A stretch of DNA of 40,437 nucleotides from the NCBI GenBank assembly GCA_018895075.1, contig JAHIOW010000056.1, forward strand, positions 1 through 40,437. The letters run 5' to 3'. Both the position numbers and the translations under genes were made by a program. The notes under the pieces are model-generated. The model was not told where the DNA came from. It saw only the letters and a program-made list of their open reading frames with translations, and did no database searches. Shown in pieces: positions 1 through 40,437 of this stretch. This stretch comes from Candidatus Omnitrophota bacterium. GTDB lineage: Bacteria; Omnitrophota; Gorgyraeia; Gygaellales; Profunditerraquicolaceae. Within the stretch, counting starts at the first letter, position 1; every line of letters starts with the position of its first letter.

Positions 1-1536
1 AGGCCTATAAATAATCCTCGCGATGGACAAGCAGAATTAAGCAATATCCTCCTTGAGAATATAGATAGGATTGAAGTTATGCATGGGCCTGGTTCAAGCC
101 TATACGGAGCAGGGGCAATGGGAGGGACAGTAAATATCATTACCAAGAAGCCACCCAAAGAGAAACAAAAAACAGAATTTACTACAAGTTTTGGAACCTC
201 TAGGATATATATAGAACGATTATCGCATGGGGGCAGGATTTCAAGATTAGGTTATCTTATCAACACTGAATACGAAAGTTCTCAAGGGTTTCGGGATAAT
301 TCTGAGTTTAGTGCCAAAAACTTCAATGCCAAACTTGAATATGAGTTCAATAATGATAATAATTTAATTCTAAATTCCGGTTTCTATAGAAGTAAGTTAG
401 GTACCCCTGGCAAGATTACCGAATTTGATATAGATGATAAACAAGGGAGTCGTAAGAATTTTATTGATTTAAATTGGGATTTTAAACCCGATAATACAAC
501 AGGATTATCAGCTAAAATATATCAAAATTATGATCGGCTGGAATTTACTGAGAATACCACCACAACAGCTTCGGACGGGGATACAGCCTTCAACAAAGAT
601 ATCCATACCACCAAAGCAAGAGGAATTGATTTTCAAATTAGCAAGCAGTTATTTGATAATTATCAAGGGGTATGCGGATTTAATTATGTAGCAAATCTAA
701 ACGATAGCACTGCCTCGGCAAAACATAAATATATTGTGCGCGCAGGATATTTAGAAAACCAGTTAAATTTATTTAAAGACTTAAAGATAACTTTCGGCGC
801 AAGACTGGATGATTATTCTAATTTCGGCACTGAATTCAACCCCAGTTTTAGTTTTTTATATAACTTCAGCCAGGATTTTAAAATACATGGTTTGATTAGT
901 CGCTCATTTCGCGCCCCCACATTTAATGACTTATATTATCCTGATGTAGGCTGGGCAGTGGGAAACCCTAATGTAAATCCTGAGAAAGGGATAACTGGTG
1001 AATTAGGAATCAAAACAAAAATAAACAAATATATCTTATCTGACTTTACTTATTATAGAAGCGATTACGATAATCTTATAAATTGGGCAGAAGACCCGGG
1101 TACAGGGAAATGGGTTCCCACAAATGTCAATTCTGCAATAATAGACGGCATAGAATTTAAGAATAAGATATATCTATTAAATGATCTAGAGCTAGATTTA
1201 GATTATAGTTTTCTTAGGGCAAAGAATGAGAAAACCCATCGATACCTGGTTTATCAACCCAAACATAAACTTGACTGCTCTTTAAAATATAAAGATTTGA
1301 ATGGATTCTTATTTGAACTAAAGGGCCAATTTACCGATAGAAGATTCTACGATGAAGATAACACTATTTATGTAAAGAGGTTTTTTGTCTTAGGCCTAAA
1401 TGCATCTAAGAAAGTCGGAAGTAATGTTACTTATCTTATTTCCATAGGCAATTTATTAAATAGGAAATATCAGGTTTTACGCGATTTTCCAATGCCGGGA
1501 TTTTCTTTAACTAGCAGCGTAAAAGTAGAGTTTTAA
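1..1536 (+). CDS. TonB-dependent outer-membrane receptor, BtuB-like (5' end missing)
   Basis: The frame is open from base 1, so the gene starts upstream of the window and only the end of the plug plus the whole barrel is seen. The plug signature reads IDRIEVMHGPGSSLYGAGAM followed by GGTVNIITK. After it come many alternating beta-strand segments, and the protein ends in Phe (SSVKVEF) as outer-membrane barrels do. The strand YQVLRDFPMPG near the end resembles the BtuB C-terminus, so cobalamin or a related siderophore-like ligand is plausible but the substrate is not proven. It imports a ligand across the outer membrane using TonB energy. A TonB-type gene follows 60 nt downstream, consistent with a dedicated pair. 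Base composition is visibly more AT-rich than in the genes from 2556 onward, which may mean different ancestry. A riboswitch, if any, would lie outside the window. Confidence 0.9.
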   Translation, partial: RPINNPRDGQAELSNILLENIDRIEVMHGPGSSLYGAGAMGGTVNIITKKPPKEKQKTEFTTSFGTSRIYIERLSHGGRISRLGYLINTEYESSQGFRDNSEFSAKNFNAKLEYEFNNDNNLILNSGFYRSKLGTPGKITEFDIDDKQGSRKNFIDLNWDFKPDNTTGLSAKIYQNYDRLEFTENTTTTASDGDTAFNKDIHTTKARGIDFQISKQLFDNYQGVCGFNYVANLNDSTASAKHKYIVRAGYLENQLNLFKDLKITFGARLDDYSNFGTEFNPSFSFLYNFSQDFKIHGLISRSFRAPTFNDLYYPDVGWAVGNPNVNPEKGITGELGIKTKINKYILSDFTYYRSDYDNLINWAEDPGTGKWVPTNVNSAIIDGIEFKNKIYLLNDLELDLDYSFLRAKNEKTHRYLVYQPKHKLDCSLKYKDLNGFLFELKGQFTDRRFYDEDNTIYVKRFFVLGLNASKKVGSNVTYLISIGNLLNRKYQVLRDFPMPGFSLTSSVKVEF

Positions 1537-1558
1537 AAAACTTTGTCAAAATTCTAAC

Positions 1559-1587
1559 TTGTAAATTAAAAGCGATTATGTTAATCT
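1559..1587 (+). promoter_or_regulatory. possible promoter of the tonB-like gene
   Basis: TTGTAA at 1559-1564 and TAATCT at 1582-1587 are separated by 17 nt. Transcription would start about 1594, two or three bases before the ATG at 1597, giving a nearly leaderless mRNA. No Shine-Dalgarno sequence is visible before that ATG, which fits. Match quality is only moderate. Confidence 0.3.
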
Positions 1588-1596
1588 AATACCAAT

Positions 1597-2280
1597 ATGC
1601 TTTCCGACAAGACATTTCAAATTGTTTTTTTAGCCTCCTTAATCACCCACGGGGTTATTTTGTTGCATAACCCTAGTCTTATATCCCGCCCTTTAAAAAA
1701 TAAAGAGGAGCAAAGAATAGAAGTAAGTTATGTAAAGACCCTCCCAGGCCCAAAAGAGGCTGCTAAACTGGCGTCAGCCAGGAAAGAGTCATTTTTAAAG
1801 GCATCTCCGAAAATCTCCGCTGAAAAAAAGATACCGCCGCCGTTTATAGATAAGGAGAATATCTTTAAGCAGGGCAAGAAGGGCGCCCAAAGAGACCTTA
1901 ACTTTGCCAAGCCCCTTTTTGTAAAACCCGACATCATTGCTATTAGAAAAAAGATAACCTTGCCGCCGATAGGTATAGATAAGATAAAAAATCCTTCATA
2001 TTTAAGTTATTATCAGATTGTCCGCGAAAAAATCAGGCACGCAGCCTACCAGAATTATACGCGCGTGGAAGAAGGAGAGGTATATCTTTCCTTTGTTATC
2101 TCTGGCGTCGGCGACCTAAAAGAGATAAGACTCATAGAAGAAAAGTCTTCAAATACCACATATTTAAGGGATATTGCCTTAAGAAGCATAAAAGCTGCCT
2201 CGCCCTTTCCCCGTTTCCCCCCAGAATTAGACTATCCCCAGCTTTCCTTTAACGTAGTTATATCTTTTGAGATAGAATAA
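1597..2280 (+). CDS. TonB-family energy transducer
   Basis: This 227-residue protein has one N-terminal hydrophobic segment (FQIVFLASLITHGVILLH), a charged and proline-containing periplasmic spacer to about residue 140, and a C-terminal TonB-like domain. That domain carries YYQIVREKIRHAAYQNYT, then GEVYLSFVISGVGDLKEIRL, then LRDIALRSIKAASPFPRFPP. The domain normally contacts the TonB box of outer-membrane receptors and passes on energy from an ExbB/ExbD motor. Its position right after a receptor gene supports that role. No exbB or exbD is in the window. No ribosome-binding site precedes the ATG. The spacer is short and not strongly Pro-Lys repetitive, so a non-canonical family member is possible. 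Confidence 0.85.
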   Translation: MLSDKTFQIVFLASLITHGVILLHNPSLISRPLKNKEEQRIEVSYVKTLPGPKEAAKLASARKESFLKASPKISAEKKIPPPFIDKENIFKQGKKGAQRDLNFAKPLFVKPDIIAIRKKITLPPIGIDKIKNPSYLSYYQIVREKIRHAAYQNYTRVEEGEVYLSFVISGVGDLKEIRLIEEKSSNTTYLRDIALRSIKAASPFPRFPPELDYPQLSFNVVISFEIE

Positions 2281-2331
2281 GAAGTAATCCCAGTTCCGGT
2301 CTTTCATTAAAAGAGACACTCATTTAAATAA

Positions 2332-2360
2332 TTGACACCTGTTTTAATCAGTGTTAATAT
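2332..2360 (+). promoter_or_regulatory. strong sigma-70-type promoter of rpsU
   Basis: A perfect TTGACA (2332-2337) and TAATAT (2355-2360) are spaced by exactly 17 nt. The start would be near 2367, leaving a 16-nt leader that holds the Shine-Dalgarno AAAGGAG before the ATG at 2383. This is among the best consensus promoters in the window and fits a highly expressed ribosomal protein. Confidence 0.8.
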
Positions 2361-2382
2361 TATGTAAAAGGAGTTGATAAAA

Positions 2383-2553
2383 ATGCCAGAGAATGGATAC
2401 AGGAAGCATGAATCATTTGAGGCCATGATGCGCCGCTTCAAAAGACAGATTGAACATGATGGTATATTGCGGGAGATCAGGGACCGCAAGCATTACGAGA
2501 AGCCCAGTGAGCGTAAGCGTAAAAAGAGAAAGTCCAGCAGAGGAAGAAAATAA
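2383..2553 (+). CDS. rpsU: 30S ribosomal protein S21
   Basis: This 56-residue basic protein matches S21: [18 protein letters not shown], then [20 protein letters not shown] and a Lys/Arg-rich tail. S21 binds the 30S platform near the 3' end of 16S rRNA and helps initiation. Start choice: the ATG has an AAAGGAG site 6-7 nt upstream and lies just after a consensus promoter. Only two bases separate its stop from the next ATG at 2556, so it heads the run of genes that follows. Length is typical for S21 (about 55-70 residues). Confidence 0.95.
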
Positions 2554-2555
2554 AT

Positions 2556-3479
2556 ATGGGCTTAGGGATTTCTACATCCTGGAATGCCTTCCGTTATACC
2601 GGCGGTGAGGGGTTACTTTCTGAAATAAAAGGCCTGGGCTTTGATGAGGTAGAATTAAGTTTTAACCTGACTCCGGAAATAGTCAAAGATATTGAAAACC
2701 ATGTTCTTGAGAAAAAAATAAAAGTCCTAAGCCTGCATAATTTTTGCCCCATTCCTGATGGCTTCAAGAGGCAGGAAGCGCTTCCTGATTGTTACTCTCT
2801 GGCTTCTGGCGATGAAGAACAAAGAAAACAGGCCATAAAGTATACAAAAAGAAGCATAGATACAGCTTCCCGCCTGGGCGCAAAAACAGTGGTTTTGCAC
2901 ACCGGCAGGGTAGAGGTGCCTGATAAGACCAAAGATTTGATTGAACTCTATAAAAAAGGATTGCGGGATTCAAAAGAGTTTGAAAAATTAAAAGACATAG
3001 CTATAAAAGAAAGAGAGGAGAGGTATAAATCATTCCTGGACAATACACTGAGAAGTTTAGAGGAATTAAACCGCTATGCTCAAACTCAGGGTGTATTTTT
3101 AGGCATTGAAACCCGCATTTATTATAATGAAATACCGCAATTAGAAGAAATAGGCATAATCCTAAAGACGTTTAAGAATTCAAATATATTTTATTGGCAT
3201 GATACCGGCCACGCCCAGGTTATGGAAAACTTAGGGTTCGCCAGGCACAAGGAATACCTGGATGCCTATAGTAAAGATATGATCGGTATACACCTGCATG
3301 ATATCTCTGGTTGTTCTGACCACCGGCCGCCGGCTAAAGGCGAGTTTGATTTCAGCCAGTTGCCGCCCTACCTCACTAAGGATACCCTGAAGATAATCGA
3401 GGCGCATGCTCCGGCTACAGCGTCTGACTTAAAAGAGAGTAAGGTTTTTTTGGAAAATATTTTTAATGGAAAAATCTAA
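2556..3479 (+). CDS. sugar phosphate isomerase/epimerase-like TIM-barrel protein
   Basis: This 307-residue protein belongs to the xylose-isomerase-like TIM-barrel family (endonuclease IV/sugar isomerase superfamily). Visible barrel strands end in likely metal ligands: [40 protein letters not shown] and LKIIEAHA. The arrangement of Glu, His and Asp resembles that of divalent-metal aldose-ketose isomerases and endonuclease IV. The substrate cannot be read from the sequence. It starts 2 nt after rpsU and overlaps the MEMO-family gene by 14 nt, so the three are probably co-transcribed. Why it sits with rpsU is not clear. Confidence 0.8.
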
Positions 3480-4287
3480 GATAAGAAAACCTGCGGTTGC
3501 CGGGCAATTTTACCCTTCTTCTGCCCAAGACTTAAAAAACGAAATAGGCAAACTCATTGATAAAAAGGCCGCTAAATCCGATGTGATTGCCTGTATGCTT
3601 CCCCATGCCGGTTACGCTTACTCCGGCAAGGTGGCAGCAGATACGGTTTCCAGTATGAATATCAAGGATAAGGTAATCCTTATCGGGCCGAATCACACCG
3701 GTTATGGGGCGACTTTTAGTATTATGGCCGAGGGTATCTGGCAGACACCCTTAGGCGAGATTAAGATAGATAATGGCCTCACCCGGCAAATCTTGAGCCG
3801 TTGTAAATACTTAGAGGATGATAATCGTGCCCATCTATACGAACATTCCTTGGAAGTAGAGTTGCCTTTTCTGCAATATTTTAAGGATGATTTTGAGATT
3901 GTCCCCATTGTCGTGCTCTCCGGTGAATTAGTTATCCTGAAGGCAATAGGCAGAGATATCGCTAATGTCATTAATGAATCCGATGCTAAATCCTCAACAA
4001 TAATTGTCGCCAGTACTGATATGACCCATTATGAGCCCCAGGATGAGGCAGTGCAAAAAGACAAAGAGGCAATACAGGCAATACTTGAGTTAGACGAAGA
4101 GAAGCTCACCCAAAAGGTCCAGAGCTTAAGCATCTCTATGTGCGGCTGGGCGCCGACAGTAGTTATGCTTGCGGCGGCAAAACTACTGGGCGCGCAAAAG
4201 GCAAAACTCATAAAATATCAGACCAGCGGTGATGTTACCGGCGATAAACACAGCGTTGTGGGCTATGCCGGCATAATAATATATTAA
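3466..4287 (+). CDS. MEMO1-family protein (AmmeMemoRadiSam system protein B type)
   Basis: At 273 residues it matches the MEMO family in length and motifs: [64 protein letters not shown] and [10 protein letters not shown]. The conserved His residues of PHAGY and GPNH correspond to the metal site related to extradiol dioxygenases. The bacterial function is unknown; in many genomes it is linked to an AMMECR1 protein and a radical SAM enzyme. Neither partner is adjacent here. The start lies inside the preceding gene (14-nt overlap), which suggests translational coupling. Confidence 0.9.
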
Positions 4288-4291
4288 TCCT

Positions 4292-4663
4292 ATGGATGAG
4301 ATAAATAAGAATATTGATGAGAGTTGGAAGGAAGCAGTAAAGAAAGAGAAGGAAAAAGAGGCCGTAGGCCAGGATAATTTTTTGCCTTCTGAGCCGGATT
4401 TTAATCTGTTTATTACCACCCTGGCGCTACAGGCATCTATTTCCCTGGGGACAGTCCCTAATCCGGCAACCAATAAAAAAGAAGAAAACCTGACCCAGGC
4501 CAAGTTTATTATCGACACATTAGAGATGCTGCAGCAAAAGACAAAAGGCAATTTGACCTCAGAGGAAACTAAGCTTTTGGAAAATTTACTTTATGAATTA
4601 AGAATGCAGTATGTATCAAAAGTAAACAAAGAAAAGATAGCAGAAGATAAATCAGGAGGATAG
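4292..4663 (+). CDS. DUF1844 family protein
   Basis: The protein has 123 residues. The core reads DFNLFITTLALQASISLG, then an NPAT loop, then TQAKFIIDTLEMLQQKTKGN and LTSEETKLLENLLYELRMQY, the typical DUF1844 pattern, flanked by charged, probably disordered ends. The family is small, helical and cytosolic, with no assigned function. It follows the MEMO gene by 4 nt and its TAG stop directly abuts the ATG of the zinc protein, so it belongs to the same operon. Three residues (GTVPN region) are encoded by a small GGGAC-GTCCC inverted repeat, probably by chance. Confidence 0.85.
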   Translation: MDEINKNIDESWKEAVKKEKEKEAVGQDNFLPSEPDFNLFITTLALQASISLGTVPNPATNKKEENLTQAKFIIDTLEMLQQKTKGNLTSEETKLLENLLYELRMQYVSKVNKEKIAEDKSGG

Positions 4664-4819
4664 ATGATTGATAAGGAGTTATTAGATATCTTGGCTTGCC
4701 CTGCCTGTAAAGGCGACGTAGAGTTAAAAGACAATAAAATAGCCTGTAAAAAGTGCGGAAAAAAATACCCCATCAAGGACGGTATTCCGATAATGCTGAT
4801 TGATGAGGCAGAAGAATAA
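4664..4819 (+). CDS. Trm112/YcaR-like zinc-ribbon protein
   Basis: This 51-residue protein begins MIDKELLDILACPACKGDV and ends CGKKYPIKDGIPIMLID. The four cysteines C12, C15, C28 and C31 form a zinc ribbon, and KYPIKDGIPIML is the Trm112-family signature. In bacteria these small proteins (UPF0434/YcaR) are poorly understood; in eukaryotes and archaea Trm112 activates methyltransferases. The ATG directly follows the previous stop and a Shine-Dalgarno AGGAGG lies at 4654-4659, which fixes the start. It is missed by length-limited gene finding. Confidence 0.9.
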   Translation: MIDKELLDILACPACKGDVELKDNKIACKKCGKKYPIKDGIPIMLIDEAEE

Positions 4820-4830
4820 CAAGGATAGAT

Positions 4831-5265
4831 ATGAAAAAGGTATTAGTAATCCACGGCCCAAATTTAAATTTACTGGGTAAAAGAGAGCCCCAGATTTACG
4901 GCAAGACCACGCTGGCGCAAATAAACCGCGCCTTAGAGAATCTGGCAAAAAAGAAAAAGGCAAAACTTACCATCAGGCAGTCTAACCTTGAAGGCGAAAT
5001 AGTAAGCCTGATCGGTGAAAGTAAAAATAAATACGACGGCCTGCTCATAAATCCTGCCGGCTACACGCATACAAGCGTGGCCATAAGGGATGCGATTCTA
5101 GCCTCCGGGATATTAACCGTAGAGGTGCACCTTTCTAATATTTATTCCCGAGAGGAATTCAGGCAAAAATCACTGATCAGCCCTGTAGCCAAAGGCGCAG
5201 TATTGGGCTTTGGCCCGGGAAGTTATAATTTGGGCCTTGCGGCCCTCTTAGATTTAATTGACTAA
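4831..5265 (+). CDS. aroQ: 3-dehydroquinate dehydratase, type II
   Basis: At 144 residues it has the size of the dodecameric type II enzyme. Motifs: HGPNLNLLGKREPQIYG with the catalytic Tyr23, NPAGYTHTSVAIRDAI with His80, and VEVHLSNIYSREEFR with His100. It converts 3-dehydroquinate to 3-dehydroshikimate in aromatic amino-acid synthesis. AroB, which makes its substrate, is encoded at 20936. It is the first of a run aroQ, M24 peptidase, efp, accB, accC that matches the order around yqhS in Bacillus subtilis. The next gene starts with GTG right at its stop codon. Confidence 0.96.
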   Translation: MKKVLVIHGPNLNLLGKREPQIYGKTTLAQINRALENLAKKKKAKLTIRQSNLEGEIVSLIGESKNKYDGLLINPAGYTHTSVAIRDAILASGILTVEVHLSNIYSREEFRQKSLISPVAKGAVLGFGPGSYNLGLAALLDLID

Positions 5266-6327
5266 GTGAATTTGGCCATAAAAAGCATATATGCGCAATT
5301 AGAAGCAGCAAATATCGATGGATTACTTATATCCTTACCCGCCAATATCTCCTATCTTACTGAAATTAACAGCCGCGATGCCTATCTTTTAGTATCCAAG
5401 AAGGAAAATATCTATTTTGCTGATTCAAGATACACCCAGGAATTAAAAAAGAACCTCAATCAGGCCTTTACGTTAGAGAAAATTAACGGTTCTGTTTTTA
5501 AGCTGATAGCCGATACCTTCGGGAGGCTTGGGCTTAAACGTGTAGGGTTTGAAGAAAGGTATCTGGTATGCGGGGAGTATAAAAATATAAAGAAGGAATT
5601 AAAAAAGGCAATAGATTTGATTCCTACCCATAGCCTGGTAGAAGGATTAAGAGAGATAAAAACCCCGGCGGAGTTACAAAAGATAAGAAAGGCAACCCGC
5701 ATAACCATAGATGCCTTAAGATTTATCCGGGATTTTATCTCCCCCGGCAGAAAAGAGATCGAAGTTGCCGCAGAACTGGAGCGGTTTATCAGGTATCGCG
5801 GCGCCGCAACCTCTGCCTTCAATATTATTGTTGCCTCTGGCCCAAACTCAAGCTTCCCGCATCATATAACTTCCCAGAGGAAGATTAAAAACAATGAGCC
5901 GGTGTTAATCGATATCGGCGTTGACTATCTTGGCTATAAATCCGACTTGACAAGAGTTTTCTTTTTAGGTACAATGGAAACGATTCTTGAGAAAATTTAC
6001 AATATTGTTCTAAAAGCGCAACAAGAGGCAATAAAGAAAATAAAACCCGGGGTTAGGATAAACAAGATTGATAAGGCTGCCCGTCGATACATAGCGCAAA
6101 GAGGATACGGCAGATTTTTTTGTCATAACTTAGGGCACGGTATAGGGTTAGAGGTCCACGAAGAACCTAATATCTCAGCCAGGGAAGAGAACAGGTTAAG
6201 GCCAGCAATGGTATTTTCCATTGAGCCAGGCATCTACCTTCCTAATAGATTCGGGGTAAGGATTGAAGATTTGGTTTTAGTGACGCCGGAAGGGGTGGAA
6301 TTACTCAGTGACAATCTCGATAAATGA
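5266..6327 (+). CDS. M24 family metallopeptidase (Xaa-Pro aminopeptidase/dipeptidase)
   Basis: This 353-residue protein has an N-terminal creatinase-like domain (to about residue 125) and a C-terminal pita-bread domain. The dinuclear metal ligands are visible: Asp residues in LIDIGVDYLGYKSDLTR, His in HNLGHGIGLEVHEEP, Glu in SIEPGIYLP and Glu in GVRIEDLVLV. It should release N-terminal residues or dipeptides with proline in the second position. The start is GTG at the aroQ stop codon. It overlaps efp by 20 nt. The pairing of a Xaa-Pro peptidase gene with efp is widespread in bacteria, as in Bacillus yqhT-efp. Confidence 0.93.
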   Translation: MNLAIKSIYAQLEAANIDGLLISLPANISYLTEINSRDAYLLVSKKENIYFADSRYTQELKKNLNQAFTLEKINGSVFKLIADTFGRLGLKRVGFEERYLVCGEYKNIKKELKKAIDLIPTHSLVEGLREIKTPAELQKIRKATRITIDALRFIRDFISPGRKEIEVAAELERFIRYRGAATSAFNIIVASGPNSSFPHHITSQRKIKNNEPVLIDIGVDYLGYKSDLTRVFFLGTMETILEKIYNIVLKAQQEAIKKIKPGVRINKIDKAARRYIAQRGYGRFFCHNLGHGIGLEVHEEPNISAREENRLRPAMVFSIEPGIYLPNRFGVRIEDLVLVTPEGVELLSDNLDK

Positions 6328-6871
6328 ACTCAAGTCTGGCCTGACTATATTGCTGGATACCAAGGTTTATCAGGTTGTAGAATACCAGCATGTAAAACCC
6401 GGCAAAGGCTCAGCCTTTGTGCGCACCAAATTAAGGGATTTAAAGAATGGCGGTATTCAAGAGGTAACTTTCCGGGGCGAACAAAAGATAGAGGAGGCAT
6501 TTGTTGAACAAAGGAAACTCCAGTATCTTTACCGCTCAGGCGACATGTTCCACTTTATGGACCAGAGTAATTTTGAGGAAATAGCTGTCTCCGGGGATTT
6601 TCTTGATGATAAAGTAAAATTTTTAAAGGATAATCTCGAAGTTCTATCCAGTTTTTATAAAAACGAAATTCTAAATATAATTTTACCTAATTTTATTGAG
6701 TTTGAGATTACCCATACCGAACCAGGTATAAGGGGCGATACTGCAAGAAGCGGTTTTAAGCCTGCCGAAATAGAAACCCATGCCACGGTGCAGGTTCCGC
6801 TTTTTATTGGTATTGGAGATAAGATTAAAATAGATACCCGCACAGGGGACTATATCGAAAGGGTCAGTTGA
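6308..6871 (+). CDS. efp: translation elongation factor P
   Basis: This 187-residue protein has the three beta-barrel domains of EF-P. The domain I tip reads VKPGKGSAFVRTKLRDL, so the tip residue is Lys33, the position modified in many bacteria. The C-terminus carries the signature THTEPGIRGDTARSGFKPAE and ETHATVQVPLFI. EF-P relieves ribosome stalling at polyproline stretches. The start is GTG inside the peptidase gene with a GGAAGGGG-type site upstream. No EpmA or EpmB homologue is in the window, so the modification cannot be inferred. Confidence 0.96.
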   Translation: MTISINELKSGLTILLDTKVYQVVEYQHVKPGKGSAFVRTKLRDLKNGGIQEVTFRGEQKIEEAFVEQRKLQYLYRSGDMFHFMDQSNFEEIAVSGDFLDDKVKFLKDNLEVLSSFYKNEILNIILPNFIEFEITHTEPGIRGDTARSGFKPAEIETHATVQVPLFIGIGDKIKIDTRTGDYIERVS

Positions 6872-6894
6872 ACCCTTTAAAGGCGAGGTTCTAA

Positions 6895-7353
6895 ATGAAT
6901 ATAAAAGAGATAAAAGAGATGATAAGCCTGATGAACGAGAACGGCCTGATGGAACTGGAGATAGAAAGAGACGGCATGCGCATCAAATTAAAAAGGATGC
7001 CTTCGGCTTCGGGGACAGAAGCGATGAGCGGTCCTGTGGTAGTGGAAAAAGAAGGGTTGCCCGCAGGCCAGTTTAAAGACTCCATTGGGGCTGCGGAAAG
7101 GGCAGGAGTAAAAACAGTAGAGATAAAGGCGCCGATGGTGGGAACCTTTTATCGGTCGCCTTCACCGGAAGCGCCGCCATATGTTGAAGTAGGCCAGATA
7201 GTTGAACCCGGGCAGGGTATCTGCATTATTGAAGCAATGAAGTTAATGAATGAGATAAAGTCGGAAATCAAAGGTAAAATTATAGAAATAGTTGCTGATA
7301 ATGCTGAGCCTGTAGAATTCGGTCAGCCCATGTTTCTAATTGAACCCCTCTAA
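6895..7353 (+). CDS. accB: acetyl-CoA carboxylase biotin carboxyl carrier protein
   Basis: At 152 residues it is a normal AccB. The N-terminal helix region (IKEMISLMNENGLMELEIE) is followed by a short linker and the biotinyl domain VEIKAPMVGTFYRSPSPEAP with the attachment motif EAMKLMNE; the biotinylated lysine is Lys116. It carries the carboxyl group between AccC and the AccA/AccD transferase in the first step of fatty-acid synthesis. accC follows after 27 nt. The transferase subunits are not in the window. Confidence 0.96.
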   Translation: MNIKEIKEMISLMNENGLMELEIERDGMRIKLKRMPSASGTEAMSGPVVVEKEGLPAGQFKDSIGAAERAGVKTVEIKAPMVGTFYRSPSPEAPPYVEVGQIVEPGQGICIIEAMKLMNEIKSEIKGKIIEIVADNAEPVEFGQPMFLIEPL

Positions 7354-7380
7354 AATTAAGTTTCAGAAAGTTTCCTGACC

Positions 7381-8742
7381 ATGTTTTCCAAAATCTTAAT
7401 CGCAAACCGCGGTGAAATAGCCCTCAGGATTATCAGGGCATGCAGAGAATTAGGTATCCGCACCGTAGCGGTATACTCTGAGGTAGACAGGGAATCTTTG
7501 CATGTGCGTTTTAGCGATGAGGCGGTTTGTATCGGCCAGGCGCACAGCAGCAATAGTTACCTGAATATCCCGGCGATTATCAGCGCCGCCGAGATTACGG
7601 ACGTAGAAGCCATACATCCCGGATATGGTTTCCTGGCTGAAAATTCCCATTTTGCAGAAATATGTGAATCCTGCCATATAACCTTTATCGGCCCTTCCCC
7701 TGAAAATATGCGCCTGATGGGCGACAAGATAACCGCCCGCAGCACGATGCAAAAGGCAGGCCTGCCTATTGTTCCTGGCAGCGTGTCTCCGGTTAAAGAC
7801 AAAGAGGAAGCGATTAAGACTGCCAGGAGGATAGGTTATCCGGTAATCATCAAGGCTGCTGCCGGCGGCGGCGGCAAGGGTATGAGGGTCTGCCACAACG
7901 AGATAAAATTAGTCTCAAGCCTGATGATTGCCCAAAAAGAGGCAGAGGCGAATTTCGGCAATGCCAGTGTCTATATTGAAAAATATGTCGAGAAACCCCG
8001 CCATATAGAAATACAAATCCTGGCGGATAGAAACGGCAGGGTGTTGCATCTGGGGGAAAGGGACTGCAGCATTCAAAGGAGGCATCAAAAATTATTAGAG
8101 GAATCCCCTTCGCCGGCAGTAGATCATAAACTGCGTAAACGTTTAGGCGAACTGGCAGTCAAGGGCGCAAAGTCGGTAAACTATACCAGCGTAGGAACAG
8201 TAGAATTTTTATTAGACCAAAAAAATAATTTTTATTTTATGGAGATGAACACCAGGATTCAGGTTGAACACCCGGTAACCGAAGAGGTAACCGGCATAGA
8301 TTTAATAAAAGAACAGATCCGTTTAGCCATGGGCGAGAGGCTGCATCTGCAGCAGGATAATATTCATTTTAACGGCGCGGCCATAGAGTGCCGCATCAAT
8401 GCCGAAGATTTTGAAAATAACTTTATGCCTTGCCCGGGCAGGATTGAAACCCTGAACCTCCCCGGAGGCCCGGGGGTGCGCATAGATACCCATATCTACC
8501 AGGGCTATGAGGTTAGTCCTTATTACGATTCTTTAGTAGCCAAGGTAATAACGCACGGCCGCAACCGCAGAGAGGCAATCAGTATTATGCATCGGGCATT
8601 AAGCGAATTTCACATCTCCCCCATAAAGACCACTATTCCTTTTCATCTGGCCTTAATGGAAAATCCTGTATTCATAAAAGGTGAAATATCAACCTATTTT
8701 ATCCAGGAATTATTAAAAGAAAAACCCGAAGGAGAACTGTAA
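7381..8742 (+). CDS. accC: acetyl-CoA carboxylase biotin carboxylase subunit
   Basis: This 453-residue ATP-grasp enzyme starts [20 protein letters not shown] and has the glycine-rich loop [12 protein letters not shown], plus [16 protein letters not shown] and [14 protein letters not shown]. It carboxylates biotin on AccB using ATP and bicarbonate. Length is the standard 445-455. The gene is followed by an Asp23 protein in a TAATG overlap, an arrangement also seen with Bacillus yqhY. Confidence 0.97.
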
Positions 8743-9101
8743 TGCATAGAAATCAAGAGGAATCGCGCACAGAATTAGGGATGATCAGGATACATAAAAA
8801 TGTAATCGCCTCTATTGCCTCGTTAGCTGCCACTGAGATTGAAGGCGTAAAACGCGTAGGAGGAGATTTTAAGAGCGGGCTCTTAGAGCTCATCGGCAGG
8901 AAGATGAGCATGGCCATCAAGATTGAAATCGATAGCAGTGATGAGGTCAGAATCGAAGTCCCGATAGTGATAAAATACGGTTTTAATATTCCGGAGGTGG
9001 CGGCTAAGGCCCAGGAGAACGTACACAAGACGTTAGAGAAAATGATAAACCTAACACCCAAGGACATTAATATAAATGTACAGGGTATTGAAAGGGGGTA
9101 A
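8742..9101 (+). CDS. Asp23/Gls24 family envelope stress protein
   Basis: This 119-residue protein has the family pattern GMIRIHKNVIASIASLAATEIEGVKRVG, split by a charged loop, and PIVIKYGFNIPEVAAKAQENV ending in INVQGIE. In Gram-positive bacteria Asp23 is a membrane-associated protein anchored by AmaP, and YqhY next to accBC modulates acetyl-CoA carboxylase. Here it overlaps accC by one base and is followed at once by an AmaP-like gene, so both links are preserved in a diderm. Function here is inferred from context only. Confidence 0.9.
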   Translation: MHRNQEESRTELGMIRIHKNVIASIASLAATEIEGVKRVGGDFKSGLLELIGRKMSMAIKIEIDSSDEVRIEVPIVIKYGFNIPEVAAKAQENVHKTLEKMINLTPKDININVQGIERG

Positions 9102-9104
9102 GTG

Positions 9105-9710
9105 ATGAAGATATTTATAGTTTTGGGGATAGTATTTTATGCGCTGGTGCTTATTTTAATCGGGGTAGTATTTATCGTTTTTTCTCTTAACCTGTTGCAG
9201 CCCCAGGATATAAATAACCTGCTTGCCTATCTGCAATACAGCCCCAATTCCAGGATTATCATCGGGCTTTCCGGCCTTTTATTGATATTGATCAGTTTCT
9301 CTTTTGCGCAGTTGATCCTGGGCCGGTTTCAGCGCGAAAGGACGATTGCCTTTACTACTTCTTCCGGAGAAGTAACCATCGCGCTTTCCGCAATTGAGGA
9401 TTTAATAAAACGCCTCGGGGTTAATCTACCCGAAATAAAAGAATTAAGGCCTGATGTCATTGCTACCAAAAAAGGCATTATTGTTGACCTGAGGGTTATT
9501 TTAAGATCAGAATCAAATATCCCTGAATTAACCGCCCGGCTGCAGGAAATAGCCAGGTCTAAGATCCAGGAGGTCTTAGGCCTTGAAGAACAGATTATTA
9601 TCAAGATTCATGTCACCAAGATAATTCTCGCTGAAGAAAAAGAAAGAAAGAAAAAAGAATCGGAAAAAGAAGAACCGACTATTCCGTTTAGCAGCTACGG
9701 CAAAATCTAA
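9105..9710 (+). CDS. amaP: AmaP-like alkaline shock membrane anchor protein
   Basis: This is about 201 residues. Two membrane helices lie at about 5-30 (IVLGIVFYALVLILIGVVFI) and 50-70 (IIIGLSGLLLILISFSFAQL). A cytosolic Asp23-like domain follows (GEVTIALSAIEDLIKRLG ... IIVDLRVILRSESNIPELTA), then a highly charged tail. AmaP proteins hold Asp23 at the membrane. I chose the ATG at 9105 over the GTG at 9102 because of its spacing to the AAAGGGGG site at 9091-9098. The stop codon TAA (9708-9710) is also the first bases of repeat element A. Confidence 0.82.
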   Translation: MKIFIVLGIVFYALVLILIGVVFIVFSLNLLQPQDINNLLAYLQYSPNSRIIIGLSGLLLILISFSFAQLILGRFQRERTIAFTTSSGEVTIALSAIEDLIKRLGVNLPEIKELRPDVIATKKGIIVDLRVILRSESNIPELTARLQEIARSKIQEVLGLEEQIIIKIHVTKIILAEEKERKKKESEKEEPTIPFSSYGKI

Positions 9711-9895
9711 GTGAGGCCGCGACTTAGCGAACAAAAGTGAAGCTAAGTCGTTTGGCCGAACTTACCCCTCACTCAGCCAGCAGCAAAGAAAGCTATGGTT
9801 TTCTGAGTGAGGGGTTAAATTCGCGCAAAATAACTTACTTCGTATTTCATACTCCCTGCCTGCCGGCAGGCAGGCGTAAGTTATGCGCTCATTTA
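9708..9895 (+). repeat. structured palindromic element, copy A
   Basis: This 188-nt element lies between the amaP-like stop and the phosphofructokinase ribosome-binding site. Nested pairings: an outer TAAGTGAG (9708-9715) with CTCATTTA (9888-9895), one G-U; GGCC plus CGACTTAGC (9715-9728) with GCTAAGTCG plus GGCC (9742-9757); CCCCTCACTCAG (9765-9776) with CTGAGTGAGGGG (9803-9814); ATAACTTAC (9830-9838) with GTAAGTTAT (9876-9884). The core 9756-9828 is 71/73 identical to copy B at 23342-23414 (opposite strand). The last hairpin holds a separate 20-bp palindrome. It is either a mobile palindromic element or a structured leader. The frame through it happens to be open and fused to the enzyme gene, which I regard as accidental. 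Confidence 0.85.
9855..9874. repeat. 20-bp perfect palindrome, copy 1
   Basis: CCTGCCTGCCGGCAGGCAGG is a perfect inverted repeat and recurs at 27304-27323. Here it lies inside the apical part of the last hairpin of element A, where copy B has no equivalent, so it looks like a secondary insertion. Confidence 0.9.
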
Positions 9896-9910
9896 AGGAG
9901 GAATTTATTT

Positions 9911-10942
9911 ATGGCAAAGATCGGCATACTTACAGGCGGTGGCGATTGCCCCGGCTTAAACTCAGTAATCAGGGCAGTAGTGAGAAAAGGCTTCAAGGAA
10001 GGATATGAGATTATCGGTATTAGAAACGGCTGGAAGGGTTTAATTGAGAATAATGTTGTAACATTAAGTTTTGCCTCTGTTTCCGGGATATTGCCTAAAG
10101 GTGGCACGATATTAGGCACCAGCCGCACCAATCCCTACAAAAAAGAAGGCGATACCCAAAAAGTAAAAGATAATTTTAAGAAATTAGGGCTCCATGCTTT
10201 AATTGTTGTGGGCGGCGAAGATACCCTGGGAGTAGCCGCCAGATTAATCAAAGACGGCATTAGCAATATTGTGGGCGTGCCCAAGACAATAGATAACGAC
10301 CTTTCCTGTACAGACTATACCTTTGGATTTGACACAGCCATAAATACGGCTATGGAGTGTATTGATAAACTGCATACCACCGCAGAAAGCCACCACCGTA
10401 TTATTGTCGTGGAGGTAATGGGCAGGCATGCGGGCTGGATTGCCATTGAAGCCGGGATTGCCGGCGGCGCAGATGTGATTTTAATCCCTGAGCTACCCAT
10501 TGACATTGAAGAAGTATGCGGTTTTATAAAAGAGAGGCATCAGAGAGGCAAGACATTCAGTATAATTGTGGTAGCCGAAGGCGCTAAATTTAAAGAGGGG
10601 ACTCTGGTGGTGCAGGAAGAAAAACTGGATGAGTTTGGCCACATCAGGCTTGGCGGTATAGGTGAAACCCTGGCCACAGAGATAGAAAAGAGGACTCATT
10701 ACGAAACCAGGGTGAGCGTCCTGGGCCATATTCAAAGAGGCGGCGCTCCCACTGCCTTTGATCGGGTTCTGGGCACCAGGTTCGGAGTAAAGGCAGTAGA
10801 ATTAGTGAAGGATAAGAAATTTTCCAGGATGGCAGCCTTGACCGGAAATAAGATTATAGATGTGCCTATAGAGGAAGCAGTGCGCGAGTTAAAAACAGTG
10901 GATATGGAACTTTATGAAATCTCAAAGGTATTCTTTGGTTAG
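9911..10942 (+). CDS. pfkA: 6-phosphofructokinase, probably pyrophosphate-dependent
   Basis: From the ATG at 9911 the protein has 343 residues. AAGGAGG at 9895-9901 fixes this start. Motifs: ILTGGGDCPGLNSVIRAV at the N-terminus, IVVGGEDTLG, VGVPKTIDNDL with catalytic Asp128, and EVMGRHAGWIA. It phosphorylates fructose 6-phosphate in glycolysis. The two residues that separate donors are Asp104 (in GGED) and Lys125 (in PKTIDND). Classical ATP enzymes have Gly at both positions, whereas pyrophosphate enzymes have Asp and Lys. I therefore infer a reversible PPi-dependent enzyme of the group III type. The reading frame extends 58 codons upstream through repeat element A, but that part has no family similarity. 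Confidence 0.93.
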   Translation: MAKIGILTGGGDCPGLNSVIRAVVRKGFKEGYEIIGIRNGWKGLIENNVVTLSFASVSGILPKGGTILGTSRTNPYKKEGDTQKVKDNFKKLGLHALIVVGGEDTLGVAARLIKDGISNIVGVPKTIDNDLSCTDYTFGFDTAINTAMECIDKLHTTAESHHRIIVVEVMGRHAGWIAIEAGIAGGADVILIPELPIDIEEVCGFIKERHQRGKTFSIIVVAEGAKFKEGTLVVQEEKLDEFGHIRLGGIGETLATEIEKRTHYETRVSVLGHIQRGGAPTAFDRVLGTRFGVKAVELVKDKKFSRMAALTGNKIIDVPIEEAVRELKTVDMELYEISKVFFG

Positions 10943-10954
10943 GGGGATAAAACT

Positions 10955-11521
10955 ATGAGAGATAAGATTAAAGATATTTTATTAGAGAGCATGCAGGTCA
11001 AAGAGGAATTATTACGCACAGGCATTACCCGGATTATAGAAATAACCCAGGCATCAATAGACTGCCTGAAGAAAAACGGCAAGATCATTCTCTTTGGCAA
11101 CGGCGGCTCAGCCAGCGACAGCCAGCATATTGCCGCGGAATTGATAGGCAGGTTTAAAAAGGATAGAGAGGCATTATCTGCCCTGGCCCTGACCACCAAC
11201 ACCGCTATCATTACTTCAGTGGCAAATGACTATACTTATGACCTCATCTTCGCCAAACAGATTGAGGCCCTGGGCCAGAATAATGACCTGGTTATCGCTA
11301 TATCCACCAGCGGAAAGGCAAAGAATGTTGTCTTAGGGGTTAAACAAGCCAAAAAAATGGGTTTAAAAACAGTGGGCCTTACCGGCGGCGACGGCGGAGA
11401 ATTAGCAAAACTTGCCGATATATCCTTGATCGTCCCTTCCCGGGTTACAGCCAGGATCCAGGAGGCGCACATTACCATCGGGCATATCGTATGCGAGATC
11501 ATAGAGCAAACCCTGCGTTAG
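10955..11521 (+). CDS. gmhA: sedoheptulose 7-phosphate isomerase
   Basis: This 188-residue SIS-domain protein has the GmhA signature ILFGNGGSASDSQHIAAELI, the phosphosugar loop VIAISTSGKAKNV and the C-terminal EAHITIGHIVCEIIE with the metal/catalytic His. It makes D-glycero-D-manno-heptose 7-phosphate, the first step toward ADP-heptose for LPS core. Its partner adenylyltransferase gene overlaps by 31 nt. The GmhB phosphatase and heptose kinase are not in the window. Confidence 0.93.
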   Translation: MRDKIKDILLESMQVKEELLRTGITRIIEITQASIDCLKKNGKIILFGNGGSASDSQHIAAELIGRFKKDREALSALALTTNTAIITSVANDYTYDLIFAKQIEALGQNNDLVIAISTSGKAKNVVLGVKQAKKMGLKTVGLTGGDGGELAKLADISLIVPSRVTARIQEAHITIGHIVCEIIEQTLR

Positions 11522-11994
11522 AGACAAAAATAAAGCAGGCCAAGGAATTAAAAAAAATAATTTCCGGCCTTAAATCCCGGGGTAAAAAAATCGTATTTAC
11601 CAACGGTTGTTTTGACCTCCTGCATTACGGGCATGTAAAATACCTGGAAAGCGCCAGGAGTAAAGGCGATATCCTGGTTGTAGCTGTAAATTCCGATGCC
11701 TCGGTGAGAAGGATAAAAGGCCGACGCAGGCCCATAGTCAGCCAAAAGCACAGGCTTAAAGTAGTGGCCGCCTTAGCCAGCGTTGATTACGTGGTGGCCT
11801 TTAGAGAAGACACGCCCTTTAAGACCATAAAATTACTTCAACCCGATATCCTGATTAAGGGCGCGGATTGGAACAAAAAGGATATATCCGGAGCGGGCTT
11901 TGTCTTAAGTTACGCCGGCTCGGTGAGGACAATACCTTTAGTAAAGGGTAGTTCCACCACTAATCTCATAAAAAAAATTGCTCAGGCAGGATAA
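11491..11994 (+). CDS. rfaE2: D-glycero-beta-D-manno-heptose 1-phosphate adenylyltransferase
   Basis: At 167 residues this is the stand-alone cytidylyltransferase-fold domain equivalent to the C-terminal half of HldE. Motifs: KIVFTNGCFDLLHYGHVKYL (HxGH), VVAVNSDASVRRIKG and the closing loop IPLVKGSSTTNLIKKI. It activates heptose 1-phosphate with ATP to ADP-heptose. The ATG lies within gmhA, a 31-nt overlap suggesting coupling. A later start is possible because the first dozen residues are not conserved in the family. The kinase half is encoded elsewhere or absent. Confidence 0.92.
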   Translation: MRDHRANPALETKIKQAKELKKIISGLKSRGKKIVFTNGCFDLLHYGHVKYLESARSKGDILVVAVNSDASVRRIKGRRRPIVSQKHRLKVVAALASVDYVVAFREDTPFKTIKLLQPDILIKGADWNKKDISGAGFVLSYAGSVRTIPLVKGSSTTNLIKKIAQAG

Positions 11995-12421
11995 AATAAA
12001 AAATATTAACCGGATTATTGACGCCAATATCAACCGCGCCAAAGAGGGCCTGCGCGTCTGCGAAGAAATAACCCGCTTTATCCTGGATAGCCGCAGTCTG
12101 ACAGAAGGATTTAAGAAAATAAGGCATCAGATTGATACCCTCTTAAAAGGCATTGCCTCATCAGCCGGGTTACTTAAAGCCAGAGAAAGCCTCAAGGATG
12201 TAGGAAGGAATATCAGCGCAGGCGAATTAAAGAGAAGGGGGCTTGAGGATATTTTTTTTGCCAACATACAGCGCATTAAGGAATCCCTGAGGGTCTTAGA
12301 GGAATTTAGCAAACTCGAAAATATTAAAATCGCCGTTAGGTTTAAAAAATTAAGATACAGCATCTATGAACTCGAAAAAAAAGTTGCTAGAGAAATCCGG
12401 TCTTTATGTCATCATAGATAA
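11978..12421 (+). CDS. thiD2: ThiD2-type hydroxymethylpyrimidine phosphate kinase domain protein
   Basis: At up to 147 residues it resembles the domain found N-terminal to ThiE in many bacteria: RIIDANINRAKEGLRVCEEI, FILDSRSLTEGFKKIRHQID, a Lys-Asp-Val-Gly segment and IQRIKESLRVLEEFSKL. Stand-alone and fused members (ThiD2) have been described as strictly monofunctional HMP-phosphate kinases. That fits its place before thiE and thiC, since no canonical thiD is visible. The start is uncertain: the frame opens at TTG 11978, without a good ribosome-binding site, overlapping rfaE2 by 17 nt. The 3' end overlaps thiE by 56 nt. Confidence 0.75.
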   Translation: MLRQDKIKNINRIIDANINRAKEGLRVCEEITRFILDSRSLTEGFKKIRHQIDTLLKGIASSAGLLKARESLKDVGRNISAGELKRRGLEDIFFANIQRIKESLRVLEEFSKLENIKIAVRFKKLRYSIYELEKKVAREIRSLCHHR

Positions 12422-12944
12422 GGAAGTCTGGCGACGCAGGCCTAAATTTTCGGATACCAAAATAAAAGATTTGCCTGTTGATATCATTCAACTCCGGGAT
12501 AAGATATCCGATAAAGAGACTGTCCTTAAAGACGCCCTGAGATTGCGCCGGGCGTTATCAAATACCGGGATTATATTCATTATTAATGACTACCTGGATA
12601 TCGCCAGGCTCATAGACAGCGATGGCGTTCATCTGGGCCAGGATGATTTACCCATAGGGATAGCCAGGAGATTACTAGGCAAAGACAAGATTATCGGTGT
12701 ATCCTGCCATAGTCTCAAACAGGCCAAGAGCGCAGAAGTGCAAGGCGCGGATTATATCAGCATCGGCCCGGTCTTTTCCACCCCCACAAAACCCGAATAT
12801 AAACCTGTAGGTTTAGGCCTGATAAGAGAAATCAGCCAAGAGATTAAGATACCTTTTTTTGCTATCGGCGGGATAAACGAGAAAAACATAGGCAAGGTCT
12901 TAGATGCAGGAGCAAAAAGAATAGCAGTTTGTAGCCTTAGATGA
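12366..12944 (+). CDS. thiE: thiamine-phosphate synthase
   Basis: This 192-residue TIM-barrel protein has the ThiE motifs VDIIQLRDKISDK, FIINDYLDIARLIDSDGVHLGQ, the pyrophosphate-binding ISIGPVFSTPTKPEY and FAIGGINEKNIGKVLDAGA. It couples HMP pyrophosphate and thiazole phosphate. The protein ends just after RIAVCSLR, where the family normally continues VVSAI plus a last helix, so it is 15-25 residues short. The frame one base on is open for about 25 codons past this point, but that stretch also encodes the thiC start. The 56-nt overlap with thiD2 is unusually long. Activity is therefore not certain. Confidence 0.85.
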   Translation: MNSKKKLLEKSGLYVIIDKEVWRRRPKFSDTKIKDLPVDIIQLRDKISDKETVLKDALRLRRALSNTGIIFIINDYLDIARLIDSDGVHLGQDDLPIGIARRLLGKDKIIGVSCHSLKQAKSAEVQGADYISIGPVFSTPTKPEYKPVGLGLIREISQEIKIPFFAIGGINEKNIGKVLDAGAKRIAVCSLR

Positions 12945-14224
12945 CACAATTAGAGAGCGCCAAAAAAAATATAGCCACGCCCTTAATAAAGAAGATTGCC
13001 TGTCTTGAAGGCATAGCCCAGGCCTCGCTTTTAAAATGGATTAAAGAAGGCCGGGTGGTCATCCCCAATAATAAAAAACGCCGTATCAGGAGGCCCTGCG
13101 GCATAGGTTATAAATTACGCACAAAGGTAAATGCAAATATAGGGACCTCAACTGATAAATCAGAAGTCAGCGATGAACTAAAGAAATTAGAGGTTGCGGT
13201 AAGATACGGCGCAGACGCCATTATGGATTTAAGCGTAGGCGGCAACCTGAAAAAGATAAGAAAGGAAATATTAAAACATTCGCCCTTGCCGGTAGGAACG
13301 GTCCCCATTTATGAGGTCGCTGTAAACGCGCAAAAAAGAAAAGGGAATTTTTTAAATTTTAGCCTTGAGGATATATTGGATACGCTCCAGTTACAGGCTG
13401 AGGAAGGCGTGGATTTCTTTACTATTCATTCCGGAGTTACCAAAGAATCTTTGATGGCGCTAAAGAAAAGTAAAAGGGTCTTAGGGGTAGTTTCAAGGGG
13501 CGGGGCAATCCTGGCGAGTTGGATAGCCGAGCATAAAAAAGAAAACCCGTTTTATGAATATTTTGAGCGTATCTTAGATATCGCCTATAAATACGACATC
13601 ACCCTAAGCCTGGGTGATGGCCTGCGGCCGGGTTCAATATTGGATGCCACGGACAAGGCGCAAATCTCTGAACTTAAAATCCTGGGGGCACTGGCAACCC
13701 GCGCCAAAAAGAGAAACGTGCAGGTAATGATTGAAGGCCCGGGGCATGTGCCTTTAAATGAGATTAAAAGAAATATTTTTCTAGAAAAAAAGTTCTGCCA
13801 CCAGGCGCCATTCTATGTCTTGGGGCCGCTGGTGACAGATATCGCCGCAGGTTATGACCACATCAGCGCGGCAATAGGCGGCGCCCTGGCTGCCAGTTAC
13901 GGGGCGGATTTCTTATGTTATGTAACGCCATCCGAACACCTCAGGCATCCTTCCATAGAAGATGTAAAGGAAGGCGTTATTGCCTCCAGGTTAGCAGCGC
14001 ACGCAGCGGATATAGTCAAGAAAGTAAAGTCAGCGGTAGAGTGGGATAAGGATATGTCCGAGGCGCGGAAAAAACGCGATTGGAAAAGGCAGATTAAGTT
14101 ATCCATAGACCCTCAGAAGGCAAGGCAGTACAGGGCTTCTTCTAAACCGGATTTGCTGGATGTCTGCACTATGTGCGGTAAGTATTGCTCTATCAAGTTA
14201 ATGGAAAAATGCATGTCATCCTGA
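12941..14224 (+). CDS. thiC: phosphomethylpyrimidine synthase
   Basis: This 427-residue radical SAM enzyme converts aminoimidazole ribotide to HMP phosphate. It has the typical start MTQLESAKKNIATPLIKKIA, then TKVNANIGTS, VGTVPIYEV, IEGPGHVPLNEI and GPLVTDIAAGYDHIS. The C-terminal cluster reads DVCTMCGKYCSIK. It belongs to the short ThiC class lacking the N-terminal extension of the E. coli enzyme. The cysteine spacing is CX2CX3C, one residue shorter than the CX2CX4C of E. coli. The ATG overlaps the thiE stop (ATGA). No TPP riboswitch can precede it in this arrangement unless far upstream. Confidence 0.95.
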   Translation: MTQLESAKKNIATPLIKKIACLEGIAQASLLKWIKEGRVVIPNNKKRRIRRPCGIGYKLRTKVNANIGTSTDKSEVSDELKKLEVAVRYGADAIMDLSVGGNLKKIRKEILKHSPLPVGTVPIYEVAVNAQKRKGNFLNFSLEDILDTLQLQAEEGVDFFTIHSGVTKESLMALKKSKRVLGVVSRGGAILASWIAEHKKENPFYEYFERILDIAYKYDITLSLGDGLRPGSILDATDKAQISELKILGALATRAKKRNVQVMIEGPGHVPLNEIKRNIFLEKKFCHQAPFYVLGPLVTDIAAGYDHISAAIGGALAASYGADFLCYVTPSEHLRHPSIEDVKEGVIASRLAAHAADIVKKVKSAVEWDKDMSEARKKRDWKRQIKLSIDPQKARQYRASSKPDLLDVCTMCGKYCSIKLMEKCMSS

Positions 14225-14238
14225 GATTGTATTATATT

Positions 14239-14309
14239 GCGGGTGTAATTCAATGGCAGAATGGCAGCTTCCCAAGCTGTATATGGCGGTTCGATTCCGC
14301 TCACCCGCT
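14239..14309 (+). tRNA. tRNA-Gly (anticodon CCC)
   Basis: A 71-nt cloverleaf: acceptor GCGGGTG (14239-14245) pairs with CACCCGC (14302-14308), T at 14309 is the discriminator. The D arm contains TTCAATGGCAGAA. The anticodon loop CTTCCCAAG has CCC, and the stem CAGC pairs with GCTG. The T arm GGCGGTTCGATTCCGCT contains the usual TTCGATT loop. It is very close to E. coli glyU. The CCA end is not encoded. It sits 14 nt after thiC. Confidence 0.95.
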
Positions 14310-14325
14310 TAAAGATAAAAAGTAA

Positions 14326-14997
14326 ATGCAAAATATAAAGCTCTTACTGGCAGCTGTTTTCTTACTTTTGAATTTGACAGGCTGCGCTACCATTTCTCCT
14401 GTTGCCCCGCCTAAGATTGAAGGGATCCCCGGGATTTACCATCGCGTAGAAAGAGGACAGACGCTCTGGAGGATTTCTAAAATATATAACACAGGCCTTG
14501 AGGAACTGGTTAAGATTAACCGCATCAGCGATGCTGCAAGCATAGAAGTCGGCCAGCTGATATTTATACCCCATGGCCAGATACCAAAGATTACATCTGG
14601 CCAGTATTCTACAGAGGATTTTATCTGGCCCGTCAAGGGAAAGGTTATTGCAAACTTCGGGCAGGTTTTTCAGGACATGCTCAACAAGGGAATCAATATA
14701 CAACCATACCGGGCAGCTGATGTGCTGGCAGCGCGCAGCGGACAGGTTGTTTTCTGCAGTCCGGATTTTGAGGGTTTTAGGAATCTGATTATTATTGACC
14801 ACGGCGACGGATTTTCCTCTGTTTATGCGCGCAACTCCCAGGTCCTGATTAAAACCGGTGACAGCGTCAAGAAGGGGTCTGTCATTGCTCAGGCCGGTTC
14901 AGCAAATAGAGACAAAGATGCGTATTTACATTTTGAGATCAGAAAGGGGCATATTCCCCAGAACCCTTATTTTTATTTACCCCGTTATAAGAATTAG
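14326..14997 (+). CDS. NlpD/EnvC-like lipoprotein: LysM plus degenerate M23 domain
   Basis: This 223-residue protein has a lipoprotein signal peptide with lipobox LTGC (Cys at about 19), a LysM domain (YHRVERGQTLWRISKIYNTG) and a C-terminal M23/LytM fold. Three of the four zinc ligands of M23 peptidases are replaced: the HxxxD region reads NKGINI where active enzymes have HxGxDI, and the second motif is YLHFEI instead of HLHFEI. It is therefore probably not a peptidase but an activator of a cell-wall amidase, as NlpD and EnvC are. Location: periplasm, lipid-anchored. It starts 17 nt after the tRNA gene. Confidence 0.88.
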   Translation: MQNIKLLLAAVFLLLNLTGCATISPVAPPKIEGIPGIYHRVERGQTLWRISKIYNTGLEELVKINRISDAASIEVGQLIFIPHGQIPKITSGQYSTEDFIWPVKGKVIANFGQVFQDMLNKGINIQPYRAADVLAARSGQVVFCSPDFEGFRNLIIIDHGDGFSSVYARNSQVLIKTGDSVKKGSVIAQAGSANRDKDAYLHFEIRKGHIPQNPYFYLPRYKN

Positions 14998-15003
14998 GTT
15001 TAT

Positions 15004-16596
15004 ATGAAGCAAGATAACTTTTTCGGCCGGGAGATTTATTTAGAGCTTTTAGAAAGGCGTATCCGGGATTTAAAAGAGGGGTATCGGCAGAATATCGCCT
15101 TTATCGGAGACGAACTTGTAGGAAAGACCTCATTGATATTTAAATTCCTGGATAAATTTTATGACCACCCGACCATCATACTCTACCTTGAGGTTAGGCC
15201 GGAACCCCTGGATTCCTTTGCCAAAAGATTTATAGGCACATTACTTTATAACTTCCTGATACCCAGCAACATCCCCCTGCAGGAAGACCTGGATTTCTTA
15301 ATCAATAAATCACAGGGGTTCATTCCTAAGGCAATTGAAAAGATAAAATTAATCCTTTACGCCTTAAAGAAAAGAAAGAAGCATAATATCTTTACGGAAT
15401 TACTGTCGCTGTGCGAGATAATCAACCAGGAGACAGGCAAATATTGCGTAGTGATATTGGATGAGTTTCATAACTTAGAAAGCATGGGCATCAAAGACCT
15501 CTACCGCGAATGGTCTAAGCTGTTAATCCTGCAGAAAAACACGGTATATATAATTACCAGTTCCATGCAGTTTAAGGCTAGGACAATACTCTCAAACAAC
15601 CTGAGTTTACTATTCGGGAATTTCCAGACGGTTATAGTTGAGCCGTTTGATATAAAGGCAAGCGAAGGGTACATGGACCGCAGGCTGGGGGAATTAGATA
15701 TAAACAGGGGCTTAAAGAATTTTATAGTTCATTTTACAGGCGGTTATCCGTTTTATCTGGAGGTAGTAACCGAGGCAATGCTAAAATCAAAACAACAGGA
15801 TTTAACATACATACTCCAGGATCTGCTTTTTGAGCCTGCGGGCGTATTAAACCAAAGATTTTCTAATTGTATCAAACGTTTTTCAGATAGCCCTTTCAGC
15901 CAGGACTACATATCCATCCTGTATCTTGTTTCCGGCGGGCATAATAAACTCAAAGACCTGGCGCACATCCTGCGCAAACAGAAAAAAGATTTGCTTTCAA
16001 GGGTAAACCGCCTCTTAGAGCTGGATGCTGTAACCCGCAACGGCGATTTCCTGAGGATAAATGACCGGGTATTCAGTTTCTGGATAAAATTTGTCTACCA
16101 GGAAAAACTGCGCTCTCTTACCTTTGATGCCAAAAATCAAAAGGCGCTGTTTATAGAGAATATAGAGGGGATGATTGATGAATTCCTGGCGCATGCAGAA
16201 AAACCCATCATAGAAAGGATGATGGAATTATTAGGGCTTTTTCAGGATGATACAATACAAATAGAGAGGAAACGGCTAAGGCTCACCCATTTTAAAGAGA
16301 TAAAGGCCCTGGAATTTAATAATAAGAGCCTGAAAAACGGCATCATCGGCCGTTCCAATGAAAGCCTCTGGATTATGGGCTTGCAGAACGATTTGTTGAC
16401 CGAGGAGTATGTCGCGGACTTTACCCGGGAGTGCAGGAAATACCGCCATAAACTCCAGAGAAAGATTATTGTTGCTTTTCAGGACATAGATGCCAACGCC
16501 CGTTTAAAGGCGCTGGAGGAAAAAGTTTTAACCTGGGACCTGAATAACCTGAACCAAATCTTAGACCTCTACTCTAAGCCCAGAATCATAATATAG
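15004..16596 (+). CDS. AAA/STAND-type ATPase (archaeal ATPase family)
   Basis: This 530-residue protein starts FFGREIYLELLERRIRDL, as archaeal-type ATPases of the DUF234 group do. It has Walker A GDELVGKTSLIFKF, Walker B YCVVILDEFHNL, and a sensor-like segment VYIITSSMQFKAR. Residues about 280-380 form a winged-helix-like region (YISILYLVSGGHNKLKDLAHI). The C-terminal part looks nuclease-like (NGIIGRSNESLWIMGL, KIIVAFQDI), as in DUF234, but key residues cannot be confirmed by eye. Cytosolic. Targets unknown. It follows the NlpD-like gene by 6 nt. Confidence 0.75.
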   Translation: MKQDNFFGREIYLELLERRIRDLKEGYRQNIAFIGDELVGKTSLIFKFLDKFYDHPTIILYLEVRPEPLDSFAKRFIGTLLYNFLIPSNIPLQEDLDFLINKSQGFIPKAIEKIKLILYALKKRKKHNIFTELLSLCEIINQETGKYCVVILDEFHNLESMGIKDLYREWSKLLILQKNTVYIITSSMQFKARTILSNNLSLLFGNFQTVIVEPFDIKASEGYMDRRLGELDINRGLKNFIVHFTGGYPFYLEVVTEAMLKSKQQDLTYILQDLLFEPAGVLNQRFSNCIKRFSDSPFSQDYISILYLVSGGHNKLKDLAHILRKQKKDLLSRVNRLLELDAVTRNGDFLRINDRVFSFWIKFVYQEKLRSLTFDAKNQKALFIENIEGMIDEFLAHAEKPIIERMMELLGLFQDDTIQIERKRLRLTHFKEIKALEFNNKSLKNGIIGRSNESLWIMGLQNDLLTEEYVADFTRECRKYRHKLQRKIIVAFQDIDANARLKALEEKVLTWDLNNLNQILDLYSKPRIII

Positions 16597-16672
16597 GGGA
16601 CGCACCCCAAGGTGTCACCCTTGGCGACTAGAACCTATTTAATTGCTTAGGGTTACAAACTAGGATATCAAT

Positions 16673-17161
16673 ATGAAGATCGGCGTAATATCAGACACGC
16701 ATATACCTGACCGGGCAGAGTGCATACCGCCACAGATATTAGAGGTCTTTAAAGGCGTGGATATGATTGTCCACGTTGGCGACCTCCTGGAATTAGAGGT
16801 TTTAGACACGTTAAGGGCTGTTTGCAAAAACGTAAAGGCAGTCTACGGCAATATGGATTCCTATGAGATCAGAAAAATATTGCCGGAAAAAGAGATTATC
16901 AAGGTAGGAAAATACAGGATGGGGATTATGCACGGATATGGCCCTCCCAATGATTTAGTGGACCTGATGACTAAAGAATTTAAAGATGAGGGCGTCAATC
17001 TGATTATCTTCGGGCATTCGCATGCGCCTTTCAACGAAAAAAAAGGGGATATTCTATATTTTAATCCCGGCAGCGCCACGGATAAAATATTCGCTCCTTA
17101 TAATTCTTACGGTATAATAGAGGTGAATGATAAAATAGAAGCAAAAATCATCAGGATATAA
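16673..17161 (+). CDS. YfcE/MJ0936-family metallophosphoesterase
   Basis: At 162 residues it shows the full calcineurin-like metal site: GVISDTHIPDR (DxH), IVHVGDLLE (GD), AVYGNMDS (GNxD), IMHGYG (H) and IIFGHSHAPF (GHxH). The family comprises manganese-dependent phosphodiesterases and phosphatases of uncertain physiological substrate. It stands alone after a 76-nt gap that contains a weak hairpin (CCAAGG with CCTTGG near 16612-16625). dgt follows after 6 nt. Confidence 0.92.
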   Translation: MKIGVISDTHIPDRAECIPPQILEVFKGVDMIVHVGDLLELEVLDTLRAVCKNVKAVYGNMDSYEIRKILPEKEIIKVGKYRMGIMHGYGPPNDLVDLMTKEFKDEGVNLIIFGHSHAPFNEKKGDILYFNPGSATDKIFAPYNSYGIIEVNDKIEAKIIRI

Positions 17162-17167
17162 GCAAAG

Positions 17168-18322
17168 ATGCTCACTCAAAAACAGATTAGAGAATTCGAG
17201 GATAGTTTTTTAGCTCCTTATGCCATGAAAAGTTACAACTCACGGGGCAGGGTCTATAAAGAGGCGGAACACCCTTATCGCTCTGTATACCAGAGGGACC
17301 GCGATAGGATTATCCATTCCGCCGCCTTTAGAAGGCTGGAATATAAGACGCAGGTATTTGTCAATCACGAAGGGGATTATTACCGCACCCGGCTCACGCA
17401 TACCCTTGAGGTGGCCCAGATTGCCAGGACTATCGCCTGCGCTTTAAGATTAAATGTTGACCTGGTAGAGGCAATAGCGCTGGCGCACGATTTAGGCCAC
17501 ACGCCTTTTGGCCATTCCGGAGAAGAGGCGTTGAATGAACTGATGGCTAAGTTCGGAGGCTTTAACCATAATCTGCAGGGCTTAAGGACGGTAGATATCC
17601 TGGAAGAAAGATACCTTGATTTTCCGGGCTTAAACCTTTCCTGGGAGGTAAGAGAAGGCATAGCCAAGCACTCATCCGCATTTGATTATGTAGCCAAAAT
17701 CAAAGAACTTGCTCCTGATGAGATGCCTACCCTGGAAACGCAGATTGTAGATATCGCTGATGAGATCGCCTATGATAACCATGACCTGGATGACGGGCTG
17801 ACCTCAGGGCTGTTAAAGGAGGCGGATTTGAGGCAGGTAGCGATATGGAATAATATTTATAGAGAAATTTCCAAAAAATATGATAAAATAGATGAGTCAA
17901 AAAGGAAATACCTGATTATCAAATCGCTGATTAATATGCAGGTTACGGACTTAATCCAGCAGACAGAAAACAATATCAGTAAATTAAAACTTAAATCTTG
18001 CCTCCAGGTAAAAAAACTGGATAGCAAAATTATCTCTTTCAGTAAACAGATGATAAGCTTAAAAAAACCATTAAGGGGATTCCTCATAGAAAAACTATAT
18101 CATAATTACCGGGTAATGCGCATGAGCAATAAGGCCAAGCGTTTTATACAGGAATTATTCAAAGTCTACATAGACAAACCAGGCCAGCTTCCGCCCCGGG
18201 TGCAAAAGCGGATGCTGGTGGATAATACCCGGCGGGTAGTCTGCGACTATATTGCCGGCATGACAGACAGGTACGCCTTAGATGAGTACAAAAAACTATT
18301 CGACCCATACGAAAAAGTATAA
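17168..18322 (+). CDS. dgt: deoxyguanosinetriphosphate triphosphohydrolase-like HD protein
   Basis: This 384-residue HD phosphohydrolase starts with the family block RDRDRIIHSAAFRRLEYKTQ, then TRLTHTLEVAQIARTIA (H of the HD site), AIALAHDLGHTPFGHSGEEA (HD pair) and the DEIAYDNHDLDDG block. Such enzymes hydrolyse dNTPs to the nucleoside and triphosphate and help balance dNTP pools. Length fits the shorter, non-E. coli class. The C-terminal end overlaps the next gene by 41 nt. Confidence 0.92.
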   Translation: MLTQKQIREFEDSFLAPYAMKSYNSRGRVYKEAEHPYRSVYQRDRDRIIHSAAFRRLEYKTQVFVNHEGDYYRTRLTHTLEVAQIARTIACALRLNVDLVEAIALAHDLGHTPFGHSGEEALNELMAKFGGFNHNLQGLRTVDILEERYLDFPGLNLSWEVREGIAKHSSAFDYVAKIKELAPDEMPTLETQIVDIADEIAYDNHDLDDGLTSGLLKEADLRQVAIWNNIYREISKKYDKIDESKRKYLIIKSLINMQVTDLIQQTENNISKLKLKSCLQVKKLDSKIISFSKQMISLKKPLRGFLIEKLYHNYRVMRMSNKAKRFIQELFKVYIDKPGQLPPRVQKRMLVDNTRRVVCDYIAGMTDRYALDEYKKLFDPYEKV

Positions 18323-19346
18323 GCTATTAATCTCCTCCATCCATAGCATCTACCGCTTGATTAATTCCACCTTTGAAATGGATGATCTTATCAGCCGCCT
18401 TTGTAAATTAATCTGCCAGATATTTAAGGCGAATTACTGCCTTATCCTGCACCTTGACCCCACAAAAAAATATTCTGTTTTAAGATGCGAGGTCTGCGAG
18501 GGGAAAAAATATATTCTTGATAAAAAGAAAAAGGCTTTAAATAGAATGGAGAACAAGATTATTAAAATGTGCGCCTCAATACAGCAAGGCAGGGTATTGG
18601 GGGTACCGATGATTTATGATGATGTAATGGGGGTAATTATTATAAAGCGGAGCCCAAGCGGCGCCCCCTTTGATAATTTTGACAGAGATATGTTAATGAC
18701 CATCATTGAACAGGCGATAATCGGGATAAAAAATTTACAACTCTATGATGAGCAGCAAAAGATAGTCTTAGGGAGCATAAAGTCAATGGTCACTCTGTTG
18801 GACACAAGAATCCCCCAGGAATATGCCCACTCTTCTTATTTTAACCGCCTGGTTACTGCGATCGGCCACCAGATGCATCTTGACGAGAAACAGATCGAGA
18901 GCCTCAAATACGCCAGCCTCCTGCATGATGCCGGAAAAATTGATATTCCGCTGAAGATATTGACCAAGACCACCAAGCTCACCCCCAAAGAATACACGAT
19001 TATCCAACGCCACCCGGTGAAGGGCGCAGAGATCTTAAGGCATCTGCAGATTTTAAAGCCGGCTGTGCCGATAATCCTGCATCATCATGAAAAATATAAC
19101 GGCACCGGTTATCCCTCCAGGTTAAAGAAGGAACAGATACCACTGGGGGCGCGGATTATGGCCGTGGCTGATGCCTTTGAGGCTATGGTCTACGGCAGGC
19201 CGTACCGGGAAAGGATGGATATCAGTTCTGCGGTAGGAGAGATTAAAAAGAAAAGCGGCAAGCAATTCGACCCCAAGGTGGTAGAGGCGTTCTTAAAAGT
19301 GGTGAAAAAAATAAATAAAAAAAATTACTTGCAGCGGGGCAGGTAA
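18282..19346 (+). CDS. HD-GYP domain protein with N-terminal GAF-like region
   Basis: At up to 354 residues it has a GAF-like sensor region at about 15-155 (STFEMDDLISRLCKLICQIF ... MGVIIIKRSPSG ... FDRDMLMTIIEQAIIGIKN) and a C-terminal HD-GYP domain. That domain has YASLLHDAGKIDIP, HPVKGAEIL, ILHHHEKYNGTGYP (GYP motif) and RIMAVADAFEAM. HD-GYP enzymes degrade cyclic di-GMP. PilZ proteins at 24048 and 24665 are possible readers of the same signal. The ATG at 18282 lies 41 nt inside dgt; a start somewhat downstream is possible. Confidence 0.9.
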   Translation: MSTKNYSTHTKKYKLLISSIHSIYRLINSTFEMDDLISRLCKLICQIFKANYCLILHLDPTKKYSVLRCEVCEGKKYILDKKKKALNRMENKIIKMCASIQQGRVLGVPMIYDDVMGVIIIKRSPSGAPFDNFDRDMLMTIIEQAIIGIKNLQLYDEQQKIVLGSIKSMVTLLDTRIPQEYAHSSYFNRLVTAIGHQMHLDEKQIESLKYASLLHDAGKIDIPLKILTKTTKLTPKEYTIIQRHPVKGAEILRHLQILKPAVPIILHHHEKYNGTGYPSRLKKEQIPLGARIMAVADAFEAMVYGRPYRERMDISSAVGEIKKKSGKQFDPKVVEAFLKVVKKINKKNYLQRGR

Positions 19347-19374
19347 AAGAGATATAATAACCAGGGTATAAGTT

Positions 19375-19932
19375 ATGGAAAAAGACAATCATCCGCAATC
19401 GGATTTATTTGCTAAAAGCCAAGGGTATAGCCGGATAAAAGAAGCCGGGCAGCGGTCTTTCCCGGGAGTCATCCGCGCCCACGAAAAGGCTATATTTATC
19501 ATTATTGGTTTTATCGTTATCTCCGTGGTTTCATTTTCCTTCGGCGTGGAAAGAGGCAGGAAACTCGCTGTTTTAAGGCTTGACTCCCGTCTGGATATGG
19601 CTGCTAAAATAAAGTCGCAAGAATCCGCCTCTGTGGCAGGCAGCCAGGATAAATATCAGCCTGTGGAGCAACAACAGCAAGGGGTTATTAAAACCCAGGT
19701 GATAAAAGATGATATACTGAACTATACTATCCAGGTGGCCAGTTACCAGACCAAGAAGTATGCGGAAAAAGAAGCGGATAGATTAAGGCAAAAAGGGTTT
19801 TCGCCTTTAGTCAGGACTAAAGGTAAATATGTTATATTATGCGTGGGAAGATTCCCCCAGAAGGAAAGCGCAGCGCCGGTATTATCTAAACTTAAAAAAA
19901 GATATCAGGATTGTTTTGTTAGGAAATTATAA
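19375..19932 (+). CDS. SPOR-domain membrane protein
   Basis: This 185-residue protein has a cytosolic N-terminus, one membrane helix at about 41-62 (AIFIIIGFIVISVVSFSFGV), a Gln-rich periplasmic linker and a C-terminal SPOR domain (NYTIQVASYQTKKYAEKEAD ... KYVILCVGRF). SPOR domains bind denuded glycan strands at division sites. A role in cell division or envelope organisation is likely. A TATAAT at 19354-19359 could serve as a -10 box but I see no convincing -35. The next gene follows after 6 nt. Confidence 0.85.
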   Translation: MEKDNHPQSDLFAKSQGYSRIKEAGQRSFPGVIRAHEKAIFIIIGFIVISVVSFSFGVERGRKLAVLRLDSRLDMAAKIKSQESASVAGSQDKYQPVEQQQQGVIKTQVIKDDILNYTIQVASYQTKKYAEKEADRLRQKGFSPLVRTKGKYVILCVGRFPQKESAAPVLSKLKKRYQDCFVRKL

Positions 19933-19938
19933 GGGCAT

Positions 19939-20229
19939 ATGTCTATACACCCATCTTTAAGGTCATCGGATAAGGATAATCTACAGAGGTCGGTATTAAA
20001 ACGCATCGAGCGCCTCAGGATAATGCTGGAGAAAGGCAAGTGGCAAGAAGGGGACAGGGTTTTCGGCCTGCCTAAAATAAAAACATTAAGAATCAAGATT
20101 AAGAAAGAAAAGGCAGCAGAGAAAACAGCAGAAGCAGTCGCTGCCGAAGCAGTCGCTCCCGCCGCTTCTGCTACAGAAAAACCCACAAAATCCTCAGCAT
20201 CACCCAAGAGTAAAGAAAGCAAAAAGTAA
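19939..20229 (+). CDS. small basic protein of the PVC-superphylum family
   Basis: This 96-residue protein begins MSIHPSLRSSDKDN, continues RSVLKRIERLRIMLEKGKW and EGDRVFGLPKIKTLRI, then a Lys-rich and Ala-rich tail. From memory this matches a short conserved family described from Chlamydiae and Verrucomicrobia (TIGR04137-type small basic protein); no function is established. The positive charge suggests nucleic-acid or ribosome binding. The Ala/Ser/Lys tail looks disordered. It is a useful phylogenetic marker for this window. Confidence 0.8.
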   Translation: MSIHPSLRSSDKDNLQRSVLKRIERLRIMLEKGKWQEGDRVFGLPKIKTLRIKIKKEKAAEKTAEAVAAEAVAPAASATEKPTKSSASPKSKESKK

Positions 20230-20262
20230 GCAGCTAAATTCTGTCAAATTATTTAATCGGTT

Positions 20263-20919
20263 ATGAATATTTTAGTTCTTATCCCTGTTATTTTGTATGC
20301 GATAACTATCCATGAATATTCGCATGGTTGGATAGCGCATAAATTAGGAGACAATACTGCATATTTAGCAGGAAGGCTCACCCTTAATCCTCTCAGTCAC
20401 TTAGACTTAATTGGAACGATGATGTTTATATTCCTGCATGTTGGTTACGCCAAGCCCGTTCCTGTAAATGCAATGAATTTTAAAAATCCCAAGAGAGGCA
20501 TGATGTTAGTAGGAATTGCTGGGCCTTTAGCTAACATCATATCTGCTTTCGGTTTTGGAATTATATTTCGCTTGTTAATTGGTAATCAAACTTTAGCGCG
20601 TAGCCCAGGGTCTGTTTTTATAATACAACTTCTTGCTGGAGCAATTATACTTAATTTGGCTCTTGCTGTTTTTAATATCCTACCAATGTTTCCATTGGAT
20701 GGCTCACATATCCTTAAAGGGTTATTGCCACCACGCCTGGCTTATAAATATAGTCTTTATGACCGTCATCTGATATTTATTTTCTTGGGAATAATTCTTA
20801 TTAGTTATATCGCAAAAATTCCTATCTTGGGTTTTATTGTTTGGCCGCCTGTAAATATACTGGCAAGATTATTCAGTGGCGTAAACTTGTATACCCTAGA
20901 GCGCATTTTAATGCTATAG
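20263..20919 (+). CDS. site-2 protease family (M50) membrane metalloprotease
   Basis: This 218-residue polytopic protein has the zinc motif HEYSHGWIAH (HEXXH) in the first membrane segment, GIAGPLANIISAFGFG in the middle and NILPMFPLDGSHIL, which supplies the aspartate ligand. It is the short, PDZ-less class of site-2 proteases, which cleave within membranes. Target unknown. Codon use is more AT-rich than in the neighbours (many TTA, AAT, GGA), so it may have come in separately. No Shine-Dalgarno sequence is visible before the ATG. Confidence 0.9.
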   Translation: MNILVLIPVILYAITIHEYSHGWIAHKLGDNTAYLAGRLTLNPLSHLDLIGTMMFIFLHVGYAKPVPVNAMNFKNPKRGMMLVGIAGPLANIISAFGFGIIFRLLIGNQTLARSPGSVFIIQLLAGAIILNLALAVFNILPMFPLDGSHILKGLLPPRLAYKYSLYDRHLIFIFLGIILISYIAKIPILGFIVWPPVNILARLFSGVNLYTLERILML

Positions 20920-20935
20920 CCTGCTTGATAACTCA

Positions 20936-22042
20936 ATGAAAACTATCAGAGTCCGCCTTAAAAAATCCGCCTATAATATCATCGTCGGCGCTAAGATTAT
21001 AAACCGTTTAGCTGAATTTATCAGTAGATTAGGTATTGGTGGCGATGCCTATGTAATTACCAATGCGGCTATAAAAAATAAATATAGCCGGGTATTGGTT
21101 AAGGCGCTGAAACAATCTCACTTTGCCCTCAGGTTTAAAGTTGTCCCGGCCACAGAAAAAAGCAAATCCATAGAAATGGTATCCGCGGTAGTCAAAGACA
21201 TCACCCGTTACGACCGGAAAAAGAGGATCTTTATTATTGCCTTTGGAGGAGGCGTAATCGGCGACCTGGCAGGTTTTATTGCCTCTATTTATAAACGCGG
21301 CATCCCCTACATACAGGTTCCCACCACATTATTAGCCCAGGTTGATTCCAGTATCGGCGGAAAGACCGCGGTTGATTTAATCCAGGGTAAAAACCTCTTA
21401 GGCACCTTTTATCAGCCCCGGCTGGTATTGAGTGATGTAAATGTGCTCAAGACCCTGGACTTAAGGCAGGTACGCAGCGGCCTGGCAGAGGTAATAAAAT
21501 ATGGCATTATAAAAGACCGGCAATTATTTGCCTATTTAGAGAAAAGATACAAAGATATCCTTGCCTTCAAGACAGGTAGCTTGGAATTTATAGTTAAACG
21601 CTGCAGCGAAATTAAGGCCGGGATTATCCGGCAGGATGAGCGGGAAGAAAAAGGGATAAGGACAATCTTAAACTTTGGCCATACCATTGGCCATGCTATT
21701 GAGGCAGCAGGCGGTTATAAAAGATACAATCACGGTGAGGCTATTGCCTTAGGCATGCTGGCGGCCTCAGAGATAAGCCATAAATTAGGATTGATTGATA
21801 AGGGAACCATCAAGAGGATAGAGAACCTGATTAGAATTGTGGGCTTGCCCACAAAAATACGAGGGATTTCTATTGAGCGTATAATCAAGGCCCATTACCG
21901 TGACAAAAAATTTATGGGCTATAAAAACAGGTTTGTTTTGATTAAAGGTATTGGCAAAACCAGGATTGTGGAAAATATACCCCTGGTGATAATAAGAGAG
22001 GCTTTAAAGGGAAAGTTTAATCACCGCATCGCCAAGTTGTAA
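20936..22042 (+). CDS. aroB: 3-dehydroquinate synthase
   Basis: At 368 residues it has the NAD-binding and active-site signature FGGGVIGDLAGFIASIYKRG, QVPTTLLAQVDSSIGGKTAV and the metal ligands in NFGHTIGHAIEAAGG and YNHGEAIALGMLA. It cyclises DAHP to 3-dehydroquinate, upstream of AroQ at 4831. The 3' end overlaps the convergent gspB-like gene by 39 nt, so the two transcripts are complementary at their ends. No terminator is visible between them. Confidence 0.95.
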   Translation: MKTIRVRLKKSAYNIIVGAKIINRLAEFISRLGIGGDAYVITNAAIKNKYSRVLVKALKQSHFALRFKVVPATEKSKSIEMVSAVVKDITRYDRKKRIFIIAFGGGVIGDLAGFIASIYKRGIPYIQVPTTLLAQVDSSIGGKTAVDLIQGKNLLGTFYQPRLVLSDVNVLKTLDLRQVRSGLAEVIKYGIIKDRQLFAYLEKRYKDILAFKTGSLEFIVKRCSEIKAGIIRQDEREEKGIRTILNFGHTIGHAIEAAGGYKRYNHGEAIALGMLAASEISHKLGLIDKGTIKRIENLIRIVGLPTKIRGISIERIIKAHYRDKKFMGYKNRFVLIKGIGKTRIVENIPLVIIREALKGKFNHRIAKL

Positions 22043-22474
22043 CTCCACCTCATCCGCAGTAATCCGCCCCACAGTTGCTTCCTTAATTACATCGCCTTCT
22101 TTGACCACCCGGTTATTTATTAAGGCATACCTGGTATCGTCTGATAAAAATACGCCGCTTAAGACAAATTGAGCTTCTTGAGCCTGCGGTTGCTTCTTAA
22201 TTGCGGAAATTACAGTAGCGGCTTTGGTTTCTTCCGGGATAATCGGAGTTACCTCTTTAGCTGACTGTTGCCCTGGTGCTGATGCCGGGATTGGTGCTCT
22301 CCTGAACAGGAGGTTAAAAGAAACATTGGCGATAAGGAATCCCACGCATACTATCCCCAGGTACAATAAATAAATCTTAAATTTAGGGCTGGTTTTTTTA
22401 TCGGTCTTGGGGCTCGCCTGGGGATTGGGGTGCGTGGCCTCAACTTTTTTTAAGGCATCATATATGATGCTCAT
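22004..22474 (-). CDS. GspB-like type II secretion assembly protein
   Basis: This 156-residue protein starts MSIIYDALKKVEA, the hallmark of GspB proteins (MSYILDALRKAE type). One membrane helix follows (YLLYLGIVCVGFLIANVSFN, about 35-55), then a Pro/Ala linker and a C-terminal T2SSB-like domain (FVLSGVFLSDDTRYALINNR ... VELQLGDAVIKLSL). GspA/GspB help the outer-membrane secretin assemble through peptidoglycan. The ATG overlaps the gspA stop by 4 nt. No other secretion gene is present in the window. Confidence 0.85.
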   Translation of the reverse strand: MSIIYDALKKVEATHPNPQASPKTDKKTSPKFKIYLLYLGIVCVGFLIANVSFNLLFRRAPIPASAPGQQSAKEVTPIIPEETKAATVISAIKKQPQAQEAQFVLSGVFLSDDTRYALINNRVVKEGDVIKEATVGRITADEVELQLGDAVIKLSL

Positions 22475-23295
22475 TTTTCTACTTTCTGAAATTTAGGATT
22501 CAATTCCGCAAGGCACTCCTCTATTATATCCGAATCTATTATACCGGTCTCCTTGATGAATCCGGCTAACAGGGCGCGGTCGCAGATGATATTAATCAAA
22601 CGGGGCATGCCGCCGGAGAAAGCACATATCGCCTTTAAGGCCTGGTCAGTAAATTTTATCCTGGTTCCGGAGCCGGCGATATTCAGGCGGTGATTTATGT
22701 AATCCTTTACCTCATTTTCCTCTAGCGGCGTAATATGATACCTGACCATTATCCGCTGTTTGAGTTGCCGCAGTTCATAAAGGTCTAAGCGGTAGTTTAA
22801 CTCCGGCTGGCCCACCAGTACAATCTGGATTAACTTGTGCTTCTCGGTCTCTAAATTTGAGAGCAGGCGGATCTGTTCCAATGCCCGCGGCCTTATGTTT
22901 TGCGCCTCGTCAATGATGAGCACGATATTATTGCCGTGCCTGGACTCGTTTAATAAAAATTTATTCAGTTCCCAGACAAAAGAAAAGCGGGTTTTGTCCC
23001 GCGCGTGGATGCCAAAATCTTTGATGATTGCCTCCAGCAATTGAACCTCGGAAAAATTGGGATTGAGTATAAACGCGGTCTTGACATCTTTGCCTAACTG
23101 GTTGAGGAAAAAACGGCAGAGGGTAGTCTTTCCCGCGCCTATCTCTCCGGTGATGACCAGGATGCCTTTTCTCTGGGTCACGCCGTAGAGAAGGTGCGCC
23201 AGCGCCTCCTTGTGTTTTCCGCTTAGGAAAAAGAAGGAGGGGTCAGCGGTAACGTTAAACGGCCTGTCCTTTAATCCATAGAATTGACAATACAT
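22471..23295 (-). CDS. ExeA/GspA-like AAA ATPase
   Basis: This 274-residue protein starts MYCQFYGLKDRPFNVTADP, as ExeA proteins do. It has Walker A VITGEIGAGKTTLCRF, Walker B NIVLIIDEAQN, and arginine-rich sensor segments (QIRLLSNLE, GGMPRLINIICDRALL). The C-terminal peptidoglycan-binding domain of full ExeA is missing, as in many short homologues. I prefer the ATG at 23295 over one at 23310 because the family begins exactly there. Its 5' region is element B and the promoter at 23492-23519. Confidence 0.88.
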   Translation of the reverse strand: MYCQFYGLKDRPFNVTADPSFFFLSGKHKEALAHLLYGVTQRKGILVITGEIGAGKTTLCRFFLNQLGKDVKTAFILNPNFSEVQLLEAIIKDFGIHARDKTRFSFVWELNKFLLNESRHGNNIVLIIDEAQNIRPRALEQIRLLSNLETEKHKLIQIVLVGQPELNYRLDLYELRQLKQRIMVRYHITPLEENEVKDYINHRLNIAGSGTRIKFTDQALKAICAFSGGMPRLINIICDRALLAGFIKETGIIDSDIIEECLAELNPKFQKVEK

Positions 23296-23297
23296 TT

Positions 23298-23492
23298 TAA
23301 ATGAGCACATAACTTACGAACACGTTAGTGTGAGTAAGTTATTGTGCGAATTTAATCCCTCACTCAGAAAACCATAGCTTTCTTTGCTGCTGGCTGAGTG
23401 AGGGGTAAGTTCGGATATATAAGTTATGTTTCAGCCGCAGGCTGATCCGCCTTCGGCGGACGCTATCGCTCCATAACTTATGTCCTCACTTA
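23298..23492 (-). repeat. structured palindromic element, copy B
   Basis: Read on the minus strand, this 195-nt element has the same plan as copy A. Outer TAAGTGAG (23492-23485) pairs with CTCATTTA (23305-23298). Then come ATAAGTTATG with CATAACTTAT (+ coordinates 23472-23481 and 23419-23428), enclosing two small hairpins (TCCGCC/GGCGGA and CAGCC/GGCTG); CCCTCACTCAG with CTGAGTGAGGG (23394-23404 and 23357-23367); and ATAACTTAC with GTAAGTTAT (23334-23342 and 23309-23317). The core 23342-23414 matches copy A at 71 of 73 positions. The element ends two bases before the gspA ATG. Confidence 0.85.
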
Positions 23493-23519
23493 TTATAACA
23501 AAAATAATACCTTTGTAAA
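23492..23519 (-). promoter_or_regulatory. promoter of the gspA-gspB operon
   Basis: On the minus strand TTTACA (23519-23514) and TATAAT (23497-23492) are 16 nt apart. Transcription would begin near 23485, inside the first arm of element B, so nearly the whole element would be the 5' leader of the gspA mRNA. Confidence 0.65.
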
Positions 23520-23529
23520 TTACTATTGC

Positions 23530-23748
23530 CAAATAGACCTGCATAGATAATCAATAGCGGGTCCTGTCGAGGCGTGCTTCTCGCCGCACCGCTTGATTTT
23601 CCCCAGCGTGGAAAATCTGCGCTCGAGCGAAAACTCTTGCTCTGCCAGACTTTGTAAATAGCTGGGCAACCGTGCCCGCAAGAGTTTTCTAACGTGCTGC
23701 TCGAAGCACACCTCGCCACCCGCTAAAAACATCAAGAATGCCTATTTG
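23530..23748. repeat. structured palindromic element C
   Basis: This 219-bp stretch without a credible gene folds on itself as nested arms. CAAATAG (23530) pairs with CTATTTG (23742-23748). GCAT (23541) pairs with ATGC (23738). TAGCGGGT (23555-23562) pairs with ACCCGCTA (23718-23725). GAGGCGTGCTTC (23569-23580) pairs with GAAGCACACCTC (23703-23714), 11 of 12. Inside lie GATTTTCC/GGAAAATC (23595/23610), the palindrome CGCTCGAGCG (23620-23629), AAAACTCTTGC/GCAAGAGTTTT (23630/23678) and GGGCA/TGCCC (23664/23673). Its sequence is unrelated to A and B but the branched plan is alike. Confidence 0.75.
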
Positions 23749-23967
23749 ATAACGAACCTGGCGATATTTCGAGCGAATGGAGGTTTTAGCCAATGGAGCT
23801 TGAGTATTTCGGGAATCTCCGTGGAGCGAAGCGACAAAACGGGGATGGCGATGCTGTCTGAGGAGCATTTGCTAGAGCAAATGCGACGAGTTCAGCAGCC
23901 ACCGAAATGCGAAAGATCATTGGCGTTAAAAAACCGACTTGAGCGAGAAAATCGCCAGGTTCGTTAT
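23749..23967. repeat. structured palindromic element D
   Basis: This directly abuts element C. Its ends form a perfect 17-bp inverted repeat (23749-23765 with 23951-23967, starting ATAACGAACC). Further in: GGTTTT/AAAACC (23782/23930), GCCAATG/CATTGGC (23789/23918), GTATTTCGG/CCGAAATGC (23804/23902, one G-U), then two branches, ATCTCCGT/ACGGGGAT (23815/23839, one G-U) and GGC-TGCTG/CAGCA-GCC (23847/23893) capped by GCATTTGCT/AGCAAATGC (23865/23876). Length equals that of C (219 bp). An open frame runs across it on the + strand but looks like chance. Confidence 0.78.
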
Positions 23968-23998
23968 AAGCTTATTCTCATGCTAAAATGCAAAGGTG

Positions 23999-24027
23999 TT
24001 GACAGGCGGATAAATATATGTTATAGT
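23999..24027 (+). promoter_or_regulatory. promoter of the PilZ gene at 24048
   Basis: TTGACA (23999-24004) and TATAGT (24022-24027) are separated by 17 nt. The start would be near 24034, leaving a very short leader that contains the Shine-Dalgarno GGAGGGGAG before ATG 24048. Confidence 0.75.
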
Positions 24028-24047
24028 TTTCATAACCCGGAGGGGAG

Positions 24048-24392
24048 ATGGATACAAATTTTCAGGAAAAAAGGAGTTCCCCTCGTGTAAAACTGCAGAG
24101 GCCTTTGCGTTATCAACTGAGAGGCCTCCCTGAGTTTAATAATGTCATTGGTGATAACATCAGCACCGGTGGAATAGGTTTTTTCAGTGATAAATTTATC
24201 GCCCCTAACACATTGACAATGCTGGAAATCAATATATTATCCCGGATGCTCAGGGCTGTAGGAAAGATTGTCAGGTCAGTGTATTTATCGCACTCTAATA
24301 AATATTATTTAGGTATAGAGTTCTTAGAGTTAGACCCAATAGAACAAATGTATCTGGGTGATTTTATAAATATGCAAAGGACTAGATTCTAA
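24048..24392 (+). CDS. PilZ domain protein
   Basis: This 114-residue protein is a single PilZ domain. The c-di-GMP motif is present: EKRSSPRVKLQ (RxxPR) near the N-terminus and GDNISTGGIGFFS (NxSxxG) about 25 residues later, followed by beta strands KYYLGIEFLEL. Such proteins bind cyclic di-GMP and pass the signal to partners in motility, secretion or polysaccharide synthesis. It is divergent from the gspA/gspB pair and has its own promoter. Confidence 0.9.
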   Translation: MDTNFQEKRSSPRVKLQRPLRYQLRGLPEFNNVIGDNISTGGIGFFSDKFIAPNTLTMLEINILSRMLRAVGKIVRSVYLSHSNKYYLGIEFLELDPIEQMYLGDFINMQRTRF

Positions 24393-24407
24393 ATAAAGGG
24401 AAATAAT

Positions 24408-24668
24408 ATGGCTCAAGAAAAAGAGGCCCAATCAGAGAGCAATCCTGTTCAACCAGAGACTCAGCCAACCCCGCAGGAGGAGAAGAAGCCTACTTCCCAG
24501 CCTACTTCCCAGCCTATTCCCCAGCCTGCCCCGGAAAAACAGACTAACTGCCTGGCCTGCAAGAAGCCCCTTCAAAAATTAAAGGTATATTACCGCAACG
24601 GGAAATTCTATTGCAACAAAAGATGTTGGGAGAAGGTAGCAAAAAAACCCAAAGAAGAGAAAGAATGA
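24408..24668 (+). CDS. small Pro/Gln-rich protein with a C-terminal zinc-ribbon-like motif
   Basis: This 86-residue protein has a disordered N-terminal half of Gln, Pro, Glu and Thr containing repeats of the type SQPTSQPIPQPAP. It ends in a compact Cys motif, NCLACKKPL then FYCNKRCW (CX2C, 18 residues, CX3C), similar to TRASH/zinc-ribbon modules. Function unknown. It lies between two PilZ genes, with its TGA overlapping the ATG of the second one, so co-expression is likely. The ATG has an AAAGGGAAA-type site upstream. Confidence 0.7.
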   Translation: MAQEKEAQSESNPVQPETQPTPQEEKKPTSQPTSQPIPQPAPEKQTNCLACKKPLQKLKVYYRNGKFYCNKRCWEKVAKKPKEEKE

Positions 24669-25051
24669 AAAAACGCTCGGCAGCAGAAAGAAGGCAACAT
24701 CCCAGAGTAGAAACAAGCCTGGGTTTTAATGTAGTGGCCAATGGATACGATTTTATTACCAACACCCAGAACATCAGTTGCGTGGGCGCCTATTGCCATG
24801 TAGATAAATATATACCCCCATTTACCAGGGTCGCGGTTAAACTAGCCCTGCCTGTTGCCAATAATGGCCGGGGAGGAGAAAACTGCGATATTGAATGCAA
24901 AGGCGTGATTGTCAGGACCGAGGACGGTAAAGAAGGCGGTTTTAATATCGCCATATTTTTTAATCAAATCCAGAATGACCAGCGCAAAAAGATAACCGAA
25001 TACATAAATCAATTCTTCCCTAATAATCCCTCCGCTATTAAAAGGTTGTGA
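24665..25051 (+). CDS. second PilZ domain protein
   Basis: This 128-residue PilZ protein has AAERRQHPRVET (RxxxR) and QNISCVGAYCHVD (NxSxxG), then FTRVAVKLALPV and GGFNIAIFF. I start it at ATG 24665, which overlaps the previous stop (ATGA) and puts the charged RxxxR motif near the N-terminus. The frame is open another 18 codons upstream, but those codons lie in the preceding coding region. Its sequence differs enough from the 24048 protein that they are not recent duplicates. Likely binds c-di-GMP. Confidence 0.88.
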   Translation: MKKRSAAERRQHPRVETSLGFNVVANGYDFITNTQNISCVGAYCHVDKYIPPFTRVAVKLALPVANNGRGGENCDIECKGVIVRTEDGKEGGFNIAIFFNQIQNDQRKKITEYINQFFPNNPSAIKRL

Positions 25052-25064
25052 TAGCCTTTTAATA
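25036..25064. terminator. inverted repeat at the end of the PilZ operon
   Basis: TATTAAAAGG (25036-25045) and CCTTTTAATA (25055-25064) form a perfect 10-bp stem with a 9-nt loop spanning the stop codon of the PilZ gene. It lacks a T-run and is AT-rich, so it could be a weak terminator or mRNA-stabilising hairpin. Confidence 0.4.
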
Positions 25065-25083
25065 ATTAGATATCCAAAAAACT

Positions 25084-25605
25084 GTGGGTAAAATCAAGGC
25101 GCATCAGCCGGTAAAATTGATTGTCGGTTTTATTTTTAAAGAAGAGGGCACCTGCCTCAAGGCCCAGGCCTCTTTAGAAAGGCGCTTTGGCCGGGCGGAT
25201 TTTCAAAGTCAAGCCCTGGCCTTTATCCATACCGGCTATTACGAAAAAGAATTCGGAAAAGGCCTCAAGAGAAAGTTTATCAGCTTTAAAAAATTAATCG
25301 CCCCCCATACCCTCGCCAAAATAAAAATCATTACTAATCAAATCGAGAAGAAGCTATCCCGCGCCGGAATCCGCCGGATTAATATTGACCCCGGCTATTT
25401 AACCCTGGCCAAACTCATCCTTGCCACTACCAAAGATTACAGGCACCGTATCTATTTGCGCAAAGGTATATACGCAGAGGTAACCCTTTCTTACCAGGGC
25501 AAAACCTTCTGCCCCTGGGAATGGACCTTCGCTGACTATAAAACTGTGGAATATATTGATATATTTAACCGGATAAGAGAACTCTATGCCCAACAGATTA
25601 AATAA
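25084..25605 (+). CDS. DUF4416 family protein
   Basis: This 173-residue protein reads KLIVGFIFKEEG, then FIHTGYYEKEFGKGLKRKFI, then INIDPGYLTLAKLILATTKD, YRHRIYLRKGIYAEVTL and CPWEWTFADYKT. I recognise this pattern as DUF4416, a conserved family of unknown function in diverse anaerobes. No membrane segment or signal is present. The start is GTG at 25084. The 3' end overlaps the M48 lipoprotein gene by 20 nt. Confidence 0.82.
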   Translation: MGKIKAHQPVKLIVGFIFKEEGTCLKAQASLERRFGRADFQSQALAFIHTGYYEKEFGKGLKRKFISFKKLIAPHTLAKIKIITNQIEKKLSRAGIRRINIDPGYLTLAKLILATTKDYRHRIYLRKGIYAEVTLSYQGKTFCPWEWTFADYKTVEYIDIFNRIRELYAQQIK

Positions 25606-26365
25606 GCTTTTTGTTTTGCCATTTGCCATTTGCTATCTGCTATCTGCCAGCGGCTGCGTCACCATCTATAACCCGGCAACGCAGAAAAGAGAAACCCTGT
25701 TAATAGGCACAAAACAAGAGGTCAGCTTAGGGCAGAGTATGGACAGGCAGATACAAAGGGAGCTTCCAATATTAAAAGACACCCCACAGCAGGAGAGGTT
25801 AGACCGCATTGGCCAGAAAGTGGCCGGCGCTTCCGACAGGCAGGATCTAGAATACCATTTTAAGATTATTAAGGACAAAGACCTTAATGCCTTTGCCGTT
25901 CCCGGCGGGTTTGTCTACCTCAACAGCGGGCTTATTGATGCCGCTGGCGACGATGAACTGGCCTGCGTCTTGGCCCATGAGATTGGCCATATCGCTGCCA
26001 GGCACAGCGTAAAAAAATTACAGGCCAGTTTGGGCTACCAGGTGGTGATGAACATTATCTGGGGTGTAGGCGGGGCGCAAACAGTGTCTCGGGCAATAAG
26101 TATAACTTTTAATCTGGTGAGCCTGGGTTACAGCAGAAAGGATGAATTCCTCGCCGATAAACTGGCAGTAAAATACGCCTACAACTCAGGTTTTAATCCC
26201 CAGGGCATGGTAACCTTTTTTGAGAAACTGCAAAAAGAGGCGCAGAATAGGGGCCCTGATTTTAACCTTGTTTTTTTAAGTTCCCACCCCCCGATTAAAG
26301 AAAGAATCAAGAACGCGCAAAACGAAATAGCCAATGTATCCCGCATACCTGAAAGCCGGCCATAA
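25586..26365 (+). CDS. M48 family metalloprotease lipoprotein
   Basis: This 259-residue protein has a signal peptide with lipobox SASGC (Cys at about 29), the zinc site CVLAHEIGHIAARHS (HEXXH) and the third ligand in DEFLADKLAVKYA. It resembles BepA/YfgC and LoiP, periplasmic proteases for misassembled outer-membrane proteins, but lacks a TPR region. Lipid anchoring to the outer membrane is likely. It overlaps DUF4416 upstream and the radical SAM gene downstream (32 nt). Confidence 0.92.
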   Translation: MPNRLNKLFVLPFAICYLLSASGCVTIYNPATQKRETLLIGTKQEVSLGQSMDRQIQRELPILKDTPQQERLDRIGQKVAGASDRQDLEYHFKIIKDKDLNAFAVPGGFVYLNSGLIDAAGDDELACVLAHEIGHIAARHSVKKLQASLGYQVVMNIIWGVGGAQTVSRAISITFNLVSLGYSRKDEFLADKLAVKYAYNSGFNPQGMVTFFEKLQKEAQNRGPDFNLVFLSSHPPIKERIKNAQNEIANVSRIPESRP

Positions 26366-27287
26366 CGGCACCCTGAAACAATTATGTGAGCAGGCCCGCA
26401 AGATGCTTGAGTCCTGCTCTATCTGCCCGCGCAGGTGCAAGGTAAACCGCCTGAAAGGCGAACAGGGATTCTGCAAGACCGGATTACTACCCAAGGTCTG
26501 CAGTTTTATGCCTCACCACGGAGAAGAACCGCCGATATCAGGAGAGCGCGGCTCAGGGACAATCTTCTTTTCCCATTGTAATATGGCTTGTACCTACTGC
26601 CAGAATTATGAATTCAGCCAATTAGAAGAAGGCAGGGAGGTGGAGTTTGAAGAGTTAGCAGGTTTTATGCTCCAGTTGCAGGATATGGGTTGCCATAATA
26701 TAAATTTTGTCACTCCTACCCATGTCATGCCCCAAATCCTCCAGGCCTTAATTATTGCTATCCCCAAGGGTTTAAAAATCCCTCTGGTATATAACACCGG
26801 CGGCTATGAATTAGCGCAGGTTATAAAATTGCTGGACGGCATCGTGGATATCTATATGCCGGATATGCGCTATGCTGATAATGATATGGCAGTCAAATAT
26901 TCCCAGGCGCCTGATTACCCGCAATACAATCAACAGGCATTAGAACAGATGCACCGGCAGGTAGGGGTTGCCGACAGAGATAACGCAGGCATCATCAGAA
27001 GGGGCCTGATTATCAGGCATCTGGTCCTGCCGCAGAATATTTCAGGCACAGAAAAAATAATGCAGTTTATCGCCGGCAAACTCTCTCCAGAGGCCTACAT
27101 TAGTTTAATGAGCCAATATCTTCCCTGCTATAAGGCAGAAGAATTTCCGGAGATTAACCGCCGGATAACCTCTGCCGAATACGAGGCTGCGCAAAAGATA
27201 ATGCGCGCATGCGGCTTAAACAACGGTTGGATTCAGGAATCCCATGGCCTCGACCGCTTCGCCGGCACCAACATCAAACCCATTTGA
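26334..27287 (+). CDS. radical SAM protein, COG1313 (PflX-like) family
   Basis: This 317-residue protein has an N-terminal Cys region CSICPRRCKVNRLKGEQGFC, then HHGEEPPISGERGSGTIFFS and the SAM cluster CNMACTYCQNYEFSQ (CX3CX2C). FVTPTHVMPQIL and VDIYMPDMRY are also family blocks. These proteins resemble glycyl-radical-enzyme activases, but their substrate is unknown. It is not the COG1180-type enzyme that partners MEMO proteins, as the NRLKGE and HHGEEPPISG blocks show. It overlaps the M48 gene by 32 nt. An internal ATG at 26403 is an alternative start. Confidence 0.88.
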   Translation: MYPAYLKAGHNGTLKQLCEQARKMLESCSICPRRCKVNRLKGEQGFCKTGLLPKVCSFMPHHGEEPPISGERGSGTIFFSHCNMACTYCQNYEFSQLEEGREVEFEELAGFMLQLQDMGCHNINFVTPTHVMPQILQALIIAIPKGLKIPLVYNTGGYELAQVIKLLDGIVDIYMPDMRYADNDMAVKYSQAPDYPQYNQQALEQMHRQVGVADRDNAGIIRRGLIIRHLVLPQNISGTEKIMQFIAGKLSPEAYISLMSQYLPCYKAEEFPEINRRITSAEYEAAQKIMRACGLNNGWIQESHGLDRFAGTNIKPI

Positions 27288-27303
27288 GTTTAGCGTGCCT
27301 GTC

Positions 27304-27323
27304 CCTGCCTGCCGGCAGGCAGG
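27304..27323. repeat. 20-bp perfect palindrome, copy 2
   Basis: This is identical to 9855-9874, with the preceding two bases (TC) also shared. It lies in the 124-nt gap after the radical SAM gene. There is no T-run, so it is not a canonical terminator. Confidence 0.9.
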
Positions 27324-27399
27324 TTGTCTTGTTTCTCGCAGCCTCGCTAGATATATCCTGGAGATATAATATTTTCCTTCCCATTAGGCAAAATACTGC

Positions 27400-27405
27400 T
27401 ATAAT
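27400..27405 (+). promoter_or_regulatory. possible -10 box for a leaderless NIL-domain mRNA
   Basis: A perfect TATAAT (27400-27405) lies only 6 nt before the ATG at 27412, and no Shine-Dalgarno sequence is present. Transcription would then start at or next to the ATG. A second TATAAT at 27365-27370 would give a 35-nt leader. No convincing -35 box exists for either. Confidence 0.3.
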
Positions 27406-27411
27406 ATAGCC

Positions 27412-27645
27412 ATGCAGAAGATAAAGGCAGAATTAACGTTTCCCAGCGGATTAAAGGACGAGGCTATAATTTGGCATCTCTGCAAGGAATTCGATATGAT
27501 CCTCAATATCGTGGAGGCCTCTTTTTCTACAGAGACCGGATGGGCGATATTGATCTTTGAGGGCATCGAGGATGAAATCAACAGGGCATTTACATACCTG
27601 AAAGATAAGAGGATCAAAATCGATAACATTGAGAGGCTCCTCTAA
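27412..27645 (+). CDS. NIL domain protein
   Basis: This 77-residue protein reads KIKAELTFPSGLKDEAIIWH, LCKEFDMILNIVEASFS, GWAILIFEGIEDEINRAF and YLKDKRIKIDNI. That is the ferredoxin-like NIL domain, otherwise found at the C-terminus of methionine ABC transporter ATPases and some ferredoxins, where it senses a small ligand. Here it stands alone. Role unknown; a link to sulfur metabolism is only a family-based guess. It is followed closely by rlmB. Confidence 0.82.
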   Translation: MQKIKAELTFPSGLKDEAIIWHLCKEFDMILNIVEASFSTETGWAILIFEGIEDEINRAFTYLKDKRIKIDNIERLL

Positions 27646-27654
27646 ATCTTTTTT

Positions 27655-28368
27655 ATGCGCCTCTACGGCAAAAGGTCAGTATTAGAAAGGCTTAAGGCAG
27701 ACCCCAAAAGCATAAAAAAGGTCTATCTCAAAGAGGGGGTTTGCCGTCCGGAAATAGCGCATCTGGCAAAGAAAAAAAATATCCAGGTAGAGTCCCTGTC
27801 TGCCAAACGTTTCTTTCAACTCGCCCAGAATGTGCATGCCCAGGGCGTAATGGCTGAGGTAGATAAATTCAGATACCATGATTTTGAGGAACTAATCAGC
27901 CAGGATAAACAGCGCCAACCCGCCTTAATCTGCCTAGACCGCATCAATGACCCCCAGAACTTAGGAGTTATCTTAAGAAATTGCGCCTGCTTTGGCGGAT
28001 TCGCCGTTGTTCTGTCTAAACATGAAACTACAGGGGTAACTGAGGCAGTGTTAAAGGTGGCTTGCGGTGGAGAAAACTATACCCCGGTGTGCCTGGTGAC
28101 AAATCTCTCCTCAGCCATCCACAAGGCAAAAGAGCAGGGGTATTGGGTAGGAGCTACAGTAGTAGAAGGCGGCCAGAGCCCCAGGCAACTGAAATTTAAC
28201 TTTCCGCTCTGCCTTTTATTCGGCTCAGAAGGAGAGGGTATCCGTCCGGGCCTGCTCAAACACATAGATTATAAACTCACTCTGCCCATGCAGGGCGCAG
28301 GCCTTTCTTTTAACGTGGCTATGGCAGTAACTATCTTTTGCTACGAACTCACCACCCAAAATCCCTAA
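27655..28368 (+). CDS. rlmB: TrmH/RlmB-family RNA 2'-O-methyltransferase
   Basis: This 237-residue protein starts MRLYGKRSVLERLKADP, as RlmB does, with an L30e-like RNA-binding region to about residue 75. The SPOUT knot motifs follow: LDRINDPQNLGVILRNCACF, CLLFGSEGEGIRPGLL and LPMQGAGLSFNVAMAVTIFC. RlmB methylates G2251 of 23S rRNA in E. coli; a related rRNA or tRNA target is likely here. No T-rich terminator follows; the cold-shock promoter starts 8 nt after its stop. Confidence 0.9.
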   Translation: MRLYGKRSVLERLKADPKSIKKVYLKEGVCRPEIAHLAKKKNIQVESLSAKRFFQLAQNVHAQGVMAEVDKFRYHDFEELISQDKQRQPALICLDRINDPQNLGVILRNCACFGGFAVVLSKHETTGVTEAVLKVACGGENYTPVCLVTNLSSAIHKAKEQGYWVGATVVEGGQSPRQLKFNFPLCLLFGSEGEGIRPGLLKHIDYKLTLPMQGAGLSFNVAMAVTIFCYELTTQNP

Positions 28369-28375
28369 ATAGTGC

Positions 28376-28403
28376 TTGACAAAGAGAAAAACGGTGGTAT
28401 ACT
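28376..28403 (+). promoter_or_regulatory. promoter of the cold-shock gene
   Basis: A perfect TTGACA (28376-28381) and TATACT (28398-28403) are separated by 16 nt. The start is expected near 28410, about 118 nt before the ATG, so the mRNA has a long leader, as cspA mRNAs often do. Confidence 0.78.
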
Positions 28404-28411
28404 TTATTTTG

Positions 28412-28496
28412 TAGTAAATAGGGAAGTAGAAGTCTTAGCCGTAAGGCAAAGAATGACTGGCCTTACGGTTTTTTTTAGTGCTACCATTATTTACTA
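28412..28496 (+). promoter_or_regulatory. structured leader of the cold-shock mRNA
   Basis: TAGTAAATA (28412-28420), right at the predicted 5' end, is perfectly complementary to TATTTACTA (28488-28496) and encloses the terminator-like hairpin 28439-28476. Also CTACC (28481-28485) can pair with GGTAG in the Shine-Dalgarno region (28517-28521). The leader therefore offers at least two mutually influencing folds, as expected for a thermosensor or attenuator. Confidence 0.55.
28439..28476 (+). terminator. intrinsic terminator/attenuator inside the cold-shock leader
   Basis: CCGTAAGGC (28439-28447) pairs perfectly with GCCTTACGG (28460-28468) around a 12-nt loop and is followed at once by eight T (28469-28476). 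It lies downstream of the promoter at 28376 and upstream of the cold-shock ATG, so it would stop transcription before the gene unless bypassed. Confidence 0.8.
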
Positions 28497-28527
28497 TAAA
28501 AATCTTAGAGAAGGGAGGTAGTAAGTA

Positions 28528-28728
28528 ATGGTAAAAGGTAAAGTTAAGTGGTTCAACAACTCCAAGGGTTATGGATTTATTACACCTGAGTCTGGTGATG
28601 ATGTTTTTGTGCATCATACCGCAATTCAAGGCGATGGTTATAAGTCCCTGACTGAAAATCAAGAAGTAGAATTCGAGATTGAACAAGGGCCTAAAGGACA
28701 ACAGGCTAGAAACGTAGTTAAGTTATAA
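28528..28728 (+). CDS. cold-shock domain protein
   Basis: This 66-residue CspA-type protein starts [20 protein letters not shown] (RNP1 KGYGFI) and has RNP2 [10 protein letters not shown]. It binds single-stranded RNA or DNA and opens RNA structure. The Shine-Dalgarno GGGAGG lies at 28513-28518. Its promoter and long structured leader suggest post-transcriptional control, possibly autoregulation. A second cold-shock gene lies 63 nt downstream. Confidence 0.96.
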
Positions 28729-28742
28729 CCTGAAGAATAAGC

Positions 28743-28767
28743 AGGCCCGGCAATTATAACCGGGCCT
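28743..28767 (+). terminator. intercistronic GC-rich hairpin
   Basis: AGGCCCGG (28743-28750) and CCGGGCCT (28760-28767) form a perfect 8-bp stem with a 9-nt loop between the two cold-shock genes. No T-run follows, so it may be a processing or stability element rather than a strong terminator. Confidence 0.55.
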
Positions 28768-28791
28768 TAGTCATTAATAAGGAGGTACAAG

Positions 28792-28992
28792 ATGCAGAAA
28801 GGCAAAATAAAGAAACTGGTTCGCGACAGAGGCTTTGGTTTTATCAGCGCTACAGACGGCAGAGAGGTGTTTTTTCACCAGAGTAGCCTTGTGGACGTTC
28901 AGTTTGATGCCTTGAATGAAGAACAAGAAGTTGAATTTGATGTGGAAAGTTCCCCCAAAGGCGCACGCGCGATTAATGTAAAGGTTATCTAG
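28792..28992 (+). CDS. second, divergent cold-shock domain protein
   Basis: This 66-residue protein has a cold-shock fold with RNP1 RDRGFGFISA and RNP2 EVFFHQSSLV, ending ARAINVKVI. It differs from its neighbour: the first strand KIKKLVRDRG lacks the conserved KWFN tryptophan/phenylalanine pair. Single-stranded nucleic-acid binding is likely, perhaps with other preference. AAGGAGG at 28779-28785 is a strong ribosome-binding site. It ends in a strong terminator. Confidence 0.93.
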   Translation: MQKGKIKKLVRDRGFGFISATDGREVFFHQSSLVDVQFDALNEEQEVEFDVESSPKGARAINVKVI

Positions 28993-29016
28993 TATATAAT
29001 TGGGATCAGATTCACG

Positions 29017-29050
29017 GCCCACCTTGCCAAAAGCAGGGTGGGCTTTTTTT
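29017..29050 (+). terminator. intrinsic terminator of the cold-shock genes
   Basis: GCCCACCTTGC (29017-29027) pairs with GCAGGGTGGGC (29033-29043), 11 bp with one G-T, loop of 5, followed by seven T (29044-29050). The T-run touches the stop codon of the convergent minus-strand gene. Confidence 0.93.
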
Positions 29051-29408
29051 AATCGTTTCTGATAAAGAAATAATATATGGATATGAATACGATAGCTGTT
29101 AAAGGTAGGATTCTAAACAGGAGGGGCTCAAATGTCCCTTGTTCTCTGATTACCGCAGCTGCTATAAGAGCCTCTAATCTGGTAGTAGCCAATAAAATTA
29201 TGGCTATTATCAGGCAAAAAGAAAACGACTTGCGCACATTCCACAATCTTGATAATACCAGAAACAACGCTAACCACACCACCCAGAACAAGGGATTCAT
29301 AAAGGCAAATTGGAATTTCTTTAGCTCATTCAGGTAAGGCAAAAAACTTTCCTTTAATGCCTTAAAAACCGCGTCTTTGCTTAACCCGCCAAACCACTTT
29401 TCTAACAT
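29049..29408 (-). CDS. small membrane protein of unknown function
   Basis: This 119-residue protein has about three membrane helices: FMNPLFWVVWLALFLVLSRL, FCLIIAIILLATTRLEALI and ILPLTAIVFISIYYFF. The N-terminal 30 residues are amphipathic and charged (KWFGGLSKDAVFKALKES). I do not recognise the family. It is supported as a gene by a strong Shine-Dalgarno (AAGGAGGG, 29413-29420 on the minus strand) and a plausible promoter at 29432-29459. The overlapping + strand frame 29077-29337 lacks such support. Confidence 0.78.
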   Translation of the reverse strand: MLEKWFGGLSKDAVFKALKESFLPYLNELKKFQFAFMNPLFWVVWLALFLVLSRLWNVRKSFSFCLIIAIILLATTRLEALIAAAVIREQGTFEPLLFRILPLTAIVFISIYYFFIRND

Positions 29409-29431
29409 TTCACCCTCCTTATTCTACCTAA

Positions 29432-29459
29432 ATCATACTCTCCCCGGGCAAGATTACAA
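29432..29459 (-). promoter_or_regulatory. promoter of the minus-strand membrane protein gene
   Basis: On the minus strand TTGTAA (29459-29454) and TATGAT (29437-29432) are 16 nt apart, about 24 nt before the ATG at 29408. Confidence 0.5.
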
Positions 29460-29478
29460 GCCTTTTTCAAGAAAAAGA

Positions 29479-29506
29479 TTTACAGCCGGGACAATGCGGG
29501 TATAAT
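29479..29506 (+). promoter_or_regulatory. promoter of the gene at 29533
   Basis: TTTACA (29479-29484) and a perfect TATAAT (29501-29506) are separated by 16 nt. A Shine-Dalgarno AAGGAGG follows at 29518-29524, before the TTG start. It is divergent from the minus-strand promoter 20 nt away. Confidence 0.7.
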
Positions 29507-29532
29507 ATAAGGATAGGAAGGAGGCGCAAACC

Positions 29533-30453
29533 TTGCCAGACAAAGATAAATCGCAAAAATATTATTATATTGCCCAACTCCTCGGGCGACTCATGGCATT
29601 GAATAGATTATATAACCCCAAGCACCCCGCGGTTAAAACCAGGACAAAAGAGATTTTTGATGAGATTAATACCTTGATATTGAATAAGGAATCTTTGACA
29701 TTTTCTGAATCCGCAGGGATTCTTTTGGTCAACGGCCAGGAGATTAAAGAACAATCGCATTTAATAAATCAGGTTATCCAGTCTTTCCGCACTTTAGGAT
29801 TCGGGTCTTTGATAGTAGAATCCGGCCTGAGCCTGGAAGAGTTTGACTCTCTCATCTATTTACTGCACCACGCCAAAGACATACAGGGGGAGGGCCGGGT
29901 AAAACAATACCTAAAGGAAAAGGATATCAAACACCTGGTGTATAGCCTGGCTACCTATAAATTAGTGAAAGAGGATGAGGCTATTGTCAAAGAAAGAGAG
30001 GCCGCAAAGGCCTTATGCGCCGAAAAGTTTTCTCCGTTTCTTTCCAAGATAACCGCTGATTTAACCAAAGACACCCCCGAAGAACTGATAAAAACCCTCT
30101 GGCTGATCGGAGACCATCTCTTAGGGGAGGCCGCCGCTACTGCCAAAGGAGAAGAGGCCAATCGCAAGTCCCTTGATGGCTTAAAAGCGCATCTCCTTTC
30201 TTTATGGGAAAAAAAACCGGACAAGGAGCGCTGGAAAGGGGAGACTGAAAAAACTTTTACCGCCATAAACGCGGCCCTGGAAATCAAACGGCTGATCTTG
30301 CTCTATAAAAAGCATAAAAAAGGCCTGGAGACTATTACTAATAAACTTAGCAAAATATTAAAACTCCTCCCCCCGGAAAGCCAACTGTATTTTAAAACCA
30401 TGGAAGAGTTAGCAAAAATGGGGTCAGAATTATTTAAAAAGGAGAGCATATGA
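29533..30453 (+). CDS. uncharacterised helical protein
   Basis: This 306-residue soluble, mostly helical protein has no motif I recognise as catalytic. The first 100 residues (LMALNRLYNPKHPAVKTRTK ... ILLVNGQEI) resemble the N-terminal region found in some bacterial HD-domain proteins, but no HD site follows. Residues 150-290 are rich in Lys and Glu. The start is TTG at 29533, set by AAGGAGG 8 nt upstream and the promoter. Its stop overlaps the ATG of the small gene at 30450. Confidence 0.7.
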   Translation: MPDKDKSQKYYYIAQLLGRLMALNRLYNPKHPAVKTRTKEIFDEINTLILNKESLTFSESAGILLVNGQEIKEQSHLINQVIQSFRTLGFGSLIVESGLSLEEFDSLIYLLHHAKDIQGEGRVKQYLKEKDIKHLVYSLATYKLVKEDEAIVKEREAAKALCAEKFSPFLSKITADLTKDTPEELIKTLWLIGDHLLGEAAATAKGEEANRKSLDGLKAHLLSLWEKKPDKERWKGETEKTFTAINAALEIKRLILLYKKHKKGLETITNKLSKILKLLPPESQLYFKTMEELAKMGSELFKKESI

Positions 30454-30608
30454 TTGAGAGAAGCGAATACAAAGGCAAACCCTTAATTGTCATCAAAAGA
30501 AACGAAGACGATAAATATCCGTTTTCTTTTGGTGTCAGCAAGGCCAAGTTAATACTGGAGAATATTGAAGCGATAAAGCAATTCGTCGAAGAGAACGCCA
30601 CCAATTAG
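30450..30608 (+). CDS. small conserved-looking hypothetical protein
   Basis: This 52-residue protein reads MIERSEYKGKPLIVIKRNED, then YPFSFGVSKAKLILENIEAI and KQFVEENATN. It has a likely beta-hairpin followed by a helix and ends in an acidic tail. I have the impression of similar short proteins in deep-branching anaerobes but cannot name a family. The ATG overlaps the previous TGA, with AAAGGAGAG immediately upstream, so translation is well supported. Function unknown. Confidence 0.72.
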   Translation: MIERSEYKGKPLIVIKRNEDDKYPFSFGVSKAKLILENIEAIKQFVEENATN

Positions 30609-30629
30609 CAGCTTGGGGGCGTTTCCCTT

Positions 30630-32597
30630 ATGATAAATATCTCTAATCTTTCCAAAAGCTACGGCAGAAAGGCCCTCTTTGAAAATGTCTCCCTCAGCAT
30701 AAACCACGGAGAAAAGATAGGGCTTCTGGGGCCCAATGGCACAGGCAAAACCACTCTTTTCTCTATGATTTTAGGCCAGACAGAGCCCTCCTCCGGCGCC
30801 ATTTCTATTAATAAAAATATTCGCTTCGGATATCTTCCCCAGGAAGCAAGCTTTAGTTCAGAGCAGACTGTTTTATCCGAATTAATCGAAGGCGATGAAG
30901 AGATCAACCGCCTGAATCAGGAAAAAGGGGAACTTGAAAACAATAACCTGGCAGATTCAAGGCGCTATGGCGAGATTTTAGAGAGATTGGAGGCGCTGGG
31001 ATATTTTGAACTGGAACACAAGGCAAAAAAGATTCTTATGGGCCTTGAATTTAAGGAAAGTGATTTCAGCCGTCCGATAAAGCAATTAAGCGGCGGATGG
31101 CAGATGAGGACTTTACTAGCCAAACTGCTTACCTGCTATTATGACATCTTACTGCTTGATGAGCCCACTAACTACCTGGATTTAAACGCCGCGCTCTGGT
31201 TTAAAGATTACTTAGCCGGTTTTAAGGGCACCTTTATTATCATCTCGCACGACAAGGCATTTTTAAATGAGGTTACAAACTACACCTTGATTCTTGAGCA
31301 TGGCTCAATCTACAAGACCCGGGGCAATTACGAGCATTACCAAACCATAAAAGATGAGAAGCGCAGGTTCCTGACCAAGCAGTTCCAGGAACAGGAGAAG
31401 AAGCGTCTGCAGCTGGAGAGATTCATTGCCCGTTTTCATGGACAGCCGAATAAGGCCTCTCAGGTTCGCGCCAAAAGGACCGCCTTGGAAAGGATGGAGG
31501 AGATTGTTGTTCCCCCTGACCCGCGTGAAAGCATCAAAGAATTTCATTTTCCCCCAAGCCGGCGCAGCGGCCACAATGTAATCGCTCTTGAGAAAATATC
31601 CAAATCTTACGGTGACATACAGGTTTATAAAGAACTGGATTTTGAAGTCACCAGGCAGGAGAAGGCGGTTCTGGCCGGCAAAAACGGAGCCGGAAAATCC
31701 ACCCTGCTTAAAATCATGGCCGGGGCAATCGGCATTGACAGCGGCGCGCGGATTCTCGGCCATAATGTTGAAATCGGTTATTTTTCCCAGGCCCGCCTGG
31801 ATGTGCTCAACCCGGAAAACACGGTATTAAAAGAGGCATATTCAGCTGCCCCTGGCTTTATGTCTCAGTCAGCAATACGCACTATTCTCGGGGCATTCTT
31901 ATTTACCGGCGATGACGCGGATAAAAAAGTCAGCGTGCTTTCCGGAGGAGAAAAGAGCCGGCTTATCCTGGCAAAGCTTCTGATTGACCCGCCGAATTTT
32001 CTGCTCCTTGATGAGCCGACCACGCACCTTGATGTTGATGCTGTGGATGCCTTGCTCAATGCCTTAAGTCAATATCAGGGCACAATCGTATTTATCAGCC
32101 ACGATATTCACTTTGTCCGCTCTCTTGCCAATGTTGTCTTTCAGGTAGAGGCAGGGATAGTGAGAAAAATTTCCGGCAACTTTGATTACTATCTGCAGAA
32201 GAAGGCAAAAGGCGAGATTCCGACGCAAGAGCTGCCGGCCCGAGCCGGAACGCAGGAATCTTTCCAGAAAATCGAGCGGGAGAAATTAAGGCAGCAAAAG
32301 AAGGAAACACAACGCCAGGAACAGGAGCAAAGGCGCAAGGCGCAAGAGAAGGAACAAAAAGAGCAACACAAGGCCCATAATCGCGCAATCAGAGAAAAGA
32401 CAAGAGAGTGTAAAAAGGAGAGAGAAACACTGCGTCTGGAAGGATACGCCAAAAGGCGCGTCTTATCCGGGCCGCGCCGTCACCATCGGGACGAAGAAAC
32501 AATCAAGGCATATGAGCAGCGCATCAGGGAAATAGATACTCTAATTTCCCAAATCGACAACCGCATAAAGACACTAGAATCAACGCTTCAATTCTAG
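30630..32597 (+). CDS. ABC-F family ATPase (Uup/EttA-like)
   Basis: This 655-residue protein has two ABC domains without membrane segments. Domain 1: Walker A GLLGPNGTGKTTLF, signature LSGGWQMRTL, Walker B LLLDEPTNYLDL. Domain 2: AGKNGAGKSTLL, LSGGEKSRLI, LLLDEPTTHLDV. The linker between them is charged and Arg-rich (FLTKQFQEQEKKRLQLE), and the last 120 residues form a basic coiled coil, as in Uup. ABC-F proteins bind the ribosomal E site and regulate or rescue translation. A weak AGGGAC-GTCCCT inverted repeat follows the stop. Confidence 0.93.
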   Translation: MINISNLSKSYGRKALFENVSLSINHGEKIGLLGPNGTGKTTLFSMILGQTEPSSGAISINKNIRFGYLPQEASFSSEQTVLSELIEGDEEINRLNQEKGELENNNLADSRRYGEILERLEALGYFELEHKAKKILMGLEFKESDFSRPIKQLSGGWQMRTLLAKLLTCYYDILLLDEPTNYLDLNAALWFKDYLAGFKGTFIIISHDKAFLNEVTNYTLILEHGSIYKTRGNYEHYQTIKDEKRRFLTKQFQEQEKKRLQLERFIARFHGQPNKASQVRAKRTALERMEEIVVPPDPRESIKEFHFPPSRRSGHNVIALEKISKSYGDIQVYKELDFEVTRQEKAVLAGKNGAGKSTLLKIMAGAIGIDSGARILGHNVEIGYFSQARLDVLNPENTVLKEAYSAAPGFMSQSAIRTILGAFLFTGDDADKKVSVLSGGEKSRLILAKLLIDPPNFLLLDEPTTHLDVDAVDALLNALSQYQGTIVFISHDIHFVRSLANVVFQVEAGIVRKISGNFDYYLQKKAKGEIPTQELPARAGTQESFQKIEREKLRQQKKETQRQEQEQRRKAQEKEQKEQHKAHNRAIREKTRECKKERETLRLEGYAKRRVLSGPRRHHRDEETIKAYEQRIREIDTLISQIDNRIKTLESTLQF

Positions 32598-32618
32598 GGA
32601 CTGTCCCTGAACAGATTA

Positions 32619-33659
32619 ATGGAAAAAGTACACTATGAGCTAGACCCGCACAACCGGTTGGTTATCAAGAAGTCAGGCAGAGAAGCAGAACTTCGCCGAT
32701 TTAGAAAAGTCTTAGACGGCCAATTCAAGGTTGATAAGAATAGTACCTTAACCTACCACGTCAAAGCCCCTGTCTCTGAAGATTTAAAGGCTCCCCACCA
32801 GGTCAAATTAAGAGGCGTATGGTCCTTAACCAAAAATCACGACTTAAGGCTGACCCTGGATAAATGGAAAAGGCAGACATTCGGCGACCAGTTAACCCTG
32901 CAAGGCGATATCATAGATGTCCACAAAAACTCACTTTTATTTGCGGTGACCACCCGCTCACAGGGCAATACCCAATCCCTATATGGCCTCAAACTTCAAG
33001 GCTCCTGGCAGGCAGATAAAAATAACCGGCTTACCTTCAGAGTAAAGAGGGGCGGGGATGAATATGATACCCTGGCCTTTGACGGAATATGGCAGATAAA
33101 TAAAAACCACCAGATTATCTATCAATATCAAAAAGCGCAACTCAAGCGCCGGCCAAAGAAGATACACACCCTCACTTTTAAAGGTTACTGGGATATAAAA
33201 GATAAAACCAGGATATCTTATATCATAGATAAAGATACTCACTCTGGCTTTGACTTTTCCGCCGGAGGCGGATCCGCCTTTGGCGGAAAAACCACCCTGG
33301 GCATATTCAAAGATAACTATATAAAATATGAAATAGGCATAGGCCTGGCGTCTAAAACCAAACCCGTAAAACGCACAATTACCCTTTACGGCAGTTGGAA
33401 GCTCAAGAAAGACTTAGGATTAATATTTGAGGTAGAGTATGAAAATAGCAAAATTTGTGCTATAATCTTCGGTGCAGAAGCCCGGCTGACAGACAAAGAC
33501 ACAGTATTATTTAAACTTAAGAATAACCTAAACCGGGAAATAGGCGCAGAGTTGGAATTAGCGCATCAGATTTTAAGAGGAGACGGCGAGGCTTTCTTAC
33601 GCCTGCTTCAATCCCGGCAGGAGTCTGTTATTTCAGCCGGCGCCGGCTGGAGGTGGTAA
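32619..33659 (+). CDS. repeat protein with about nine 31-residue beta motifs
   Basis: This 346-residue protein has no signal peptide or membrane helix. It is built of repeats with the pattern hydrophobic-x-G-x-W-hh-x-K-N-x-x-h-x-h-x-h, at about residues 32, 64, 94, 126, 154, 187, 225 (degenerate), 256 and 284. Examples are LRGVWSLTKNHDLRLTL, LQGSWQADKNNRLTFRV, FDGIWQINKNHQIIYQY and LYGSWKLKKDLGLIFEV. It ends in GWRW. I know no named family. Stacked beta-hairpins or a barrel are likely; the aromatic end could mean an outer-membrane barrel but the missing signal argues against it. The degenerate seventh repeat holds a palindromic DNA insert (33255-33290). Confidence 0.75.
   Translation: MEKVHYELDPHNRLVIKKSGREAELRRFRKVLDGQFKVDKNSTLTYHVKAPVSEDLKAPHQVKLRGVWSLTKNHDLRLTLDKWKRQTFGDQLTLQGDIIDVHKNSLLFAVTTRSQGNTQSLYGLKLQGSWQADKNNRLTFRVKRGGDEYDTLAFDGIWQINKNHQIIYQYQKAQLKRRPKKIHTLTFKGYWDIKDKTRISYIIDKDTHSGFDFSAGGGSAFGGKTTLGIFKDNYIKYEIGIGLASKTKPVKRTITLYGSWKLKKDLGLIFEVEYENSKICAIIFGAEARLTDKDTVLFKLKNNLNREIGAELELAHQILRGDGEAFLRLLQSRQESVISAGAGWRW
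33255..33290. repeat. palindromic insert inside a coding sequence
   Basis: TTTTCCGCC (33255-33263) pairs with GGCGGAAAA (33282-33290), and the middle is a perfect 14-bp palindrome AGGCGGATCCGCCT (33266-33279). It encodes FSAGGGSAFGGK in frame. A 17-nt stretch, GATCCGCCTTTGGCGGA, differs at one base from a hairpin in element B (23444-23460). Confidence 0.8.
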
Positions 33660-33660
33660 A

Positions 33661-34335
33661 ATGAAAAAAATTATTTATCTTCTTATTGCTGTAGCAGTTA
33701 TCTATGCCGCCATCTTTCTATACCAGCATACCCTGCGTTATATAAAAGAAAACAGGGTTTTAAAAGAAGTGATTTCCAGGCTCCAGGCTGATTCGCGCAT
33801 AGCCGAGGTGCTGGTTACCGATATCCGCCTGGATGAAAAAACCGGCAAGAACCTGACCACAATTAAATTTTTAGAGTACGACACAAAAGGAAACCCGCTT
33901 AAACCCGGGTATTTTACCTTTCCCGGCAACATCATCCAATTCCAGTCGTTAGTAATACGGTTTGAGGACTTATACATCAGGAACAAAGACCTGCTCCGGG
34001 GCAGGAGCGCCTACCTCTTCTGGAAAGTATTTATGCTTGATGGCGCAAACACCAAAGAATTTGAGATAACAAAGGTAAACCATATCCCCCAGGGGTACAA
34101 AATAGAAGGCAGCATGAGCCCGTTTGAAGAAAACCTCTGGAAAAAATTCTGGGAATACGCGCTCAATCCAAAAGAGGCAGAGAAGATGGGGATAAAAAAC
34201 GCCCAGATTGAAGCCCCGGGGACAACGTTTATCCCCGGCGCCCTGTACACCATAAAAATAGAGCATGACGGCGGAATGAGGATTGATACCCAGCCCCTTC
34301 CTGCTATTTTAAGAGGCGAACGCATCCCCGAATAG
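33661..34335 (+). CDS. membrane-anchored protein of unknown function
   Basis: This 224-residue protein has an N-terminal helix (IIYLLIAVAVIYAAIFLY, about 4-21), probably an uncleaved anchor, and a soluble periplasmic part. It has a coiled segment (LKEVISRLQADSRIAEVLV) then a mixed alpha/beta domain with GYFTFPGNIIQFQSLVIRFE and FIPGALYTIKIEHDGGMRI. No known domain is recognised. It begins 1 nt after the repeat protein and is probably co-expressed with it. Confidence 0.7.
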   Translation: MKKIIYLLIAVAVIYAAIFLYQHTLRYIKENRVLKEVISRLQADSRIAEVLVTDIRLDEKTGKNLTTIKFLEYDTKGNPLKPGYFTFPGNIIQFQSLVIRFEDLYIRNKDLLRGRSAYLFWKVFMLDGANTKEFEITKVNHIPQGYKIEGSMSPFEENLWKKFWEYALNPKEAEKMGIKNAQIEAPGTTFIPGALYTIKIEHDGGMRIDTQPLPAILRGERIPE

Positions 34336-34373
34336 TAAATACCTGAAAAACAAATCCGACCCCATTTTTTAAG

Positions 34374-35048
34374 ATGCGCATTTTATTAGTAGAAGACGAA
34401 AGAAAAATAGCCAGTTTTATTGAACGCGGCCTGAAAGAAGAACATTATGTTGTGGATGTGGCTTATGACGGCGAAAACGGCCTTTTTATGGCAGAAGTAA
34501 ACACTTATGATCTAATAATACTTGATATTATGCTGCCCGGAAAAGACGGCATGGCTATATGCAAAGAATTAAGGCGCAAAAAGATAACTGCGCCTATTTT
34601 AATGCTTACTGCCAAAGATAAACTGCGGGATAAAGTGCAGGGCCTTAATTCCGGCGCAGATGATTACCTCACTAAGCCATTTGCCTTTGAGGAGCTTTTG
34701 GCCAGGGTTCGGGTATTACTGCGCAGAAAAAAGACAGAGAAAACCACTACGCTTAAGGTAGCGGATTTAGAATTAGACCAACTCAGGCATAAAGTCAAGC
34801 GCGCTGATAAAGAGGTCGGCTTAACCAGTAAAGAGTATGCTCTTCTGGAATACCTTATGTTAAATGCGAACCAGATTGTTACCAGGACCATGATTTCCGA
34901 ACATGTCTGGAATGAAGATTTTGACAGTTTCACAAACGTCATAGACGTCCACATTAATTATCTGCGCAACAAAATCGAAAAAGGTTTTAAAAAACAGCTC
35001 CTGCATACGGTCAGGGGCGCCGGATATATCCTCAAAGACCCAAAATGA
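34374..35048 (+). CDS. OmpR/PhoB-family response regulator
   Basis: This 224-residue protein has a receiver domain ([20 protein letters not shown], phospho-acceptor Asp51 in [13 protein letters not shown], Lys in YLTKPF) and a winged-helix domain ([49 protein letters not shown]). It most resembles the CusR/QseB subgroup. The kinase gene overlaps by 4 nt. A likely operator of the PmrA/QseB type lies at 36576-36592, just beyond the kinase gene. Confidence 0.94.
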
Positions 35049-36523
35049 AATTTAATTCTATCAGGTTTAAAATCAGCGTATTATATGTCGCCATATTAGG
35101 CATCATTTTAATTATTTATAGTTCTTTTCTTTATCTTAGTTTACATTATACGCTTTATGACGAACTCGACGGCGAATTGGATAAAAAGGCGCAGGAGATT
35201 GCCAGGGCCATAGATTCTTACGTAGAAAAATACGCGGGAGAACAGCAGGATTTTATTTCCTGCGCCAGGCAGGTAATCAACACTGAAGAGTTTCCCGACC
35301 CCGATGAAATCGACCAACTCCAGCGTCAATGGCTGCAGAAAGTAGATAACTTAGGCCTCAAGGATGATTACATTGCTTTCCTGGATGTTAAAGGAAAACC
35401 GCTTATAAAATCTGCCAATCTGCAAAAAGAACTTTTTTCTTTTGCCCCAAAAGATATAAACAAACTGTTAAACGGCGAGCCGATTTCCAAAAGTATAAAA
35501 TTTGAGAAGCGCAACATAAGGGCAATCAGCACGTTATTTTCTTACGACGGGAACGAAAAATATATAATTCAAGTCGGGGCTTCTTTAAAGCCCGTGATTC
35601 ATCTCTTACAGGTGCGCCTCATGCATATCTTAGTCAGCATCCCTGTTATCTTATTGATTGCCGCTCTATTCGGAAGGCTTTTCGCGGTGAGAATCTTAAG
35701 GCCGGTGGTAGAGATAACCAGGACCGCCAGTAAAATAACGCATGAGGATTTAACCGCCCGGGTAAAGGCCGAGCACGTTGACGAGGAAATGAAATACCTG
35801 GTGGGCGCCTTTAACGATATGATTTCGCGCCTCCAGCAGTCTTTTAGCTATATTGCCGAGTTTAGCTCCCACGTAGCCCACGAATTAAAAACCCCCCTGG
35901 CCATCATCAAAGGAGAATCAGATATCGCCTTAAGGAAGGAAAGGGATGCGCAGGAGTATAAAAGGGTAATAAAGGTTACCCTGGAAGAGACAGAGAGGAT
36001 GCTTAAGGTAATTGAAGGCCTGCTTTTATTGACAAAACTTGACTATCGTCCCGAATCTTTCAACTTTGAGCAATTTGATTTGGTTGAATTTTTAAAAGAG
36101 ATATATGAGCAGAGCAGGGTTTTGGCTACCCAGAAGGAAATTACAGTAAATATTAAATTGCCCGCATCCGGAATAGTTATTAACGCCGACAGGCTGCATT
36201 TAAGGAGGTTGTTTTTTAATTTAATCTCTAACTCCATAAAATTTACCAATAGCGGAGGCAGGATAGATATTGCCGTAATGCAAACAGACAAAAAAGCGGT
36301 TATTACTGTTTCTGATACGGGTATCGGTATTGCCGGAGAAGACCTCCCGAAGATTTTTGACAGGTTTTTTCACGTGGATAGAACGGGAAAAATTATTGAA
36401 CCCGGCACAGGCCTGGGTTTAAGTATTGCTAAATCAATCGCCGCTATCCATGGTGGCGCTATTGATGCAAAGAGCAAACCCCGGGAAGGCTCGGCTTTTA
36501 CGGTAACCCTGCCCATCCTATAA
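35045..36523 (+). CDS. sensor histidine kinase (CusS-like)
   Basis: This 492-residue kinase has two membrane helices (about 10-32 and 190-215) around a periplasmic sensor of about 155 residues. HAMP follows ([20 protein letters not shown]), then the H-box [15 protein letters not shown] with His279, the N-box [10 protein letters not shown], the G-boxes [13 protein letters not shown] and [18 protein letters not shown]. It phosphorylates the preceding regulator. Similarity is to the heavy-metal and cation sensor group, but the stimulus cannot be read. The periplasmic domain is rich in acidic residues, compatible with cation sensing. Confidence 0.94.
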
Positions 36524-36575
36524 GCGCAATCCGCCATTTTACGCACCCCCGAACATTAAAAAAATTTAATTTTAT

Positions 36576-36609
36576 TTTAACCTTCTCTTAATCTCTGTAT
36601 TGTTATAAT
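36576..36609 (+). promoter_or_regulatory. PmrA/QseB-type operator with -10 box
   Basis: TTTAAC (36576-36581), five bases, then CTTAAT (36587-36592) form a direct repeat of the YTTAAY-N5-YTTAAY type bound by OmpR-family regulators such as PmrA and QseB. It replaces a -35 box: a perfect TATAAT lies at 36604-36609, 11 nt further on. The gene at 36638 would be activated from here, most simply by the regulator encoded at 34374. Confidence 0.6.
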
Positions 36610-36637
36610 TTCTTCTGATAAACATAAGGGCTATGCG

Positions 36638-37012
36638 ATGAAGAGAATTCTTGTAGTTGATGACGAAGAGAGAATAAGATATATATACGCCCGCCTGCTT
36701 AAAGACGAAGGTTATGATGTAGTCGCGACCAAAGATGCCAATTATGCGAATGAGGTATTAAAAAGGGAGAATATAGATTTGATTTTACTGGATATAAAAA
36801 TGCCGCTAGTCGAGGGCGATATATTATACGAGGTCGTCCAGTTATTCCATAAAGAGGCCAAAGTAATCGTGACCAGCGTATATCATCCGCAGGACCAGAA
36901 GAGAATTATACCCGGCGCCGCGGATTATTATGATAAATCGCAGGATTTAGAAATCCTGATTTCAAAAGTAAAGAAAGTCTTAGGTAACGGCATGGCCGGG
37001 GGTGGTGAGTGA
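36638..37012 (+). CDS. single-domain response regulator (receiver only)
   Basis: This 124-residue receiver domain reads MKRILVVDDEERIRYIYARL, with acceptor Asp52 in LILLDIKMPLVEG and a Thr/Lys switch in VIVTSVYHP and YYDKSQ. No output domain is present, so it acts through partner proteins. It is followed with a TGATG overlap by envelope proteins, which suggests regulation of cell-wall functions. The promoter with an OmpR-type operator is upstream. Confidence 0.92.
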   Translation: MKRILVVDDEERIRYIYARLLKDEGYDVVATKDANYANEVLKRENIDLILLDIKMPLVEGDILYEVVQLFHKEAKVIVTSVYHPQDQKRIIPGAADYYDKSQDLEILISKVKKVLGNGMAGGGE

Positions 37013-37590
37013 TGGTGCGCAGGAATGGCATAAAAAGCTATATTCTTTTATTGGCGGCGCTATGTGTTTTTTCCGGGTGCGGTTTGATGGATAGCTTGCA
37101 TAAGGAAGCAAAAGAAGAAAAAAGCATTCTGGGGTATGTAAAAGGCTATAACCCCAGGATTAAAGAAATGCAGCAGATATTAAAAGAAGCAGGGCGTAAC
37201 CCCGGCTCTATTGACGGAATAATGAATAAAGAGACGAGGCAGGCGATTAAGGATTTTCAAAAAGCAAATCAGATAAAAACTACAGGATTCGTTGATATAA
37301 AAACCCAGGCAAAGTTAGATAGTTTTAGCCTGGAGTTGACAAGAAAGAAAAAACAGGACCTGCAAGCCAAAGATATTAAAAAGCGGTTGAAGTCCGGTGT
37401 TTGGATAAAAAAGGTTCAGCAGGCTTTGAAAAATGCTGGCTTTGACCCCGGCGCTATAGACGGAATAATGGGAGAGAAGACAAAGAATGCGATAGTAGAT
37501 TTTCAGAAATCTAAAGGGCTGGCTGCCGACGCAAAGGTGGACGTAAGGACTTGGGATGAGCTAAGCAATTATTTTCCGAAAGAGCAATAA
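37012..37590 (+). CDS. lipoprotein with two peptidoglycan-binding domains
   Basis: This is about 192 residues with a lipobox CVFSGC (Cys at about 21) and two PG_binding_1 repeats. The first is IKEMQQILKEAGRNPGSIDG then TRQAIKDFQKANQI; the second is IKKVQQALKNAGFDPGAIDG then TKNAIVDFQKSKGL. It presumably tethers the outer membrane to peptidoglycan. I chose ATG 37012 over GTG 37009 because it forms TGATG with the previous stop. It belongs with the next two genes in one operon. Confidence 0.88.
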   Translation: MVRRNGIKSYILLLAALCVFSGCGLMDSLHKEAKEEKSILGYVKGYNPRIKEMQQILKEAGRNPGSIDGIMNKETRQAIKDFQKANQIKTTGFVDIKTQAKLDSFSLELTRKKKQDLQAKDIKKRLKSGVWIKKVQQALKNAGFDPGAIDGIMGEKTKNAIVDFQKSKGLAADAKVDVRTWDELSNYFPKEQ

Positions 37591-37611
37591 AAATTAGAAG
37601 GAGGTAGTAGG

Positions 37612-38043
37612 ATGTTCAGATTACTGGTAATAGCAGTAATAATATCGTTTTTGAGCATAACCGGGTGCGCTTCGGCGAGAAAAGAAACCAGAAATACGCA
37701 GATTCAACAATTTCAGATGGAAATCGCTAGATTAAGAAGCGAACTTCAGCAAAAAGATACGGAAATCGATTTGTTAGAAGAAAGATTGCAAGAGGTTCCG
37801 CGCCGCCAGGCAGTTTATGCCAAACAGGACAAAGGCGCGCAGGGAAGCGCTATGAAAACCCCCAGGAATATACAACTCGCCCTTAAAAGAGCGAATTTCT
37901 ATAATGGCCCTGCAGACGGAAAGGTCGGAGAAAAAACCAAAAAGGCAATCAAGGATTTCCAAAAGGCAAATGGCTTGCCTGCCGACGGAGTAGTAGGCAA
38001 AGAAACTTGGTCAAAATTAAAGCCCTATCTGAATGAGAAATGA
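37612..38043 (+). CDS. lipoprotein with coiled coil and peptidoglycan-binding domain
   Basis: This 143-residue protein has lipobox SITGC (Cys at about 19), a coiled coil at about 28-65 (FQMEIARLRSELQQKDTEID) and one C-terminal PG_binding_1 domain (IQLALKRANFYNGPADGKVG then KAIKDFQKANGLPADG). The plan resembles Lpp- or Pal-type tethers. Strong Shine-Dalgarno GAAGGAGG at 37598-37605. It is closely related to the second repeat of the preceding protein. Confidence 0.88.
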   Translation: MFRLLVIAVIISFLSITGCASARKETRNTQIQQFQMEIARLRSELQQKDTEIDLLEERLQEVPRRQAVYAKQDKGAQGSAMKTPRNIQLALKRANFYNGPADGKVGEKTKKAIKDFQKANGLPADGVVGKETWSKLKPYLNEK

Positions 38044-38074
38044 AAGCGCGATTGTTTCGCAAGCAAGATTGAAT

Positions 38075-39034
38075 ATGTCAAAAATAATAAAATCCCTGAT
38101 AATTCTTCTGTTGATTCCTATCCTCTTTGATACCTATAGCGGTTTTGCTTACGCTAAAGACAGGGAAATAAAACGTAAAGAAGAATTGGAGGCATTGCAG
38201 AGGCGCTTCCAGTGGTGGCCGACAGATGCCAAACCGGCCCCGGTAAAAGACCCTGAACGAGGAGGGTATTGGTGGTGGCCGACCGAACCCGGCAAGATTA
38301 AACCTTGGGGTAACAGAGGTTATATTTATGTTTATAGGATTATCTTTGATTATAAAGAAGAGGAACTTCCGCCGCCCAAACCCCAAGAACTAAGGCCGTC
38401 TTTACTTATAAAAAAGATTATCAGAAATGTAAAAATCTACTTTGACTATAACAAGTCTGGCTTAAGAGAGGATACTGTCAAGATATTAGATGCTGCGGTG
38501 GGAACTTTAAAAAGGAACCCCGAGAGCAGCATTCTTATAACCGGTAATTGTGATATTCGCGGCTCCGAAGCCTACAACGAAAAACTGGGCAGGAAGAGGG
38601 CAGGGACAGTAGAGCAATTTATGCTCGAGAACGGGATTACGCAGGAACGCATCCGGATTATCAGCCGCGGCAAACTCGACGCCATAGCCCATATCACTGA
38701 CCTGGCGGGTATGCAAAAAGACAGAAACGCCCAGTTTATGATTGCCGAAGTAGAAGAGGCGATGCTCCCTTATCCGGGTGAGCCCGCGGAACCCGAAGCA
38801 AAACCCCTGGAAGAAGGAAAATTTATTATTGAAAAAGAAGAAAAAGTGGAATCAGAGGTAAAGGTTTCCACCAGAGAATATACCATTCAGAAAGACGATA
38901 CCCTGTCCAAGATAGCCAAGGAGCAGCTTGGCGCAGCGCACCGCTGGAAATATCTCTATGAGTTAAATAGGGACAGAATAAAAAGCCCGGATAAACTCAA
39001 AATAGGCCAGAAAATAATTATACCTGTGGAATAG
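38075..39034 (+). CDS. OmpA-family protein with C-terminal LysM domain
   Basis: At about 319 residues it has a signal peptide (IIKSLIILLLIPILFDTYSG, cut near FAYA). A Trp-rich segment follows with two similar units, RFQWWPTDAKPAP and GYWWWPTEPGKIKPWG. Then comes the OmpA-like peptidoglycan-binding domain (IYFDYNKSGLREDTVKILDA, GNCDIRGSEAYNEKLGRKRA) and a LysM domain (REYTIQKDDTLSKIAKEQLG). It has two ways of binding the cell wall. I start it at ATG 38075, where the signal peptide begins; a start at 38033 would put 14 polar residues before it. Confidence 0.88.
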   Translation: MSKIIKSLIILLLIPILFDTYSGFAYAKDREIKRKEELEALQRRFQWWPTDAKPAPVKDPERGGYWWWPTEPGKIKPWGNRGYIYVYRIIFDYKEEELPPPKPQELRPSLLIKKIIRNVKIYFDYNKSGLREDTVKILDAAVGTLKRNPESSILITGNCDIRGSEAYNEKLGRKRAGTVEQFMLENGITQERIRIISRGKLDAIAHITDLAGMQKDRNAQFMIAEVEEAMLPYPGEPAEPEAKPLEEGKFIIEKEEKVESEVKVSTREYTIQKDDTLSKIAKEQLGAAHRWKYLYELNRDRIKSPDKLKIGQKIIIPVE

Positions 39035-39080
39035 GATGTAACAGGCTTGTATCATTCCCGCCACCAATCTCTATTTTCTA

Positions 39081-39109
39081 TTGCGCAAACGCCCGTTTGG
39101 TAGTAAAAT
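39081..39109 (+). promoter_or_regulatory. possible promoter of the AsmA-like gene
   Basis: TTGCGC (39081-39086) and TAAAAT (39104-39109) are 17 nt apart, 29 nt before the ATG at 39139. The match is moderate. The 104-nt gap otherwise holds nothing I can identify. Confidence 0.4.
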
Positions 39110-39138
39110 ACTTTTCCTTACAGCATCCCTTACAGAAA

Positions 39139-40437
39139 ATGAAGATTCTTAAAATTTTACTCATTGCTATTGTTACCCTGGTTTTACTGCTGGTTCTGGC
39201 AGCGGTTATTTTTGTCAAGACATTTGACGTCAACCGCTTTAAGCCGCAGATTATCAGTCAGGCGAGCAGCATCTTAAACCGTCAGGTAGATTTTGAAAGG
39301 GCAAAACTGGGTATTTCTTTGGCGCAGGGCATTAGCCTGTCTATCAGCAACCTGGTAATCGCTGAAGACCCGGCTTTCGGAAAAGGCGATTTTCTCAAGA
39401 TTAAAGGCATTTCTCTGGGCGTAGATGTGCTGGGATACATCTCTCAGAAAAAAGTCAGTATCTCCGGCATTCTCATTGATTCTCCCAACGTGCAGTTAAT
39501 CCGCCAAAAAGACGGTACGCTCAATGTCCAGAGCCTGGCAAAAGCGAGTGCCCCGGGTGCCGGCAAAACAGCAGCGCCCCTGGCAATCCCCGCCCTGCTT
39601 ATTTCTTCTTTAAAGGCTGAACGCGGCGCGCTGACTTATATTGACCGTTCTTTTGCACCTGCTTTGGCGCTTGATGTCTCTGATTTGAGTTTTTCAGTCA
39701 GTAAAATTTCCTTAACCGATTCCTTTCCTTTTGTGTTGGAAGGCGCGGTTTTGAGCGCCAAAAAGAATATCTGGCTGGAAGGAAAGGCGCAGGTTGACCT
39801 CAAGGCCAATACCGTAACCATCTCTGAACTCAAAGGTGCCACTGACTTTTCCGATATCCTGCTGGAGAAAATTCCGGTTTCCTTTCCCATGGCAAAAGAC
39901 GCGCCTTTGCCGACGAGCCTTAAAGGTAAAGTGGGTATAGTGATAAACAAGTTGACTGCCGGGCCACAGGGCCTGGAGGTTTTAAGGGCAGACGCCTTAT
40001 TAGCCAACGGCGCCGTGGAATTTAAGCAATTGGCTTCCCCTATCCAAGACATAGGGATGAACATCAAGATAACCGAAAACAAGATTTACTTTGATAAAGT
40101 ATCCGCTGCCATTGGCTGGGGCCTGATTAAGGGCTCAGCCGCAATTGATGATTATTTATCCCGGCAGGATTTTAGTCTAAACGCTGAAGCCCAAAACTTA
40201 AAAATTCAGGAACTCATCATCCAGGATGAATCGCCCATAAAAGCCGAAGGGGTGGTATCAGGTAAAATGAAGTTAAAAGGCGCGGGGTTTAACCCCGAGG
40301 CCTTGGCGTCTACCTTGTCTGGCGATGCAGAAATATCAATTACGCAAGCAAAACTAAAAAATATAAACGTGCTGCGCACCATGCTGGATAAGATATCCGT
40401 GATTCCCGGCCTGGCGCAAAAGGTTGCAGATGGTTTG
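39139..40437 (+). CDS. AsmA-family protein (3' end beyond the window)
   Basis: The frame is open for 433 codons to the end of the window. The N-terminus has a membrane anchor (ILLIAIVTLVLLLVLAAVIF), then the AsmA start FVKTFDVNRFKPQIISQASS and beta-rich blocks such as KLGISLAQGISLSISNLVIA and LGVDVLGYISQKKVSISGIL. Later IKAEGVVSGKMKLKGAG is a further AsmA block. AsmA-like proteins span the periplasm and are implicated in lipid transport to the outer membrane. A length-limited or stop-requiring search misses it because no stop codon is reached. Confidence 0.88.
   Translation, partial: MKILKILLIAIVTLVLLLVLAAVIFVKTFDVNRFKPQIISQASSILNRQVDFERAKLGISLAQGISLSISNLVIAEDPAFGKGDFLKIKGISLGVDVLGYISQKKVSISGILIDSPNVQLIRQKDGTLNVQSLAKASAPGAGKTAAPLAIPALLISSLKAERGALTYIDRSFAPALALDVSDLSFSVSKISLTDSFPFVLEGAVLSAKKNIWLEGKAQVDLKANTVTISELKGATDFSDILLEKIPVSFPMAKDAPLPTSLKGKVGIVINKLTAGPQGLEVLRADALLANGAVEFKQLASPIQDIGMNIKITENKIYFDKVSAAIGWGLIKGSAAIDDYLSRQDFSLNAEAQNLKIQELIIQDESPIKAEGVVSGKMKLKGAGFNPEALASTLSGDAEISITQAKLKNINVLRTMLDKISVIPGLAQKVADGL

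What the first reader, a model, noticed from the sequence alone, without database searches (positions are those of the whole stretch)
23530..23748. Element C: a 219-bp cruciform-like palindrome built of at least eight helices
Outer to inner, seven or more arms pair over 219 bp, including an 11/12 and a perfect 11-bp arm, with internal hairpins. A random sequence would not give so many nested arms in register. Its sequence is unrelated to A and B. It contains alternative pairings (GGGCA/TGCCC versus TGCCAG/CTGG), so it might switch.
Basis: seen in the sequence. Interest (0 to 1): 0.7.

Follow-up and report, generated by a model that had tools for sequence, protein, structure and literature searches.

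The report
Omnitrophota mobile repeat with conserved fold
The palindrome is real: it is one copy of a roughly 170-220 bp mobile, non-coding repeat found so far only in the bacterial phylum Omnitrophota, whose base-paired core has been kept by matching mutations across the phylum while its ends and insertion sites differ.

Summary
Element C (23530-23748) is real and far from chance: folding z about -7 on both strands. It is not a one-off cruciform but a member of an apparently undescribed multi-copy repeat family. A covariance model of it hits 114 of 285 genomes of the phylum, often many copies each; an exact-pattern scan of 84,980 species hits 27 stretches, 25 titled Omnitrophota/Omnitrophica and 2 of one untitled MAG. 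No Rfam family matches. The core shows massive compensatory change (covariation 0.455 versus 0.06-0.09 when slid). The family is mobile: at this locus the divergent ATPase-PilZ spacer is 65-305 bp in 20 relatives and 738 bp here, C plus B lying between the two promoters; the cysS-tmk junction is empty in many relatives and holds C, in either orientation, in 23 of 85. In one genome C copies have 9-bp target duplications and ends like those of its own IS256-type transposon. Best reading: a non-autonomous MITE-like element moved in trans. What moved the window copy, and why the fold is kept (ssDNA or RNA of the minus strand), are open. The 'switch' idea found no support.

The parts
23530..23748 (-). 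Element C, whole palindrome; structured strand is the window's minus strand
   Evidence: z -7.05 / -7.62; arms
23559..23722 (-). Conserved core of the family (match to covariance model R1, 143.7 bits)
   Evidence: covariation
23629..23689 (-). Inner helix with perfect 12-bp arms 23629-23640/23678-23689, enclosing the variable apical hairpin (TGCC...GGCA type)
23749..23967 (.). Element B, separate palindromic module abutting the 5' side of C (minus-strand sense); B-like modules occupy the same place in about 14 C loci of other genomes
   Evidence: z -6.93
23296..23490 (.). Element A, another palindromic repeat, in the leader of the ATPase gene; many partial relatives in the same genome
   Evidence: z -9.22; 57 matches in own genome
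23492..23519 (-). Promoter-like site TTTACA-16-TATAAT of the ATPase gene, directly beyond the C insertion
   Evidence: consensus scan only; box retained in relatives' empty sites
23999..24027 (+). Promoter-like site TTGACA-17-TATAGT of the PilZ gene, beyond the B end of the insertion
   Evidence: consensus scan only; box retained in relatives' empty sites
22471..23310 (-). AAA-ATPase gene (ExeA/GspA-like), left flank of the insertion
   Evidence: PF13401, E 9e-27
24048..24392 (+). PilZ-domain gene, right flank of the insertion
   Evidence: PF07238, E 3.3e-9

Best explanation
Element C is a copy of an Omnitrophota-specific non-autonomous mobile repeat (MITE/ERIC-like). It carries no gene; its roughly 165-nt core folds into a long interrupted stem with internal hairpins; it inserts into intergenic DNA, often beside other palindromic modules such as B, and is moved in trans by transposases. 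Shown: insertion (empty and filled orthologous sites), multi-copy spread, near-identical copies at unrelated sites, a covarying fold, and in one genome 9-bp target duplications with ends like those of its IS256-type transposon. Inferred: that a transposase acting in trans also moved the window copy, and which one. Here C plus B came to lie between the two divergent promoters of the ATPase and PilZ genes. The fold is probably kept because a protein recognises it in one strand (ssDNA or RNA) during mobilisation or in a transcript; this step is inference.
For: Family across the phylum: 75 of 97 genomes of the family, 114 of 285 of the phylum, phylum-restricted exact pattern. Fold: 96.9% of cells paired, 30 of 36 pairs with double changes, covariation 0.455 against 0.154 shuffled and 0.06-0.09 slid. 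Insertion at this locus: spacer 65-305 bp in 20 relatives, 738 bp here, no C in 29 relatives' loci. Insertion at cysS-tmk: genes overlap in 16 genomes, C present in 23 of 85 loci, three reversed. Within-genome near-identical copies sharing only the core. G231: exact 9-bp duplications AACCCAAGC (L105), TTAGTTTTT (L110), TGATTAGGA (L263); resident IS256-type element with matching ends and its own exact 9-bp duplication TGTAGCGGA. Orientation to genes neutral: 35 sense, 37 antisense.
Against: Outside G231 no target duplications above background, so old copies or another mechanism. Most tested genomes of the window's family lack Transposase_mut; no mobiliser identified there. A fold kept with so much compensatory change at phylum scale is more than a simple MITE needs. 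Some cysS-tmk insertions are shared between genera and so are old and retained.
Confidence: 0.82

Rival explanations
1. A functional structured non-coding RNA present in many copies, with mobility only as the way it spreads.
For: Strong covariation; G-U above A-C on one strand, 92 to 28, or 58 to 27 without the two richest columns; conserved unpaired blocks; some insertions retained across genera.
Against: No expression data; in the window the two promoter-like sites read away from C; orientation to genes random; absent from many complete relatives; ssDNA recognition would give the same strand bias.
Confidence: 0.12
2. A cis-regulatory leader (riboswitch-like) of the downstream gene.
For: Some copies end 12-30 nt before a start codon in the sense direction, including 17 full-length sense copies before tmk.
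Against: As many antisense as sense copies (37 against 35) and no consistent gene class; tmk copies also reversed, and often absent.
Confidence: 0.02
3. A REP/BIME-like element mobilised by Y1 (RAYT) transposases, which act on one strand's hairpins.
For: Y1_Tnp genes in 20 of 21 genomes tested; strand bias; mosaic neighbours; no target duplication in most genomes.
Against: No C copy within the fetched flanks of 30 Y1 loci; G218 has at least 9 C copies and no Y1 match; Y1 genes also occur in genomes without C hits.
Confidence: 0.1
4. Chance palindrome or ordinary transcription terminator.
For: Intergenic position.
Against: z about -7; homologues with covariation; no terminator-like site in the region; flanking genes are divergent.
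Confidence: 0.01

Closest known systems
Bacterial MITEs such as Correia and ERIC (review PMC10969869)
   Same: Short, gene-free, intergenic, palindromic, multi-copy; stem-loop-forming; in G231 with inverted ends and 9-bp target duplications beside a matching IS.
   Different: Elaborate junction-type core with phylum-wide compensatory change; ends differ between lineages; no duplications visible in most genomes; no sequence relation claimed.
bcr repeats of the Bacillus cereus group (PMC6542083)
   Same: 100-400 bp lineage-specific chromosomal repeats with mobile features and no known autonomous partner.
   Different: bcr mobility is linked to TTTAT motifs in that paper; C is spread over a phylum and has IS256-like ends in one genome. 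Sequence relation not tested.
REP/BIME elements with RAYT (Y1) transposases (PMC3733652)
   Same: Palindromic intergenic modules in mosaics; Y1 proteins in the same genomes.
   Different: REPs are 20-40 bp; C is about 165-220 bp and was not found beside Y1 genes.
IS256 family (Transposase_mut, PF00872)
   Same: G231 C copies share terminal motifs and 9-bp duplications with the resident element.
   Different: Only shown for G231; most tested genomes of the window's family lack the transposase.

Membership tests
MITE-like non-autonomous element | Short and without a coding gene | tested here: met
   Core about 165 nt; boundaries from pairwise comparison of copies; no annotated-type ORF spans C in the window
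MITE-like non-autonomous element | Multiple dispersed copies | tested here: met
   the window's own genome has only two full copies
MITE-like non-autonomous element | Insertion shown by empty orthologous sites | tested here: met
MITE-like non-autonomous element | Terminal inverted repeats | tested here: met
   Outer arms complementary, though sequence varies between copies
MITE-like non-autonomous element | Target-site duplications | tested here: inconclusive
   Exact 9 bp in G231; none above background elsewhere, none seen at the window copy
MITE-like non-autonomous element | Ends matching an autonomous transposon | tested here: inconclusive
   Met in G231; no partner found for the window's family
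REP/RAYT | Repeats flank the Y1 transposase gene | tested here: not met
   0 C hits around 30 Y1 loci
Known RNA family (Rfam 15) | Match at or near a family's gathering score | tested here: not met
Structured non-coding RNA | Covariation beyond controls | tested here: met
   also expected for ssDNA hairpins under selection
Structured non-coding RNA | Transcription of the element | not testable with these tools
   No expression data; promoter-like sites near C read away from it

The most novel reading that the evidence does not exclude
The core is a functional RNA or ssDNA module older than its present ends: a phylum-specific folded domain carried by different transposon ends in different lineages and itself recognised by a host or transposition protein.
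Probability: 0.2. Interest if true: 0.8.

Novelty: new variant of a known kind. Interest (0 to 1): 0.5.

Why it matters
Omnitrophota are known almost only from draft MAGs, and no description of their small mobile repeats turned up in the literature searched. A repeat that keeps an elaborate covarying fold across a phylum while its ends and sites change is unusual for MITE-like elements and asks directly what selects for the fold. It also offers natural insertions, one between two divergent promoters and many at cysS-tmk, for studying effects on neighbouring genes, and it should be masked or modelled when non-coding RNAs are predicted in these genomes.

Tried and rejected
Rfam at gathering and permissive thresholds: nothing relevant. 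Y1/RAYT partner: genes present, none beside C. Switch by pairing of the 5' arm with the apical loop: no excess over permuted pairs. General target-duplication scan over 115 copies: clear signal only in G231; the best other hits are homologous tmk sequence or short. Locus-specific complementarity of the outer arms: significant over the first few nt beyond the core only (z 5.3, then 3.8, then not significant). Cis-regulatory leader: orientation neutral. Viral carriage: no exact pattern match in IMG/VR. Autonomous copy by following partial C copies in G231: the three loci whose ORFs were listed (L260, L263, L268) show no transposase; it was found instead by the Transposase_mut family search. Literature on such repeats in Omnitrophota: none found.

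Full report
OBSERVATION. The 219-bp palindrome is there and is not chance. Both strands fold far better than dinucleotide shuffles (z -7.05 and -7.62, none of 200 as good), also with DNA parameters (z -7.30). The arms are as described. The neighbours A (z -9.22) and B (z -6.93) are likewise palindromic.

A REPEAT FAMILY. The window's own genome holds a second copy, 74% identical over the matched part, between cysS and tmk on another contig. With that copy as query, 75 of 97 genomes of the same taxonomic family had matches (most are partial, and palindromic repeats of other kinds may add some weak ones). Thirty copies were aligned and 23 trimmed ones made the covariance model R1. R1 hit 114 of 285 genomes sampled across the phylum at E <= 1e-5; only ten candidates per genome were scored, so copy numbers are lower bounds. 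An exact pattern from the 3' half of the core, run over one genome for each of 84,980 species, hit 27 stretches: 25 titled Omnitrophota or Omnitrophica and 2 from one MAG titled only 'bacterium'. Viral contigs had none. Rfam has no such family.

FOLD. On 98 distinct copies 96.9% of paired cells are standard pairs, 30 of 36 pairs have double changes, and the covariation score is 0.455 against 0.154 for shuffles and 0.06-0.09 when partners are slid. That alignment was fitted to the model and leans towards it, but RNAalifold on the plain MAFFT alignment already gave 21 of 30 pairs with double changes. G-U exceeds A-C 92 to 28 on the window's minus strand, 58 to 27 without the two columns richest in G-U. 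Copies are related, so the counts are not independent; a strand-symmetric process would give equal numbers. The constraint thus seems to act on one strand, as RNA or as ssDNA. Unpaired blocks such as GCGGGCAYGG and AGAGCGAG are strongly conserved.

MOBILITY. (1) This locus. The ATPase gene (PF13401) and PilZ gene (PF07238) are divergent neighbours in 20 relatives with spacers of 65-305 bp, against 738 bp here; none of 29 relatives' loci holds C. Comparison of flanks places C plus B between the -35 boxes of the two promoters, while A sits in the ATPase leader, where A-like inserts also occur in two relatives (L308, L311). (2) cysS-tmk. The genes overlap in 16 relatives, but C lies between them in 23 of 85 loci, three times reversed and three times as a remnant; other repeats fill the gap elsewhere. 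Nearest neighbours and a tree show that some of these insertions are shared and old, others are closer to copies at other sites. (3) Near-identical copies (98.8% for L097/L098) at unrelated sites share only the core, about -3 to +159 of the model match. (4) In G231, of another family in the class, C copies have longer arms and 9-bp target duplications, exact in L105, L110 and the deletion derivative L263. G231 encodes a complete Transposase_mut protein whose element has similar terminal motifs (GGTAGTATAC..., TGTGTAAATT) and its own exact 9-bp duplication. This partnership rests on sequence; transposition was not shown.

NOT EXPLAINED. In the window's family no partner was found: most genomes tested there lack Transposase_mut, and Y1 proteins, though common, are not beside C copies. 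Outside G231 no target duplications rise above background. Apical hairpins are shared between otherwise different cores in G010, which looks like gene conversion (inference). B-like modules sit on the 5' side of C in about 14 other loci, resembling BIME mosaics; whether B and C move together is unknown. The innermost few bases of the flanking arms are complementary copy by copy more than permuted pairs, for which no mechanism is shown.

CONTEXT. Among 100 copies with heuristic gene calls, 35 were sense and 37 antisense in codirectional spacers, 17 in divergent and 3 in convergent spacers. This speaks against a cis-regulatory leader and for tolerated intergenic insertion.

COMPARISON. It works like a MITE, and meets the features of short size, no gene, many copies and empty sites. 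Target duplications and a matching autonomous element are met in one genome and unresolved in the window's own family, so membership there is provisional. It is not a known Rfam RNA and does not show the gene arrangement of REP/RAYT systems.

VERDICT. Element C belongs to an apparently undescribed, phylum-restricted family of mobile palindromic repeats with an unusually conserved fold. Mobility is well supported; which enzyme moved the window copy, and why the fold is kept, are open.

Noticed in passing
23296-23490 (element A): Another palindromic repeat (z -9.22) with 57 full or partial matches in the 1.05 Mb genome; A-like inserts occupy the same ATPase leader in two relatives (L308, L311).
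   Followed up: partly
23749-23967 (element B): Palindromic module that recurs on the 5' side of C copies in about 14 loci of other genomes; possible B-C composite.
   Followed up: partly
9756-9839: A copy of part of element A lies within ORF 9737-10942; the likely start of the phosphofructokinase-like gene is downstream (MAKIGILTGGG), so the ORF's first part is probably not coding.
   Followed up: no
L163, L206, L226, L246, L093-L095: Another repeat module (GGCRAAAATTTTCAGC...GGAAGCRAA type) fills cysS-tmk in other genomes or lies 5' of C copies.
   Followed up: no
L002:1470-1500 and L053: A small palindrome CCTGCCTGCCGGCAGGCAGG is inserted inside the C core of two copies, a nested repeat within the repeat.
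   Followed up: no
L065, L120, L053, L049, L126: Pairs of C copies in divergent orientation, from 5 to about 1450 bp apart, recur in several genomes.
   Followed up: no

What the first reader, a model, noticed from the sequence alone, without database searches (positions are those of the whole stretch)
23749..23967. Element D: a second 219-bp branched palindrome that abuts element C
Perfect 17-bp terminal inverted repeats enclose a chain of five more helices with two internal branches. By my reading it has the same length as C (219 bp) and starts at the base after C ends. Two equal-sized, differently sequenced structures in tandem suggest a repeated insertion process or a modular array.
Basis: seen in the sequence. 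Interest (0 to 1): 0.7.

Follow-up and report, generated by a model that had tools for sequence, protein, structure and literature searches.

The report
Folded jumping DNA repeat in Omnitrophota
The 217-bp branched palindrome is one copy of an apparently undescribed family of small non-coding jumping repeats of Omnitrophota bacteria, whose whole fold, on one strand, has been kept by paired mutations across dozens of species, and which often sits just behind a second folded repeat.

Summary
Element D is real. It folds with z = -8.5 and recurs as a unit of about 215 bp with the same ends: 102 distinct full-length copies were recovered, nearly all from Candidatus Omnitrophota MAGs. No Rfam, plasmid, phage or viral-contig match was found. 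A 63-pair branched structure holds in 30 copies (91.5% of cells paired; 38 pairs change on both sides, against 22 in shuffles). Mismatches are mainly G.T and G.A on the + strand, so that strand is the one folded.

D is mobile: relatives have an empty ExeA/PilZ gap, near-identical copies occur in one genome, and an orthologous slot is empty, or holds D, C or another element. There is no target-site duplication; flanks are AT-rich, and D's right end often lies just after a stop codon.

C is 175 bp (23555-23729), not 219, and it does not abut D; about 20 bp separate them. The pairing itself is genuine: C lies near D in 15 copies, always to its left and in the same orientation.

Best reading: a non-autonomous, REPIN/RPE-like structured mobile element, moved by an unidentified enzyme acting on a single-stranded fold. 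RAYT/Y1 transposases and reverse transcriptases do not track it. New variant of a known kind.

The parts
23750..23966 (+). Element D: mobile structured palindromic repeat; the + strand is the folded strand
   Evidence: fold; HMM unit boundaries; covariation; strand asymmetry; empty site
23749..23770 (+). left arm of D terminal stem (P1 23751-23765, P1b 23767-23770), end motif WAAYGAACCTG
   Evidence: 16 of the 19 pairs of this stem show changes on both sides across 30 copies
23947..23967 (+). right arm of D terminal stem, end motif CAGGTTCGTTW; this end is the exact outer boundary of the duplicated block in G032
23782..23935 (+). D inner helices: P2 23782-23787/23930-23935, P3 23789-23794/23919-23924, P4a 23799-23801/23913-23915, P4 23805-23812/23902-23909, then a three-way junction with P5 23816-23821/23840-23845 and P6-P7 23847-23900; conserved GAGCGA tandem-G.A internal loop outside P2
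23555..23729 (+). Element C: second structured dispersed repeat, 175 bp, ends TTTAGCGGGT; recurrent left partner of D
23730..23749 (.). AT-rich linker between C and D (8-29 nt in other C-D pairs)
23301..23495 (.). Another palindromic repeat (B) of the same intergenic region; related copies elsewhere in this genome, including 9700-9900 (A) in the window
22471..23310 (-). flanking gene: AAA_22 ATPase (ExeA/GspA-like), one side of the divergent pair
   Evidence: Pfam; the ExeA-PilZ gap is 738 bp here, about 90-295 bp in relatives
24048..24392 (+). flanking gene: PilZ-domain protein, other side of the insertion site
   Evidence: Pfam

Best explanation
D is one copy of a non-autonomous, non-coding mobile element family of Candidatus Omnitrophota. 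SHOWN: (a) it is a precise unit of about 215 bp that recurs at unrelated sites with different flanks; (b) in single-stranded form the + strand makes a branched fold closed by a terminal stem, and this fold is conserved by compensatory changes over the whole element; (c) it inserts without target-site duplication into AT-rich intergenic DNA, often directly after a stop codon, and relatives have empty sites; (d) in about a quarter of copies it sits 8-60 nt to the right of a second structured element (C, or E), always on that side. INFERRED: it spreads when the + strand is exposed as a folded single strand and is recognised, cut and rejoined by an enzyme supplied in trans, in the way an HUH (Y1) transposase is thought to handle REPINs or handles IS200/IS605 ends. 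Because the whole fold, and not only the ends, is kept, the fold itself is probably the recognition signal. The mobilising enzyme was not identified.
For: Unit, ends and near-restriction to one phylum: (51 of 384 Omnitrophota genomes by a one-copy query that scored at most two candidates per genome, so a lower bound). Structure: 91.5% of 1869 cells paired, 38 of 63 pairs with changes on both sides, covariation score 0.330 vs 0.131 in shuffles and 0.05-0.08 in slid structures. Strand: G.T 55 vs A.C 19 and G.A 60 vs C.T 16 mismatches, above shuffled expectation (0.74 vs 0.57; 0.79 vs 0.65), per-copy sign 20:4. Mobility: ExeA-PilZ gap 738 bp here vs about 90-295 bp in relatives, none of which carries C or D there. 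The amidohydrolase 3' slot is empty in seven genomes and holds D, C or E in others. G032 has two D copies (shared 289-bp block, 98.6% identical, one indel in D) at different places, the block ending exactly at D's right end. Within-genome clades of near-identical copies. No TSD. Gene ends: D's right end is within 30 nt of a stop codon in 26 of 72 copies vs 6 for the left end. Partner polarity.
Against: No enzyme gene carries D-like ends. Y1 transposases were not detected in several D-bearing genomes (e.g. G029, 98% complete) and, where present, mostly lie between unrelated GGGGACGGTTCT-type repeats. The terminal AATG is paired in D, unlike the unpaired tag of REPs. Tandem genes are mostly antisense to the folded strand (34:16), which is not the obvious orientation for a lagging-strand mechanism. 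The covariation fits an RNA as well as a single-stranded DNA.
Confidence: 0.6

Rival explanations
1. D is a structured RNA: it is transcribed, folds as RNA, and has spread by an RNA-mediated route (reverse transcription or reverse-splicing-like insertion), perhaps as one bipartite RNA of about 410 nt with C as the 5' and D as the 3' domain.
For: The fold is kept over its full length with G.U and tandem G.A pairs on one strand. C is always 5' of D in the same orientation. Some variable hairpins have GNRA-type loops (visible).
Against: Reverse transcriptases occur in only 10 of 58 relatives and most D-bearing genomes lack one. No Rfam family matches even at E <= 1. Three quarters of D copies have no recognisable C or E. 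The folded strand is mostly antisense to the adjacent genes.
Confidence: 0.22
2. D is a REPIN/TIR element moved by the RAYT/TIRYT tyrosine transposases that these genomes carry.
For: Y1 genes are present in 43 of 58 relatives. In G040 a D-like copy lies about 80 nt upstream of one. Like REPINs, D is palindromic, intergenic, lies downstream of genes and clusters (PMC3733652, PMC3116915).
Against: Only 1 of 30 Y1 loci has a D. The Y1 genes' own repeats are GGGGACGGTTCT/AGTGTCCCC or AAGACCGTTTCT types, like the TIRYT repeats of PMC3733652, and unrelated to D ends. D-bearing genomes without any Y1 hit exist. There is no GTAG or CGTC tag.
Confidence: 0.12
3. D is a classical MITE: an internally deleted derivative of a cut-and-paste (DDE) insertion sequence that shares its terminal inverted repeats.
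For: Terminal inverted repeats, small size, no coding capacity, dispersed copies.
Against: No target-site duplication of 3-9 bp at any tested offset. No ORF-bearing element with D ends was recognised in about 2.1 Mb of sequence in hand. The interior is as conserved and co-varying as the ends, which a MITE does not need.
Confidence: 0.05
4. D is not mobile: it is a vertically inherited regulatory or terminator structure, or a chance palindrome.
For: Often lies just after stop codons. Some orthologous slots hold D in several genera.
Against: 0 of 200 shuffles fold as well. More than 100 copies at different sites, empty sites, near-identical duplicates in one genome. No T-run follows the stem: the 3' flank of both strands is A-rich.
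Confidence: 0.01

Closest known systems
REP/REPIN elements with RAYT/TIRYT transposases (PMC3116915, PMC3733652)
   Same: Non-coding palindromic repeats between genes and mostly downstream of coding regions; clusters; no TSD found here; single-strand fold
   Different: Branched fold of about 215 bp instead of 20-40 bp hairpins; no GTAG/CGTC tag; ends fully paired; not associated with the RAYT/TIRYT genes present
Rickettsia-specific palindromic elements, RPE (review PMC2229807)
   Same: Palindromic mobile repeats of comparable size (105-146 bp) with a long stem-loop, TSD listed as uncertain
   Different: No in-frame insertions inside genes among the D copies examined; different sequence and host phylum; full-length covariation and polar partner elements shown here
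Bacterial MITEs such as Correia/NEMIS, ERIC, RUP (PMC2229807)
   Same: Small, non-autonomous, terminal inverted repeats, structured transcript predicted
   Different: These have a TSD and TA at the termini; D has neither
IS200/IS605 family ends (HUH Y1, single-strand hairpin transposition)
   Same: Works-like candidate: single-strand structures as recognition signal, no TSD (established knowledge)
   Different: No tnpA/tnpB in D, symmetric ends, no Y1 gene with D ends found

Membership tests
REP/REPIN with RAYT | short (20-40 bp) hairpin with unpaired GTAG or CGTC tag | tested here: not met
   D is 215 bp and its ends WAATGAA are paired; definition from PMC3733652
REP/REPIN with RAYT | repeat of the same family flanks the cognate RAYT gene | tested here: not met
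   1 of 30 Y1 loci has a D-like copy; flanking TIRs are of other types
MITE of a DDE insertion sequence | terminal inverted repeats | tested here: met
   17-20 bp arms in D, 54 copies
MITE of a DDE insertion sequence | target-site duplication | tested here: not met
   54 copies, lengths 3-9, all boundary offsets within 8 nt: about chance level
MITE of a DDE insertion sequence | autonomous partner with the same ends | tested here: inconclusive
   none recognised among isolated D ends in about 2.1 Mb in hand; whole relatives' genomes not scanned for it
Rickettsia palindromic element (RPE) | insertion in frame inside protein genes, 105-146 bp | tested here: not met
   copies lie between genes or at gene ends; about 215-250 bp
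Known RNA families (Rfam 15) | covariance-model match | tested here: not met
   no match in 23250-24060 at E <= 1
Works-like: single-strand (HUH/Y1) transposition | strand-specific fold and no TSD | tested here: met
Works-like: single-strand (HUH/Y1) transposition | cleavage and joining of the D strand by a Y1 enzyme | not testable with these tools
   needs biochemistry

The most novel reading that the evidence does not exclude
C-D is a bipartite mobile nucleic acid whose entire branched fold (not just its ends) is the mobile and recognised entity, moving by a mechanism not linked to any transposase or reverse transcriptase found to track it, with a strict polarity rule for its modules; that is, a bacterial selfish structured RNA or ssDNA of a new type.
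Probability: 0.25. Interest if true: 0.85.

Novelty: new variant of a known kind. Interest (0 to 1): 0.55.

Why it matters
Omnitrophota are widespread but barely cultivated, and the literature searches run here (open-access library) found no description of small structured mobile elements in them. Here a whole 215-nt fold is preserved by compensatory change across genera and families of the phylum while the element jumps between sites, and its modules (C, E, D) join with fixed polarity. If the fold itself is the signal, this gives a natural dataset of over 100 variants for asking how a mobilising enzyme, or an RNA-based route, reads a complex single-stranded structure. It also shows one intergenic slot that has been filled by different structured elements in different genera.

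Tried and rejected
- Exact-end recurrence in the own genome: only D itself.
- Rfam at gathering and at E <= 1: only a tRNA elsewhere in the window.
- RAYT/Y1 as mobiliser: tested by presence, by loci and by their own TIRs; not supported.
- Reverse transcriptase as mobiliser: rare; not supported.
- Target-site duplication: none.
- ORF-bearing element with D ends: an isolated D left end flanks a 165-aa ORF in L125 and a D end remnant adjoins an E element in L078, but nothing transposase-like was recognised by eye; the 165-aa ORF was not searched against protein families.
- Viral contigs (pattern search, 0 hits), plasmids and phages: nothing.
- Terminator: rejected because neither strand has a T-run after the stem.
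- Vertical inheritance of D at one locus: the copy tree groups many copies by genome rather than by locus, so independent insertion or conversion is needed.
- First attempt at a whole-genome fold scan timed out; a coarser one worked.
- A covariance model for D was not built; nucleotide HMMs were enough.

Full report
Observation. C (23530-23748 as given) also folds well (z -6.1). The region is the divergent gap between an ExeA-like AAA ATPase gene (22471-23310, -) and a PilZ gene (24048-24392, +).

Recurrence and boundaries. The 1.05-Mb own genome (fetched whole) holds one full D, one full C and a partial C. In 58 relatives the 501-bp query finds D and/or C in 41 genomes, and most matches fall into two blocks, window 23555-23729 and 23751-23965. 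A core pattern hits 103 stretches in GTDB genomes, nearly all named Omnitrophota, and none in viral contigs; plasmids and phages have none. A profile then gave 54 unique copies with both ends, and they start and stop within a base or two of each other: WAATGAAYCTG...CAGRTTCATTW. C copies align over 175 bp with ends TTTAGCGGGT. So the two units are about 217 and 175 bp, separated by about 20 bp; equal size and abutment are not upheld. In a draw of 384 genomes of the phylum, 51 have D by a one-copy nucleotide query that scored at most two candidates per genome, which is a lower bound.

Structure. In 30 aligned copies a 63-pair structure is standard-paired in 91.5% of cells, 38 pairs change on both sides (21.9 in shuffles), and the covariation score is 0.330 against 0.131 in shuffles and 0.05-0.08 when the partner is slid. 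The terminal stem is the extreme case: its sequence differs between copies while the two arms follow each other (16 of 19 pairs with double changes). Departures from Watson-Crick pairing are of the + strand type, G.T 55 vs A.C 19 and G.A 60 vs C.T 16. This exceeds what column composition gives (0.74 vs 0.57; 0.79 vs 0.65; 20 copies vs 4 in a sign test, p 0.0015). Related copies are not independent, so the p-value is optimistic. The conserved loops contain tandem G.A motifs (GAGCGA on both sides of the internal loop outside P2). The folded, selected molecule is therefore most likely the + strand, as RNA or as single-stranded DNA; these data cannot say which.

Mobility. (i) The ExeA-PilZ gap is 738 bp here but about 90-295 bp in the relatives that keep both genes, and none of those loci has C or D. 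(ii) After an amidohydrolase gene the next gene follows within about 25 nt in seven genomes (empty), while other genomes have D, C or E in that slot. (iii) G032 carries two D copies at different sites; the shared 289-bp block (98.6% identical) runs from the 3' third of C through the linker and ends at D's last base. (iv) Near-identical D copies group by genome in the tree. (v) Between sister genomes the same site can hold the element in opposite orientation (L115 vs L116; G190 vs G123). No target-site duplication was found. The four flanking bases on each side are AT-rich and complementary beyond chance.

Placement. Among 72 copies, D's right end is within 30 nt of a stop codon in 26 and its left end in 6; tandem neighbours are antisense to the + strand in 34 and sense in 16 (p 0.015). 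C lies within 60 nt of D in 15 of 102 full-length copies, always on the left and always in the same orientation (gap 8-29 nt). A third family, E, is also found only on the left. The two occur beside roughly a quarter of the D copies. This polarity is unexplained.

Mechanism. The REPIN/IS200-like route (folded single strand, enzyme in trans, no TSD) fits the anatomy best. The obvious enzyme, RAYT/TIRYT, was tested and is not supported: those genes are flanked by repeats of other types, many with GGGGACGGTTCT, resembling the GGGGWSAS repeats that PMC3733652 describes for TIRYTs; only 1 of 30 loci has D; and several D-bearing genomes have no Y1 hit. Reverse transcriptases are rare. So the mobiliser is unknown; the single-strand step is inferred, not shown. 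The RNA rival is the most serious one.

Known kinds. By anatomy D resembles REPINs and Rickettsia palindromic elements, but it fails the defining features of each that could be tested (tag and RAYT association for REPIN; TSD for MITEs such as Correia, ERIC and RUP; in-frame insertion for RPE; PMC3733652, PMC3116915, PMC2229807). Literature searches for Omnitrophota with palindromic or transposable repeats returned nothing relevant; that library lacks most subscription papers. Verdict: a real, well-supported, apparently undescribed family; a new variant of a known kind, with the mobilising machinery open.

Noticed in passing
window 9700-9900 and 23301-23495: Two further palindromic repeats (A, B) share a module of about 100 bp at 88% identity in opposite orientation, with ten or more partial copies elsewhere in this genome; their outer ends (TTAAATGAGC) resemble D's ends.
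   Followed up: partly
L078:2593-2792 (own genome C63), plus L282, L171, L166, L275, L283, L155, L177, L184: Element E: a third structured family, nearly self-complementary, with variable but paired ends (e.g. ATTTTAGCTTTTGC...GCAAAAGCTAAAAT in L155, L177); in L078 it adjoins a 31-nt remnant of D's right end.
   Followed up: partly
L232-L261: Omnitrophota Y1 transposase genes (RAYT/TIRYT type) often sit between inverted repeats with GGGGACGGTTCT/AGTGTCCCC or AAGACCGTTTCT motifs, a TIRtron arrangement.
   Followed up: partly
L233 (G040:C1:873401-876760): Short REP-like hairpins (CACACTTACGTGTG, CACACGTAAGTGTG) at and beside the Y1 gene recur in adjacent pairs over this near-closed genome, a likely REPIN population.
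   Followed up: no
L115, L116, L137 (genus g48): D sits inside a larger palindromic repeat (outer arms GGTTCTTTCGTAATTATTG...) found at several sites, and D is inverted relative to it in one copy.
   Followed up: partly
L347 vs L350 (G190 vs G123): A whole C-D-(E fragment) cluster is inverted at the same intergenic site between two sister species; flanks are 86-89% identical, the cluster only 73%.
   Followed up: partly
L140/L226 (Elusimicrobia fen_1175), L190 (Planctomycetales bin), L172 (Aminicenantes bin): D-like copies in MAGs named for other phyla; could be transfer, misnaming or misbinning.
   Followed up: no
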